This document shows positions 1 to 64,000 of a stretch of DNA of 64,000 nt, piece after piece. Every line of letters begins with the position of its first letter. Position 1 is the stretch's first letter. The notes below the pieces were generated by a model that worked only from the letters and a program-made list of their open reading frames with translations, did not search any database and was not told where the DNA came from. A program made the position numbers and the translations under genes. The DNA comes from Fomitopsis serialis (lineage: Eukaryota; Basidiomycota; Agaricomycetes; Polyporales; Fomitopsidaceae): positions 62,001-126,000 of the forward strand of contig NW_025955024.1 in the NCBI RefSeq assembly GCF_022376445.1, written 5' to 3'.

Positions 1-1
1 C

Positions 2-402
2 GCAGGCGATAGGGCACCCGACGCACCTGGCCTGGTCCCGATCGAGGGCGGAGAGACGTCTCTGTTCAAGATCTTCGGACCAACGCGCCACGCGGTACTG
101 CTCTTCGCAGGCAGGGATTCCGCAGAGGAGGTCGTGCGAGTACTCGGGAAGATCAAGGAGTATCCGGCGGACGCTGTACGCTCGGTTGTAATATACCCGC
201 GCGGCGCACTTCCAGAAGTTATAGACGACGCTGACATGGTCGTGTTTGACTCTGAGCAGCACGCCTTCGTGGACTACTGTTGCTCGGATGACGACCTCAC
301 CGTCGTCATTGTCAGACCTGATGGTGTTGTCGGGGCATCGTCTTCGGCGCGCCTGGCCTGAGGCGGTACTTCAGAGCTGTCTTCTCTGCACTCAGTATGT
401 GA
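2..402 (+). pseudogene. 3' end of FAD-dependent aromatic monooxygenase, frameshifted near the C-terminus
   Basis: This is the C-terminal thioredoxin-like region of a phenol-hydroxylase-type flavoprotein; the 5' part lies outside the window. The reading from base 2 matches the C-termini of the two paralogues at 5.8-8.0 and 10.1-12.3 kb segment by segment: a D-x-P-G-L-V stretch, S-L-F-K-I-F-G, a V-L-L-F core and the V-R-P-D-G end motif. The frame stops early at 359-361. From the GGGG run at 332-335 the +1-shifted frame reads G-I-V-F-G-A-P-G-L-R-R-Y-F-R-A-V-F-S and ends at 400-402, which matches the paralogues' C-termini. One G appears to be missing, either as a real mutation or a homopolymer base-calling error. 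The family hydroxylates phenolic rings with FAD and NADPH; the substrate here is unknown. Confidence 0.8.
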
Positions 403-547
403 TATTTGGACACGTAATTTCATTTGTCGGGCTCTTCAGGAACAATATGGCTGTGGGACTATTAGGATAGATACCATTATGATTTGATTATGATTGTTGT
501 TTGTATTGGCTTACCGGATGATCGATTATTACATTCCTTGAATGCGA

Positions 548-2778
548 CTAACGAGTCCACTTCTCGACAAACGCCGTCAGCTTTCGTTTGTCCCGGTCGC
601 TCAGCTGTGTTTCCTGCGAAGAAAAGAGACGTTGAGTATGAAATGAATTTGGTATACTAGAACAGAGTCCAACCTTCCGCAACCGCTTCACCATAGAGTT
701 AAGGTGCTCAGTCGTCTGCTTTGTTGACTCCTCGACAGCGTGCACGTCGGGGGGCAGACCAAAGGGCGGTGACGTATTTACTGGGGCGTTATCGTACACA
801 ACAGAGAGTAAGTCAGCATGGCTGGCCGATCTGACATAGATACACCGTCAGTTACTAACGATGCCAGGGAGGAAAATGAACCCACAGTTCAGCTAGCGCT
901 GACGCAAGTTTCGAGCACCATGCCGCCTCGTCCTCGTCGGCGACTCGCGCGCGCTCACATACGGCGTCCAGCTCCTTCACAATATCGTCTCGTTCCAGCA
1001 GCACCAAGGGTCCAGCATCACGCGGTCTGAGGCCTACATATCCACCGAGAAGTACACACTCAGACCTCGCGGATAATGACAGCCTGAGATAAACTGACCC
1101 TGGGTTCGCTTCAGCAGCTCAGTCAGCTCTTCCTCGAGCAACGCGTGCCCACGCTTCTTTCGTGCGTCCCCGTCGGCGTCGGCACTAGCGCAGGCCTGGG
1201 CTGTCTGCTGCTTGACGTTGACTACCTCAACATCATCTGTGATCTCCTCGAGCTCCTCAAGCAGGACGCTGACGAGCGCCTCTGCTTCAAGGGTGCATGC
1301 ACCGCGTGCCGCTAGTGCACGATGGAGAGCACCGAGCGGGGGAAAGAGGTCTTCAGCAAGACGCTTAGTTGTCTTGTTGTGGGATGATTAGGCGAAACCA
1401 GATAGGAATCATAGGGCGACGAGACTCACCTCGTCGATGATGTGCTCTCGGGCCTCTAGAATTGCTGCTTGGTCCAGATGCCACGCACGCAATACTTCCT
1501 CCCTTACATCAACATCGGCATTGCCAAACCCGTGCGCAGGAGGGGTGTCAGCCACAAGCTCGTTAATAATGTTTTGCTTGCTCTCCTCATCCGAGGAAGA
1601 CTCGAGCAGATGTGATATCCTGTCTAGCTCCGCACAGTACGCGTCTGTCGACATGCCCGGAGTGCCGTTGGTACGGCCCCGTCTGCCTTGCAGAGCCTCA
1701 AGGGACGCATGTAGCCTGGCTGTCTCCTGCTTCACCTCAGTGGGCGTTGGTAATGAAGTCGTTGCCTCGTCGACAGTTCGGAGCTGTCGTGATGCGATTG
1801 AGGCTATACTTTCGTGTAAACGTGATATATTTGCGAGGGATCCTGGCATCGATGGGGCCCCCGGCTGGTTCGCCTTGCCAGTATCTGTCATGCCCCAGTT
1901 TCAGTACGCCGCCTAGCTTGCTATCAATGAATTACTTGATCTCTCTGCCCCTGTGGAATCTAGCAATCTGCTAGCAGTACGAGCGGATCTGGACACGATC
2001 GTGTCGGTCTGTGAAGTGGCGTCAGTTGACAGTGACATACCACTACTTCAGTCATTGGAGGCTCACACTTATGCATAACTCGCTGACCTTCGCATCTTGC
2101 TGCAGTATCTCTCTTCCTATTGCTTCCACGTCAAGTTGCAAGGTCTTCCCTGTTTGGGCTAGATTTTTAGCCGCGATCCTGGTACCAATCTCAGCCATAA
2201 CCACTGTGCGAACCGAAATCCTGCACGCACTTCGAACTTTTCGACCTATGTCTTAACAATCGTGCCTCACTCTCAAGTAGCTCGGACTCTTGATCCATAG
2301 AATCTGAGCGTATGCTATGGATACGCTTAAACCAGTGTCCGGTATGTCGCATCAGAATATCTCACCTGAGAGTAGCTGGACTGAGGTACCCCCCAGGCGC
2401 AGTGACGGCCAGGTTGCGACTCTTCATGCTGTATGCGGGTCGTTCCTGCCTTTCGGCCGAGCACAGTCTAGAAATCGGTTGGTTCAGCCCAACGACGTCA
2501 ACACTGGTTCAACCCAGGTATGCGACAACTCACTCGCGTACCTCTTGCTCATGCAAAGCAATTGGGTCCAATCCGGACTGATAGTAGATTTCGCCTCCAC
2601 TCTGTGGTACGTCCGAGGGTGCGCTCCCGCATTGTACTTGTGATGCTAGCCATTCGAAGAGAATCTTGCCTTGAGGCACACTGCTTGCCCAAGCCACATC
2701 CTCCGCCGCATAGGTCGGGCCACCCAGGGTGCTGATGCATTGAACGAACGTGTCTGCAATATCTAAGGGCTCGGTCAT
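548..2778 (-). CDS. Coiled-coil protein resembling HAUS augmin-like complex subunit 3 (ten-exon model)
   Basis: Splicing by hand gives a 548-residue protein: exons 2778-2534, 2467-2366, 2314-2271, 2203-2088, 2008-1936, 1884-1430, 1363-1099, 1033-860, 780-674 and 613-548. All junction phases agree and introns are 51-79 nt. The N-terminus (residues 1-45, T-F-V-Q-C-I-S-T-L-G-G ... A-E-D-V-A-W-A ... E-W-L-A-S-Q-V) resembles the N-terminal domain of HAUS3 (E-T-L-K-K-I-G-Y-P ... G-E-D-F-D-W-L ... K-W-F-C). The remainder is mostly charged helix with likely coiled coils, and the length is close to human HAUS3 (603). HAUS3 belongs to augmin, which recruits gamma-tubulin to existing microtubules for branching nucleation. 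The 1936/1884 junction has an alternative acceptor near 1844, and the donor at 673 (GTTGGA) is weak. The gene is well supported; the product name is an inference from pattern similarity. Confidence 0.55.
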
Positions 2779-4154
2779 CCTGTTGTAGATCACAGATTAT
2801 TGTAAGCTGTCGCCTTGTCGTAGGTGTTCGTGGTAAGTGGTAAGGGTCATCGTCAACGAGCGCTCAGTGCTCAGGAGATTTGAGAACGCGATCGACAGCA
2901 AGTACATAACACGGTCAGTCACAAAGCACGTGCAATGAGTCACACCTGTGATTTTCCAAAATGAATCGTTCATACCGATCCAATCTGCGAATAACCCAGC
3001 CGTAGCGAGAACTTCATCAGTACTCTCGGCATACATTACAAGGAGGGGTGAGAGACCTACGGCCTATGGCAAAAAGTCACTTATGTTATGTTGACTCCAC
3101 GTTATTTGGTATCGAACAAACAATGCTCAACACTAGTACTACTACGTAGGGGCAGCCTTTCCATCCTTGTATGGCTCTCGCCAACTGCTCAAGCTCGCTG
3201 CATCCCTTTCGGAGACAGTACAGCCTGAATAAGGATAGATTATGCAGCCAAAACTATCGATCACACACCCAGGCTACGGCCTTGCTTTAGTATTGTTGGC
3301 TCCATACCCATATAGCTCCCATAGGTACGCTATACATTGCTCGCCTTCGATGTCGTCAATGCTACAGCTTACAAGCTTCGCCGCGATTCAGCGGAGGGCA
3401 TATTGATGCCTCCGCCATACCAGCGATAACATCGAAGCGAGAAAGTGTGTTGCTCGCTATCCGAACTTACTGATAACGTTCCGTAGAATTTCTGAAGCCT
3501 ACACGAGTTAGTTATCGACGCACTAATTGTGGGAGTCGTCTTGTGAGCCGAACCGTCCGAGCTTCTCATTTTTCACCGTGGATGGCAGCGATATGTTCCA
3601 ATCATCACACGGACGGCGGCACTGTTCGGCGTGCCATCTGCATCCGCTCTCATGCGAAAGTCCTATTGTTGGTTTACAGGTGAGGCCAATCGGACGGTGT
3701 TTTCGTGAGTTTAAGACCTATGCTGAAGACATTGCGCAACGCCGAGATGTATCACGCCGAGCTTTGTATGAAAGAAGACAGAAGATATGTTTGCTACATG
3801 GTCACATGATCACTGCCGGTACGCGTTGCTAGCGGCGATGGCGCGAGTCGCGCGACAGATTCCTGTCAGGAAGATGCGGGAAGATGCAACGTGTGTACTA
3901 CCTTCGCGATAAGTCCGCTTGCTCATGAGCCAATCTTCATATTTCTCAGTCTATCTTGTCCGCCATGATTCTGTGCCGCGCGCACATCTGAGCCATCACC
4001 GTGCTCGCACGTTTCACGTTATCGCGCACCGGCTATCCCGAGCAAAGTTCCGAAGCATGGCGGCTCTGGTGGGCCTTATGAAGGCGGCGATATGAGCGAG
4101 CCTCCCCCAGAGTGACTCTCTGGTCCTCCACCACCCCTGGGTTCCGTGTCTGCC
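2779..4154. other. Intergenic stretch, no convincing gene
   Basis: There is one open frame at 2945-3036 (-) with a possible donor near 2945, and another at 3527-3832 (+). Neither carries a motif I recognise or a convincing chain of exons. The region probably holds the promoter of the HAUS3-like gene and the 5' region of the membrane protein gene at 4155. Confidence 0.5.
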
Positions 4155-5447
4155 ATGGTCGCTGCAGCCCGCCTCCTTGCCGCCCTGGCATGGCTCTTCC
4201 TGTCCGCTGCTAGCCCCGTGCACGGTGTCCCAGCTACCCTACCAGGACTGCACGTCCTCTCACCCCGCGCAGATCTGCAAGTCAACGTCTCGAGTAACGG
4301 GACGGTCACTGTCTCGAATGGCAATGAGACCATCGCGCAAGGATTTGCGACAGACGGAGGAGGATCCGGATTCGATGCGTCTGCCGTGCTGTGGATCGTC
4401 TACTGCTTCCTGCTCGGTGTCCCCCTCGCCTTTGGTGGGGTGAGGCTGCCGCGCCTGACGACGGGGATCGGCATTGGGCTGACCATCACAGTCTGCAGTA
4501 CGTCCGCGCTGTACGAGTTCCCTTGACATGTGTTCACAGTGGTCATGTACAGTGTGGGCGGCGTTCGTCAGTACCGAGTCGGCTAAGGACCTGCCGGAGC
4601 TCGTCATCACGCTGATCCCCATGCTTCTCTTTGTTCCCGGGTTCCTGTTCGGAGCATACGAGTATGGCCGCCTTGCTGGCGTCATCCTTCTCGTTGTGGC
4701 GAGCGGCTTCTCCTGGGGCGTGCGGATCTGCCTGTTCGGTACGAACTTGGCCGTGAAGGAGATCTGGGGCGCCTGGTTGATCGGCACGGCCTTCGCGCTT
4801 GTCCATGTCATCTTGATTCCGTATTTCGAGCGGCTAGCAGTGGTTTGTAGCTTTGCACATTATCAAGCGAGTTGTCAGGTCTGACATGCTATTCAGGCAA
4901 TTTCTGCCTCATCCGTCGGGACATTCTTCCTTGCGTTGGGTATCGACCTGATTGTCAACAAACAATCCGGCATGAGCCTCGGTCTGCGGTATGCATTCGA
5001 CCGCAACCCGCGCCACTACTATGTACGTCATTCATAGTTCCCTAGCGGCTCCAGTAGCCTTGACATCAAGTATAGGCCATTGTGTACGCCGGGTGGAAGC
5101 CGCCCACATCGACAATCATCATCATGGCTGTCTCCCTCGGGGTCATGTGAGTACATACTGTCTTCCTGCTCTCCGCCTACTCATGCCATGTCAGTCCCAT
5201 TCTCGCGTTCGTCCAATACCGCTTATACCCACGCCTGTCTTTCTGGCGGCGCCCGGGTAACGAGCACGGCGAGACTGCCTCCTTCCTCGAGGAGAAGGAG
5301 GCCGTGCAGATCAATGTGCACAATGTGCCGACACCGTCGGCAACGCCCAGCAAGGAGAGTCTTCCTGCCACCGACTCGAACTGGGCGTCGCGACGCCAGT
5401 CCGTCATGACCGACTACGAGAGTAGGCCGCGGTCCGCATATCTGTGA
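4155..5447 (+). CDS. DUF4203 (TM7S3/TMEM198-like) multi-pass membrane protein
   Basis: Five exons (4155-4497, 4553-4842, 4897-5022, 5076-5146, 5195-5447) join in phase to a 360-residue protein. It begins with a signal peptide (L-L-A-A-L-A-W-L-F-L-S-A-A), then a short lumenal or extracellular part with several N-glycosylation sequons (N-V-S, N-G-T, N-E-T). A series of hydrophobic helices follows (for example L-W-I-V-Y-C-F-L-L-G-V-P-L-A-F), and the C-terminal tail is polar and Ser/Thr-rich. This layout is typical of fungal DUF4203 proteins. Their function is not established; the animal relative TMEM198 has been tied to Wnt signalling. The start at 4155 sits in a good context (GCC-ATG-G). The intron at 4498-4552 uses GTACGT and ends TACAG; an earlier CAG at 4537-4539 would break the frame. 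Confidence 0.8.
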
Positions 5448-5819
5448 GCGCTAGGCGGCGCACCAGGTCCGGCGCTCATCGCTTTGGTGCTGTATATGAT
5501 TAGGCTTTCATGATTGTCACGACGATTTCGCTGCTTGATACTGCTTTGTGTTAGGGACTTGCTTGCTTTCGTCCATGCCCTTCACGTCCACATTGCCTAA
5601 TAGAAGTCAGACATACCTGACGCACATACCATACTTCATAGACTCGGAACACTCCGTCGCATTTGCCTATTCCGCTTGTATCAGGATCATTCATCGGGGG
5701 ATACTTACGGTACGATTTGTGCAGCCACTCGGGCACGTAGGCGGTAACATCTGGAAATTCTGGTAGCAATACAGAATAGATTGAAACATCATCAAAGTCG
5801 AGCGTGTCTGATCATCAGC

Positions 5820-8020
5820 CTAGGCATGTACAGATGCACTAAAGACAGCGTCGAAGTACCGCCTCGCCCACTCCGTCCCGCTAGCTATCCCGCCGATATA
5901 ACCATCAGGTCGAATAATGACAATCATGCACTCGTTCTTCTGCACTTGGTAGCCCTCATGTGCGTGTCCATCGCGATCCACGAGCGTCATGTCGGTACCA
6001 TCGAGAATCGGCAGGGAAGCTGCGCCATCGCTGTGGATGAGCACCTTGCACAGGAGCTCCGATGGGTATTGCTGCAGAGCCGACACGATCTGCAGAGGCT
6101 TGTCGGTCCCATCGCTGAAGATGAGTACAGTATGATACGACGGCTGGAATATGTCGAACAACGAGGTCGTCTGAACGCCGTCCGCGTCTCCCGCCGTAAA
6201 AACAAGGCCCGTTGCCTCAGGAGCACGCTCTCCCGCCCGCACGACATCCGTGAGGGACTGCAGCACGCCGTACGGGTCAACGGGTGTTCCCTCCTTGGGC
6301 GTGCGCTCGTCGAGTACGATGGGGCTCCAGCGGTAGTTGACGCCGAACATGTGCAGGTCGCCGCCACGCTTCCATGCCTTCTCGGTATCCACGCCGTCGC
6401 CTTTGGCATCTACAGCCATGTCAAAGAGCTCGGTGGACTTCCTGAGCAATTCGGCGATTACTGGGAGGCGCTCGTCGGTGTAGGAGTCTAGTAGGGAGGG
6501 AGCTGCGATGCCCTTCGCAACCAAGGCGAGTTTCCAGCCGAGGTTCACCTGCGTATGGTTGAATTAGACATGCACAGTAACTTGTGTGTGACAGACCTAC
6601 CGCATCCTGAATACTCGAGTTGAGGCCTTGTCCGCCAAATGGACTGTGAACATGAGCCGCATCTGAGCAAGTAAATGAGCATGACCTCCTGGCAGCCTAA
6701 ACAGTTAATTAAGCTTACCACCGACGACGAAGACCAGGCCTTTGCGGAACGTCTCGGCCATGCGGACATGAGGCCTATAATGATTACTTCAAGAGCTGCG
6801 GCAATGAGAAGCAATAAGTGAGCCTACCTGTAGTCCGCGATAACATGGACTGCCTCTAGCTCAATGTCTGTGCGGCCGGTACCGACTCTGAGGACCCTTT
6901 GCAGTTCGGCTGGTTCCGCGACAATCTTCGCGTGGTCGACGTGGCCGCCCACGAACATGGCGTGGATATGAGGGTCTTCTGTCGGGCGAAGCAAGATCCT
7001 GTTATACATTAATCTTTGACGTATACCTTGGAGAAGAGGAGGGAACACTTACAAAGTAGTATGCATGTCTCCCCAAGAATGCCAGTGCTACATGAGGTCA
7101 ATAACGGATGGACGTCAAAACACAGGGTATGACTTACATCTGCGTCGAGTCCCTTGATTTGTACGTCGCCGATGACCATGCGATGGGTAGCTCCTAAGGT
7201 TTCCCCATCGAAGGTGAGACCCAGCTGCTTCCGGACAATGCCTACAATCACAAGATTGATTAGTATAATGCACACTAGTGCACATTTCTCAGATGAGATA
7301 TGTGGGAGCAAACCTTTTGCTCCATCTGCGCCAATCAGCCAGCGACACTTGATAGTCTCGATTACTTCTCGGTCCCCGTCCTGTCTCAGGACATATGCGA
7401 CGACGTGATCGACTTCTGTCTGGAAGCTACACAGAGCTACGCCCGATTCGACTTCGCAACCAAGGCGTTCGAGGTGGCTCCGCATGATCGCTTGCGTCTG
7501 GTTCTGTCCCAGCAAGGATGTATTTCCCTGCGGTTGATGATGAGCCACATGGAACCGGAGCACAGCACTGATAAACGATGCACGTACATACGGCTTGTAG
7601 GGTGTCGGCTCTACAATCGGTTCTAGTGGAAAAGTGGCGATGGCTTCATCACCCTCCGGAAGCTTGTACACTCGCATAGGGTGCATTGGTATGGAGTGCG
7701 CGTGTATATCATCCAGTATACCCAATATCTTGAATATTTCTTGCGAACGAGGCTGACGGACACAAAAAAATCGTTAATTCTAATGATGCGACAATCATCA
7801 ACGGGTATACTGACCATGAGTGCTGCCCCGCGCTGCCCGACGTTCACTCTCAGCTCTTTCTCGATTATTCGCACTGGTATGCCATTCTTGCGCAGGGTGA
7901 GCGCGGCAATGAGTCCTGCAGGCCCGGCTCCGACCTGCCTCACCCTTCGGTCAGCACAACGATCACAGCGTTAATGGTTGCACTTACGATCAAGACCGGC
8001 ATTTCCAAATTAGCAGACAT
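5820..8020 (-). CDS. FAD-dependent monooxygenase, phenol 2-monooxygenase-like
   Basis: The gene is read from 8020 leftward. Exon 1 (8020-7988, M-S-A-N-L-E-M-P-V-L-I) is followed by exon 7934-7815 carrying the FAD-binding G-A-G-P-A-G and the glutamate that binds ribose (R-I-I-E-K-E). Exon 7752-7588 begins P-R-S-Q-E-I-F. Later exons carry R-W-L-I-G-A-D-G-A-K-G (the family's DG motif), H-S-W-G-D-M, the [16 protein letters not shown] motif (GD-type FAD contact region) and [10 protein letters not shown]. The end is a thioredoxin-fold C-terminal domain. All introns are short and no break was seen. The enzyme should hydroxylate a phenolic or other aromatic substrate using FAD, NADPH and O2 in the cytosol. 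It is one of three paralogues in the first 12.4 kb. The exact substrate cannot be read from sequence. Confidence 0.85.
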
Positions 8021-8412
8021 GTTTGTCAGAGAGCTGTATGAGAAGTGGCACGAGGAAGATGCAGCGGAGACGAGGCTTTTAAGGACTTGGGCTACCAGTA
8101 GATATTTCGACCTGAGGCGTCTCCCCTTGATGTCGCAACACCTGAGGAAACCCCTAATTGTAAGCCATCTGACGCATACACGCAAAATGATCGTGGTGAC
8201 GACGGTCCATTGACTTACGGCACACGGATTCCCATGCATCTACCGCAGTGACTCAGTCGGTTGAATAGGATGCGTCGGGTAGTACGGAGAAGCAGAGCGT
8301 CACTCTGATCCCTGCGTTCCGCATAGCCGCTGTGATTGGACGGTGGGCAGTAACTTGTCGTACGTGGCTCGGCCGGGATGACTTCGAGTCGAGACCTTCA
8401 GGACTAGAACTC

Positions 8413-8997
8413 TTAGTCTTGTCGCGATGAGGCGCACATACAATGATGAGTAGACTGCAAAGTCCGAAAGTCGTCAATGTGAGGTAATAGCTGATTCAGA
8501 CGGACCAGTAGCTCGTCTTCGTCGTCTTCGTCAGGCCGCCTGAGGGTATCAGACCAGAACGCTGGGGCGGTCGACATCGTGCGGGTTTGTATCATCAAAC
8601 TTTCCAAATGGAATTGTGGTCGGCCTGGTCGTCATCGGGTCTGGGACTCCACGACGCCGATACCGCCGAACCATGCATCTAGAGAGGCAGCGAGTCTCGA
8701 AACGAGCCAAATATACGTCAGAGTCATTGAGGAACCTATATGTTCGCGATCCACTGATATGTGATGCTCAGTGAATTTGAAGCACCTGTGGAATTCATTG
8801 TTCGCGAGAAAATGGGCGTGCGTCAGTGCAGTGTCTTCGGCGACAGGGCAGCCGACTTACTCACTACTTCGATGGCTTGTTGATGACTCGATGACCTGTC
8901 GGGTTGAGGCGCTGCAGGTACAGTAGGTATCTGCTTCTTCACTCCAGCATTCGTCCGAGTCGTACTCCGAGTCGTGCGACGGCGGAGCGGCCGACAT
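8413..8997 (-). CDS. Small acidic hypothetical protein, probable three-exon gene
   Basis: I do not recognise this gene. A start at 8997 opens an acidic, Ser- and Cys-containing exon to 8865 (M-S-A-A-P-P-S-H-D-S-E-Y-D-S-D-E-C-W-S-E), followed by a GTGAGT donor. An in-phase exon from 8753 and a final exon ending at 8413 (F-W-S-D-T-L-R-R-P-D-E-D-D-E-D) can be joined, but the last intron would be only about 39 nt; without it an in-frame TGA interrupts the reading. This could be a real lineage-specific gene or a decaying one. It lies just upstream of the FAD monooxygenase that starts at 8020, on the same strand. Confidence 0.35.
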
Positions 8998-10100
8998 TGG
9001 TCCGTCTGGATCATTTTGCCGACCTTGAATCCCTGAGGCCGCTGAGCCTCGTGCTCTTGAATAAACTATCCTAGGGCATAAGCCCTGGATGGCCTGGAAC
9101 CATGCCTGTGATGCGGCACGCTTGGGGCGAGTGGCAACGGTTGACTCAACAGTCGTTCGATGTACTTGGTATCTGTTTGTAAGGAGACAACTTGAAGACG
9201 TTCACCGTGTACTAGTTGCACAAGAATATCTTCATGAAAGCGAAAGCAAGTCGCCCGTGTCTGTCAGTGTCGAGCGTGCAGCTGCCGTGATCAGCCTGAG
9301 TGCTCATCCGAACTTGAACGACACTTCACCGTCAACGGCGGCACTTGCCAAATTCGTCGTAACATGATATTTTCGAAAGCGGAAGCGCCCGTGTCCAAAA
9401 GCGGAATCACTCAAGAACTACTCATAGAAAACATTGTAGTGAATCTGTATCGGCCACAAAACCTGGTGTCTATGTCAGAGGGTCTATAGCTGAGTTAGAT
9501 GATAGCGACACGTCTCCCGCGTCTTGGCAGCTTTCATTTTTGTAAGTCCAGGTACTTACTACCGTCCAAGCCTGGTTCTGGTAGGGCCGGGCGTTGCCGA
9601 GCCTCGTTCCTTGTGCCACAACGCCTTAAACACAGCGCCATGGCCTTTCAATCCACAAATTACGGACCGGAAAAAGCTGTCTCTGGTGTGCAGACTGCGT
9701 TCACCGTCACAGTAAATTTCCAAAGGAGGACTAACTTGAATTATTTACTCAGGTGACTAGTCGATACTAGTACGCTTGGCAGCGCATCTGCCAGTGGTCA
9801 GACAAGAATGTCCGGAGCGCGCAGAGGATGAGATCGAGAATGAAGGGTCTACATTTCGAATTTGAACGCCAACACCGTGACACCCTGACGCACATAAACA
9901 GAACTTAGTACGAAACAGAGTGTCGGAACACTACTCTGCGGCCTGCCGCAATTGCCCATCCGCGCTGAAACGCTATCAGACTATGCCCAGTAAGGACTTA
10001 GATCCATATTGAAACTAGTACTGACACGACATGCATAGTAACAATGTAGAATGAACCCCGACGCCGAGCGCAGATTTCATCCAACGCGTGGTGAGTCTGT
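8998..10100. other. Intergenic stretch between the two FAD monooxygenases
   Basis: Only short, unsupported open frames are present (for example 9089-9367 + and 9499-9756 +). No domain, RNA gene or repeat was recognised. It probably contains the 3' flank of the monooxygenase that ends at 10101 and upstream sequence of the small gene at 8997. Confidence 0.5.
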
Positions 10101-12321
<2,221 letters not shown>

Positions 12322-13549
12322 GCTGAATGCGGTGTGGTGGATAGTGGGACAGCAATGAAGCCAGGCTTTTTAATGTGAGTTGTAGACCGAGCTGATGACA
12401 TGCCCCCGTACGGAGCGTACAGACCAAGGCGTGGTGGTAAGCCTCCTGACGCAGAAGAATGCAGACCTGACCGAAAGAATGACACACCATCTCATCACTT
12501 CGCGGGGTTTCCCATGGCATCGGCTGCGGCGGTTGGTGCCCGTCTAAATCGATGGGAACCGCTTGTGACTCGGATGGGCATGCATCCGTTGCTTTGGAGA
12601 ATGAGTTGCGGGATTAGGCGGCGACTTATGCAAAAGAAGATGATAGCTGACTCACACAAGCCTCCGATCGACTGATACAGAATGAAAGGTTGAGAAATCG
12701 AGCCGCCCGGATGACACGCGTCCCTGGGGCATTGGGACTACTCATCCTGCGAATTTGTTAGACTTCCACAGGTGCATCGAGACGGCATAGCTTCCGACCG
12801 GACATAGAGGACACACACGTGAGGCGTCCGCCGTTGGACTTGAAGACTCAGTATTTACCGAGCCTTGCATTCGTCGGTAATCGGAGTCCTGGTTCGGTCT
12901 CACTGAAGACGACGTTCAGCTGTTTCACAGTGGCAGCTGACTACATACTCGTAAGTTACAAGCATCTTCATCTCCTGTGTAGAGCACAAAGCACATACCC
13001 ATATAGTTGTATTAGTTCCGAAGCTTACATCTCGCTTGCACAGCTGACAGCACGTAGACGCAATCTTTTGCGTCGGTGCTGCGATAACAAGCCTCGTCAG
13101 CTTAACCGCTACACCGACCGTCCACTCCTCCAGAGTCGCTTTAGGCGACTACCTCTAGTTCACAGAGGCAGTACGGGCAGAGGCAGTAGTACCCTCGCAG
13201 TGACGCTGCCCAAACCGGATACGCCCATTGCTTCGCGCGCGCTCGCGGGGCTTACCACCCTGACCCATTGGAACCAGCTGTGGGGATGGTGCACCTAGAC
13301 GGTGCGTGGGTGGGAAATGGAGGGTTCACCGGATTCACCTCTTCTTGTGCCACGTCCATGCACGGCCGCGGTCCGTCGTTTGAACTCGTTTCCGAACGGG
13401 CTATGGACCTCCTCAACGCCTTGGCGACGGGCCAACCATAGAATGTGACTGTAGGCACCGTAGAGTCGTAGAGTCCAGTAGAGCAACTTCAAGAATTCAT
13501 ATTCTGGCCATGGACCTGGGCGGAAGTCTTCTGCAAGCTACTAGAGTAC
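12322..13549. other. Intergenic stretch; one unassigned frame
   Basis: A 159-codon frame at 12819-13298 (+) is rich in Arg, Leu and Ser, has no recognisable domain and no splice partners, and looks like chance. No RNA gene was found. The right part may contain sequence eroded from the BTB copy that becomes recognisable at about 13,550. Confidence 0.4.
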
Positions 13550-14120
13550 TTAGCTGCATGCCAACTGCCATCCCTACGCCACTCGATATTGTTCGGACCA
13601 CAGCGCGATCACGTGATGCACCACACCGCGACCTTGCCAGTGCCCGGCTCACGGACACTTCGTCCATCTAGTACCCATCGCGATATACCTCTGCTGCTAG
13701 TTCCGGCCCAAAGATATCCTACGCGGGACGACGCACCCTCAAGGGAGTGCACAGTGGCTATAACTTGACGACCTCCGGCGGCGCGTCGACGCCCGGGTGT
13801 TCCCCCTCGCGTGATTGAGCGGATATTCGACCTCTCCTGTCCAAGAATTGCGCGGACCTCCATGCATGTAGGGAGCAGCTCAAATATCACATGGCGATAC
13901 TTATACAAGAAGTGCGTCGCGGACGGGACAACAGGGTGGACCGTCGTAGGACGATGGCTGTCGTATGCGTGGTTCAAGGACTACTCGTTGGAGAGAAGCT
14001 ATGGCGAGCCCCTGTTGTGTGCACAACGTATAGCACGGCCGTTTGCGGCACTGCGGAGTGTGCGAAGATTTGACAAGAGTTGTCTAGGCATCGTGACCTG
14101 GAAATATCGGAGTAGGGATG
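13550..14120 (+). pseudogene. Decayed copy of the BTB-domain gene (C-terminal half)
   Basis: The region matches the coding strand of the BTB gene at 48846-49858. Shared blocks include the C-C-C-G-G-C-T-C-A-C stretch near 13,640, T-G-C-G-C-G-G-G-A-C-G-A-C-G-C-A-C-C-C near 13,720, and the translated runs E-R-I-F-D-L-S, T-G-W, G-Y/S-Y-G-E-P and L-C-A. The copy carries several indels and a stop at 14071-14073, so no full frame survives. The 5' BTB half is not recognisable. It lies next to the cysteine peptide gene in the same relative arrangement as the intact copy, which places it in the inverted segmental duplication. Confidence 0.75.
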
Positions 14121-14577
14121 GCGTTGTATATCAACGAAGACTTTGTGAGTGCAGCATCCTGCTTCTCGCGTCGGTATCTCACGAGGTGAAGCAGGGAGGA
14201 GACCATGATGTAAACTATCCGAGATTGCCGCTCAGCAATACTCTTCATCAAAATCATCGTCGTTCTCAGCCACACGAAAGTCTGTCGTCATACGCCTGGT
14301 GTCATATGCGCTCTCACTTGCCGCTCATATTGTTCACCAGATAACTCCGAGAGGCGATGCAGCAACCAAAGGTATACTTCGAGAAGTGCAATCCCTTGTA
14401 CACCCTCACGGCGTTACAATGCGCATACAGTGACGTGTTCTGAAACAAATACAGCAAAAAGGACCTCCGACTGCGTCACTGTGGTTAGAACCGAGTACCC
14501 ATTAGGGTTCCGCTTCCACCTCCAATGGAAGCTCAAGACGTACCGGATGCTTGGACGCCACGACTATCTCGAGCCGT

Positions 14578-14740
14578 TTACTTGCTCTTCGGGGGCTCAG
14601 CGCAGCCGCACGCGGGGTAGGTGCAGGAGCCGCCGTTGGCCTGGACGTTTGCGCAGGTAGCCTTGTCCTGTCGTGCCATCCACCGTCAGTCCCTGCCCGT
14701 GCATCAAGGTCAATGCCAGGAGATGATAACTCACAGACAT
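14578..14740 (-). CDS. 31-residue four-cysteine peptide, left copy
   Basis: Exon 1 is only ATG TCT (14740-14735). A 67-nt intron (GTGAGT ... CACGACAG) follows, then exon 2 at 14667-14578 with 29 codons and TAA. The peptide starts M-S-D-K-A-T-C-A-N-V-Q-A and ends C-G-C-A-E-P-P-K-S-K, with cysteines at 7, 17, 22 and 24 (C-x9-C-x4-C-x-C). Its translation is identical to the copy at 48256-48418; the two coding exons differ by two synonymous changes. A TATAAAAG box on the same strand lies 89 bp upstream. There is no signal peptide, so it is probably cytosolic. The C-x-C pair and small size suggest metal binding, as in metallothioneins, but the spacing does not match a family I know and this is only inference. 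Confidence 0.75.
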
Positions 14741-14821
14741 GTCGATTCGATGATGTGGTGTGCGAGGTGGGTGGTGAGATGTGGTGGTCGTGGACTGGGG
14801 CTTGACGGTGCGTCAGCGTTC

Positions 14822-14829
14822 CTTTTATA
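14822..14829 (-). promoter_or_regulatory. TATA box of the left cysteine peptide gene
   Basis: TATAAAAG on the minus strand, about 89 bp upstream of ATG. The surrounding sequence (GAGGGTATAAAAGGAACG, and C-C-A-A-T about 110 bp further upstream) is nearly identical to the promoter of the copy at 48256. Confidence 0.65.
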
Positions 14830-15730
14830 CCCTCTTGGCTTTGGATTGGGATGACCGATGTCCGTGTTCTGTATAGTGTTGTGTTATACGACAGTTACTA
14901 TTGGGCGACTGGCGCCGCCAATGGTTACGAGCGGAACAGTCACGTCGACGGGAAAGCGGAGAGGCTCGACGCATGGTAGTCTCGGCCGGCCGAGTGTAGG
15001 TAACTGCCGCTTCCCCGTTCGCTCGATGGTCCGCGATAGAAGCTATCTCCACCTGCGCTGGGATCTCTTCATGGTGGCGCTTTATCTGCGGTCAGGTTCA
15101 CACCGGAAACCATCTTCCTCGATCTTCCATCACAGATAGCACCACTCTTCCACCAGCACCAAAAGCCCGACTTGCAAAATGGGATGCTTGTGGCTGTGCC
15201 CTAGGCATAGTACTGGCATGAGTCTCACTGTTGAGAAGGACCTAGTCCGGGACGCAACATGACGTGACCGCGCAATACGGTCGCATTGCGATTGCGATTG
15301 TAAAATTATGCCACGGCCCACAGCGGTGTTCACTGTGCATAGTACACATACAGCGTGAGTCTCACAGCGCATCCATGTTTATAGACACATGATCCCAGTC
15401 ACACGCGGCGATGCGTACAAAATGGCGAGCACCAATGGCTGTGTCTGGCGTTCATCAGATCATTATGGTACGCCGCTGTACTGCAGAGCAATTGTACTCG
15501 GTCATTGTACTTGAGATCCAGTGTACTGACTGTTTGCCGCACAGGATCCATGTGAGAATGGACAGAGCGAAAGTGTAGAGCCACATATAACACACCTGTT
15601 CTGCTCTGCCGCGCCTGCTCATGCAGTCCATTGAACCTCGACGACCCCTATCACTCTTTCGTTGGTGGCCTTTACACAATCTTTGTGCACGTTACAGGTC
15701 TGACTCACCTTCTCCTCCAGCTGCTTTGCC

Positions 15731-17604
15731 ATGGACGACGTCGAGGCCAAGGGCCGTAAACGCATACGCGACCTGGAGTCGGAAGGTCCCCCGGACCTTC
15801 ACACAGCGAATCAATCAGAGGAGCCTAAGTCCAAGTCGCTAACCCTGTCCGAAGCGCGGTGCGTGAAATCTATAGCAAAAGACTCCTGCTCTAATCGTCA
15901 ATATTTTGACCCACAATATCAGAAGCCGCACCAAACTAGCGAAGCTGTCTTTTCTTTTTCTTTTTCCTTTCTTTCTGAATCCCTTTATTGTCCGCGAGGG
16001 CCGAGCCCTATGTAGACAAGTGAAGCTGTCTACAGGAGGCGAGCCTCATTCCTTGGCGGCTGGAATGGCGGTAGATCGTCAGGGGCCTCCTCACGAGTCG
16101 GAGCTGATGGCACTGCGGTCGGACCGGGCACTCGAGCAGTCTGTCGACTTGGACATCGGTTTGGATCCGTCTGTAGGGGCTGGGGAGCCTTCTGCCACGG
16201 ACTCTAGGATCGCCAGCCATCAGGTTCAGGACGATAGGGACACGACCACCACTGGAGCCCCGACTGCCGAGACTATGACAGACAGAGAGTGCCATCAGTG
16301 CCACAAGAGGGCAGCGCAGAGATGGGCCCTTCTGCGGCGGTACATAAATTTATGGTATGTTGTAAGTGGTGGTCGTTATCCGTATATGGCTCATTGATCC
16401 TTATGCATATTTTAGCCTTGGCCAAGGGACCAGCTATTGTGAAAGGAGTGGGGGCAGCTAGTACGAACTGTAAGAGACACGGAGTGACTCAGTCTCGACG
16501 CTGTATGTTCGAGTACTTGTATTATTGACAAACCTGTAAGAGACACGGAGTGACTACAATATGTGAGTCAAGAACGACGTAAGGTATCGGGATACTACTC
16601 ACCTCAGTCTCGACGCTGTATGTTCGAGTACTGAGGTGTACGGAGCGAATGCGAGTGAAAACGCGCGCGTTGGCGCTTACGTAAGGAAGCGCCGGAGCGA
16701 TCGTACACTAAAGGTCCTTAGGTATTCTACTGGTACTCTATTACGAGAGTCCGTCCATTCTCCAACACCAGCCGCGTGTGATGGAGAGGGCAAGAAGGTC
16801 ATTTCGTTCGGATCTTCTCGAAATTAGCAAACACACCTGATTCCGCATCGCTTCCGTAGCGGAGAGCAGTTTTGTCAATCAGCACTCGTGGACATGGCGG
16901 GCGCTGCAGTCCGTGCCGCAACGGTTACATCCTCCAGTGACAGCGACTTGCCTAATATGAGGACAAGCACTAGTAGCAGCGTGGACACCGAACCGCCGCC
17001 ATCTCAAGTTCATTTCAGCGATTCCAAGTGGAGGCATACTAGTAGTACAGAGGTCAGGCCGTCAAACTCGCAGAGGATGGACTCTCCTCAATCTCATTCG
17101 GAAAGAAGCGAGCTCCCAGGCCCGCCAGATCATAGGTTGGCGCATATAAGCACCTTCGTAATACACGTCAAGGTGCGTGAAGTCACCCGGTGTCATCATA
17201 CCACACGGGATGCATCGTGCCCTATCACTCTATGCCAGATGAGACATATCTTCATAGGTGCTGAACGACAGTTTGTAGCTCTACTACCAAGGCGCTGTGC
17301 GTGGAATGCCAATCAGATCGGACCTCTCCTGGGAGGATTTCCATACAGCGGTCCTTGCGAAGTTCGGACATCCGCCCACTGGATTGCGCATGCAGTTCGA
17401 GGACGAGGATAATGAACGGGTGAGTCGCACAGTAGTCTCTGTATATCATGACAATGTGAACTGCACGGGCTGATCGGGTGTGCACAGGTTGATCTGCAAG
17501 ATCTGACGGACTATGAGCTTGCCATCTCGATGGCTCATGCAAATATTCCACAGGGCAGGAAAGAAGGGAAATTGAAGATATGGTGTACCGACGAGCACCA
17601 TTGA
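15731..17604 (+). CDS. PB1-domain protein, left duplicate (model incomplete, possibly disrupted)
   Basis: The first exon from 15731 (M-D-D-V-E-A-K-G-R-K-R-I-R-D-L-E-S-E) and the last three exons match the intact duplicate at 46324-47589. The later exons are: one ending at 17172 (V-D-M-A-G-A-A ... F-V-I-H-V-K), 17279-17419 (L-Y-Y-Q-G-A-V-R-G-M-P-I) and 17488-17604 (L-Q-D-L-T-D-Y-E-L-A-I). These exons encode the whole PB1 fold: the basic lysine before L-Y-Y-Q and the acidic F-E-D-E-D ... D-Y-E-L-A-I (OPCA-like) end. PB1 domains mediate head-to-tail protein pairing in signalling and polarity scaffolds. Between 15,860 and 16,850 the left copy has about 1 kb instead of the 250 bp in the right copy, including a pyrimidine-rich stretch, a separate frame with a C-H-Q-C-H motif and interleaved repeats. 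The middle may therefore be disrupted or may encode extra exons. Confidence 0.5.
16064..16397 (+). other. Open frame with a C-H-Q-C-H zinc-finger-like end inside the left PB1 gene
   Basis: The frame runs from ATG at 16064 (M-A-V-D-R-Q-G-P-P-H-E-S-E-L) to TGA at 16395-16397. It is acidic and Ser/Thr-rich and near its end has R-E-C-H-Q-C-H-K-R-A-A-Q-R-W, which resembles the first half of a zf-4CXXC_R1 finger (CDCA7/JmjC type); the second half is absent. The intact duplicate has no counterpart, so it may be an inserted exon, an insertion fragment or chance. Confidence 0.3.
16468..16632. repeat. Two interleaved direct repeats
   Basis: A 22-bp unit (CTGTAAGAGACACGGAGTGA + CT) occurs at 16468-16489 and 16534-16555. 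A 28-bp unit beginning CAGTCTCGACGCTGTATG occurs at 16490-16517 and 16605-16632. The order is A-B-spacer-A-spacer-B, as expected when a 50-bp block was duplicated and then split by a 49-bp insertion. Confidence 0.75.
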
Positions 17605-17839
17605 TCACGGCGTCCTGCACCGTCATTGCCACCACCACGAACGAGGCATCGCCTCGTCAAGATGGACCGACGTACAAAATTGTAGCAAAAGGCTTCAAAG
17701 TCTCTCCCGTTGAGTATGTCATTGTACACTTTCCGAAGGCTGCAGAATTAGACCCTGCTACCGCTTGTAACATATAAAAGCGATCTAGGACAAACCAATG
17801 CATACACCGAAAAAACCTACGCCCAGGGTTTCGATGGCC

Positions 17840-17965
17840 AATGTTCTAGTCTTCCCGTCTTCGATGCTCATCTCCTTCAGGCCCGACAGCACAAACTTTT
17901 CACCATCACCGGAAGCGGTCCACACATGAACGTAGCCACACCAACACTGGCGTCGGGGTAGAGGG
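17840..17965 (-). pseudogene. Relic of the nitrate reductase 3' end
   Basis: On the minus strand the sequence aligns with the last NAD-binding segment of nitrate reductase (about 45,960-46,060 +). It reads G-V-A-T-F-M-C-G-P-L-P-V-M-V-K and, after a frameshift, S-G-L-K-E-M-S-I-E-D-G-K-T, against G-V-A-T-F-L-C-G-P-P-A-M-I-E-K and P-G-L-K-E-M-G-F-E-D-G-K-T. The rest of the gene is missing. It marks the outer edge of the inverted duplication: in both copies the PB1 stop codon is followed by the nitrate reductase tail in convergent orientation. Confidence 0.8.
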
Positions 17966-18598
17966 TAGACGTGTTCTGTCACAGTGTACTAGTCACTTCC
18001 TTTTTAGCCTTGCGTATACCATCGTAGGCGTGCGATGTGGGCTTGACGTATGCGACTCGGACCACGGCAGGCGCGGGGGAAACTACGCGGGCATCGTGCG
18101 TAGGAGATGGGGTTCCAAAATTCGACCGGTTGACCACGGAATTTAAACACTTACTGATGACTTACTGTACCCAATGCGCACACTACAGTAATAGCTCGCT
18201 ATCGTTCAGTAATGTCAACACTCCCGGATTTGGCGTGACGTCATGGTCATCCCAAGTCGCCTCATGGAGTTCTCCAGTCCATCCCAGAGATCGTCTTGCT
18301 GCTCATGCTCTTGCTCTCAACCGCCATCTTGTCCATCCCCCCTGATTCCTCATTTTTCTCTTCAGAAAATCACATGGGCATTGGCAAGTGAGTGTGCAGT
18401 GGCTTTAAGTTTAATGGTGAGTAGTAGTAGTTGATCCTGAATCATAGAGCACAAAAGTGCGAGAAGGGAGAGCTTGGGCCCGAGGGTGTACTCGGATAGT
18501 CGCATGATAGTTTACAGTACTCGTTGGCTATGCCACCTGCCAGCTGCAGTGCCCGAGTGCCTCGACTTGCGCATAGGCGCTTGAACTTCAAGGAGTTA
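17966..18598. other. Intergenic stretch, no gene seen
   Basis: Only short frames (18037-18345 +, 18243-18434 +) without recognisable content. A weak polypyrimidine run lies near 18,300. Nothing else is supported. Confidence 0.5.
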
Positions 18599-19543
18599 CA
18601 GCGGTTTTCAGAACTATGCGGAATCGCGAGAAAAACGAAAACGCACCTCGGGCACTGGGCCAGCGCCCCGAGCCACGATTAGATTAGATGCAGTCCGAGT
18701 TAGGAAGCCATTAGATTGATACGACGCTGCGCGTCCCGCCTCTCCGAGCGAGCGATGTAACAAGCTTCAGGGTGAAGTCGACTGTGAACAAAAATGGGAA
18801 GGGTATGTAAATAAGGCATGCAGAGGTCTGGTATCTTTTCCCCATCCAATGACCATTCACTTTAGCCTCGGATGGAACCACTTGATCAAATTTATTATTT
18901 ACTCAAAAAACCAACAGAGCTCATCTAGCAATGGTCCTCGCGCTGCACCGTAATTTTGACAGCCAAAGATGTGTGTAAATCTGTTTGTGCTCCACATTTA
19001 CCCTCGTCATAACACCCAATGTGCACAACATTGCCCTTGCCATGAACAACAATATAGTATACTTACATTAATTATCAATTCATCACAGAATGGGTCCTGC
19101 TTGATGTGCTGCTTCACTCCGGATTTCATTCATTCATGTCTGAAAGTCAAAAGATCTTGTTCGCGGACTGAATGTATATGTACTACTTACATTAGAGCAA
19201 CTGAGTCGTTCGTACTTACTGTATGTTGTTCACATAATCAGCTACCCATACTTTGTATATATGCTATATTATATACATTGCGCGCCGCGTATTGTGAGCT
19301 CTACTTTTCCACCGTTTTTTCTGCTGCATTGGTGCATCAGCGTAGCTCGCTGCCATCTTGTTGTCATTTACATGTAACGACTGTGATTTCGTATGCCTGC
19401 TGACCGAAATGGCCTAGCTTATCAGTTCCAGATTTGGCCACTATCTAATCTAATCGTGGCTCGGGGCGCTGGCCCACTGCCGCCCAGTGCCCGAGGTGCG
19501 TTTTCGTTTTTCTCGCGATTCCGCATAGTTCTGAAAACCGCTG
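18599..19543. mobile_element. Non-autonomous TIR element (945 bp) flanked by TA
   Basis: Terminal inverted repeats of about 90-100 bp occupy 18599-18688 and 19444-19543, starting CAGCGGTTTTCAGAACTATG and ending with its inverse. The right arm carries about 10 extra bases. TA dinucleotides flank both ends (18597-18598 and 19544-19545), as expected for Tc1/mariner or pogo-type insertion. The interior has no recognisable transposase; the only long frame (18969-19403) shows no D-D-E/D pattern. A deletion derivative moved by an autonomous relative elsewhere is the simplest reading. Confidence 0.75.
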
Positions 19544-19545
19544 TA

Positions 19546-20105
19546 AAGTTGACGTTGACCTGCACGCCGGTGGCTCGCTCTTCTTTCATTAAGCTTTGTC
19601 TCACTTGCGACTCATCGGCATTTCTCTTTATCACCCGACTGGAATCACTGTCACTGGATGCTCACTCACTGGCACGAGTCGATCTCTCGCCCATTATGAT
19701 GTATTGCAACCTCGTGCGTGTACTACGTAGGCTACCACCTACTGTCTAACACATTTGACAGAGCTCCGAGCAAACGCGATTTTTCTTGGCCGAGAGCGTG
19801 TCAGCTGGGCCGGTGGTCCCTCTAGAAACTGAATCTTGATTTTGCTAGCAACAAAGGGGCCTCGGCCGTTCACGTTCATTTTGCAAGTCGGAGGTCGATA
19901 GATCCGGAGTGCCGATGAACCACGATCGCGTCATCCAATTCTGAGTCGCAGTCTTACCCGCCAGTCAGGCTTTGCTCTGCACCTTTTCAGTTGTCTCTCA
20001 CTAACTTTGAGCTGTTTCGTTCCTTTGAAGCCCAAGAGCCTCTCAGCTCGCCTCCGGATCACTTCAAACAAGTACCATAGACATTTGATCAGACAGATCA
20101 ACATC
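19546..20105. other. Intergenic stretch before the serine hydrolase gene
   Basis: No gene was recognised. It should hold the promoter and 5' UTR of the gene starting at 20106; no clear TATA box stands out. Confidence 0.5.
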
Positions 20106-21421
20106 ATGTCAGCACGCAAAGTTTTGATGTTACACGGGTAAGCCACGGAGATCCATGGATAGGCAACCTACTGAGCGTTGACCACGCCATCGGTTGCGTA
20201 CATGCGCCAGGTATGCGCAGAGCGGGACCATCTTCAGCAAGCGGGTGAGAATCACACTGACGTCCGTGCGCCCCAACTGATCTCTCTCGCAGATGGGTGC
20301 TTTCCGCAAGACATGCAACAAAGAGTTTGACTTAGGTGCGTCGATGCATTGATTGACAGCCCTGCTACCTGATCCCCAGTATCATGGCAGTCTTCGTGGA
20401 CGCCCCTCACGTACTGACGCCGGTCGATATGGCGTACCTCACGTCGCAGTCGCCCGAGTCGTCCCTTGATAATCTCGGCGCTGCAGAGGCGACCACTGAG
20501 ACGGACCCCGTCCTCGCCCCGCGTGGTTGGTGGCGAGTGAACGAGGATCGGACGCAAACGAACGGGCTCGAAGAATCCCTCGCCGTGCTACGAGACGTGC
20601 TTGCGAAGGACCACTATGATGTATGAGGGTTTCTTCAATTAGCCGGCAGCAATGTATGACGTGAATTTGTTGTTCCAGGGAGTATTTGGGTTTAGGTTTG
20701 AACTGTCTTCCAGGGATGACTGCGTACAGTGACAACATCTGTCTATCAGCCAGGGCGCCGCCATGGCAGCTATCCTCGCGGCCTTGGTGCGCACATCTTC
20801 CGAGACATTGAACCAATCGCTGACTTCATCATGGACCCTGGCAGCTCGAGAAGCCGGCGGTGCATCCGCCATTCTTGATCAATGGGGAGCCGCCCCATCC
20901 ACCTTTGTGAGTGTCGAGTACCAATGCGTTTGCCTTGTCTCTCAGTACAGTTGCCGTGCTCCGACGTGTCCGAGATTAATGAATCTGTTATCCCACAGGC
21001 AGTTCTGCGTTGCCGTAGCAGGCTTCAGGCCGGTTAGTCCGCTCTGCGACGTCATCTTGTTACCTTCGTATCCCACGCGAAGCCTGCACATCCTGGGAAG
21101 GACGGATGTCATCGTCGTCGAAGAACGGTCCAGGACGATACTGGATATTTCGAGTAACAAGCGGGTCGAGTACCACGATGGAGGTGCGTGCCTCCGTCTC
21201 GCACGTGTGAATGACGGGGTTCTGACGATTCGGTGGCCATGCATTCCACGCCCGCAGGTCATTTCGTCCCCTCCAAGGCGCCGTGGCGGAACTTCATGCG
21301 CAGCTACCTTCGAGATCCTGCGGGAGACGTGCCTTCCCCGGGCTCTGCAGCACCGTCACAGGACGCTTCGGGAGCCTCGACCCCCAAAGCGTCCGGTAGC
21401 GCTACCCCTAGCGCTTTATGA
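20106..21421 (+). CDS. FSH1/OVCA2-family serine hydrolase
   Basis: The start at 20106 gives M-S-A-R-K-V-L-M-L-H-G, then a GTAAGC donor right after the strand that carries the oxyanion H-G. Short exons follow (Y-A-Q-S-G-T-I-F-S-K-R; M-G-A-F-R-K-T-C; F-V-D-A-P-H-V-L). The nucleophile sits in G-V-F-G-F-S-Q-G-A-A-M-A-A-I-L. The acid is the Asp of L-G-R-T-D and the His is in G-G-H-F-V-P, giving a complete catalytic triad in an alpha/beta hydrolase fold. Phases agree at all junctions checked, for example F-S|Q-G at the intron ending near 20,752. The C-terminus is a Ser/Thr/Pro-rich tail of about 30 residues. Yeast Fsh1-3 and human OVCA2 are esterases of uncertain in vivo substrate; some fungal relatives act in polyketide clusters, but no such cluster is present here. 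Confidence 0.85.
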
Positions 21422-22284
21422 CCGAAGAGAATCCTTCCGGAAAGAAGGCGTGGCACAGGCCATTCGGCCGGCGTAGATCGTGCGGGAACTCAGCAGGCCG
21501 ATATTCGACCTTTACATGGTCCGTGCATGGCTTATCGCGATAGAACATGTAGATGCGACCTATCCCATACGCTTGGACGCGTGCTGCAGTCGTAGAACTG
21601 TCGTTCAATGTCCACGCCATGCTTTGATCGATATCATGTCCGCCTCCGAGAAGGCTGTCCAGCACACTATGATGATCATTAGGAGGCCGAACAAGACATG
21701 TCCATATCCCTTTGCATAACCCCATGGCAAAGCCTGTTCGGGGCCCGGAAACTGGCTGAGAATTAGGCAGAACATGTGGAAAGCTGGGTGGACATGCTCC
21801 AAATATGCCAAGATTCACCGATGACTGTCACGGAGGGCGAAGCCCTCTGTGCTCCTCCTTCCTTTCCTCTCGTCTCCCTCTCCGTCGCTGCGCAATGCGC
21901 ATGTCCAATGATAGTCCACTTAGTGTGAAGGTTATTCCTTGAATAGTATTGCTGCAGCTATGCCTGTTCGGTAGGCATCATTATGATGACCGAGAGCAGT
22001 ATTGAATTGGCCATTCATGGCTCTCGAGTGGGAGTCTATCAAAGTTCTGTTCTTAGCTGCAGCTGGCTGCTGTCAAGGCTTCGAATCCGGGGTAAAAACG
22101 CGTGGTGTTAATGTACCTGGGTCGCTTATCCCAATTAGGAAGGCTAAGCTATATTATGGCGGAATTATCTGGGGTTATAGATCTCAACATCAGCCACGCG
22201 GTTTGTCGTCGACCCCAACTCTTCTTGCTTTTACGCGTCCACCATCGTCCATCGCTGCGTTGGTTACGCGTCGCTCCCCTCAAC
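21422..22284. other. Intergenic stretch
   Basis: Frames on both strands at 21408-21818 (-) and 21480-21719 (+) overlap and look like chance. The last part should contain the transportin promoter. No repeat or RNA gene was seen. Confidence 0.45.
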
Positions 22285-25200
22285 ATGACCTCCTGGGCTC
22301 CCACGCCGACCGGATTGCAAGAAATCCTGCAAACGATCCATGAATCCACCGATACTCAGAACGCCGCAGTCCAGAGGGACATTACCCATGTCAGTTCATT
22401 TGCGCTGTTCATCGCGTCAAGATGGCCATTAATGAACGAGCATCGCTAGAAACTCAACAATTTCACGCGCGCACCAGACTACATCGCGTATCTGGGGCAC
22501 ATCCTGGCGGCCATGCCCCAGGAAGAAGACCGTATCCGAACCATCGCTGGATACTTGCTCAAGAACAATGCGCGACTCATCTTGCGCTCCGCTCCCGATG
22601 TCATGGAATACGTGAAGAAGGCGGTATTACTAGCCTTCGACTCCTCCTCAATCATGATTCGCAATGTGGCGGGCCAGGCGGTCGTTGCATTCTTGGGCAC
22701 GCTCGAGCCTAGGAACTGGCCAGAGTGTTTGTCTCACCTAGTTGGTGCGCTCGATGACCAGGACTTCGACAAACAAGAAGTGAGTTTGCTAGTCCCTCCC
22801 GTGGCGTCCCCATTGTGTGGACTGAACGCCCCGCTCTCCGGCGGCATGCTTCGACATCATCCATCTGATGACGGGCGGGAAGATGTGTAAGCCGGACCCG
22901 GCTGCGCTACTTGTATAGCTTCCCCTCAGCCCTTCGTTCGCCGCTGCAGGCGTCCGCAGGACTGCAGTGCATCGACTGGTCTCCGTTGATCCTAGCCGAG
23001 AACATGTATCTGATGTTACTTCTATCATCAGGCTGCCTTCAACGTCCTCGAGAAGGCCTGCGAAGACTACCCTCGAAAACTCGACGTCGAGATCAATGGT
23101 ACATGGCCGCTGGAGTTCATGATTCCCAAATTCCTAGTGCTGTCGGAGCATCCTCGCGCGAAGATGCGCTCACATGCCATCGCTGTCTCTCGTACTTCGT
23201 CCCATCAACTGCCAGGCGCTCTTGCGCATATCGACACGTTCATCGCCTGTCTCTTCAAGCGCGCGTCGGACGAGGACCCGTCCGTGCGTCGGCATGTCTG
23301 CCAGGCGCTCGTTCTCCTCCTGGCGTCGCGCCCCGAGAAGCTGATGCCCGAGATGAACAACGTGGCCGAATATATGTTGTATTCAACGAAGGACAAGAAC
23401 GAGAACGTCGCGCTGGAGGCGTGCGAGTTCTGGCTCACGTTCGCCGAGGATCCCGACCTCGCGCCATACTTGCATCCTCTGCTGGGTAAGGTCGCGCCAG
23501 TGCTACTGGACTGCATGGTCTACGGCGAGGACGACTTGCTGTGGCTCGATGCGGATGCCGAAGATGCAGCCGTACCGGACAAAGAGACCGATATCAAGCC
23601 TAGGCATTACAGCGGCAAGGCTCATGGGTTCGAACACGAGGGCGATGTCGAAGGCGCTGCCAAGCCTCGCGTAGGCGCGTATGGGGAGGAGCTTGAAGAT
23701 GAAGATGACGAGGGTTTCGACGATCTTGACGATGACGAATTCGCAGAGGAGATGTCGACGGAGTGGAACCTGCGCAAGTGCGCAGCTGCTGCTCTTGATG
23801 TCCTTGCTGTGAGATTTGGCGCAGATTTGCTCAACGTATTACTCGAATCGTTGAAGCTCAAGCTGTGGAGCGAGGACTGGCTCCAGAGAGAAAGCGGTAT
23901 CCTGGCCCTGGGTGCAATGGCTGAGGGTGAGAGTGTTCCTCTGAACGTCGTGGATTAAATCTGACTCTTCTGCAGGATGTATCGACGCGGTTGAACCGCA
24001 CTTGCCCACACTTGTTCCCTACCTGATCAGTATGCTGAATGACTCAAAGGTACATTAATAATTCAATTATCGGTGCATATACTGATTACTTCATAGCCAC
24101 TCGTTCGCTCAATTGCCTGCTGGACTTTGGGACGATACGCGAGCTGGTGTACTCAGCCAATCTCAGAGGAGCACCGCAACCAGTTCTTTGTTCCCATGCT
24201 TGAGGGTGTAAGTGTCTCTGCAATCCGCCATGTCGCTCGCATGGCATCTTCTGACACTTAATTCGGCAGCTTCTCCGTATGGTCCTTGATAATAACAAGC
24301 GTGTGCAAGAAGCCGGATGTAGTGCGTTCGCTACGTTCGAGGAAGATGCGGGCCCAGAGATTGCCCCTTACCTCGAGCCCGTGTTGCGCAACCTCGTGGT
24401 TGCGTTCGATAAGTACCAGCATAAGAACATGCTCATCTTGTACGACGCGGTTGGTACATTGGCCGATGCGGTCGGACCCGCCCTTGCGAACTCGACCTAC
24501 GTCGAAATTCTCATGCCACCATTGATAAAGCGGTGGGGCCGATTGAAAGACGATGATGAAGATCTTATCCCTCTCCTCGAGGTCGGTGCATACTTGCCAC
24601 TTTGTTTCGTTGCTGATCAGCTGACGTTGTGGCAATAACCTTCCAGTGCTTGGCTTCCGTTACTATCGGCATGAGCGCTGCCTTCGCTCCGTATGCTCCG
24701 CCCGTATTCGAGCGGTGCACGAGCATTGTCCACAAGGCTCTCTTGCAATACCAAGCCTATCAACAAAATCCTGAAACGGATGAGCCGGACAAGTCGTTCC
24801 TCGTCGTCGCGCTGGACCTGTTGTCGGGCTTGACGCAGGGCTTGGGCATGGCCCTCGAACATCTTGTCAACAACACTCAGCCGAACTTAGTTTCGCTGTT
24901 GACCATTTGCTTGAAGCATCCTCAAGCGCCGGTACGGCAGTCGGCGTATGCGCTTGTTGGCGACATGGCGATGCATTGCTTCCCCTTGCTCAAGCCGCAC
25001 ACCGCTAATATCATGCACGAGCTCATTGAGCAACTCGACCCGGAGCCGAAGGTCGAGTTTGTAAGCGCTTGCAACAACGCTGCGTGGTCTGTTGGAGAGA
25101 TTGCATTGCGATATGGCCGTGGTGAGTACCTCACTCGCTGATGTAACCTCCTTTGTCTGACATTCCTGCAGACGATCCTGAGTTTAGACAATGGATACAA

Positions 25201-25679
25201 ACTCTGATCTCGCGATTGGTGCCTATCCTCCTTCACCCGAAGGCGCCTCGCAGCCTCCACGAGAATGCTGCTGTCTCGATCGGCCGCATCGGGCTCATGC
25301 ACCCTACCGTCGTCGCCCCCGTTCTTCCCGAGTTTGCGCAGATGTGGTGCCAAGCCCTCTACGAGATCCGTGACAACGAAGAGAAGGACTCCGCCTTCCG
25401 CGGTCTTTGTACACTCGTGCAGCACAACCCCGCTGGAATCACGAAGGTACGCAGCTGTTCATGTATCCCGAGTGCGTTTTGACTAAGGTCGTCTTGCAGA
25501 GCCTCCTCTGGTTCTGCAATGCCATCGTCCGATGGAATCACCCATCGGCGGAGCTGAACAGCATGTTCCAGCAGCTCCTCAATGGTTTCAAGCAGCACGA
25601 CCCGCAAGGCTGGGCAGCCCAGGTCGCGACGTTCCCACCAGCAATCCAGGAGCGGCTGGCGCAACGTTACGGCGTCTAA
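22285..25679 (+). CDS. Transportin-1 / karyopherin beta-2 (Kap104-like nuclear import receptor)
   Basis: The spliced product matches transportin-1 from end to end. It starts [15 protein letters not shown], then [26 protein letters not shown] and I-K-P-R-H-Y. An acidic H8-type loop follows ([18 protein letters not shown]), then [54 protein letters not shown] and the end R-L-A-Q-R-Y-G-V. It is a HEAT-repeat solenoid. The protein binds PY-NLS cargoes (hnRNP-type RNA-binding proteins) in the cytoplasm and releases them in the nucleus on RanGTP binding to the loop. About eleven short introns were seen, and all exons are open. Confidence 0.93.
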
Positions 25680-25859
25680 TCGCATGACTGCTTGCATACG
25701 CGGCTGGGGTTTCTGTCTTGAACATATCGCATCTTGTACGCATAGTCCTCGTCCTGTCCTTCCGTTGTGCGCTGTCCCGAGTACCCGTGTCAATCGTATC
25801 CCTCGCATTGAATTTTTACGTAGTGTAGTCTTTCGCATATCGTCCATCACTTGGCTTGT

Positions 25860-25985
25860 TTAGGTAGCACATCGTAGGTACACATCCTTAGGTAGCATTA
25901 GTAGTTAGCATCTTCTCGTAGCAATAGCATTCAGTAGATAGCATCGTAGGTAGCATTAGTAGGTAGCATAGTAGGTAGCATTACA
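25860..25985 (+). repeat. Degenerate tandem array of GTAGGTAGCAT
   Basis: Units of 8-14 bp around the core GTAGGTAGCATTA recur seven or eight times (TAGGTAGCACATCG, TAGGTAGCATTAGTAG, TAGATAGCATCGTAGG and so on), just downstream of the transportin gene and probably past its polyadenylation site. It is a diverged minisatellite. Confidence 0.7.
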
Positions 25986-26778
25986 ACTCTTCATCGTCCG
26001 CGCGCTCAACAACCATCATCGTCGACTTGCTGTTCATTACTGTATTTCTAGACAGATTCCCTAACACGAAGCGTACGTGCATCCGCTCTTTGGGGTGCTC
26101 GGGCTGTCCTCGCAGTATTTTAGTACTTATTGTGCGGGAGAAATTGAGAATGTCTGTATGCCTCAGCGCTTCAGCGCTTCAGCCTTCAGGCAACGGGCAA
26201 CACGCGGTCACGTGATTCCAACCTGTTCACCTTCATTGGAACGTTTCTTGAAGCTGACACTTACAACTTCGTTCAATGACCTGCTACTACCTCATTCCAG
26301 TTCTAGATATGTGGTAGGCTCTCAACATTCAACGTGCAAAAAACTTCGGTGCTGAGGCTAGTCAGCCTGTGTTATGATCGAGCAACAACTATCAATCCTC
26401 GAGGCCGCGGCGCGCATATAGCCATCCCTCTGATCCTATGTACGCATACACACAGAGGGGCAATTTCCAAAGCTTTGACGCACGCCTGACAAGTCACGTA
26501 TATCGGGTCTACAATAGATGTGGTCAGCGCTATGTATCAACCGCGGCGCATAACTGCAGAGAGTTTCCTACAGATGTGCTTCGTAGATGTCTGTGGTTTG
26601 CTGAAATCATGGTCAGAATTGCATTACAAGATCACCTTGACGACGTCTTGGGCTCACACATAGTAGCTTGCAATTCCAACGCCATTGCAACAAGGGCGCT
26701 AGCCGGCGCAGGACCATCCGGGATCGTACAGGCGAGGTTCAATATTGTCACCTGTAAGTCCACTTTGGATGTCGTCGG
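25986..26778. other. Intergenic stretch between transportin and the IMPACT gene
   Basis: A 158-codon frame at 26438-26914 (+) overlaps the IMPACT gene antisense and has no recognisable domain. Nothing else was supported. Confidence 0.45.
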
Positions 26779-27796
26779 TCATACAACCTTTGCAGGAATA
26801 TGGTCAGTACAATTTGATATTCTACTGACAGGAACGGACCACACTGACCGTAACACGCGGCGGTGCAAACCGCACAAGCCGCTTAAAGGCGTGCCGACTT
26901 GTATGCAGACATAGGCGTGACCCACCCATCCCAGGTCTACCGGTGGGCAGTGCGGCGCGGGCTGCGGTCGCCTGAGTGGGAACCGAGCCCAAGAGGTCAG
27001 TCCTTCACATGCTTCTTGCTGTTTCTTAAGAGCAGCCTTCACGCTCTTGATTGCGTTTTCCCTCGCAGTGACCAGCCGCTTCGCTCTGCCGATGTCCAGA
27101 GACTCTTTCAGGGAATCGTAGTTCGGTGCCTTCTTCGTCGTGGGTGCCGCGTCCGAAGTGCTCGCCGTGGATTTCGCTAGATCTGCCCGTAGAGACGCAA
27201 GGATATCGTCGAGTGACATCAGCGTAGCGATCAGGCTATCCATGTCGTCGTTCACCTAAAGGTCGGCAGACCTCCCGTGCGCAGGTCTCGAAGTGTGCGA
27301 AGCGAATAGGCCCTAGCATAACGCCTCCATACCTGCGACGGTGGATTCACGACACAACGTGAGTGCTCGGAGCAGAAAGCTCACCATCTGCTCACGATAA
27401 CCACAGCGTCGATCGTACTCTCTTCCTGCATGACCTTCAGCCCTTGCTCCCGCATGCTGCTCTGCGTCGTCCACGCTGCCGGTCCGCAACTCGAAGTCGT
27501 CGGGACCGCCCAGCCCGCTCTTCCCGGTTTCAAGACCATACACCGCCATGCAGCAACCTCGTGTGTAGCTGGCTTCGACCCGTGTACTACGTTCTTGACA
27601 TGCGCATGAACTGCGTGGGCCTCTTCACACTCGCGGCGGCGTAAATGTTGGCGACGAAGATGGACCCGCGGTCTCGAACGTCCTGCGAGGTGGCGATGCA
27701 TTCAAAATCGACTGCGATGGAGGCAGCCCCAGAAAAGATCGAGGGTTGTGTCTTTTTGGCCAGACATGGATGCTGCGCGAGGGCATTGTTGTCGGG
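26779..27796 (-). CDS. YIH1/IMPACT-family protein (UPF0029), 5' exon unresolved, possible frameshift
   Basis: The minus-strand reading shows the complete UPF0029 core: D-F-E-C-I-A-T-S-Q-D-V-R-D-R-G-S-I-F-V-A, then A-A-S-V-E-E-A-H-A, N-V-V-H-G-S-K-P-A-T-H-E-V-A-A-W-R-C-M, G-L-G-G-P-D-D-F-E, V-I-V-S-R-W and, after an intron, Y-G-G-V-M-L-G-P-I-R-F-A-H-F-E-T-C-A-R-E-V-C. A helical tail (S-L-I-A-T-L-M-S-L-D-D-I-L-A-S-L-R ... A-R-E-N-A-I-K-S-V-K) follows as in fungal relatives, but it lies one base out of frame with the core at 27256-27262. YIH1/IMPACT proteins bind Gcn1 and restrain Gcn2, limiting the amino-acid starvation response. The start codon was not found: the core frame opens at 27796 and an acceptor at 27773 suggests an upstream exon. 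No RWD domain was seen. The last residues toward 26779 are uncertain. Confidence 0.7.
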
Positions 27797-28059
27797 TCAA
27801 CCGATGCGTTGTTGTTCATTTGTCCACCGTTGCTGACGTAAGCAGCCCCTGGCGGGCCGGCGCGGCAGTCTGAGACTGCTAGCGCTGGGCGTGGGCCGCG
27901 ACCGCCACACGGCCATTGTTCCCCAGGGGCTCCCAGGAGCTCCTCTTGTTGTTCCACAGCTTTTCGACAGCTACGACCACGACGTCCTACACCACCCAGT
28001 CTCTCCTCCCCTTTCCTCTCCTGGACTGGGCTCCGTTCTTTCCCTTCAACCACGCCGAC
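27797..28059. promoter_or_regulatory. Divergent intergenic region shared by the IMPACT and CSC1 genes
   Basis: About 260 bp separates the two divergent genes, so it must hold both 5' regions. A CT-rich run (TCTCCTCCCCTTTCCTCTCC) at 28001-28020 lies just upstream of the CSC1 start, as is common at fungal transcription starts. No TATA box was seen. Confidence 0.4.
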
Positions 28060-31000
28060 ATGGCTGCAAATATCACTCAAGTCATCAACGAGGATGCCTC
28101 GCAGCGGACGCTGGCGCCCGTAGCTGTGGGCTCCCAGGTTGCGCTAATGAGCATAATCTCGGTGCGTAGATTCCGCAGTACCACGTAATATGTCATGCAA
28201 ACGGCCGTTCAGTTTGCTACCATCATCTTCTTCAATGTCTTACGACCCAGAAACAAGGTGCGTCGAGGGGATAGCTTCTGGCCTGCACGGTGCTCACCGC
28301 AAACAGATCGTCTACGAGCCAAAGGTCAAGTATCATGTTGGTGACAAGCGACCACCGCGGATGTCGGATTCCATGCTCGGATGGCTGCCCCCCGTGCTGC
28401 ACACGAAAGAGCCTGAGCTCGTCAACAAGATTGGGCTCGACGCCGCAATCTACCTTCGATTCCTCCGCATGCTGCGTTGGCTGTTCACCGCGCTCACCTT
28501 CATCTGCTGCGCCGTCCTCATGCCTCTAGACATCGTCTACAACCTGCAGAACATCCCGACCAAGTCGCGCGACGTGCTCTCAATCCTGACAATCCGAGAC
28601 CTCTCCGGATGGCGGCTCTGGATCCACGTCGCTATCATGTACATCGTGACGGGCATTGTCACGGCGTTTGTCTGGTATCACTGGCGCGAAGTCGTGCGCC
28701 TGCGACGCGAGTGGTTCCGCTCGCCGGAGTACATCCAATCGTTCTACGCGCGCACCCTCATGATCACGAAGGTCCCGAAGAAACTGCAGTCAGACGAGGG
28801 CATACGCGCAGTCTTCCAGTCGGTACAGGTTCCGTATCCGACGACGTCCGTTTCCATCGGTCGCAGGGTGGGTCAGCTCCCGGAGCTGATCGAGTTTCAC
28901 AACAACACCGTGCGCGAGCTCGAGGCCGTTCTCGTGACGTATCTCAAGGACGGCAAATTGAACAAGGAGCGTCCGCAGAAGCGACTGGGCGGCTTCATGT
29001 GCTTTGGTGGACAAAAGGTGGATGCCATCAACTACTACATGTACGTGTTCCTGTTGGCCCTTGAGCTTGGATGTTGACGCCTCGCAGGGCGAAGCTCAAA
29101 CGGACGGAAGACGCTGTGGAGCGCTACCGCGAGCAGATTGACTTACGCCAGCCAGAGACGTATGGTTTTGCGTCCATGGCTGCAGTCCCGTACGCGCACA
29201 TCGTGGCGAACTTGCTGCGGGACAAGCATCCTAAGGGCACCACCGTTGCACTTGCTCCCAACCCTAAGGACATTGTGAGTGCTTTGTGCCATCAAGTTGC
29301 ATCGCACCCACGCTTATTTCCGTGCAGGTCTGGACGAACTTGAACAAGTCGTCCGCGGAGGTTGCGCGCAACCGGACCATTGGCTGGGCCTTCCTCGTCT
29401 TGGTGTGTTTTGTCAACACTGTTCCGCTCTCCATCATCTCCATCTTGGCAAATTTGGCTTCTGTACGTCGCTCCTCGCAACGCAAGGCCTCCTATATACT
29501 GATGCATTTGATGCGCACAGCTGACGGCATATGTACCGTTCCTGGAGGCGTGGGCAGTGAACTCCAAGGCAACGTTCACGGTGATTTCTGGTGTACTGCC
29601 TCCCGCGGTGTCGGCACTGTTCGGATACGTGTTGCCTATCATCATGCGCCGGCTCACGAAGTACATGGGAGCTTACACGCACTCTCAACTCGACCGAGCA
29701 GTCGTTGCGCGGTACTACGCGTTCCTGGTCATCTCACAGCTGATCATTTTCACCTTGATTGGAGTCATGTTCAGTACGTTGTGCTTCCACTCGCCTCGTG
29801 TGTTCATCCTCACGTCTATATAGACTCTGTGACACAGATTGTTGACGAGATCGGCCGTCACAAGAGCTTCAAGGAAATCATTGAGAACCTAAACAGTACG
29901 CGCCGATGGTCTTCCTGCACGACCAGGAACTGATGGATTTGGCAATCAGGTCTTCCCGGTCTCATCACCAACACTTACATTGACCAAGCATCATACTGGC
30001 TCACCTACTTCCCGTATGTACCACACTAAAGTCGACCAGGCCGTAGCTCAACGCACCCGTGCTGCAGGTTGCGCGGCTTCCTATGTGTCTTTGACTTGGC
30101 ACAGATTATCAACCTTGTCGTCGTGTTCATCAAGAAAAGTATGTCGCGCGACCACTATCTGCTTGTGTAGGCACTGACTTGCATGCAGCCTTTTTGGTCG
30201 GACACCTCGCGAAATTCGGGAGTGGACACAGCCACCAGAATTTCAATACTCGATCTACTAGTGCGTTAATCATATACCATCTGGTGAGGCACTGACTGAC
30301 CGTTCCTCTGATGCTAGTTCAAACCTAGTGTGTAGTTTTGACACATGTTTTCACGATGGTCTTGTTGACTTCGGATGTAGCTTTTCATGGCGACCGTCGG
30401 CTTGTTCTTTGCGCCTATCGCGCCGCTTGTCACCGTTGCGGCGATGGTGGTCTTCTGGATCTCGTCTTGGGTGTACAAGTATCAGCTCATGTTCGTCTTT
30501 ATCTCGCAAGTCGAGACTGGTGGGGTAAGTCGTCTCAAGATGCAGTCGCGTCAAACTGAAACCAATACCACATTGCTCTTGCCAGCGTTTGTGGAACGTC
30601 GTCGTGAACCGGCTGCTCGCTTCCGTCATCCTTATGCATCTCATCATGATGCTCAGTGCGTGTTCCCAGCACCTAAAATCTTGTGGGCAAGACTGACGAT
30701 TGGCACTGTCCGCAGCTATCGGCTTCAAGTTCGGATTCGGCACCTTCAGGTGGATAGCCGCTATCCCTCCTATGCTCATCACCATCGGGTTCAAAATCTA
30801 CTTGACTCGGACGTTCCTCCCCGCATTCCAGTACTACATCCCGACCGAAGAAGAGCTCCGGCAGGCGGCCGTGCACTCGAAGCGCTCCGACAACCTGAAC
30901 AACAAGCTCGAGAAGCGATTCGGACACCCGGCGCTCCACCAGGACCTGTTCACGCCCATGGTGCACGCGAACATGACGCACCTGTTGCCGGAGGTGTTCG

Positions 31001-31671
31001 ACGGCAAGATCGGGAGCACGAAGACGGCACTGGACGACATGGGCGGGAACAAGGTCGATGCCGCCGTCGTGGGAGGCGTCAGGATTGCTGGTATCGAAGA
31101 GGTTAGTGCTGGTGCGATTCATGCTTCACATCTTCCTGCTGACATGCGATCCGTAGCACGACCTGGAGTACGATCCTTCGCTCTACCGGCGCGACCGTGG
31201 GGAGCTTGACTGGGACCAGCGTTCGATGGCGTCCACAACGATGCTAAACGACAACAATTCCATGGCACAGCTCAACCTTGCAGGCCGCGGCTCACCCGCG
31301 CCGTCCAAGATGGGCGGCCACGACCGCTATCTCGCCAGCGGGCCCCAGCCCGAGATTGAGATGGCACGCCTGGATTACGACCAGCAGCCTTTGCTGCACG
31401 CTGCGGTGAGTGCCCCTGGCAATCCCCTCTGCTCTGCTTGCTGATGGATGTCGCGGAACAGCAGACGCCTGGCTACTACCAAGCAGAGGCTGCAAACAGA
31501 AGCATGGCGAGCTTTTCGCAGCACGGTTCGCCGTACGGCACACCGCAAATGGAGCACCCACCGCCGATGCCGCCGATGGCCGTGTCATACGACAACCGTG
31601 TAGATCAGGGCTACCGGCAGGCACCTGTATATCGGCCAAACCCATCGCATAGCGATTCGTGGCGACCGTGA
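28060..31671 (+). CDS. CSC1/OSCA (TMEM63) stress-gated cation channel, RSN1/DUF221 family
   Basis: The start M-A-A-N-I-T-Q-V-I-N-E is followed by an RSN1_TM first helix, split by an intron (F-A-T-I-I-F-F-N-V-L-R-P-R-N-K), then the long cytosolic region (Y-E-P-K-V-K-Y-H, L-M-I-T-K-V-P-K-K-L-Q-S-D-E-G). The DUF221 pore block follows (I-G-W-A-F-L-V-L-V-C-F-V-N-T-V-P; L-P-P-A-V-S-A-L-F-G-Y; Y-Y-A-F-L-V-I-S-Q-L-I-I-F; T-P-R-E-I-R-E-W-T-Q-P-P-E-F; F-A-P-I-A-P-L-V). The cytosolic C-tail is Pro- and Gln-rich. The family forms hyperosmolality- or mechanically gated Ca2+-permeable channels of the plasma or internal membrane. Introns are short, and every exon examined is open. The stop is TGA at 31669-31671. 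Confidence 0.9.
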
Positions 31672-32227
31672 GCGTGCGATTCGTCGCCGCCGCCGCCACT
31701 GTCTCCCTGCTGTACCCCTTGCCATGCTTCTCTGCCGCGCGGCCTCCACGCTCATTGTACACTACGCGCTTCTCATTGTCTTAGGTAGGGACCACGGATG
31801 TTGTACAGATTTGGGGACTTTTGCTTGGACAGTGCTTGAGATTATGGACGGTAGTATATATATACATAGACGGGCTACCGTAGCTCTTACAACGCAATAC
31901 GGTGATATACTAACATCGGGCTCACTCATAATGGAGATCGTCTGCAAGTCTGACAGTCATCGGTACCACTCAAATACAACGGGTTGCGGACTTCCGGTCG
32001 TTGTGTGGACGTTGATGTACAAACCTTTACTTTTCTCCCCTTGGCTTCCGATATCAGCTGGGTCAACAACTCGGACGGAAGGACCGGGAGCAAATCATAA
32101 AGCGCGAGATCAAATAAGATAGTTGCTCTACTGTACATCAAGCTCTGAATAACGACGGATGCGGTGTGAGATCAACAGAGTAGGCTAAGGTCAAACAGAC
32201 GGATCGGACATGACAGACACGGTGGTT
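31672..32227. other. Convergent 3' flanks of CSC1 and GT8
   Basis: No gene was recognised. A short TATATATATACATA run lies near 31,855. The region should carry both polyadenylation sites. Confidence 0.5.
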
Positions 32228-34012
32228 TCACGACGGTTCGGGGCTCGGAGGCGTTGCACTGTGGCTGCTGCACTCCAGAAACGCATCCGCAAACGTCTGC
32301 CGGGTGTCCCGCCACACGTCGACCCATTCCTGCATCTCCTCCCTGAACAGCCCGCCGTACTGGCCCATCTTGTTCTGCGCGTTCGCCTCGATCTTGCGCA
32401 TCTCGACGACGGCCTTGCCCGAGTTGTCCTCCTCCGCGAGGAACGGCTTCACGAGCGTGTAGTGCACGATGCGCGCCTCGCGCTTGACGTCCGCCCACAC
32501 CTCCGGCTTGCGGCTCTTGATCGCGAGGTTCGCGTTGTACGCGTAGGGCAGGCGCACCGCCTCCGCGCCGTAGTAGTGGTTGAGGAAGGACTGCTCCGCC
32601 TCGTGCATGTTGTACGACGCGGTGGCGATCTTCGCGAGCATGTCCTCGAAGACGTCGCGCGAGGGCCGGAGGTAGAGCACGCCCGCGTTGAAGCTGAGCG
32701 ACCAGCCCTGGCCGTCGACGTAGACGTCCGGGACGGCCGCGAAGTTGTACGGGAGGCTGAAGAGCTCATCGAAGTTGCGGAGCACGAGCGTGTCCGCGTC
32801 GAGGTAGACGGCGGCCTTGACGCCCGAGTCGGAGAGCGTCCAGATGTTGAGTTTGGAGTACTGGTCCATGAACTTCCAAAAGACGCCCTTTCCGCCGCGC
32901 GGTGGCGGGATGCGCGAGATGGGGTGTGGGATGAAGCCGGTCGTGGTGGCTATGCAGAGTGCGCGGGGGGATATCTTCTCGGGGAGATAGAATAGAAGGC
33001 GGCCCGCCGTGCTGTTTACTCTGTTGAGGGAATGGCCGAGCGTAGCGATTGCGGTGGCGTAGGAGTCGGTGTACAGGCTCGTGACAATGACGTTCTCCTT
33101 GGGATTAGGTTGGCTCAACGAGTCGGTGACTCTTGAGTCTAAGATTGGTTGTACATTTCTATTTTGAACATCGTCAGCCTTCATGGGTTCCGGAGGAATT
33201 AGGGCTTCGGGGCGGGGTAGGGTTAAGTATTGTTCGGACATACGCCTTGATGAATAGTCTGGACGTCCGAACAATGCAACATATGTTTGCCCGACGGGTG
33301 AGAGCATCCGGCCCATATGCTCTCGTGTGCAGTTAGTGCAACAACCAGCCCTTATATAAGAAGACGATGTCTCATATAAACGACTGACCCGCCAGTACAA
33401 CCTCAAGTCCGGCCAATCACACAAAATCTCGGGACATGCCAGATGTGTTCCGGACTTTGCTTGCGATTCTCGTCCAGACATGAAGAAATTGGAACCATAT
33501 GGCGTGCCAATACCACAGCGAACTGGTATTTTGTAAAACCGTGGCCAACACTTGCGAGGCTCGAGCTCGGTCTGGGCCGCGATGGGTTAGCCCTGGGGAT
33601 CTTGCCGGACCACATGCATGCCGTGGGCATCCGCTCCAGCCTGCTGCTATCATTCCAGCCTGCTGCTAATACCCATCCCAGCCAGAACTTCTCACCCGGC
33701 CGACCATTATCTCTGCAGTGAGGCACTGCCATCTTACTGCCGCCACCAGTCCGCCACATCCACCCCAGCTTCACTGTCCCCGTTGCTCCGAGCCTCCGAC
33801 AGAACCCCGGGCACAAAGTAGACCACTCACATTTCCTGATAATTATCGAGCGGCACTTGCCACCTGTGCGAAAGCTTGTTGTACAATACGACATTGAGAA
33901 CCGCGGAGCCCGCGAGAAGCGCAAGCGCTATGAAAATATACCGGCGCGGGGTCGGTTTTGACGTGTCTGACCAGAGAGGCGTGTACTCTCTGTACCGCGA
34001 GAAGTAGGACAT
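32228..34012 (-). CDS. Glycosyltransferase family 8 (glycogenin-like), probable type II membrane protein
   Basis: The large exon (about 33,245 to 32,228) has the GT8 hallmarks: V-I-V-T-S-L-Y-T-D-S-Y, G-H-S-L-N, F-M-D-Q-Y-S-K-L-N-I-W, the metal-binding D-x-D in A-V-Y-L-D-A-D-T-L-V, S-L-S-F-N-A-G-V-L-Y-L-R-P, S-F-L-N-H-Y-Y and the second metal ligand in I-V-H-Y-T-L-V-K-P-F. The enzyme should transfer a sugar from a nucleotide sugar. A separate frame at 34012-33832 encodes a basic N-terminus and one transmembrane helix (Y-I-F-I-A-L-A-L-L-A-G-S-A-V-L-N-V-V-L-Y), then a perfect GTGAGT donor with two bases left over. Joining it to an acceptor near 33,249 keeps the frame and gives a Golgi-type layout. 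The intron would be about 580 nt, ten times the local norm, and contains a TATATAAGG. The catalytic exon may instead be its own gene. Confidence 0.75.
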
Positions 34013-34540
34013 GAAGAGCTCGTCAAAGACAGTCTAGTGGAGGGGGAACATGGAGGTCTTGGAGATGTATGGTACGTTTTGCGCAGCATCAACCTACGCT
34101 GGGCAGGCGCGCTGTTGCGGTGATGGCGCGGGGTCAAGTATCCGCTCGGCTACTGCACCGCCTGCGCTTAACTCATCTCTTACTGGCATGCTTACTGTCG
34201 TAACAGTCGCATTACTGACTCCACTTACCGAGCTCAGTGATCCATAATTCAGCGAGTTAATAGTCACTATCAATGGAGAGGTATTACGTGCGATGAGAAA
34301 CACGGACGTTTGCATCACTGTACTAAATTGCATCACCGTCAGGTTGGCAGCCGCATTAGAAGATAGGTCCTATTACTAGTTGCCCATGCATACAATATCT
34401 ACCCACTGAGTACTACCGTGAGGCCCGTAGCCTACAGTACAATGTCGTAGATCTAGCCAGCCTATCTATCGCCCACTCCAATCGTATGTACAAAACATTC
34501 TGACAGTCAAGCACCACCGGAGCTTAAACTCGTCCCGCGG
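34013..34540. other. Intergenic stretch
   Basis: Nothing beyond short frames was seen. It should contain the GT8 promoter and the 3' flank of the sugar transporter. Confidence 0.5.
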
Positions 34541-37004
34541 TCACCGCACGCTCTCCGGGGAACTCCATGTACCGATAAGTTCATGCAGCCCCAGGTCTCG
34601 TTCAATCTGCGCCCATGTCAACCACCCAGAGAAAGGCGATCGATACCCGGTGAGAAACGCACCTGCGCTTTGAGCTGGACGTCCTCCCGGCCGGCTGAGG
34701 ACCCAAAAACGGCGTCGATCTCCTCGAGGGACACGTTCGCCGTCTCGGGGACGACATAGGTCGACCAGAGGTAGCCCACGAAGCACGCGGAAGAGAAGAC
34801 GAGGAAGGTCCCGCTGCCAAAACGCGAGTCAGCGATACGGCAGTGATGAGCCAGAGGAGTGTCGTACGAGGCGGAGGATTCCATGAGCTCCGGAGTCACT
34901 AACCCGATGAGAACTGACGGTAGAGTGAATCAACCTAAACAGTCATCAGAGGACAAACGTGCCGACGCACAGTTGTTGAACCAGTTCGACGCGGTGGACA
35001 GAGACACGCCCTTGCTGCGGACCGAGAGCGGGAAGACCTCGCTAGGCAGCACCCAGCCGATCGGTCCGTAGCTCATCCCGTAAGCCGCAGTGAACGTGTA
35101 CACGCAGCTAGCGAGGAGACAGAAGGTAAGGCTGATGACTACGTGGGTGGGAAGGCACACGCACCCGACCGAGACCCACGCAGCGAGCCAGTGCGCCTGC
35201 CAGTCGTCCTCGAACAGCCACACCAGAGTCGCGATGCAGAAGTGGGAGAGCGCCATGACGGCGCTGCCGCCTGTGTCTCGTCAGCACCCGGTGACTGTGA
35301 TGCGTATGGTCTATTACCCCTCAGCAGCGGCTTGCGGCCTGCAGGTAGGTAAGTCAATGCTACTGCCTGCGGAGACCCATATAAACACATACCTAATCGG
35401 TCGATGAAGACAATGGCGGGGAACACCGCAAAGAACTGCACGATCCCAATCCCGCCCGAGACCATCAGCGTCACGCTCTCGCCCTGCAGACCCAGCTCGC
35501 GCATCAGCGTCGGGCCGTAATACAGCAGCGCGTTGATGCCGCTCCACTCTGTCCAGGGTGACGAACATCAGCATCTCTCCTCATTGCGCAGCTCACGAGC
35601 GAGACGTCGCACGCACGCTGGAAGAACATCATCATGATCCCGATGAAGGTGCGCCGACGGTACTTGCGCCCGAAGAGCCGCGCCCACGCACGCGCCTCCG
35701 CGTGCAGCGTGCCGGCCTTGACGTCGTCGTCGGGGCCGATGGTCTGCGCAACGAGCTGCGCCTCGACCTGCATCTCGAGCAGCTCGACCTGGGCACCCTC
35801 GTGTCAGAGTGGCTATCGGTCGGCGAGAACGGTGGAGACCGACCTTCAGCAGGAGGTCCGCTGGGATCTCGGCCGGCGTCCGGAGGCGCAGCTTCGCCAA
35901 CGCTCGGAGCGCCTCCTCTGTGCGGCCCTGCATGATGAGCAGTCTCGGAGACGGGGGGAGGAACAGACACCCTAGCGCGAGTAGGATGCCTGGGCCGAGT
36001 TGGATGCCCAGGGGAACGCGCCATGAGGACGAACCCGGGACTGTCGCGTTGGCGGGATGAGCACGGGCAGTGACGAAATTATGAAGAGGCTGGCGCACCG
36101 TTGCGCGTGAAGAAACCCGTCCAGAAGCCCAGCACGGCCCCGAGCACGATGGAGAATTGCTCAAGAGCCATCAGGGAGCCCCGGACTTCGGGCGGACTGA
36201 TCTCGGCCATGTACAGGGGAGCAAGCATGCTGAACAACACGACGGGGGAAGTCAACGTCTGCTACTAAACCAATCCGACAGAGGACTCCCTACCTTAGCG
36301 CACCGACTCCTAGCCCTCCGATGGCGCGGCCCACGACGAGATGAGCCAGACTGTCCGCCCCGCACTGAAAGGCAGACCCGACACAGAACACGACTAGCAG
36401 CACACTGCAATATTCGTGATGAGGCAACTTATGAGGGAACCGGAGTGCTGCATACCACATGCGAGTACGATCGCCATCCGTCGCGAAACCCGGTCTGCGA
36501 GTACGCCTGCCGCCAGCGCGCCGACTAACGAGCCGAGCTCGAGGACAGCAGCTGTGCATTGTTGGTGTCAGTGCTGCAGGGGAGGGGTAAGCTGGACGCT
36601 GGACGCACTCATGACGCCCTTCTCCCAAGCCCCGATCGGCCACCTCTCCGTAAAATCCTTCATGACCAGCACGTTCGCGATGACGCCCTGGTCATAACCA
36701 AATAGCAGCCCGCCTATTGACACGAATGTTGCGCATCCGAGGGCGTAAGAATTGTGCAGCAGGCCAGTGAGGCCCTTCGGTCCGTAGGCGTAGGTATAGC
36801 TGTGCCCGTCTGGGTGGACGATGAGCGTCCCTCCGCGCAGGCTAGCCTCTCGTGGAATCAATGCTTGGGAGGAAGCACTAGCGTCGACGCTGTCGGTATC
36901 ATCTGCGGGGACGGCAGCGTATCCGCCGGCGCGGTGGGCCTGTGTGGAGAGCCCTCAGCAAGGTTGATGAAGCCCCCAACAAGCAATAATGCTTGACTGA
37001 CCAT
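34541..37004 (-). CDS. MFS sugar transporter
   Basis: The minus-strand exons give a 12-helix sugar porter. Motifs seen are G-G-L-L-F-G-Y-D-Q-G-V-I-A-N-V-L, L-A-A-G-V-L-A-D-R-V-S-R-R, V-V-G-R-A-I-G-G-L-G-V-G, M-A-E-I-S-P-P-E-V-R-G, the helix-7 F-F-Q-Q-W-S-G-I-N-A-L-L-Y-Y, I-D-R-L-G-R-K-P-L-L, Y-G-P-I-G-W-V-L-P-S-E-V-F-P-L and V-P-E-T-A-N-V-S-L-E-E-I-D. These are the PESPR/PETK-type signatures of hexose and other sugar uptake proteins of the plasma membrane. The best start is a lone ATG exon: ATG at 37004-37002, directly followed by GTCAGT and ending CCACACAG, then A-H-R-A-G-G-Y-A-A-V-P-A-D-D. All exons checked join in phase, including F-F-Q|Q-W-S-G across 35,532-35,597. Substrate not predictable. 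Confidence 0.85.
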
Positions 37005-38188
37005 AGCTTGTGCTTTTCAGACCTATTCAAGTTTACAGTATTGTAAGCGCAACCGTTCGCGGACGGTGCGTAACCCGATGGAAACTGGGAATATTGTTGA
37101 GGTTGAAGACTTGGATGCCTGGACACTGCCAGTGCCAGTCCTGAGACAGCCGCTCCTCGTCTAGTATCGTGACGTACGCCCTCTGTGGACCGCAAGTGTG
37201 TCTTTGTCGGAATCGAAGAGGGGTTAGAGGTTGAATATTGATGTCGTGAATAGACTGCTCGCCGTCTTGGACTTGGACGAGCAGGTTGCAAACACTAACT
37301 CGAGCAGGACATGTCGGCGCTTGCACTGCGCTTGCGGGCTGCGGCGCGCTCACGTGTCTACGTGTTTCTCTAGCGCGTCAGTAGCGCCGCACTGGCAGCG
37401 CTCGAGAATCCTACCATTCGAATATTCAAAGCCTGAGTGGAGGACAGCATCTGAATTCACTGCGTACACCCCCTCAAAGCATTCAGACTCTTCAGAGCAA
37501 AGTGCCGCGGACGCGCAGGTCGGTAGTCTAGGTGAGTTACCGACTATCAGCGCTCTCTGTCAGAACGACGACGCAACAAGTAATGCAGTTGTCGATTCGT
37601 GAATGATACAAGGGCCCGTCAGAATGATATTGTCGCTAAGTAGATGGCAAAGATGGTCGGGGACTGGCTGTACTGGCCTACAAAGCGCGAGAGCACCCTA
37701 ATGTGGTACTGTTCCGAATAGTCACCTCGAGCATTGTCATACTTACGTTCAACGCGCCGGTCAGGACCATCACATCTGCCACATGTCCACATAGGGCCTT
37801 ATCCTCAGTGGCGATAAAGAGAGCCAACAACATCTGCCACTTACAGGCATCCGAGGTTATGGACTTGTGAGTGAGTACCATCACTCCATGAGTCCACCGC
37901 AATGACTGTCTGTGTGGCATTGCTGGCCACTTTCTATAACCGTCCAGCAGACACCCAATTCACTTTGACAGGTGTCCTGGTCACCGGTGCATAGCCGATC
38001 TACTCCATGTGAAGGACGTGCCGGCGGCAGGGTATTCTCTGCCAGTGGGACATGATTAAGTAGTACGGGGACCAGGGGACTTCACGCGCGCTGGCAGGAA
38101 CCCGCTCCCAATTCGCAGTCTATTGCGACCCTTCCCTTTACATACCACTTGATATAGGACGCCTCCGGCGCTCCGAGTCGACTTCTCC
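37005..38188. other. Intergenic stretch upstream of the transporter and DUF6534 genes
   Basis: Frames at 37231-37602 (+) and 37678-37920 (-) were examined. They lack recognisable domains and splice partners. The region lies between divergent genes and should contain both promoters. Confidence 0.45.
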
Positions 38189-40405
38189 ATGGCCACCTCT
38201 GCCTCGCTAGATTATGCGAACAAGCCCCTGATACCATTCTTCGTCGGTTAGTGGCAGCCCTCGTATTGTCCTCACCGGCACCCCTTGATTGAAGCTCACG
38301 CTCATAACTTTGCGCAGGTGGCATATGTGTTGCATTGTAAGACCAACCGTCATATGTGACGGCGAGCACACGCTCACTGATGATATGTAGTCTCTACGGG
38401 ATAACGACCGGGCAGATGGCCTTCTACTGGAGTCGCAGTCGCGAGGACAGGATGACCATGAGGCTCCTCGTACGTACCTCCACCGGCCTCCCGTCCTCTT
38501 CGATGACATTGAGCGCTACTTCGTCGGGCAGGTACTGTTCCTTTGGTGAGTTGCCTATGCGTATATTGCCGATAAGCGGGAAGAGGTTGACAGATGCGGC
38601 GTTAATTGCAGGATACTGGATGGGGCACATTATGTGCTGGTGCCATGCTCCTTCTACGTTCTTCTCGTGGATAGCTTCCACGAAAGCGAGGCATTACTCG
38701 GCGGGCGGGTACTGACCTCTGCTGTCAACACTTGGTACGTTAGTCACTCCCTGGATGCTAACCATCCGCTGACTCTGAACATCGACAGGAGCTATCAGGT
38801 GTGTCTTGACCACTCGTCCTATCGCATGCGCATCTGAGCTTGGAGGGACAAGGGCGTGTTTGTCATCACAGCAAGTATCCGTGCGTTTCCGCAGTACAGA
38901 ACGATGCTGACACGATCGTGTAGGGTCTGACCGATATCGGAGTCAAAAGGTGAGCGACATTTCGACCGCAGAGAACCTGGTACTCATTGAGACATGGAAG
39001 CATCTTCACGTATCGCATATGGAGATGTATTTATCTCCATTTCCTCTCGGGGTGATGATCCTTCTGCTAACGGAGCTGGCGCAGTGAGCGAGAGCAGGTT
39101 GATAGGCGCAGTCTTGGTGAGCGAATTTACACAGATTGGGCTCGTCCGCGCAGCTCATGTCGTAGATTTTGTTCAGCTTGACAGTGTTCGGTGAGATTTG
39201 CTCCTGAAAACCGAGGTAGCGCAACACTGAATAGTAGGTGATCTGCAGTGTTGTCATGCGGTACGCTACATGTGCTTCCCGGGATCATGGTTCTCATTCT
39301 CCTCCCTGTAGTCTCCGCGTTCATTGGTAATTGGTGCGCCTTTGCTTGACCTGCGTGTATGAGCCGGTGGTTGAATCTCGTCATCAGCCTCGGCGCGAAT
39401 GCACTCAGTTGTTTCCACGACGTACCTGGGCATGGCCCCATCAACGTTCGTATTCCACCTGCCATTTGTTGCTCCCCCTGCACTGATATTCTATCCCAGC
39501 CCTCCACAGCCACAGCCATAGCGATGCTCACTTGTGTGGCAGCCTCGGACATCGCCACCTCTGTCTTGCTCTGTGTCTTCCTGTGGAGACGCCGGACAGG
39601 TTTCGCAACGTATGCCGTGTGCTGTCGCGTCTACTTGGTACTGACGTGTGAATCGTAGGAATGACAGGCTGATACGTCTGTTAATTCTGTACAGTGTGGA
39701 GGTCGGAATGCTGACGAGGTAAGGAGCAGTAGCCGTCCGGACAACGTCTTACTCACGTCCTGCAGCCTAGCATCCGTCGGGAGCTTGTCGACGGTGGGCG
39801 GCCGGCGTCTCGCACATACCTGCCCAACTGCTGATGTCCTCAATCCTAGTTCATAGCGGTAGGCTACGACAGCGCGATCTTCGTCTCGATCTTCTGGGTC
39901 GTTCCCAAACGTGAGCCCCTCATCGCCCCTTGTTCTTAGCGCTGGGATGACACCCCGTATGATAGTCAGCATAAACTCTCTCCTGGCGTTGCTCAACGCA
40001 CGGCATCATCTCCGAGAGGAGGCGGGACTCGTCTCGACCTCGATCGCCCACGACCCCTCCGTGCCTGCTAGCGATAGCCTGCGCTTCGAGGTGTCTCGGA
40101 GTCAGATTTGGAGAAGGAGCCGTCGGGTACGTGTATCACAGAATAAGTCCTGTTGAAGTTAGAAGACGTGCTGAGTGACGTTGCTATAGACACAGCTATT
40201 CGTCACTGTCGAGACAGAGATCGAATTGGACCGTGGCAGCGACACGAGTCGTCGTGGTGGCAGCCTTATCGAGATGCTACCCGTCACCCTCGCACGGCAA
40301 GATGGGGCGGACTTCGTGGAGGACAAGAGTAGCGGACACGTCAAGGGCGCACGTACGTACCTGGCGCGAGACGTCGAAGCGAACATCCGTGTCAGTCGAA
40401 TGTAG
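38189..40405 (+). CDS. DUF6534-type membrane protein (basidiomycete 7-TM family)
   Basis: The exon series on the plus strand fits the DUF6534 pattern common in Agaricomycetes. It begins M-A-T-S-A-S-L-D-Y-A-N-K-P-L-I-P-F-F-V-G, then G-G-I-C-V-A-L, L-Y-G-I-T-T-G-Q-M-A-F-Y-W, I-L-D-G-A-H-Y-V-L and V-D-S-F-H-E. Near 39,540 there is A-S-D-I-A-T-S-V-L-L-C-V-F-L-W-R-R-R-T-G-F, then D-R-L-I-R-L-L-I-L-Y-S-V-E-V-G-M-L-T. Near 39,960 there is I-V-S-I-N-S-L-L-A-L-L-N-A-R-H-H-L, and a cytosolic tail ends V-S-R-M with stop at 40403-40405. The family's function is unknown; the tail is typically cytosolic. The stretch 38,850-39,330 holds membrane-like pieces I could not join confidently, and the gene is long for the family, so part may be eroded. 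Confidence 0.6.
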
Positions 40406-41099
40406 TCAGGCCTTCTCGGATCACGATACGTATCATGCTGGTGACTTGCAGTCGGTGTGCTACTGCCAGTGTGCTCTCTAGATACCCCGGGCCCCTCCGA
40501 GTCTTTTCGAACTGGGGGGCGCAAAGACTTCAGACTCCGGAGTCCGGAGCGATCTGCTAAAATGTCGCTGTCTAGTCTAGGGCTTCGGTCATCGAAAGTG
40601 GTGTACAATGCATGAGTAGCATGGTACGCATTGTATACAATGTACGTTAGGGCGTTAGGGCCCGTATCCAAACTTCTTGGTGAGAGTCAGACTGAGCGTT
40701 CAACCAATGTTCAAAACGTTCAACGTTGTCAATGTCAACGTTCAACGCGCACCGGCAGACACGGTCACATGCTCGTGACATTGACTCCGAAACCGCGATC
40801 GACGGCATCCTCCGCTGCGCGTCTCCGCTGACAGTCGTCCACGCTCTCACTTCAAGACTCTTCGCAATTGACAAAAAGCTACTCAGCCAGGGTTCAACCA
40901 TGTTTTTGGATATTCTGTCGAGCTCTCTCCGCCCTGCGTCGTGGACACTCAGGCCAACTATGCCGGATACTGAGCGACGTGATCTATAGCCTATGACTCC
41001 ACTCTGGACGGCAAGGTTACTTGTATATCCTCAGCTTAGTGAATGTCAGTGATCACCGCCATTCTCCATCGGTCTGTGGCAGGATAAGATGGTAGCTAG
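40406..41099. other. Intergenic stretch with small palindromes
   Basis: A perfect 14-bp palindrome (CATTGTATACAATG) lies at 40629-40642, and repeated CAACGTTCAAC/GTCAACGTTCAACG words lie at 40,700-40,745. These sit 350-470 bp upstream of nitrate reductase and could be regulator sites, but no NirA-type site was identified. No gene was recognised. Confidence 0.4.
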
Positions 41100-44000
41100 A
41101 TGGTCATGGCTACTCCCTCTCTCTCGTTGCGCCACGTCCGTCTCCTACACGCAATGCCCGCCTGGTCGAAGGAACACCCCCAGCCGCCATGGTCCAAGGC
41201 GCATGAGGTCAAGCTCGCACCCTCGCACGTCTACGACGGCGTGCGCAAGGATGACAAGGGAACAGACACGGTGGCGAGGCATGCTCCCCTCCGCCTGGTC
41301 GAGCAGCATGGCGAGGTCGGACGACGCGCGGGCACGTATGGCGTGCATATAGAAGACGACGAGACTGGTGTCGAGTTTTTGGGCGAGGTCGATGGAGACT
41401 GGGATGCATCCCTAGCTGGAGACAGGAAGGTCATCACCGTGCGCGACGTGAAGAAAGCGTCGAAGAAGTGAGTTCAGCATTCAATGTCACCTAGCTCGCA
41501 CGCCTACGTTTGCGCTCCCTTGCCCGTCCCCTCCGACGCCCCCGCTTGTATATTGAGGCATAGGGCATTGCCCTGCGGCGGACTCAAAATATCTCTGAGA
41601 CGAAATAAGAAGTATTAGAATCACAACACTTCGTAGTTGGACAGATGGCAAGGGGGTCTAAAGAGATAAATTGTATGGCTCCTGCTTTTCCATATTTGAT
41701 ATTGAACTGTTTCGTCCACACGGGTCAGATCTGTCTGGTCATGTATATGCGCGGTCAGGACCATTTGCGACGGCCACGCATATAGTCTTCGACTATCCCG
41801 AATCAGAGACGAAAGACCTTTGTTTACACCCCATGTTGCATCCTGAGTCGCTGCCCCTCGTATTTTATGACTGTATGCGCGTCCAATGGTCTAACCAGGC
41901 CCGTGTCTCCCTTCCAGCTACAAGGTCGCGCATCCCAGGGTATGTACTTCAAATATCCTTTCGTGTCCTAGTACTGACCCAATGTTCCAATTAGGCACAC
42001 GCCTTCGCGCGCTACGTCCTCCCTGTCACCGAGTCTGAGATCAAAGAGCAAGACTGGCCGGGAAAGAAGAAGGAAGATGAGAAACCACCTTCGCCATCTG
42101 GGTCTGCGTCTTCCATCTCGTCCGGAACGATGTCTTCCGAGTCGGGCTCGGGCTCGGGCTCCTCGTCTGACCACAGCTCAGGCAAGGAAGACAAGAACCG
42201 CAAGAACGGGGCGAAGGATGATAAAGATGAGTCGAAGAACGTCGACGAGTCGGGCGATGGGGAGGACAAGCCCAAGGAACCTGAGCTGACGGACGAGCAG
42301 CAGAGGTTCCTCGAGCGGCTCATCGAGGAGATGCGCACCATAGACTCGTTCAAGAACAACCCAGGCCAGCCGAAGGGCGAACTGAAGCTCCTCGATGGTG
42401 ACGCTCTCGAGCAGCTCGAGAGTCGGCTGAGCATCGATGACCAGTACGTCTGCGTCTCCTATACGCGCCCTGTCGACCTGATGGTCCCCTTACTCCTCTA
42501 TTCATCAGTGATTGACATGTGGTGCGCTAGGTTGCACTACGTTCGCAGCCACGGCGCAGTCCCGCAGCTCAGCTGGGAAACACACGAGCTCGATGTGTAC
42601 GCGGACCCGCCCGAGCTGATGTTGAAGCCGAGGAAGTGGACGATGGACGAGCTCGCGGATGGCGACTTCAGGGTCATCGAGATACCCGTAACATTTGGGT
42701 GCGACGGGAGTGAGTCGGTCAACAGTCTGTTTGCGTTACAGGGAAGGACTGACGCGGACGGTCGCGCGCGTCAGATCGGAGGAAGGAGATGAACATGATG
42801 AAGCGCACGACGGGGTTCAACTTCACCACTGCCGGCGTGTCGACCTGTCTCTGGCGGGGTGTACTGGTGCGCGACGTGCTCCTGGCAAGCGGCCTGCAGG
42901 ACCAGCCGGAGCATGAGAGATGGTCTGTCTCTTCATCCCATAGCACTTGCGTACTTGTACTCATAACTGAGATTTGTTCATTGCGTTGGGGCTGGCCAGG
43001 TACCTGAACTTCGAAGGGGCTGACGAGCCGTCCGAGGGGCCGTATGCGACGTCGATCCCGCTTCTGCACGCGATGAACCCTGCGCACGACGTCATACTGG
43101 TGTTCGGGCAGAACGGGAGGGTGTTGCATCCAGATCATGGCTATGTAAGTCCCTCGGCGCATGCAGTGATGGATCGTCCTACTCATATTGTCGAAGCCGC
43201 TACGGACAATTATACCAGTAAGCGTCGTTGTTCTTTTACAAGACGCCGCATATATTCAGGTGGATGTGCGGGCACCAGGGCTTTGTGGGCGGTCGGCAGG
43301 TGAAGTGGCTCAAGAAGGTCGGTGTGTTCATCATGGTCTGTGACTGTCGGGCCTCACTGATAACCTGCGCTACAGATGTGGGTGACAAAAGAGTCGAACA
43401 GATCGTACTATCGTAAGTCTTGTAACATCTTGTGCTGTGTGCATGAAGCCGACTAGTTCCAGACATTTGGGACAATCGCGTGGTGCCGACTTTCATCGAC
43501 TCGAAGGAACACCCGCTCGCGACGGCTTTCTTTCACCACGAGGACACTGCATGCTACGAACAGGTGCGTCTATCTCTTTCTTTGCTATCAGCACCGTATC
43601 GAACAATTCTCTCTCTAGTGCCTGCAATCGGCAATCTTCAAACCCGCACATGACGAGCGCATCCCACTGTCGGACAAGGACGCCCTGTTGGGTACGTACA
43701 CCGTCGAGGGCTACGCGTTCAGCAGCGGCGACCGTATCGAGCGTGTTGAGCTCAGCCTGGACGGTGGGAAGACCTGGAAGTGGTGCTTCAAGCATTTTCT
43801 CGAGGAGCCGCTCAGGCATGGCGAGAAGTTTTGGGCTTGGATCTTCTGGTATGTCATCGCTGGCGACTTCTGTGAGCAGTGGTTGCGGAGAGCCCGAGGT
43901 TGATGGGATGCGGTGGGACAGGTCGTGCGAGCTTAAGCTACAGGAAATGGTAAATGCGCAGGAGATCATCGTAAGGGCGCAGGATAGTAGAAAGAATTAC

Positions 44001-46067
44001 CAACCAGCGGAGATTTCATGGTACGTGTGTCTCAGGGTGTCGCGAGCATGATCTCACACACCGACGATGTCATGTTGTACAGGAACTTGATGGTATGTAC
44101 CACCAGCTGCTCCGTCGCTGCTATCTAGAGCCCCATACGTCCCGCTCACATAGGGCATGATGAAGTGAGTCTTGTTGGCTCGAAAACTTCGCCTCATGCT
44201 CAAGGTATCAGTAACGCCTGGTATCGCATCCGCCCAACTCTCGAAGAAGACCCCAAAAGCGGTCTTCCTACCGTCCGGTTCTTGCACCCCGTCGCCCCTG
44301 GCAACAGTGACGGTGGATGGATGAAGCCCGCTGAGGAAGCGAAGAGCGACGACAAGGGCAAGCCCGAGAAGGCGTTCTCGCTCGAGGAGATTGCGAAGCA
44401 TAACAACAAGGCGTGTAATTTTCGGTGAGTGTCGAGTGGTTGGGAGCTGAAGGGTTCTGGATAGGACGATGCGTGGATCATTCTGGATAACAAGGTGTAT
44501 GATGTGACGTCGGTTCTGTCATGGCATCCTGGTGAGCGTTCGATGAATGCTTGAGGTCTTCGGGGTATGCTGACTTTCAGAATAGGTGGAGCCAACGCGA
44601 TCTTGGCTTACGCCGGGAAGGCCACCGTGGATGTGACGAACGAGGTGGGCATGATATCGCATGTCGGGTTGCAGCACAATTGTCATTGACCTCTTCCCAC
44701 CAGTACAAAGGCATACACGACTCTTGTGAGTACCCTGTCACACGAGTGATCTCGTAGTAATTGAGTCGCGCCCCGCAGACGCGAACAGCAAGAAGGATGA
44801 ATGCTTAATCGGCGCTCTGTCCGAGGAGGGCATCAAGGCGATGGAAGAGGATGCAAGGCGCGCGGCAAAGGAACTGGCGAAGGTGAAGGAGGAGCGTAAA
44901 GGGCTCGCCCTCCAACCTGACGTCTTCACTCGCGCAAAACTTGTGGAGCGCAAGGAAGTCTCCTCGGATACGCGGTACGTCGATAGCTATATGTGCACAC
45001 CGTCAAGCCGACGTCGAGTGTGGTCTATTCCAGACTGTACGTATTCGAACTGCCTCGCAAGGAGGACGGGAGCCCCGGCGTGCTCGGTTTGCCTGTCGGA
45101 CAGCATGTCCAAATTGCAGTGCACTTCAAGGACCAAGCCGTGATGCGTAGCTACACCCCGGTCCACCCGGTCCTCCCACATGAAGAGGATGGCACAATCC
45201 ACTTGCTCGTGAAGACTTACATGCCTTCGGAGGGAGGCTCGTTCCCTCCTGGTGGTACTGTGTCCAATTACTTGGACTGCATGGAGGATGGTAAGTGCTT
45301 CCTGATATCCTTCGTCGCTGAAGCTGATTTTGACGGCATTGCAGACGAGGAGATTGATATACGAGGGCCGACTGGCGGCATCAAATATCTTGGACACGGC
45401 AAATTCGATATTGATGGAGAGGAGTATCGTTTCGACAAGGCAGGCGTTGTTTCTCGGTCGCTCAGACGTATACGTTTAAGCTTAATTGGCCATTGCAGAT
45501 TAATCTCGTCGGGGGTGGAAGCGGATTGACGCCCCATTGGCAGCTCATCCACGCCATCATGTTTGACGACTCCGACAAGACCGTCGTCTCGTTTATTGAC
45601 AGGTATGCTTCTGCGACTCCGCTCCGGTGATAGATGAAATCGCTGACTCGGAACGCAGCAACAGGACGTACGACGACATTTTAATGCGGGACGAGCTCCA
45701 GAAATACGCCGATGGAAAGCCTGAGAAGTTCAAGCTCTGGCACGTCTTGTCCAGCCCACCCAAAGATAAGGAATGGAAGGTCTGTTTCGTCACGACGCCG
45801 TCTCCTTGACTTCGTTCCCGCTGACGTCGTTACTATGCAGTATTCCGAAGGCAGACTGGATCGGAAGATGATGTACGTCTTGCGTGGCACAGTCATGTCG
45901 GGGCATGGCTGACCTTTGACTGCGTGGATAGGGAGGAACATTTCTATGCTGCCGGGGAAGGCGTAGCCACGTTCCTGTGCGGGCCGCCTGCGATGATTGA
46001 GAAGGCTGCGTTGCCCGGACTGAAAGAGATGGGTTTTGAAGATGGGAAGACCGTATTTGGCTATTGA
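41100..46067 (+). CDS. Assimilatory nitrate reductase (NAD(P)H)
   Basis: The exons build the full multidomain enzyme in order. The molybdopterin domain has L-H-Y-V-R-S-H-G-A-V-P-Q, the Mo-ligand Cys in F-G-C-D-G|N-R-R-K-E-M-N, F-N-F-T-T-A-G-V-S-T-C-L-W-R-G-V and G-F-V-G-G-R-Q-V-K-W-L-K-K. The dimerisation domain has Y-T-V-E-G-Y-A-F-S-S-G-D-R-I-E-R-V-E-L-S-L-D-G-G and the M-N-N-A-W-Y/N-A-W-Y-R region. The cytochrome b5 domain has D-A-W-I-I-L-D-N-K-V-Y-D-V-T and haem His in W-H-P-G-G. The FAD domain has M-R-S-Y-T-P and the NAD domain has G-G-G-S-G-L-T-P and F-L-C-G-P-P-A-M-I. It reduces nitrate to nitrite in the cytosol. The N-terminal 330 residues or so are unusual: a Ser/Gly- and acid-rich segment stands before L-H-Y-V-R, and the usual R-L-T-G-K-H-P-F-N is not seen. 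No nitrite reductase or nitrate transporter lies in the window. Start at 41100 is tentative (41154 is another candidate). Confidence 0.9.
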
Positions 46068-46323
46068 GATCCTGAGCGTGGGCTGTATTGATATATGGTT
46101 CGGTTTGTACTAGACTCACTTGTATATATTACAAGTGGTAGCGGAATTCAAGAAATGCGAAATCTTCATACATGTCTTAGGCAAGTGCGATACCAAGCTC
46201 GGCGGGATGGAGTGAGACAACTCTGAAATGTGATGTTTCATCTTGTATATTGGTCCTTCCCCCCTGACCGGTACCGTATTGAAGACGCTATATCTCGTTC
46301 GTCGTAGTGGCAGGACGTCGTGA

Positions 46324-47589
46324 TCATGGGTGTTTGTCAGTACACCATATCTTTAATCTCGCTTCCGGCCTGTCCTTCATGCTTGCACGAGCCACCGAGA
46401 TGGCGAGCTCGTAGTCTGTCTGATCCTGTAAACGAACCTGTGATACACCCGGTCAGCTCGCGCAACTTGGCACGTCTATGGATGCTACTGTGCGACTCAC
46501 CCGCTCGTTATTGTCTTCCTCATCCTCGAATTCCATGCATAGTCCAGCGAGTGGATGACCGAACTTTGCCAGGACGGCATTGAGGAACGCGTCCCAGGAC
46601 AGATCCGAGGCAATTGGCATTCCGCGTACAGCGCCTTGGTAGTAGAGCTACCATCTAAGAGTTAGCATGCATGAATAAGCCCAACTGAATCCTGCACAGA
46701 GCGGCAGGGCCTGTTGCTCCTTCTGCTATGCCGACGCTGGGCAACAAACAGAAAAGACAGGCTATTCGCTCACCTTCACGAGCACCATGAAGTTCTCCAT
46801 CTGCGCTGGAGACTTCGGAATAACTGGGGCTCCGAGAGTTTCCGGAAGCGTAAGTAGGGGAGGCGGTAAAGGAAGAGGTCGCAGGCTGGCCGGATGATAG
46901 AGGTTGAGGTTGTCCGATTTCGTCGCCAGCTTAGGCTGTAGCTTTAGTTGCTGGCTCTGCGCAGTGACCATCGCTGGCATGCCTCTGGCAGTATGGTGAA
47001 TCATACCAGGTAGAGAATCTGGGGCGTGTGATTGCGGCGCGATCGTGTCCGCGCCAGTGCTTGCCGAAGATCTGACGCCGAAGGATGGTGTCGGTATGAG
47101 AGCCCGGGCTGCAGCACCTGCCATGTCCACAAGTCCAACGGAAGACCTACACGGAATGATGAGAGCGGCGAAGTCAGATGCGTTGGTCGAAGCCGAGAAG
47201 GTTGGAGGAACTTACGACTTTACACATGGTCTGGCAATCCAGTAAACATGACTCGGACGACGGTCGCGTCCCTCATCCTCTCCTTCTGCTTCAGCATCGG
47301 CGCTATACCGGCTGAGACTGCTAAGACAGTCCGGATTTTGGCGGGCCCCCACCGTTCCAACGGGGGAGCTCTTAACTCGCTTTGCACGATTCCTGGGGCT
47401 GTTGGGCGAGTTGTTTACCATTAGATGTCTTTGTGACAGAGGCGCCGCTACTGGAAACCGTACGCACCGCCATGACAGGGACTCGTCCGAGTTGTAAGAG
47501 TGATTGGCCGGGTGAGGGTCCGAGGTTTCTTCCGACTCAAGGTCGCGCACGCGTTTACGACCCCGGCCGGTCTCCTCGACATCGTCCAT
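46324..47589 (-). CDS. PB1-domain protein (intact duplicate)
   Basis: Exons 47589-47216, 47146-46774, 46647-46501 and 46437-46324 join in phase to 335 residues. The N-terminal half is basic/acidic low complexity (M-D-D-V-E-E-T-G-R-G-R-K-R-V-R-D-L-E-S-E) and the middle is Ser/Pro-rich and probably disordered. The C-terminal 95 residues form a PB1 domain: the conserved Lys in M-V-L-V-K-L-Y-Y-Q-G, W-D-A-F-L-N-A-V, and the acidic F-E-D-E-E-D-N-N-E-R-V-R-L-Q-D-Q-T-D-Y-E of the OPCA motif. With both a basic and an acidic face it could form chains or bind both PB1 types. PB1 proteins act as scaffolds in kinase and polarity pathways; the partner is unknown. A GTGCGT after the S-L-S-W-R codons offers an alternative first donor. 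It converges on nitrate reductase, with 256 bp between stops. Confidence 0.75.
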
Positions 47590-48157
47590 CGTAACACGGA
47601 GTCTGAATGGAAAGCCGAGCTACAGCGGCAGTGCACACGGGGGCGCTGTGAAGGCCACGGAGGGTAGGGAATAGAGGTCCTGGAAACCACTGAACGGCGT
47701 GAGATCCTTCGATTATGTAGCTATAAGCCGATCACTCGTTCTCGACAGATCCTGTGCAAACTCTCGCAGGTATGGCACCAAACCATGAGTATCTCGAGCT
47801 CATGTGCTGGGTTACACAAATGTGACATTGCCCATGTAGACGTGGACAGATGGTCTCCAACGAGACTCCGATGTGGACCTGATACGAACCCCACGAAGGA
47901 TGAAGCGCCAACTGTGAAAAGATGCCGATGCATACATAGCTTCCGTCGCAGACGGCCGAGCGAACGAAAACCCGGCAGTTACTCACAATCGGCCAGCTGA
48001 GACTATCAAGGCCTCCCTGCAACGCGTCGAGCTTCTTCACTTCCGTCGACATGACTGTTCCACCCGTAGCCATTGGCGATATCAGTCACCCAGTAGCAAC
48101 TGTCGTATAACACAACGCTGCACAGAACACAGTCATCGGTCATCCCAATCCAAAGCC
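47590..48157. other. Spacer between the PB1 and cysteine peptide genes, conserved in the left copy
   Basis: This region separates divergent genes. Its right half (about 48,000-48,250) is recognisable at 14,760-15,040 in inverted orientation, including CCATTGGCG and the CATCCCAATCCAAAGCCAAG block. No gene was seen within it. Confidence 0.55.
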
Positions 48158-48164
48158 AAGAGGG

Positions 48165-48172
48165 TATAAAAG
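48165..48172 (+). promoter_or_regulatory. TATA box of the right cysteine peptide gene
   Basis: TATAAAAG lies 91 bp upstream of ATG in the context GAGGGTATAAAAGGAACG, matching the left copy almost base for base. A CCAAT motif (CCATTGG on this strand, about 48,071-48,077) lies roughly 90 bp further upstream. Confidence 0.65.
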
Positions 48173-48255
48173 GAACGTTGACGCACCGTCAATCCCCAGT
48201 CCACGACTACCACAACTCACCACCCACCTCTCACACCACACCACATCGAATCGAC

Positions 48256-48418
48256 ATGTCTGTGAGTTGCCGTCTCCTAGCATTGACCTTCATGCGCGGA
48301 CAGTAACTAACGGCGGACGGCATGACAGGACAAGGCTACCTGCGCAAACGTCCAGGCCAACGGCGGCTCCTGCACCTACCCCGCGTGCGGTTGTGCTGAG
48401 CCCCCGAAGAGCAAGTAA
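48256..48418 (+). CDS. 31-residue four-cysteine peptide, right copy
   Basis: Exon 1 is ATG TCT (48256-48261), then a 67-nt intron with GTGAGT and CATGACAG, then exon 2 at 48329-48418. The product begins M-S-D-K-A-T-C-A-N-V-Q-A-N-G-G-S-C and ends C-G-C-A-E-P-P-K-S-K. Relative to the left copy the coding exon has only two changes, both synonymous (GGT/GGC and TGT/TGC), while introns and flanks carry many substitutions. Four cysteines in 31 residues with a C-x-C pair, no hydrophobic leader and a lysine-rich end suggest a soluble metal- or thiol-active peptide; this is inference. It lies between a PB1 gene and a BTB gene, both on the other strand. Confidence 0.8.
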
Positions 48419-48845
48419 ACGGCTCGAGGCTGTCGTGGCGTTCGAGTATCTGGTACGTCTTGAGTCTCCACCGGATCCGGAAGCAACATCCTGACTAGTT
48501 CTTCGTTCGCAGCCACAGTGACGCAGACAGAGCACCCTCTTCGTCGAGTTGTTTCGGAGCACGTCACTATGTGTATTGTGACGCCGTATTAGGGTATACA
48601 AGGGATTGCGCTTCTCGATATATACGTCTGGTTGCCGCATCGCGACACCTTTTGGCCTGGAAAAGGATGTGAGCGGTGAGCGAGAGCGCATGCAACTCAG
48701 ACCTACAAAGAAACACCCCGGACTTGAGGGACGGTATACAGGTTTGCTGAGTGGTGGTCCCGAATATGTTACATACATAATCTTCACCTTGTGAGACATC
48801 GACGCGAGAAACAGAACGATGCACTTACAATCTACAACAACATCC

Positions 48846-49858
48846 CTACTCCGGCACCTCCAGGTCAAAATGCTTAGGCAGGTCCTCCCAAATCTTCGCG
48901 CACTCCGCGCGGTGCTGGGACTCCAACAACGCCATACAATGCGCACACAGCGGTGGCTCGCCATAGCCCTTCTCCGACGAGCAGCCCTTCAGCCACACAT
49001 ACGGCAGCCACGGCCCCGCGACGTTCCACCCTGCCGTCCCGTCCGTGACGCGCTTCTTGTATATCGCCATGCGGTACTCGAGCCGTTCCTTGCATGCGCT
49101 GAGGTCCGCGCAGTCCTTCGACAGGGAGAGGTCGAATATTCGCTCCAGTGCGCCGTCCTTCGCGCGGGTGAGGAACACGCGTGCGTCGACGCACCGTCGG
49201 AGGTCGTCGAGGGAGAGCTGCTGTGTGCTCCCGTCAGGGTGCGTCGTCCCGCGCAGCAGGTCCTCTGTCCGGAGCTGGCAGCAGAGGTACATCGCGATGG
49301 GGAGAACGGACGATGTGTCGGTGAGCCGGGCGAGGTTCACGGCGGCGATGGGGTCGAGGCCGTAGCGGCTCCATTCGAGGTAGCGCGGCTTCTCGTACCA
49401 GCTCGCATATTGGTTGTCAAGGAACGTCTTGAGCACGCCGAGCGCGTCATTGTACAGGTTGTCTATTTGGTACTTGCGCCCGAGGCGAACGAGCGCATCT
49501 GTCGTCGCGAAGTCGATGCGCGTGCCGTCCAGCAGTCGGCTGTCAGGGCTTGAGCATTATCAACTCTGCGCACACGACCTTGCCAAGCACAAAGCCAGAC
49601 TTACCGGCCGCTGCCCAGCTGCACGCGCAGGAGTATGCGCAGGTCCTCATGGAAATCGGTGAGGTGGACGATCGGGCAGCCGTCGAGGACCTCGGCGTGG
49701 TTTGGCTGGGGGAGGGAGAACAAGTCCGCGAAGAACGGAGAGTCGCGCGCGAGTAGGCCCTGGTAGACGCGGAAACCAAATCCGGACGCCACGAGGACCA
49801 CGTTCCCGTCTGGGAACCAGAACTCTCCGTCTCGCTGGATGCACGGCGGAGGCGACAT
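48846..49858 (-). CDS. BTB/POZ-domain protein
   Basis: Two exons (49858-49605 and 49539-48846) give 315 residues. The first 110 residues have the BTB pattern of Agaricomycete proteins: D-G-E-F-W-F-P-D-G-N-V-V-L-V-A, F-R-V-Y-Q-G-L-L-A-R-D-S-P-F-F-A-D-L-F-S-L-P, then V-H-L-T-D-F-H-E-D-L and A-L-V-R-L-G-R-K-Y-Q-I-D-N-L. The C-terminal part has nine or so cysteines and histidines (L-C-C-Q, S-K-D-C-A-D-L-S-A-C, P-L-C-A-H-C) but no complete finger. BTB domains dimerise or link targets to Cullin-3; the family is greatly expanded in mushroom-forming fungi and mostly uncharacterised. The junction at 49605/49539 restores R-V-Q-L-G-S-G-R|R-L-L-D-G. A decayed copy lies at 13,550-14,120. Confidence 0.85.
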
Positions 49859-51556
49859 TGTGAAGGAACGACGATGTGAACAGGCTATGTCAATGGCAGC
49901 TATATGATACGAGGGACAATACAGTAGAGGACAATGTGGCGGGAAGGATCGGCGTGGCAGCGACGCTGATCATCAAAACTTATCGCCAAAAGAGCAGGTG
50001 GCTGATCTGTAGTAGTCCCTGATTATCATCCAAGTATGAGCATTGTATGAGCATTCAATACTTATCGCAACGATGTGCATTCATTCTGCGACCACTTGGC
50101 GACGCGGCGTCCCCACATTTCATAGTCGGCGGAGCAACTGACACCCTATGTCATGAGGCTATGGCATAATGTCGAAAGGTCAGACGATTGTCAGTGTCGA
50201 CTTAGTTTCGGTAAGACGTACCAAAGTTAATCACTTGACAGTAGGTCGTAAGCATGTCGTCTCAGAAACTTGCTTATTTTCGTACTAAGGCCATCTGTTA
50301 GGCATTGTGCATAATCATATTGCGTCGGTGTGACATATCTTACTCGGGTATACCCATCACGTATGATACATGCGAGGAAGATGCAGAGCAGGAACAAAGT
50401 CTAGTACTCAGCCTGGAGATCAAGGCGTGAACTTGAAGATGGCGATTGGAGAGCAACAGCGACCTCGAACCAGGGGAACAAGCAGACGGCAGAGCGATGA
50501 CAGTCGGCACATCAAGCGAGGCAGAGATGGCAATAAGAGTGAAGCAGCACAGCATCAGAGTCCGTGGCACAGTTCGACCGAGCCAGAGAGTCGAAGCTGC
50601 CAGAGGATCAAGTGGTTGAGTTCGCGTGATGCGGTGTGTCCCAAGATCGTGAAAGAGGACAGTGGAGCAAACATGAGTGCCGGTGAGTTACTCAGCAGCT
50701 CATCGGAGTCATTGATACCAATGATTACTGGAAGATGTCCACCATCAGTAACTTGAAGGATTTGAATAGTTCGGAATACGCCTTGCTACTTGCGTGCATC
50801 AATCGGTCAATGCACTAGCGACAGACCTTCACTCATTTCCCGCCGCAGCGGGTACGGGGTTTGCGCGGATGAAGGCGAAAGGGTGTGTGCACGAAGGAGC
50901 GCTGGCGTATGGGCAGGCTTGTACAGGGCTTGTAAGACCAGGCAAATAGGAAGGCGAGCGAGCCGGGAAGAGGGCGAGTGTGCGGGCAGGCAAGACGGAG
51001 AGGACGAGGGCGGACGACAAAAACGGGTGGTCGAGCGAGGCAATGAGACGGCGAGTGCGGCCGGACAAGAGCGGGAAATTAAATGGATGCGCGAGCAGAA
51101 ACACGCGTGAACTAGCAAGAGGACAAGAGCGAGCAGGAAAAAATGAGCAATGACTACTCACCTGCTCCTCGGACTTATGTAGTGTCGTAGTTCGCTCTCC
51201 CCACTGTCTTAGCACATCTGAGAGTAGTAGCAAGATATCACGGATGACTACACAGACATGGAGTGCGTATATGCGGATTGACACGCATATACCCACTCCA
51301 TGATGCAGTGTATTCGCGTGGGGACTACAATTACTGAGCTCTAAACCGTGCACAGGTCGGCCCTCACCGTCGGCAATGTAGGTTGTGATGGCTGCTTGGA
51401 ACATATATAAAGACCTGAACCTCGACTCGAGTTTGATTTTGGATGTGACTTTGAGCAGGGGGGACAAAGCTGTGGTGAGGGTAAGAGGTACGAAAGTTAA
51501 AGCTAGTGTACGGTGTAAAACTCAAACGATGTTTCTTACGGTATGTAAGTAAGTCG
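49859..51556. other. Long intergenic stretch, no supported gene
   Basis: Frames at 50370-50756 (+) and 50829-51467 (-) are long but compositionally simple (Ser/Arg/Gln-rich or Leu/Ser/Pro-rich) and lack splice partners or domains. A 13-bp palindrome-like pair GGAGTGCGTATATGCG / CGCATATACCCACTCC is near 51,259-51,301. Nothing else was identified. Confidence 0.45.
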
Positions 51557-51565
51557 GGCCTTGAG
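51557..51565 (+). repeat. Left target-site duplication of the palindromic element
   Basis: GGCCTTGAG directly abuts the element's first base (CAGGCTCC...) and is repeated at 52870-52878. Confidence 0.8.
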
Positions 51566-51578
51566 CAGGCTCCTAAAA

Positions 51579-51717
51579 CCAGCCGTCCATGGCGTTCTCG
51601 CTCCTACATGACGATAGCCCACCATATGCTGAATCCGAAAAAGGCAATTGTGTTTAGTGTTATGTAATGTCCGAAGTTTATGCGACTAAGAGGAGGAGAA
51701 CGCCATAGGACGGCTGG
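51579..51717. repeat. 139-bp MITE-like unit at the outer end of the left arm
   Basis: The unit starts CCAGCCGTCCATGGCGTTCT and ends with the near-inverse GAACGCCATAGGACGGCTGG, giving a 21-22 bp TIR with one mismatch. The mirror copy lies at 52718-52856 in the right arm. Confidence 0.65.
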
Positions 51718-52014
51718 CCAATTTCGTCCCCGAGGCCACCCCGAGGCATGCGCGCTTCGCCCTCAGGCCAGCAGTGCGGTCACAGTAAGTGACTGAGCGC
51801 CTTTCAGCGAGTTTCGGGGTCCCGCTTGGCTCGCTTGCCCCGAGTCATCCAAATCAGGACATCGCTCGACGCTCGTGCGTCGAGGCGCGATTCATGATGG
51901 TTTTCGGTCTCGTATCCATCCAATGGGAGGATGTGGGACTGACAACACATTTGGGAAACTCAGTGAGCATTTCTTTGGTGCCTCGCGTCGCTGCCCCAAA
52001 ATTTGACAAAATAA

Positions 52015-52084
52015 ATGAGCAGGGACTCGAACCCGTGCACCCAAAAAGGTGACCGGCGGCCATGACCACTGCACCAAAGTACCA
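52015..52084 (-). repeat. tRNA-like Pol III promoter sequence, left arm
   Basis: This is the minus-strand mirror of the sequence at 52351-52420, with a B box GGTTCGAGTCC and an A-box-like TTGGTGCAGTGG about 33 bp upstream. The acceptor and T stems do not pair, so it is not a functional tRNA gene but looks tRNA-derived, as in SINE heads. Confidence 0.55.
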
Positions 52085-52350
52085 ACACTGCTTCATCGAT
52101 GGCACTACATAAGAGTACCAGCCAGCTCGTGGGACCCATTGCCTGTCAACTCCGAAGTACACGCCCACCCTTGTATAAATGACGGGATAATCATTGTCAG
52201 TGCCCCATGTGGCAGATGCGCTGCCCGGCACGTCAGCGAAGCACACGGTCACTGCAGTATGCACGTCGTGATGTGCTACATAGGGGTGGCCATAAATGGG
52301 TCCCACGAGCTGGCTGGTAGTCTTATGTAGTGCCGTCGATGAAGCAGTGT

Positions 52351-52420
52351 TGGTACTTTGGTGCAGTGGTCATGGCCGCCGGTCACCTTTTTGGGTGCAC
52401 GGGTTCGAGTCCCTGCTCAT
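52351..52420 (+). repeat. tRNA-like Pol III promoter sequence, right arm
   Basis: The A-box-like TTGGTGCAGTGG (52358-52369) and a perfect B box GGTTCGAGTCC (52402-52412) are correctly spaced for internal Pol III promotion. The T-stem has mismatches and no good seven-base acceptor stem can be drawn, so I call it tRNA-derived rather than a tRNA. Confidence 0.55.
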
Positions 52421-52717
52421 TTATTTTGTCAAATCTTGGGGCAGCGACGCGAGGCACCAAAGAAATGCTCACTGAGTTTCCCAAATGTGTTGTCAGTCCC
52501 ACATCCTCCCATTGGATGGATACGAGACCGAAAACCATCATGAATCGCGCCTCGACGCACGAGCGTCGAGCGATGTCCTGATTTGGATGACTCGGGGCAA
52601 GCGAGCCAAGCGGGACCCCGAAACTCGCTGAAAGGCGCTCAGTCACTTACTGTGACCGCACTGCTGGCCTGAGGGCGAAGCGCGCATGCCTCGGGGTGGC
52701 CTCGGGGACGAAATTGG

Positions 52718-52856
52718 CCAGCCGTCCTATGGCGTTCTCCTCCTCTTAGTCGCATAAACTTCGGACATTACATAACACTAAACACAATTGCCTTTTTCGG
52801 ATTCAGCATATGGTGGGCTATCGTCATGTAGGAGCGAGAACGCCATGGACGGCTGG
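52718..52856. repeat. 139-bp MITE-like unit at the outer end of the right arm
   Basis: Mirror copy of 51579-51717, with the same 21-22 bp terminal inverted repeats (CCAGCCGTCC...). Confidence 0.65.
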
Positions 52857-52869
52857 TTTTAGGAGCCTG

Positions 52870-52878
52870 GGCCTTGAG
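52870..52878 (+). repeat. Right target-site duplication of the palindromic element
   Basis: GGCCTTGAG directly follows the last base of the element (...GGAGCCTG) and matches 51557-51565 exactly. Confidence 0.8.
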
Positions 52879-54448
52879 GTAAGTTTTTGACATGGGGTTT
52901 TAAACGTTAAAAACGTGACCAAGTAATGTGTCACGTGATAATTTTCGCCTGCCTGTACAGCTCCTGATGGGCCCCTCGTCTCCTCATGTATGGTAAATGG
53001 TAGAGTGTGCAAATGATGACGGGGACTGAAGTGGGATGGACATCACAAATAAAATCACTGGCGGGCGGAACTGCTCGCTGCTCGCTCAGTGTAAGGGATG
53101 CGTAAGCGCCGGAATACATCGCACGAGCGCCCGACGCTCATACTTACGAGTAATATATTCGTTTTCCGTTTTCCGTTTTCCGTTTCTTTCCTGACTCACC
53201 GTAGAGTCATCCTAGACTCGTTCTCGTTTTGTATATGCTGTACTCAGAGTGGAATCGGAGTGAATACCTGTGCCACCGCCACCACTCATTCACTTTGTCC
53301 CTTTATAGTAGTAATCTCGCTTACATTTTGTCTACGCCCCTCGGGGTGACTCACCGTTCCATAGGGTATAGGTACTGTACGTATTTCGGGCTGTAGGCCC
53401 AAGTTTCGATACGAGGATGCTTACCTACTCACCTTCGCGTCCGACCATCAACTTCCCATGTGTTTCTGACCTCGCCGACACTACTTACGCTCACCCGCGC
53501 CAACAAGCCAGATTCCTCACACTGAGCTGGACACTCATTTGAGCCTCGCGAACTCTGCTGACACTCACATTTCTCAGCCATCTCACTCTTCCACACTGTG
53601 TATGGTAGCGTGAGTTGCTTGGTTCTCGATGAAATGCATTCACTGTTCGCAGGTAATACCATATATGGCAAGTGATTCTATATACGGAAGATCTCGAACT
53701 GCCAGTGGGACAGCATGTGCAGTACCGTTGACATAATACAGTAACATATCCATAGCAAGATTATATAGGCTAACAATGGTGCAATGTGCCTGATCAAACG
53801 AGCAAAAATGTCATGAAAAGCAATAAGAGACTCACAACTTACAAGCCACCGGCGATGCTCCCGGGCGCTTAGTGAAGCGCGAGAGCGAGCATTAGCGCTC
53901 ATCTGTCTGATTTTGGCACCGAGTTGATATCAGTGCAAACAAGTCTGCCCCAGACACGGCTAGCTGCAGTGTAACTGGAACCAATGTTACAAGATTAGAG
54001 GTGTCAGTTCAGTCCATGACTGCACAAACAATACATTGAACTTGCATCGAACACACCACCGAGTATGTCACGTGTCAATAGTTACTGACATTATATACAT
54101 CCCTTTTCTGAACCGGAGTTTCTTACATGTTAAAAACACGTTTGAAACATGTCAAAAACTGACATGTTTCTTACATCGGGTTATACACCGAACACTAGTT
54201 AAAGCTGACGCGACGCAACAGTCGCGACTTGACTTCATGTCATGTGACCGAGGCACTGCGAGCCTCATCCATTCGTCGACGAAACGTCGTGCCTTCACAC
54301 AAAGATTGGCCCTGCACTTTTGCTGATTTGAACCTGTTTTCCTCCTCATGGCTATCCAATCATCGCACGCCATCGTTGAACCCGTTCACCTCGCGTCGGT
54401 CGAAGCGAGGTATATTAAATATCCCAGATACATATCCCCATAAATGCC
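52879..54448. other. Intergenic stretch with small repeats
   Basis: It contains a (CGTTTTC)n tract at 53160-53186 and an inverted repeat of 11 bp (GAAACATGTCA / TGACATGTTTC, 54144-54154 and 54160-54170). Frames on both strands are short and unsupported. No gene was recognised. Confidence 0.45.
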
Positions 54449-56127
54449 TCAGAAGCGTTTCGCATCGCCGTAGAACGCACTCAAACCCCCGCCGTTTCGG
54501 CCCATGAATGCGTCCCCAAAGCCCCGGCCCACCGACTGCTTGAGCACATACGTCTTGTACGCGTAAAACAGCCCCGCAAGCACGCCAAGCACCCCCGCGA
54601 TCTTCAGGACCGTCCAGAGGAAGGTCGACGCCACGGCGGACTTGGCACCCACGATCGTGTTCCGCTGCTTGTCCGGGCTGGAGAGGATGGCGGAGTACGT
54701 GGTGACGCTAATGATGCTGTTGGGCGGTGTGAACGTCTGTGGGGGTAGGACGCGCAAGGGCAGACTCACTCGTGATTGTCTGAAACGTCACCCGTCATGG
54801 CGGAGAAGCCAAGGTAGGGCGCGTTGGGCAGGCTGATGTCACGAATGGTGAAGCATTCTACCCAATCATCCCATGCCCTGTACTGTGCCTTGACCTGTCA
54901 GCGCAACATGATAAGTACGGAAGGCGCGGCGTTCGATGGCGATGCCTTACGCTGAGCAGCTTGTCCTTTACATATGACACCCGCAGCTTCGTAGCTACGT
55001 TCGTGCGACGGAGGTTTGCCTTGCCACGCTCGTTAGAGACCAGCAAGAGCCTGCGATGGACGGACTCACTGAGCAGCCACCCAGACTGTCTTTTTGACCA
55101 TCACCCCCCAGGTCGTACTCCGTCTTGCCATCACCCAACATGCCAACGATGCGCGGGAACGAGTACGAGTGTCGTGTGTTGGCGTATCTGAATGCACAAA
55201 GTCAGCCTATCCCTTGACAAGTCTTCAGAAGTCTCCGATATACTCACGTATCAAGGAATATTCCAAGACCCTCGAAGTTGTCTAAGGGCGCGTACTGTGA
55301 GCACAGCGAATGGGTATGCGTACAACGGGATACATACCGATGCTACCAAAGACGGGTCCAGGCTGTGCCCTCGCGGTCGTCAACCACATCGCGAGACCGT
55401 CTCCATACAAGTGTGTTGAATCGCCGTGAATCTAGTATGTGTGGTCAGACGACCGGACACCGTTTTCTTGAATCGAGCGCACCTTGAACTCGACTTCGAT
55501 GATCCAGTTCTGTGCTGTGAGCGGTACACGCGACCACAGCCAACCCTGCGCTTTGTCAGTCTCATATAGCGCTACGCCGCATGGGAACGAAAAGTACCAT
55601 CTGCGACGGTCGATTCCGGGTGAGGCGGACGTGCTTGTTCGTGTTCTGCGTCGCACGACACCATCAGCTCTTGACAAAGAAGAGCATACGATACGACTCA
55701 CGACGTATGCGTCTGCACCGAAGTCCCACCATCTTAAGGAGCGAACGATGTCAGCATGTCGAACGGCCTGCGAGGTGTGTGGAGACGTACCGGTTCTGTA
55801 GGTCTTGGTCGATGTAGGGGGCGTATATCGAATGTGTTCGAAGTGATATTGTCTAGCACATCCGAGTGTTAGTTCAAGGGTATGAAATGTTCCATGTCAT
55901 GCGGGCAGCAGTCTTCTTGGGCGTCGCAGCTAGTCTCCCTTTCACCGTTGCTGACCAGCCCTTCCCACCATTGACTAGACAACACCACACCCTTCTTCCA
56001 AAAGACATTGAAATCATCGGAACATATTACTCACTCTTTCGATCGTCTGGTTCCCCAGATTCGTATCCAGCACCGCCAGTGCACTGAGGGGCAACAAGCC
56101 CAGCCAAAACAACAGCCCGCCCAGCAT
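54449..56127 (-). CDS. L-type lectin of the early secretory pathway (VIP36/ERGIC-53 family)
   Basis: The start at 56127 encodes a signal peptide (M-L-G-G-L-L-F-W-L-G-L-L-P-L-S-A-L-A), then exons with T-I-S-L-R-T-H-S-I-Y-A-P-Y, W-D-F-G-A-D-A-Y-V, V-R-L-T and G-W-L-W-S-R-V-P-L-T-A-Q-N-W. The carbohydrate domain core has D-G-L-A-M-W-L-T, P-G-P-V-F-G-S, D-N-F-E-G-L, N-T-R-H-S-Y-S-F-P-R and a final R-D-I-S-L-P-N-A-P-Y-L-G-F-S-A-M-T-G-D-V-S-D. One transmembrane helix (L-K-I-A-G-V-L-G-V-L-A-G-L-F-Y-A-Y) and a short cytosolic tail ending A-K-R-F follow; the final Phe fits ER-exit signals of this family. These lectins bind high-mannose glycans on cargo and cycle between ER and Golgi. It shares strand and role with the KDEL receptor next to it. 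Confidence 0.88.
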
Positions 56128-56450
56128 GACGGCTCAGCTCAAGTCCAAGCAAGAGAGTGATTCAAAACGAAAGCGAGCGGCAAGAAATAGTATACAGACA
56201 GCTCAGTCCGGGGCCGAAAACGACAGTGACGAGAGCTTGTTCGCGGTGGCGAGCACTGGCAAGTCGCGGTCGCTGAGACCGAGGGAAGGGCGCTACACTG
56301 ACGAGCGCTTGTTTGTGTACGCGTTCCAGACGCGTCGGTGCGCTCATATTTTTTCAACAACTCACGGTTCGCGATTGTAATGTTGGGCGAGGGTGGGAGC
56401 CAGCCTATGAGCTGGAAAGCGGTCCATATACACTACGCTTTAGGATACAA

Positions 56451-57439
56451 TTATGCAGGTAGCTCAAACCGCTGCCCTTGTAACACTCTGTACAAAGTTC
56501 GAGTAAAAACGGTACGAACACGCGCGCAGTGACACGTCAGCGTTTGTCCAGTGGGGGCGCGTGCGACAACACTTACTTTGTGAAGTAGACGTAGAAGAAG
56601 TCGAGGTACAGCGCCGTCTGCACAATGCCCGCAGTGACCGCAATTGGGTCGACCACGTCCTCTGTCCAGTACCTAGACCGAGCGTCAAGTCCGCGTTCAG
56701 CCGAAAAGGCCGGCAGTGAACGTACCTGTATATCCAATTTGGGATGTACAACGCCCTGTATGCACCTAGTGCGGCCAAGTAGTGTGTCGTAATCGTCTCC
56801 GCCTCTCCCGTGCGTTGCAGCATGAACAGTTGCGGGAGGATGGCGACCGACTCCAGGAAGATGGAGAATGCCCAGAGGATCTCTGACACGAGCCAGCGGT
56901 AGTGGAATATCAGCGCCAGAACGACGCAGGGCCCGAGGAGGTATTCTACGCGGAATGTGTCGATCGACGGGTCGTTCGTTGGTCTTGATGCGCAGGCTGT
57001 TGAGTAGACGAAGGGCAAGGCGGGGCCAACATGACGCACCGGTATTTCACTTTCATCATGTAGAGGACGTAACAACTGCTCGAGATGAAGAAAATCTTCA
57101 TGAGACTGTTGTATAGCGACACATAGTCGGTGAAGAGGTCAAGGTAACGCGTCACGAAGACAGCGACGTAGAGGGCCTGTGTTTTGAAGGAGAGACCTGC
57201 GACCGTTCGTTAGTACGCTATCCTAGGCGCGTACAAAGCGAGTCGGAGAAAAAGGGCTCAACGGTGTTGTCACATTGTGCAGAACACGTACCTCGAACCG
57301 ACCGCGTCGCATTGATCTTGTACAACAGGATTAAGATGGACGCCAAGTGGGACATGTCCCCTGGTAACAACGGTCGTCAGTCGTTCGTCGTTCTCGGACA
57401 GAGTCTTGCGCGCATACCGAACAACCGGAAGAGATTCAT
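56451..57439 (-). CDS. ERD2: ER lumen protein-retaining receptor (KDEL/HDEL receptor)
   Basis: Exons read [24 protein letters not shown], then [22 protein letters not shown]. These are followed by [62 protein letters not shown] and the end [12 protein letters not shown] (stop at 56451-56453). All seven-helix hallmarks of ERD2 are present, including the Arg, Glu and Tyr residues that contact the C-terminal signal. The receptor retrieves H/KDEL-tagged chaperones from Golgi to ER. In the last intron an AAG acceptor would give an early stop; the CAG at about 56,489 restores the family C-terminus. Confidence 0.95.
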
Positions 57440-57700
57440 GGTGGTGCAGACAGAAGGACGAAGTGGACGTGAACGTGGAAGCCTGCACTGAAGTCGGTTT
57501 GCGTCTATCCTGAGTGACGACGTGTAGGTAACGTGAGACCCAATATGCACACAATTCATCGTCTTGCATACAAAGTTATCTATGCTGTACGGCCTGTTTA
57601 AATATTATACATAATGCACAGAAGGCTATCAGATGCGCGTTAGGACTTATCCCCCTCAGCCGCGACCGCGCGCCAGACACGCTCTTCACCGTCACCAACG
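57440..57700. promoter_or_regulatory. Divergent promoter region of the KDEL receptor and clathrin light chain genes
   Basis: The 261 bp between two divergent start codons must carry both promoters. A TAAATATTATACATAATGCA run near 57,600 is the only AT-rich stretch. Confidence 0.4.
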
Positions 57701-58673
57701 ATGACCGACTTCCTCGCCCGCGAGAGTGAGCTCCTCGGCGACGAATTCACCGGAACGCCCACCGGCGGTAGCTACGCGACAGCGGGCGGCGACATCGACT
57801 TTGACCTCGCCGCCTCCGCCTTCCCCGACATCTCGCTCGATGGCACGGGCGACATCCCCACACCTGCTCTCCCCGCAGCCCCCGCAGTCTCCTCTGGCTT
57901 CTCCTTCGACGACTTTGCGAGCCCGCCAAGGGAGCGGCAGACGGAGGTGAAGGTCACCGGCGACGATGAGATCGAGAAATTCGAGGACCAGTTCCCGGAC
58001 ATTGAGGTCCCAGTGCGTTGTCTGCTGGCTTGCGTGTGTCGTTGGGGTGGCGCTCACGAGCGCGCATATAGTCGTCTGAGCCGCTGAGGCAACCGAGCTT
58101 CGGTGCAGCACCCACCTTCGCACCCCAGCCCCAACCATCAGCATTCACGTCAACACCCATATTCAACCGACCGCCCGAGGAGGACGAGCCAGAGGTCATC
58201 AAGTGCGTTGCGTTTTTCACTACCGTTTTCGTCTACTTACATCGCACGCTACAGACAATGGCGAGAGCGGCAGGCAGAGGAGATCAAGGCGCGCGACGAG
58301 GCCTCGAAGCTGAAGCGCGAGGAGACCGTCTCCAAGGCCGAGCGTGCCATCGACCAGTTCTATGAGGAGTACTCCGCGAAGAAGGAGCGCAACATCCGCG
58401 AGAACAAGTACGTCGTCTGCCCTGCCTTCCCCCTCCCGCTCTCACCTGACGTTCCGCAGGGATCACGAGGAGGAGTTCGTCGCGAAGATAACCGACTCTC
58501 TTTCGAACGGCACGACGTGGGAGCGAATCTGCGAACTTCTAGAGCTCCAGAACTCGCAGAGCAAGACGATTGCGCGCGCGGGCCCCGGCACGACCGACCT
58601 CACGCGTTTCAAGCAGGTCTTGCTCCGGTTGAAAAGGGAGGGCGATGCAGCCCCGGGTGCTGCAGGTTACTGA
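57701..58673 (+). CDS. Clathrin light chain
   Basis: M-T-D-F-L-A-R-E-S-E-L-L-G-D-E-F opens an acidic N-terminal part. The conserved light-chain start of the consensus region is F-E-D-Q-F-P-D-I-E-V. After a Pro-rich linker (R-P-P-E-E-D-E-P-E-V-I-K) comes the heavy-chain-binding helix (Q-W-R-E-R-Q-A-E-E-I-K-A-R-D-E-A-S-K ... A-I-D-Q-F-Y-E-E-Y-S-A-K-K-E). The C-terminal W-E-R-I-C-E-L-L-E-L-Q-N-S-Q-S-K-T block with T-D-L-T-R-F-K-Q-V-L-L-R-L-K follows. It stabilises clathrin coats in endocytosis and trans-Golgi traffic. Four exons and three short introns; all in phase. Confidence 0.94.
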
Positions 58674-59139
58674 GTGGTGTACATGGTACGGACTATTTAA
58701 TGACAAGACGTCTCTACAGTACACAGTTCTCGTCAATATTGCTATTCTGCCTCAGCGACGCGAGATGCTGCGCTAGGGCAGATCATCGGACACTGCCAGG
58801 CAGCCAGTCCAGCCTCAAGCTCAAGGCAGGCACGCAAAGTGGTGACCGGTGACCGGGACCAGCTGCAGTGCTACTGAGTGCTTCCGAAAGGAATAATTGA
58901 CCACTTGCGACTGCAAGCTGACAAGCCGTTCCCGGTCGTACTCACAGTGTAGGCCAACACTCGTGCTCGAGGGTGTCAGGGCATTTTATCCGGTCATAAA
59001 GTCCATTAAGCCTCGAGGCGAGCGCGCAATACGTATACAAGTCCGAAAGACATAACTACGTCCGAAAATCATGCTACGGCTACACTACAGTCCGAACCAT
59101 TCAAAACTCAAAGTCCACAGTTCATCGCAGTCCGAATGT
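58674..59139. other. Convergent intergenic stretch
   Basis: No gene. The words GTCCGAAAGACATAACTACGTCCGAAAATCATG and TACAGTCCGAACCATTC repeat a GTCCGAA core four times at 59,040-59,135, next to the LRR gene's end. Confidence 0.5.
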
Positions 59140-60769
59140 TCACGAAAACTCACACACCCCGCAGCTGCCTGCAGCCTTCAAGCCCGTGCCCGTCGCATCG
59201 CACTGCTGGAGCGCGCCCAGCGCGCAGAAGGACCCGTCCACGGACCCGCTGAGGCCCGTGTTGTTGGCGAGGTTGAGGATCTGGAGTGTGGAGGGGAACG
59301 AGGTCGGCAGGGGGTTCGTGAGGTCGTTGTGGTCGAGATGTAGCTCGACGAGCGCGGTGAGCGAGGAGACGGAGGAGGGGATCGATCCGGTCATGTTTGT
59401 CGTGGAGACATCCCTGGAGGGCGGATTAGTGCAAGGTAAAGGGAGATAAGGGCGGGGCTCACAGGAGCTTCAACGACGACTGGACGGAAGTGCTATTGAA
59501 GAGAGTCGAGAGCGGATTGGTGAGTGCTTGGTTCGTGATCACCCTGATGAGCGGGAGGTTAGCGAGGCGATGACGAAGTACGACTACTGAGCGGACTCAC
59601 AGATCTTGAATCGGGAGACGGGCTACACTCGACGGCAGTGTCGGCGACATTTGTGCGTTCTTCTCCAGCGTGAGGGAAGACACATTCTTCAGCGAGTCGA
59701 ACAGGCCGTCCGGGATGCTCGTGATGCCCGTCGCTTGGAACTCGAGCGTCGTCAGGGCAGTCAGGTTCGTGAAGGACGAGGGCAGCGAGCCGGCTAGTCG
59801 AACGTCAGCCTACATTCGCAGAGAGCACTGGGGATACTGACCTGGGAGCTTATTGTCACCGATCACCTGGAGCGTCTGCAGACTCGTGAGTGCACCGAGC
59901 TGGTCGGGGATGACGGTGGGTATGCTTGGCGTGCTCAACTCCCTGGCGCGCGCGTCAGTTATATCAACGACCGAGGACAAGACGGGAACGTACAGCGAAG
60001 TCACCCTCCCATCGCCGTCACACTCGACTCCGGTCCACCCGCAGACGTCCGTGTTCTGCATCCACCCGCCGTTCCCCAGGCTGCTCTGCCCCTGGCCGTT
60101 CGCCTCGACGAAGACGCTCCGCAGCGCGCAGAACTGGATGGCGTTCTGGACCTGCGCGGCATCCTGGGCGTGCGCCTTCAGGAAGTCGGACGAGACGCCC
60201 TGGAGCGTGGAGAGGCAGGTCGAGCACGGGTACAGCGACGCGTTCGCAGGTGCGTTGATCTCGAACTCTGAGAGGCACAGCTGTTGGTTCGCCGACAAAG
60301 AGGGCGAGCTCGACGCAGACGCAGACGCGGACGACCCGCCGGTGGTGACGTCGAGTGCGATCATGTTGCCCAGCAGGTAGAGAAGCAGGATTATGAGAAC
60401 GACGAACAGGATCGTGTTTCGCCGCTTCCGCTTCCTCCGCTTGACGCAGTGCTCGCAGCAGGGCGCTGCACGCTTCTCGATGTGCAAGGGCGACCAAGGC
60501 TCCAGCTTCGGTTGGTGGACGGGCAGCACGTCAGGCTCGCGCCGCCGTCCGAGCGTCCGGAGGTCGAAACAGAACTTCGCGAAGCGTGTGAGCAGCCCCG
60601 GACGGGGAGCTTCAGTCTTGGTGACTTCGGGATCCTGGTGCAGTTTTGGCGTTATATCAAGCATCGTCCAACTCGACTGAGGACGAGAAGAGGTGTGTGC
60701 GGGTGGCGTGTCGTATAAAGATTGATGATGGTGAGAGGAAGCAGGTTCAACTTGCTCCGTTGAGGTCAT
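59140..60769 (-). CDS. Single-pass membrane protein with extracellular leucine-rich repeats
   Basis: The N-terminal 130 residues are cytosolic, with a basic Cys/Arg cluster (C-C-E-H-C-V-K-R-R-K-R-K-R-R) just before one transmembrane helix (I-L-F-V-V-L-I-I-L-L-L-Y-L-L-G-N-M-I). A Ser/Ala linker follows, then a Cys-containing cap (C-L-S-E-F ... C-S-T-C-L ... V-C-G-W-T-G-V-E-C, the LRRNT-like W-x-G-V-x-C pattern of plant-type LRRs). Next come plant-type repeats (L-G-A-L-T-S-L-Q-T-L-Q-V-I-G; M-T-G-S-I-P-S-S-V-S-S-L-T-A-L-V-E-L-H-L-D-H-N-D-L) and a Cys cap ending G-V-C-E-F-S. It is a type II membrane protein without a kinase domain. Role unknown; adhesion or surface sensing is a guess. At least four introns, all short. 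Confidence 0.8.
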
Positions 60770-62573
60770 GGCGATCGAGAGAATCGTGAAGTCGTTACTG
60801 ATGGTATGAGTTCAAGATGAAGATGCGTTTCCATTTACCAGCTCTGACAAGACATATTAGGACAATGGCAACGAGAACAAAAGCGAAACATTGCTGCGGG
60901 CGCTTCTCAGACGCGACCTTTTGTTTTGAGTGGCTAACACGTGACCGCGAGAGCGCGCATTGCTGCCCTTTCCGTCCGAGCTCACGGCTCGGACTGGACC
61001 CACTCCTCCTCCTCTTCCTCCACATCCACAACCCCCATCCAGTCACCACTCATCCGCAACTCTTCTTCGCATCCAGTACGCTGCGCTTCTTGTGCGACTA
61101 CCCGCTACTTGCATCCGACGATGCTGCAAGACATACAATTCCTTCCGTGCCGCACTCATTGCCCTCCCGCGCCACGCCGCGTTCGTCCTTTGCGCCCGCC
61201 GACATCGCACACCATGTTTATTGGCTGGCAGCTGCGCACGACGCATGGGTGACCGGTTGCCTCCTTATCCTGCCCGTGCTCTCCCTCCATAATCACACCC
61301 ATCCTGGGGCACTGTCCACGACTTCGACGTGACTGTCGCGCCCACCTTCCATCGCATACACGCGGCCTCTGCGTTGTGCTCGCCGTCCAAGCCGCTCAGC
61401 GCTCAGCACCCCGCATCCGTGTGCCCCCTTTGATTGGCCTCTGGTTAGTCGCTGCCTGACGCTCGCCCACCTTCCCGATGCTTCGTTCTCAATTTCTGTA
61501 CCGCGTCTGTCTTGCGTCCGTCCGCTATTTCGCCCGGGATTTGCCAAGTATTGCCACTGGCCGCCACTTGGACATGCATCAATCGTCCTGCGTCGCGCTG
61601 ACGTCACCTGCACGCCCCTCCCCACTCGTCGTCCCGGCTGCCTCGCTACCATGACCTGTGTCACTGTCATCTCATCCGACAAGTACGATGCTATGGCGAT
61701 CGTCCCAAAAGGCAGCGACCGTAACGAGCTCTTTAGGGACTTTCAGGCACCCTTCGCTGCGGCCTGCACGTACGAGCATTCTGCATCCATCAGCCTCTGT
61801 CCTCGCAAGTGGGGACCAGTACCATTCACTGTCTCCCTCCGCCTTCTTTGACGCCACTCACAAAGTGATACAGGACGGCAGCGGTGATGCCAACTGTGAG
61901 ATGACAAGTATGCGTCCACGCCAGAGCGGCACCCCACGACTACCTCAGTGGCCCGACGGCCCCCTTGCCCGCCGAGCGTCCCAGGGTTTTGCGTACGCAT
62001 TCCGTACGCGAACTGGTCGCCTGCGGCCAAATGCGTCCGAGCCTTCGTCGACTCACTGCTAATGTGGATTACATACCAACTATGCATCCCAATACACTCG
62101 GCCTCAACGGACCCGCATCTTACCACACTAGCCCCACGTCAGCAGACAGTTGATGACCGCACCGAACTAGAACTCCCGTGTGCATGATGGTCGCGCGAGG
62201 CTATGGGTGCGACCATGTCGACTTTTGAACACCATCCCGAGATCTCTTACCCATAGGGTCCGAAAGACGAGGTACAAGTGAACGCGCAGTACCTCGGTGC
62301 TTGCGCGACGTCTCTGGCATGCAACATTGGTTCTAACCGAACCGTCGTAGATTTTTCATCATACAGACACTACTGTTGTCAATGAACATTGTCATGGGCG
62401 ACATACGATGCAAACTCGGTCACTGGCGAATTAACCTCGACAAGCCGGCCCTTCGTCAAACAGTACATGGGCGGATCTACCCATATGCAGGCATGAACAT
62501 CGTCAGGTTAATTCGGCAACGTTCGAGGACTGGTCACCCACCGCATCATGTCAAGCAACCGACAGAAGAGTGT
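60770..62573. other. Long intergenic stretch, no supported gene
   Basis: Several frames overlap on both strands between 60,817 and 62,190. They are Ser/Pro/Arg/His-rich, mirror each other and have no recognisable domain. Nothing was annotated. Confidence 0.45.
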
Positions 62574-62731
62574 TTACTTGCTCTTCGAGGGCTCAGCGCA
62601 GCCGCATGCGGGGTAGGTGCAGGAGCCGCCGTTGGCCTGGACGTTCGCGCAGGTGGCCTTCTCCTGTCAACGTCTCTGCGTCAGGTCCTATGCGAGCATC
62701 AGAATCGGACCTTCGAGATACTCACAGACAT
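62574..62731 (-). CDS. 31-residue four-cysteine peptide, third copy
   Basis: Exon 1 is ATG TCT (62731-62726), then a 62-nt intron (GTGAGT ... GTTGACAG), then exon 2 at 62663-62574. The product differs from the other two copies at two residues only (Asp3 to Glu, Pro28 to Ser) and keeps all four cysteines. The intron, promoter and flanks are not alignable over any length with the other copies, so this is an older paralogue, and its protein conservation is strong evidence for coding function. Confidence 0.78.
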
Positions 62732-62787
62732 CGTGGATGATAATGCGGTCGGGTGGTGTATTGGTGAGTGGCTGTACTCGAGGACGT

Positions 62788-62795
62788 CTTTTATA
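62788..62795 (-). promoter_or_regulatory. TATA box of the third cysteine peptide gene
   Basis: TATAAAAG on the minus strand, about 64 bp upstream of ATG. CCAAT-type sequences (GCCAATGG, CATTGGACC) lie about 60-90 bp further upstream, as in the other copies. Confidence 0.6.
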
Positions 62796-63849
62796 CGTGC
62801 AGATCCATGCGCGACTGGAAGGTATGCTGTGCGGTATGTTGTATGTCTGGCTTGCCATTGGCGCGTTGTGGTCCAATGACGGCGGGTGCGTTTGACACTC
62901 ACGACTTCGTTTTGATCTGGTGAGCAAGAAGCAGTCTTTCGTGTTACATACTCAGCACTGTTGGAGTGACCAGCAGGTACCGTACATCGCAATCAAGTCC
63001 CCCTGATTAGTCGACGCTGTAAGTAGAAGTGGGTTGTGCAAGACCCGTACGAAGCGGCGGGCTTCACGGTTTGTCAGCCATCCAATGAATCGAATTCTAC
63101 ATGATCCCAGCTACGACCTTACTGAAATCGCGTGCAGAGATGATCAACTGGTATGTGTTTATAGCGACTTACAACAGTCAGTCAAGCTTGAAACGAGCCA
63201 GACGCCGCCCATCACTTTGGGTGGCATGCACTGGCAGCTGCCAGTGCCTCCAGGAACTCCGTGATGAGGCAAGACAGGGCTATCTCTGCCTCTTTCGGCC
63301 TCTGGAAAATCATCCTACAACTCAATTGGAGTGCTGGATATCCTTAAGTATCTTGGTCTAAATAGGAGCTGAGACCCGGGCCCAGGCATCGTTTTGAGAC
63401 AGGAGCTAGGTGGGGCAAACATAAGTAGAGTACTAATACTAATAGTATATCATATATACAATGTAGACGAGACCAAGACGGGAATCACACTTGTAGTCAA
63501 GCTCGGTGCTGGAGATTGAAGTCACAGGAGGAGGTCCAGGAGGAGGTCCAGGAGGAGGTCCAGGAGGAGGTCCAAGAGGCGGTCCATTTAGCCACCGACC
63601 GACAACACGCACGGGCGCCATCGGCATCTCGACGATGGCCAGTTATGCGGAAGCGCGGATTAGACAACTGACGTCGTTTGACGGGCCGGTGTCTCGTTCT
63701 CATGATCATGACCACTGGGTGAAACATATGTACGCTGGGAATTGGCTGTCGTGTCAGGCACCCTCCTCCTATCCTCCTCTCCTCCACCTCTTGGTCCAGT
63801 CCAAGTGGGATACTTGCGAATTGGCTGCACAGATTTCTTTCGGTGAAGA
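62796..63849. other. Intergenic stretch with a minisatellite
   Basis: No gene was recognised. The frame at 63506-63871 is open because of the 12-bp repeat and overlaps the lipase start. Confidence 0.5.
63524..63588 (+). repeat. 12-bp minisatellite (AGGAGGAGGTCC)n
   Basis: Four nearly perfect tandem units of AGGAGGAGGTCC plus one diverged unit (AAGAGGCGGTCC). It would read as Gly/Pro-rich repeats in several frames but has no gene context. Confidence 0.85.
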
Positions 63850-64000
63850 ATGGCGTCTAGTAGCTCAATAGCGTACGCTGAAGCATGGCTACCCGGTCCC
63901 GGAGAACACCAATTCTACACCCGTACGTACCAGGCGACCGGGACGGCTCGCGCGACGGTTGTCTTCGTGCACGGCTTTGCGGAACACGTTGGCCGGCACG
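63850..64000 (+). CDS. Monoacylglycerol lipase-like serine hydrolase, 5' end only
   Basis: The start M-A-S-S-S-S-I-A-Y-A-E-A-W-L-P-G-P-G-E-H is followed by Q-F-Y-T-R-T-Y-Q-A and V-V-F-V-H-G-F-A-E-H-V-G-R-H. The latter is the oxyanion-hole H-G-F/L-x-E-H motif of the serine aminopeptidase S33 (hydrolase_4) family, to which monoacylglycerol lipases belong. The frame is open to the window edge; the catalytic serine lies beyond it. Confidence 0.8.
   Translation, partial: MASSSSIAYAEAWLPGPGEHQFYTRTYQATGTARATVVFVHGFAEHVGRH

Follow-up and report, generated by a model that had tools for sequence, protein, structure and literature searches.

A predicted family of 31-residue four-cysteine peptides with a two-codon first exon in the polypore Fomitopsis serialis

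Gene structure at the locus

The window, a 64,000-nucleotide stretch of Fomitopsis serialis DNA, is part of one contig (C601) of an assembly of 66.2 Mb in 806 contigs and harbors three copies of a very short gene, here termed A, B, and C (Table 1). At each copy, ATG TCT is followed by an interval of 62–67 nt that begins with GTGAGT and ends with CAG, and then by a 90-nt second exon. The interval between ATG TCT and exon 2 is predicted to be spliced, such that the mature reading of exon 1 plus exon 2 gives a 31-residue peptide, MSDKATCANVQANGGSCTYPACGCAEPPKSK, with four cysteines (13%) spaced as C-x9-C-x4-C-x-C. Direct reading confirms every element of the initial annotation at these three loci (the ATG TCT start, intron length, exon length, and cysteine spacing), as well as its statement that two copies are the same in protein and the third is two residues off. 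The two substitutions, D3E and P28S, are both in copy C.

Table 1. Coordinates of the three gene copies, their promoter elements, and the adjoining reading frames in the window
Feature	Position	Strand	Basis or remark
Copy A exon 1, ATG TCT (Met-Ser)	48256..48261	+	read directly
Copy A putative intron, 67 nt, GTGAGT...CAG	48262..48328	+	predicted from conserved splice consensus
Copy A exon 2, DKATCANVQANGGSCTYPACGCAEPPKSK then stop	48329..48418	+	translation; pN/pS 0.064 across 14 loci
Copy B exon 1, ATG TCT	14735..14740	-	read directly
Copy B putative intron, 67 nt	14668..14734	-	read directly; splicing predicted
Copy B exon 2, peptide as in copy A	14578..14667	-	read directly
Copy C exon 1, ATG TCT	62726..62731	-	read directly
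Copy C putative intron, 62 nt	62664..62725	-	sequence; matching copy C108:20309; splicing predicted
Copy C exon 2, EKATCANVQANGGSCTYPACGCAEPSKSK then stop (D3E, P28S)	62574..62663	-	translation
Copy A TATAAAAG box at -91	48165..48172	+	sequence and motif scan
Copy B TATAAAAG box at -89	14822..14829	-	sequence and motif scan
Copy C TATAAAAG box at -64	62788..62795	-	sequence and motif scan
Copy A ATTGG (inverted CCAAT) at -184	48072..48076	+	motif scan
Copy A second CCAAT	48145-48149		motif scan
ORF of 236 codons, convergent, downstream of copy A	48849..49556	-	no Pfam match
Relative of the 48849..49556 ORF, convergent beside copy B	13668-14112	+	no Pfam match
Peptide forms named for the family, MSDKATCANVQANGGSCTYPACGCAEPPKSK and MSDTVKCANVEKNGGSCSWPACGCAEPPKSK			

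Copy number and loci in the assembly

Exon 2 yields 34 matches in the assembly by DNA search and 36 by protein search. ATGTCT lies within 110 nt upstream of exon 2 in all 36 close copies (35 parsed, plus the window copy at 62731) and is directly followed by GTGAGT in 34; the donor is GTAAGT in C112a and is lost in C24. Comparison of the flanks together with a pair list collapses the 36 matches to 22 loci. The list contains thirteen allele pairs with flank identities mostly of about 89 to 99.6%, a fourteenth pair is formed by the window copy at 62731 and C108:20309 (identical over the 150 bases compared), and eight copies are left unpaired. From this pattern, many contigs would seem to represent alternative haplotypes. 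An intact allele is found at 20 loci, all of which keep ATGTCT, with the donor GTGAGT in 19 and GTAAGT in one, while two loci (C3 and C24) are degenerate. The hidden family proposed from three loci is thus borne out and is much larger than had been claimed.

Four alleles (C274, C470, C146b, and C134c; L004, L008, L023, and L024) share a C5-to-C4 contraction in a CCCCC tract close to the frame's end, and each has an intact partner allele. Because all four are hit at one homopolymer, a sequencing error looks likely, and the contraction is probably an assembly error at this homopolymer, with real polymorphism as the alternative. An error of this kind would also conceal genes from annotation. A further allele, C241:28k, carries Asp at position 15.

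DNA matches of at least 150 bp between different loci mostly cover the region from about −100 to +160 relative to the ATG. Longer stretches are shared by window copies A and B (1,487 bp at 75% identity, extending to the neighboring ORF), by the duplicates C201 and C426 (78% over about 1.8 kb), and by the C241 and C334 loci (up to about 510 bp).

Conservation and selection

The 20 intact loci comprise an MSDKATC subfamily (14 loci), an MSDTVKC subfamily (four loci), and two more diverged members on C112. Twelve of the 14 MSDKATC loci are identical in protein, and this subfamily has a pS of 0.289, a pN of 0.0184, and a pN/pS of 0.064. The ratio is 0.138 for the MSDTVKC loci and rises to 0.276 across all 20 loci because the subfamilies differ in protein. 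Within the main subfamily, the variable exon-2 columns are distributed as 4, 2, and 17 over codon positions 1, 2, and 3, respectively, such that third positions account for 17 of 23 (binomial P 8e-5 against one third). The exons of these 14 loci share an identity of 0.92, while their introns show 0.53 (0.47 when shuffled), the 100 bp preceding the ATG 0.58 (0.51 shuffled), the 100 bp following the stop 0.54 (0.49 shuffled), and the region from −400 to −300 0.50 (0.49 shuffled).

Exon 2 is 90 nt long without indels in 20/20 intact loci, and the intron ranges from 51 to 70 nt. Because exon 2 is free of indels, pN/pS is low, and variation concentrates in third positions while introns and flanks have diverged, the comparison strongly supports a hidden protein-coding family with a predicted two-codon first exon. 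The coding reading with conserved cysteine spacing, as first proposed, is upheld by the same ratio and third-position excess. Residues M1, S2, C7, A8, G14, C17, P20, C22, G23, C24, S30, and K31 are invariant across the 20 loci, and position 19 is occupied by Tyr at 14 loci and by Trp at six. The residues beside the cysteines are not all constant, as the intact locus C201:83.5 carries T25 and R27.

Relatives

Seven relatives are present in the protein collection, two from L. sulphureus 93-53, one from Rhodonia placenta (IEO21_01758), and four without a species name; the reach of this search is limited to close relatives, and short genes frequently go unnoticed. The L. sulphureus and R. placenta entries are uncharacterised proteins. 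Two of the four models without a species name start with MSVS and run to QDKATC, which would correspond to the reading of an unremoved ATGTCTGTGAGT intron. Two of the named-species models contain ...MSDTVKC, which fits a removed intron, the alternative being an intronless gene.

A C112 peptide as a query adds two weak matches in the assembly, C605 (E 0.003; L046) and C223 (E 0.013; L047). In both, a two-codon first exon (ATG GCT) is followed by GTGAGT and a predicted intron, and the encoded peptide is longer, with the core C-x11-C-x4-C-x-C. The C-terminal end of this distant paralogue reads CAYPACACAEPP in C605 and CAHPACACAEPP in C223, and the product of the distant relative has 49 residues and terminates in LPGYPMSAAWVAEV. 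The equivalent of position 19 is His in one allele of the paralogue, and the four cysteines and P20 are kept both there and in the two named species. Its Pfam and NCBIfam matches lie solely below the curated cut-offs. The split-start architecture probably predates the window family. Diverged or broken relatives of an ATG GCG type adjoin C605 (C605:2016; L052).

Promoters and codon use

Promoter motifs were counted in the 400 bp upstream of the 20 loci and in 78 control stretches taken at these loci; controls near tandem copies may contain the promoter of a neighboring copy. TATAWRNG occurs in 17/20 promoters versus 12/78 controls, and TATA-like boxes lie 64–100 bp 5′ of the ATG in 19/20 loci. 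CCAAT, on either strand and within 400 bp, is present in 19/20 promoters versus 41/78 controls, and GACTAC or its complement in 14/20 versus 13/78. An CAGTCCTCGACTACAC-like element recurs shortly 3′ of the TATA box in many of the 20 promoters and is probably the transcription start region.

The metal-responsive elements scanned are not enriched (MRE, 7/20 promoters versus 27/78 controls; ACE1/CUF1-type, 4/20 versus 26/78; CuRE, 0/20 versus 4/78), a weak test because they derive from other organisms, the elements of polypores being poorly known. The STRE (5/20 versus 37/78) and two HSE forms (0/20 and 1/20 versus 4/78 and 9/78) are likewise not enriched, and the Yap1-type TGACTAA is not clearly so (1/20 versus 1/78). 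Raised counts are seen for the loose TGACNNNGC motif (8/20 versus 14/78), GATA (14/20 versus 37/78), and the iron-type ATCWGATAA (2/20 versus 1/78).

Codon counts restricted to amino acids with a C-ending codon put the share of such codons at 0.72 for the family, compared with 0.47 for four histone H3 exons and 0.49 for three ORFs of the window. From this bias we infer a high expression of the family.

Database, structure, and literature searches

Pfam and NCBIfam scans of the family peptides give no match, a PDB sequence search returns just two matches at chance level, and an Rfam scan of the window at the gathering threshold returns none. Pfam Metallothio_Euk has no match in the family's own genome or in any control, which makes this negative uninformative. 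A metal-free model built for the L. sulphureus protein P0004 from 10 sequences has a pLDDT of 56.5 and a pTM of 0.25 and thus no confident fold, which fits a metal-folded peptide but does not show one. By inspection, none of the 20 peptides has a hydrophobic stretch or an N-terminal signal peptide of the kind carried by secreted small cysteine-rich proteins.

In the papers searched, a set from which most subscription papers are absent, there is no mention of the family's sequence motifs or of the relatives' locus tags. Titles and abstract openings of the metallothionein papers that this search listed for Polyporales, Laetiporus, basidiomycetes, and brown rot name no such peptide. The "small cysteine-rich proteins" of Lignosus sclerotium, considered as possible relatives, are cerato-platanins and hydrophobins according to the accessible part of the report (PMC4659598). 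Two further candidates were rejected on family traits: the twin-CX9C mitochondrial proteins, given the single Cx9C and Gly-rich loop of the peptide, and the CaaX pheromones, given its KSK tail.

Comparison with fungal metallothioneins

According to the accessible part of PMC12508003, the heptaCys motif of mushroom metallothioneins contains C-x4-C-x-C twice, the short forms listed in Table 1 of that source have 32–35 residues, and the genes for AcMT2 and AcMT1 are divided into three or four exons by introns of roughly 50 bp. As far as the accessible descriptions go, the family resembles AcMT2, AsMT2, PiMT1, LbMT1, and CcMT1/2 (32–34 residues) in its size, its C-x4-C-x-C module (a likeness of three cysteines, judged without statistics), its small introns, and its gene duplication. 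With 31 residues at 20/20 intact loci, the peptide falls within the short-form limit of at most 35. However, in those same descriptions the Agaricomycete short metallothioneins have seven cysteines arranged as C-x4-C-x-C-x2,3-C-x-C-x4-C-x-C, while the family has four, a single module, and Tyr/Trp. The heptaCys C-terminal pattern is absent, since all 20 intact loci have C-x9-C-x4-C-x-C with one C-x4-C-x-C module. Instead of three or four exons, the family would have two, and its one predicted intron (51–70 nt) follows codon 2, unlike those of the Agaricomycete short forms as accessibly described.

The Cu-thionein units of Neurospora/Agaricus bisporus and of Cryptococcus/Tremella contain seven cysteines, three C-x-C, and no aromatic residue each. 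In contrast, the peptide has only four cysteines and a single C-x-C, and its position 19 is aromatic (Tyr/Trp) in 20/20 intact loci. The TmMT unit of Tremella, given as CXCX3CSCPPGXCXCAXCP in the accessible text of PMC4755600, ends in the order C-x4-C-x-C-A, then Pro, which is common to the family; the position of the unit's last cysteine is Pro in the family (19/20 loci). The initial interpretation holds in part, namely for the hidden coding family, and the metal or thiol activity that it proposes is conjectural. One C-x4-C-x-C module is common to the peptide and mushroom metallothioneins; four cysteines, a single C-x-C, and Tyr/Trp 19 speak against a textbook metallothionein.

RaZBP1 and RaZBP2 of Russula atropurpurea are said to be metallothionein-like zinc peptides, mushroom metal-binding peptides that are treated apart from metallothioneins. 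SlMTa/SlMTb reportedly represent a metallothionein family that is conserved among basidiomycetes (Nguyen et al. 2017). In the accessible part of PMC9320278, this Cu-thionein family is said to be ubiquitous in Agaricomycotina, R. placenta included; it is called highly conserved, no other metallothionein type is said to have been detected in either R. placenta or P. chrysosporium, and mycorrhizal-type metallothioneins are reported as not found in R. placenta. The family appears to lie outside the cysteine patterns of the fungal metallothioneins compared, a set that the SlMTa/SlMTb sequences stand outside. Its assignment to a described metallothionein type is not supported.

Proposed function

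With about an even chance of being right, the peptide may be an abundant cytosolic metal-thiolate or thiol buffer that is amplified by gene dosage and works like a small metallothionein. This reading is favored because the cysteines are constant, a C-x-C is present, no signal peptide is seen, the gene is multiplied, and no confident metal-free fold was obtained. C-x-C spacing is typical of metal thiolates. The peptide would be a small, soluble, cytosolic thiolate ligand, with a TATA/CCAAT core promoter driving strong expression and with multiplication over about 20 loci serving dosage. The C-x9-C-x4-C-x-C pattern, with its constant [Y/W]-P-x-C-G-C, could bind a single Zn/Cd ion in tetrahedral coordination or, alternatively, a small Cu(I) cluster. 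It would buffer metal, and perhaps the redox state too, as a constitutive component instead of a metal-induced detoxifier. The peptide would thus be a functional analogue of a minimal metallothionein, without the cysteine pattern of any fungal metallothionein compared. The role of the predicted intron behind codon 2 is probably to raise expression through splicing-dependent enhancement and not to diversify the protein. The broader proposal is that polypores carry a new minimal four-cysteine metal-thiolate class built around [Y/W]-P-x-C-G-C, whose peptide stays near-invariant as its gene spreads over about 20 dispersed loci per haploid genome. It would supply constitutive metal buffering in a group of which one member, R. 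placenta, reportedly lacks the mycorrhizal-type metallothioneins. This proposal is a tentative one, with somewhat less than an even chance.

Several other readings bear on the same features. A structural or redox peptide is rather unlikely, though it would account for the Tyr/Trp-Pro beside the cysteine cluster in 20/20 loci, for S30 and K31 in 20/20 with a nearly constant tail, and for the lack of metal-element enrichment in the promoters. Its cysteines would pair in two disulfides, or it would serve as a thiol donor or as a small adaptor of another protein, with [Y/W]P and the PPKSK tail as a binding surface and any metal incidental. However, disulfides are disfavored because the peptides have, by inspection, no signal peptide and would reside in the reducing cytosol; the C-x-C is a mark of metal thiolates, and no family or fold was found. 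Membership in a named metallothionein family such as SlMTa/SlMTb is improbable. R. placenta carries the peptide, and the accessible part of PMC9320278 names that type as the only one detected there, but a ubiquitous family should yield more named matches than two species, within a search that reaches close relatives only.

The MSD start, the about 20 copies, and the two prolines bracketing a 7-residue stretch give the peptide a superficial likeness in layout to an MSDIN-style ribosomal peptide precursor. Precursors of that type have a hypervariable core between a constant leader and tail. Here the bracketed stretch is the same in 16/20 loci, one residue off in three, and two off in one, and this reading is very improbable because the core is constant. 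A repeated non-coding element with an exon-2 frame open by chance would agree with the broken or degenerate frame in four alleles and two loci. Nevertheless, it has a next to negligible probability, given the third-position share and pN/pS reported above, an exon 2 without indels in the 20 intact loci while introns vary from 51 to 70 nt, and the existence of relatives in other species.

If the metal-thiolate or thiol-buffer reading is correct, wood-rot fungi possess a high-dosage peptide system that handles metal or thiols and has been overlooked. It would then bear on the copper tolerance of wood-decay fungi, given the wide use of copper-based preservatives and the reported lack of mycorrhizal-type metallothioneins in R. 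placenta, both noted in the accessible part of PMC9320278. The family also illustrates that very short split genes can multiply about twentyfold and yet be hard to recognise.

Neighboring reading frames

The relative of the copy A-adjoining ORF beside copy B is matched in pieces split between frames and is therefore degenerate or intron-bearing. Copies A and B with their adjoining ORFs look like one segmental duplication because of the 1,487-bp stretch that they share. Pfam scans of seven window ORFs find FAD_binding_3, HEAT repeat, RSN1/PHM7, FAD_binding_6, and GT8 in five and nothing in the two beside A and B; none of the seven gives a functional hint for the family. Two ORFs on the minus strand, at 5820-6563 and 10101-11129, are similar by eye and of the FAD-dependent monooxygenase type, the FAD_binding_3 match belonging to the latter, which is the one of the pair that was scanned. 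The two are apparently a local duplication.
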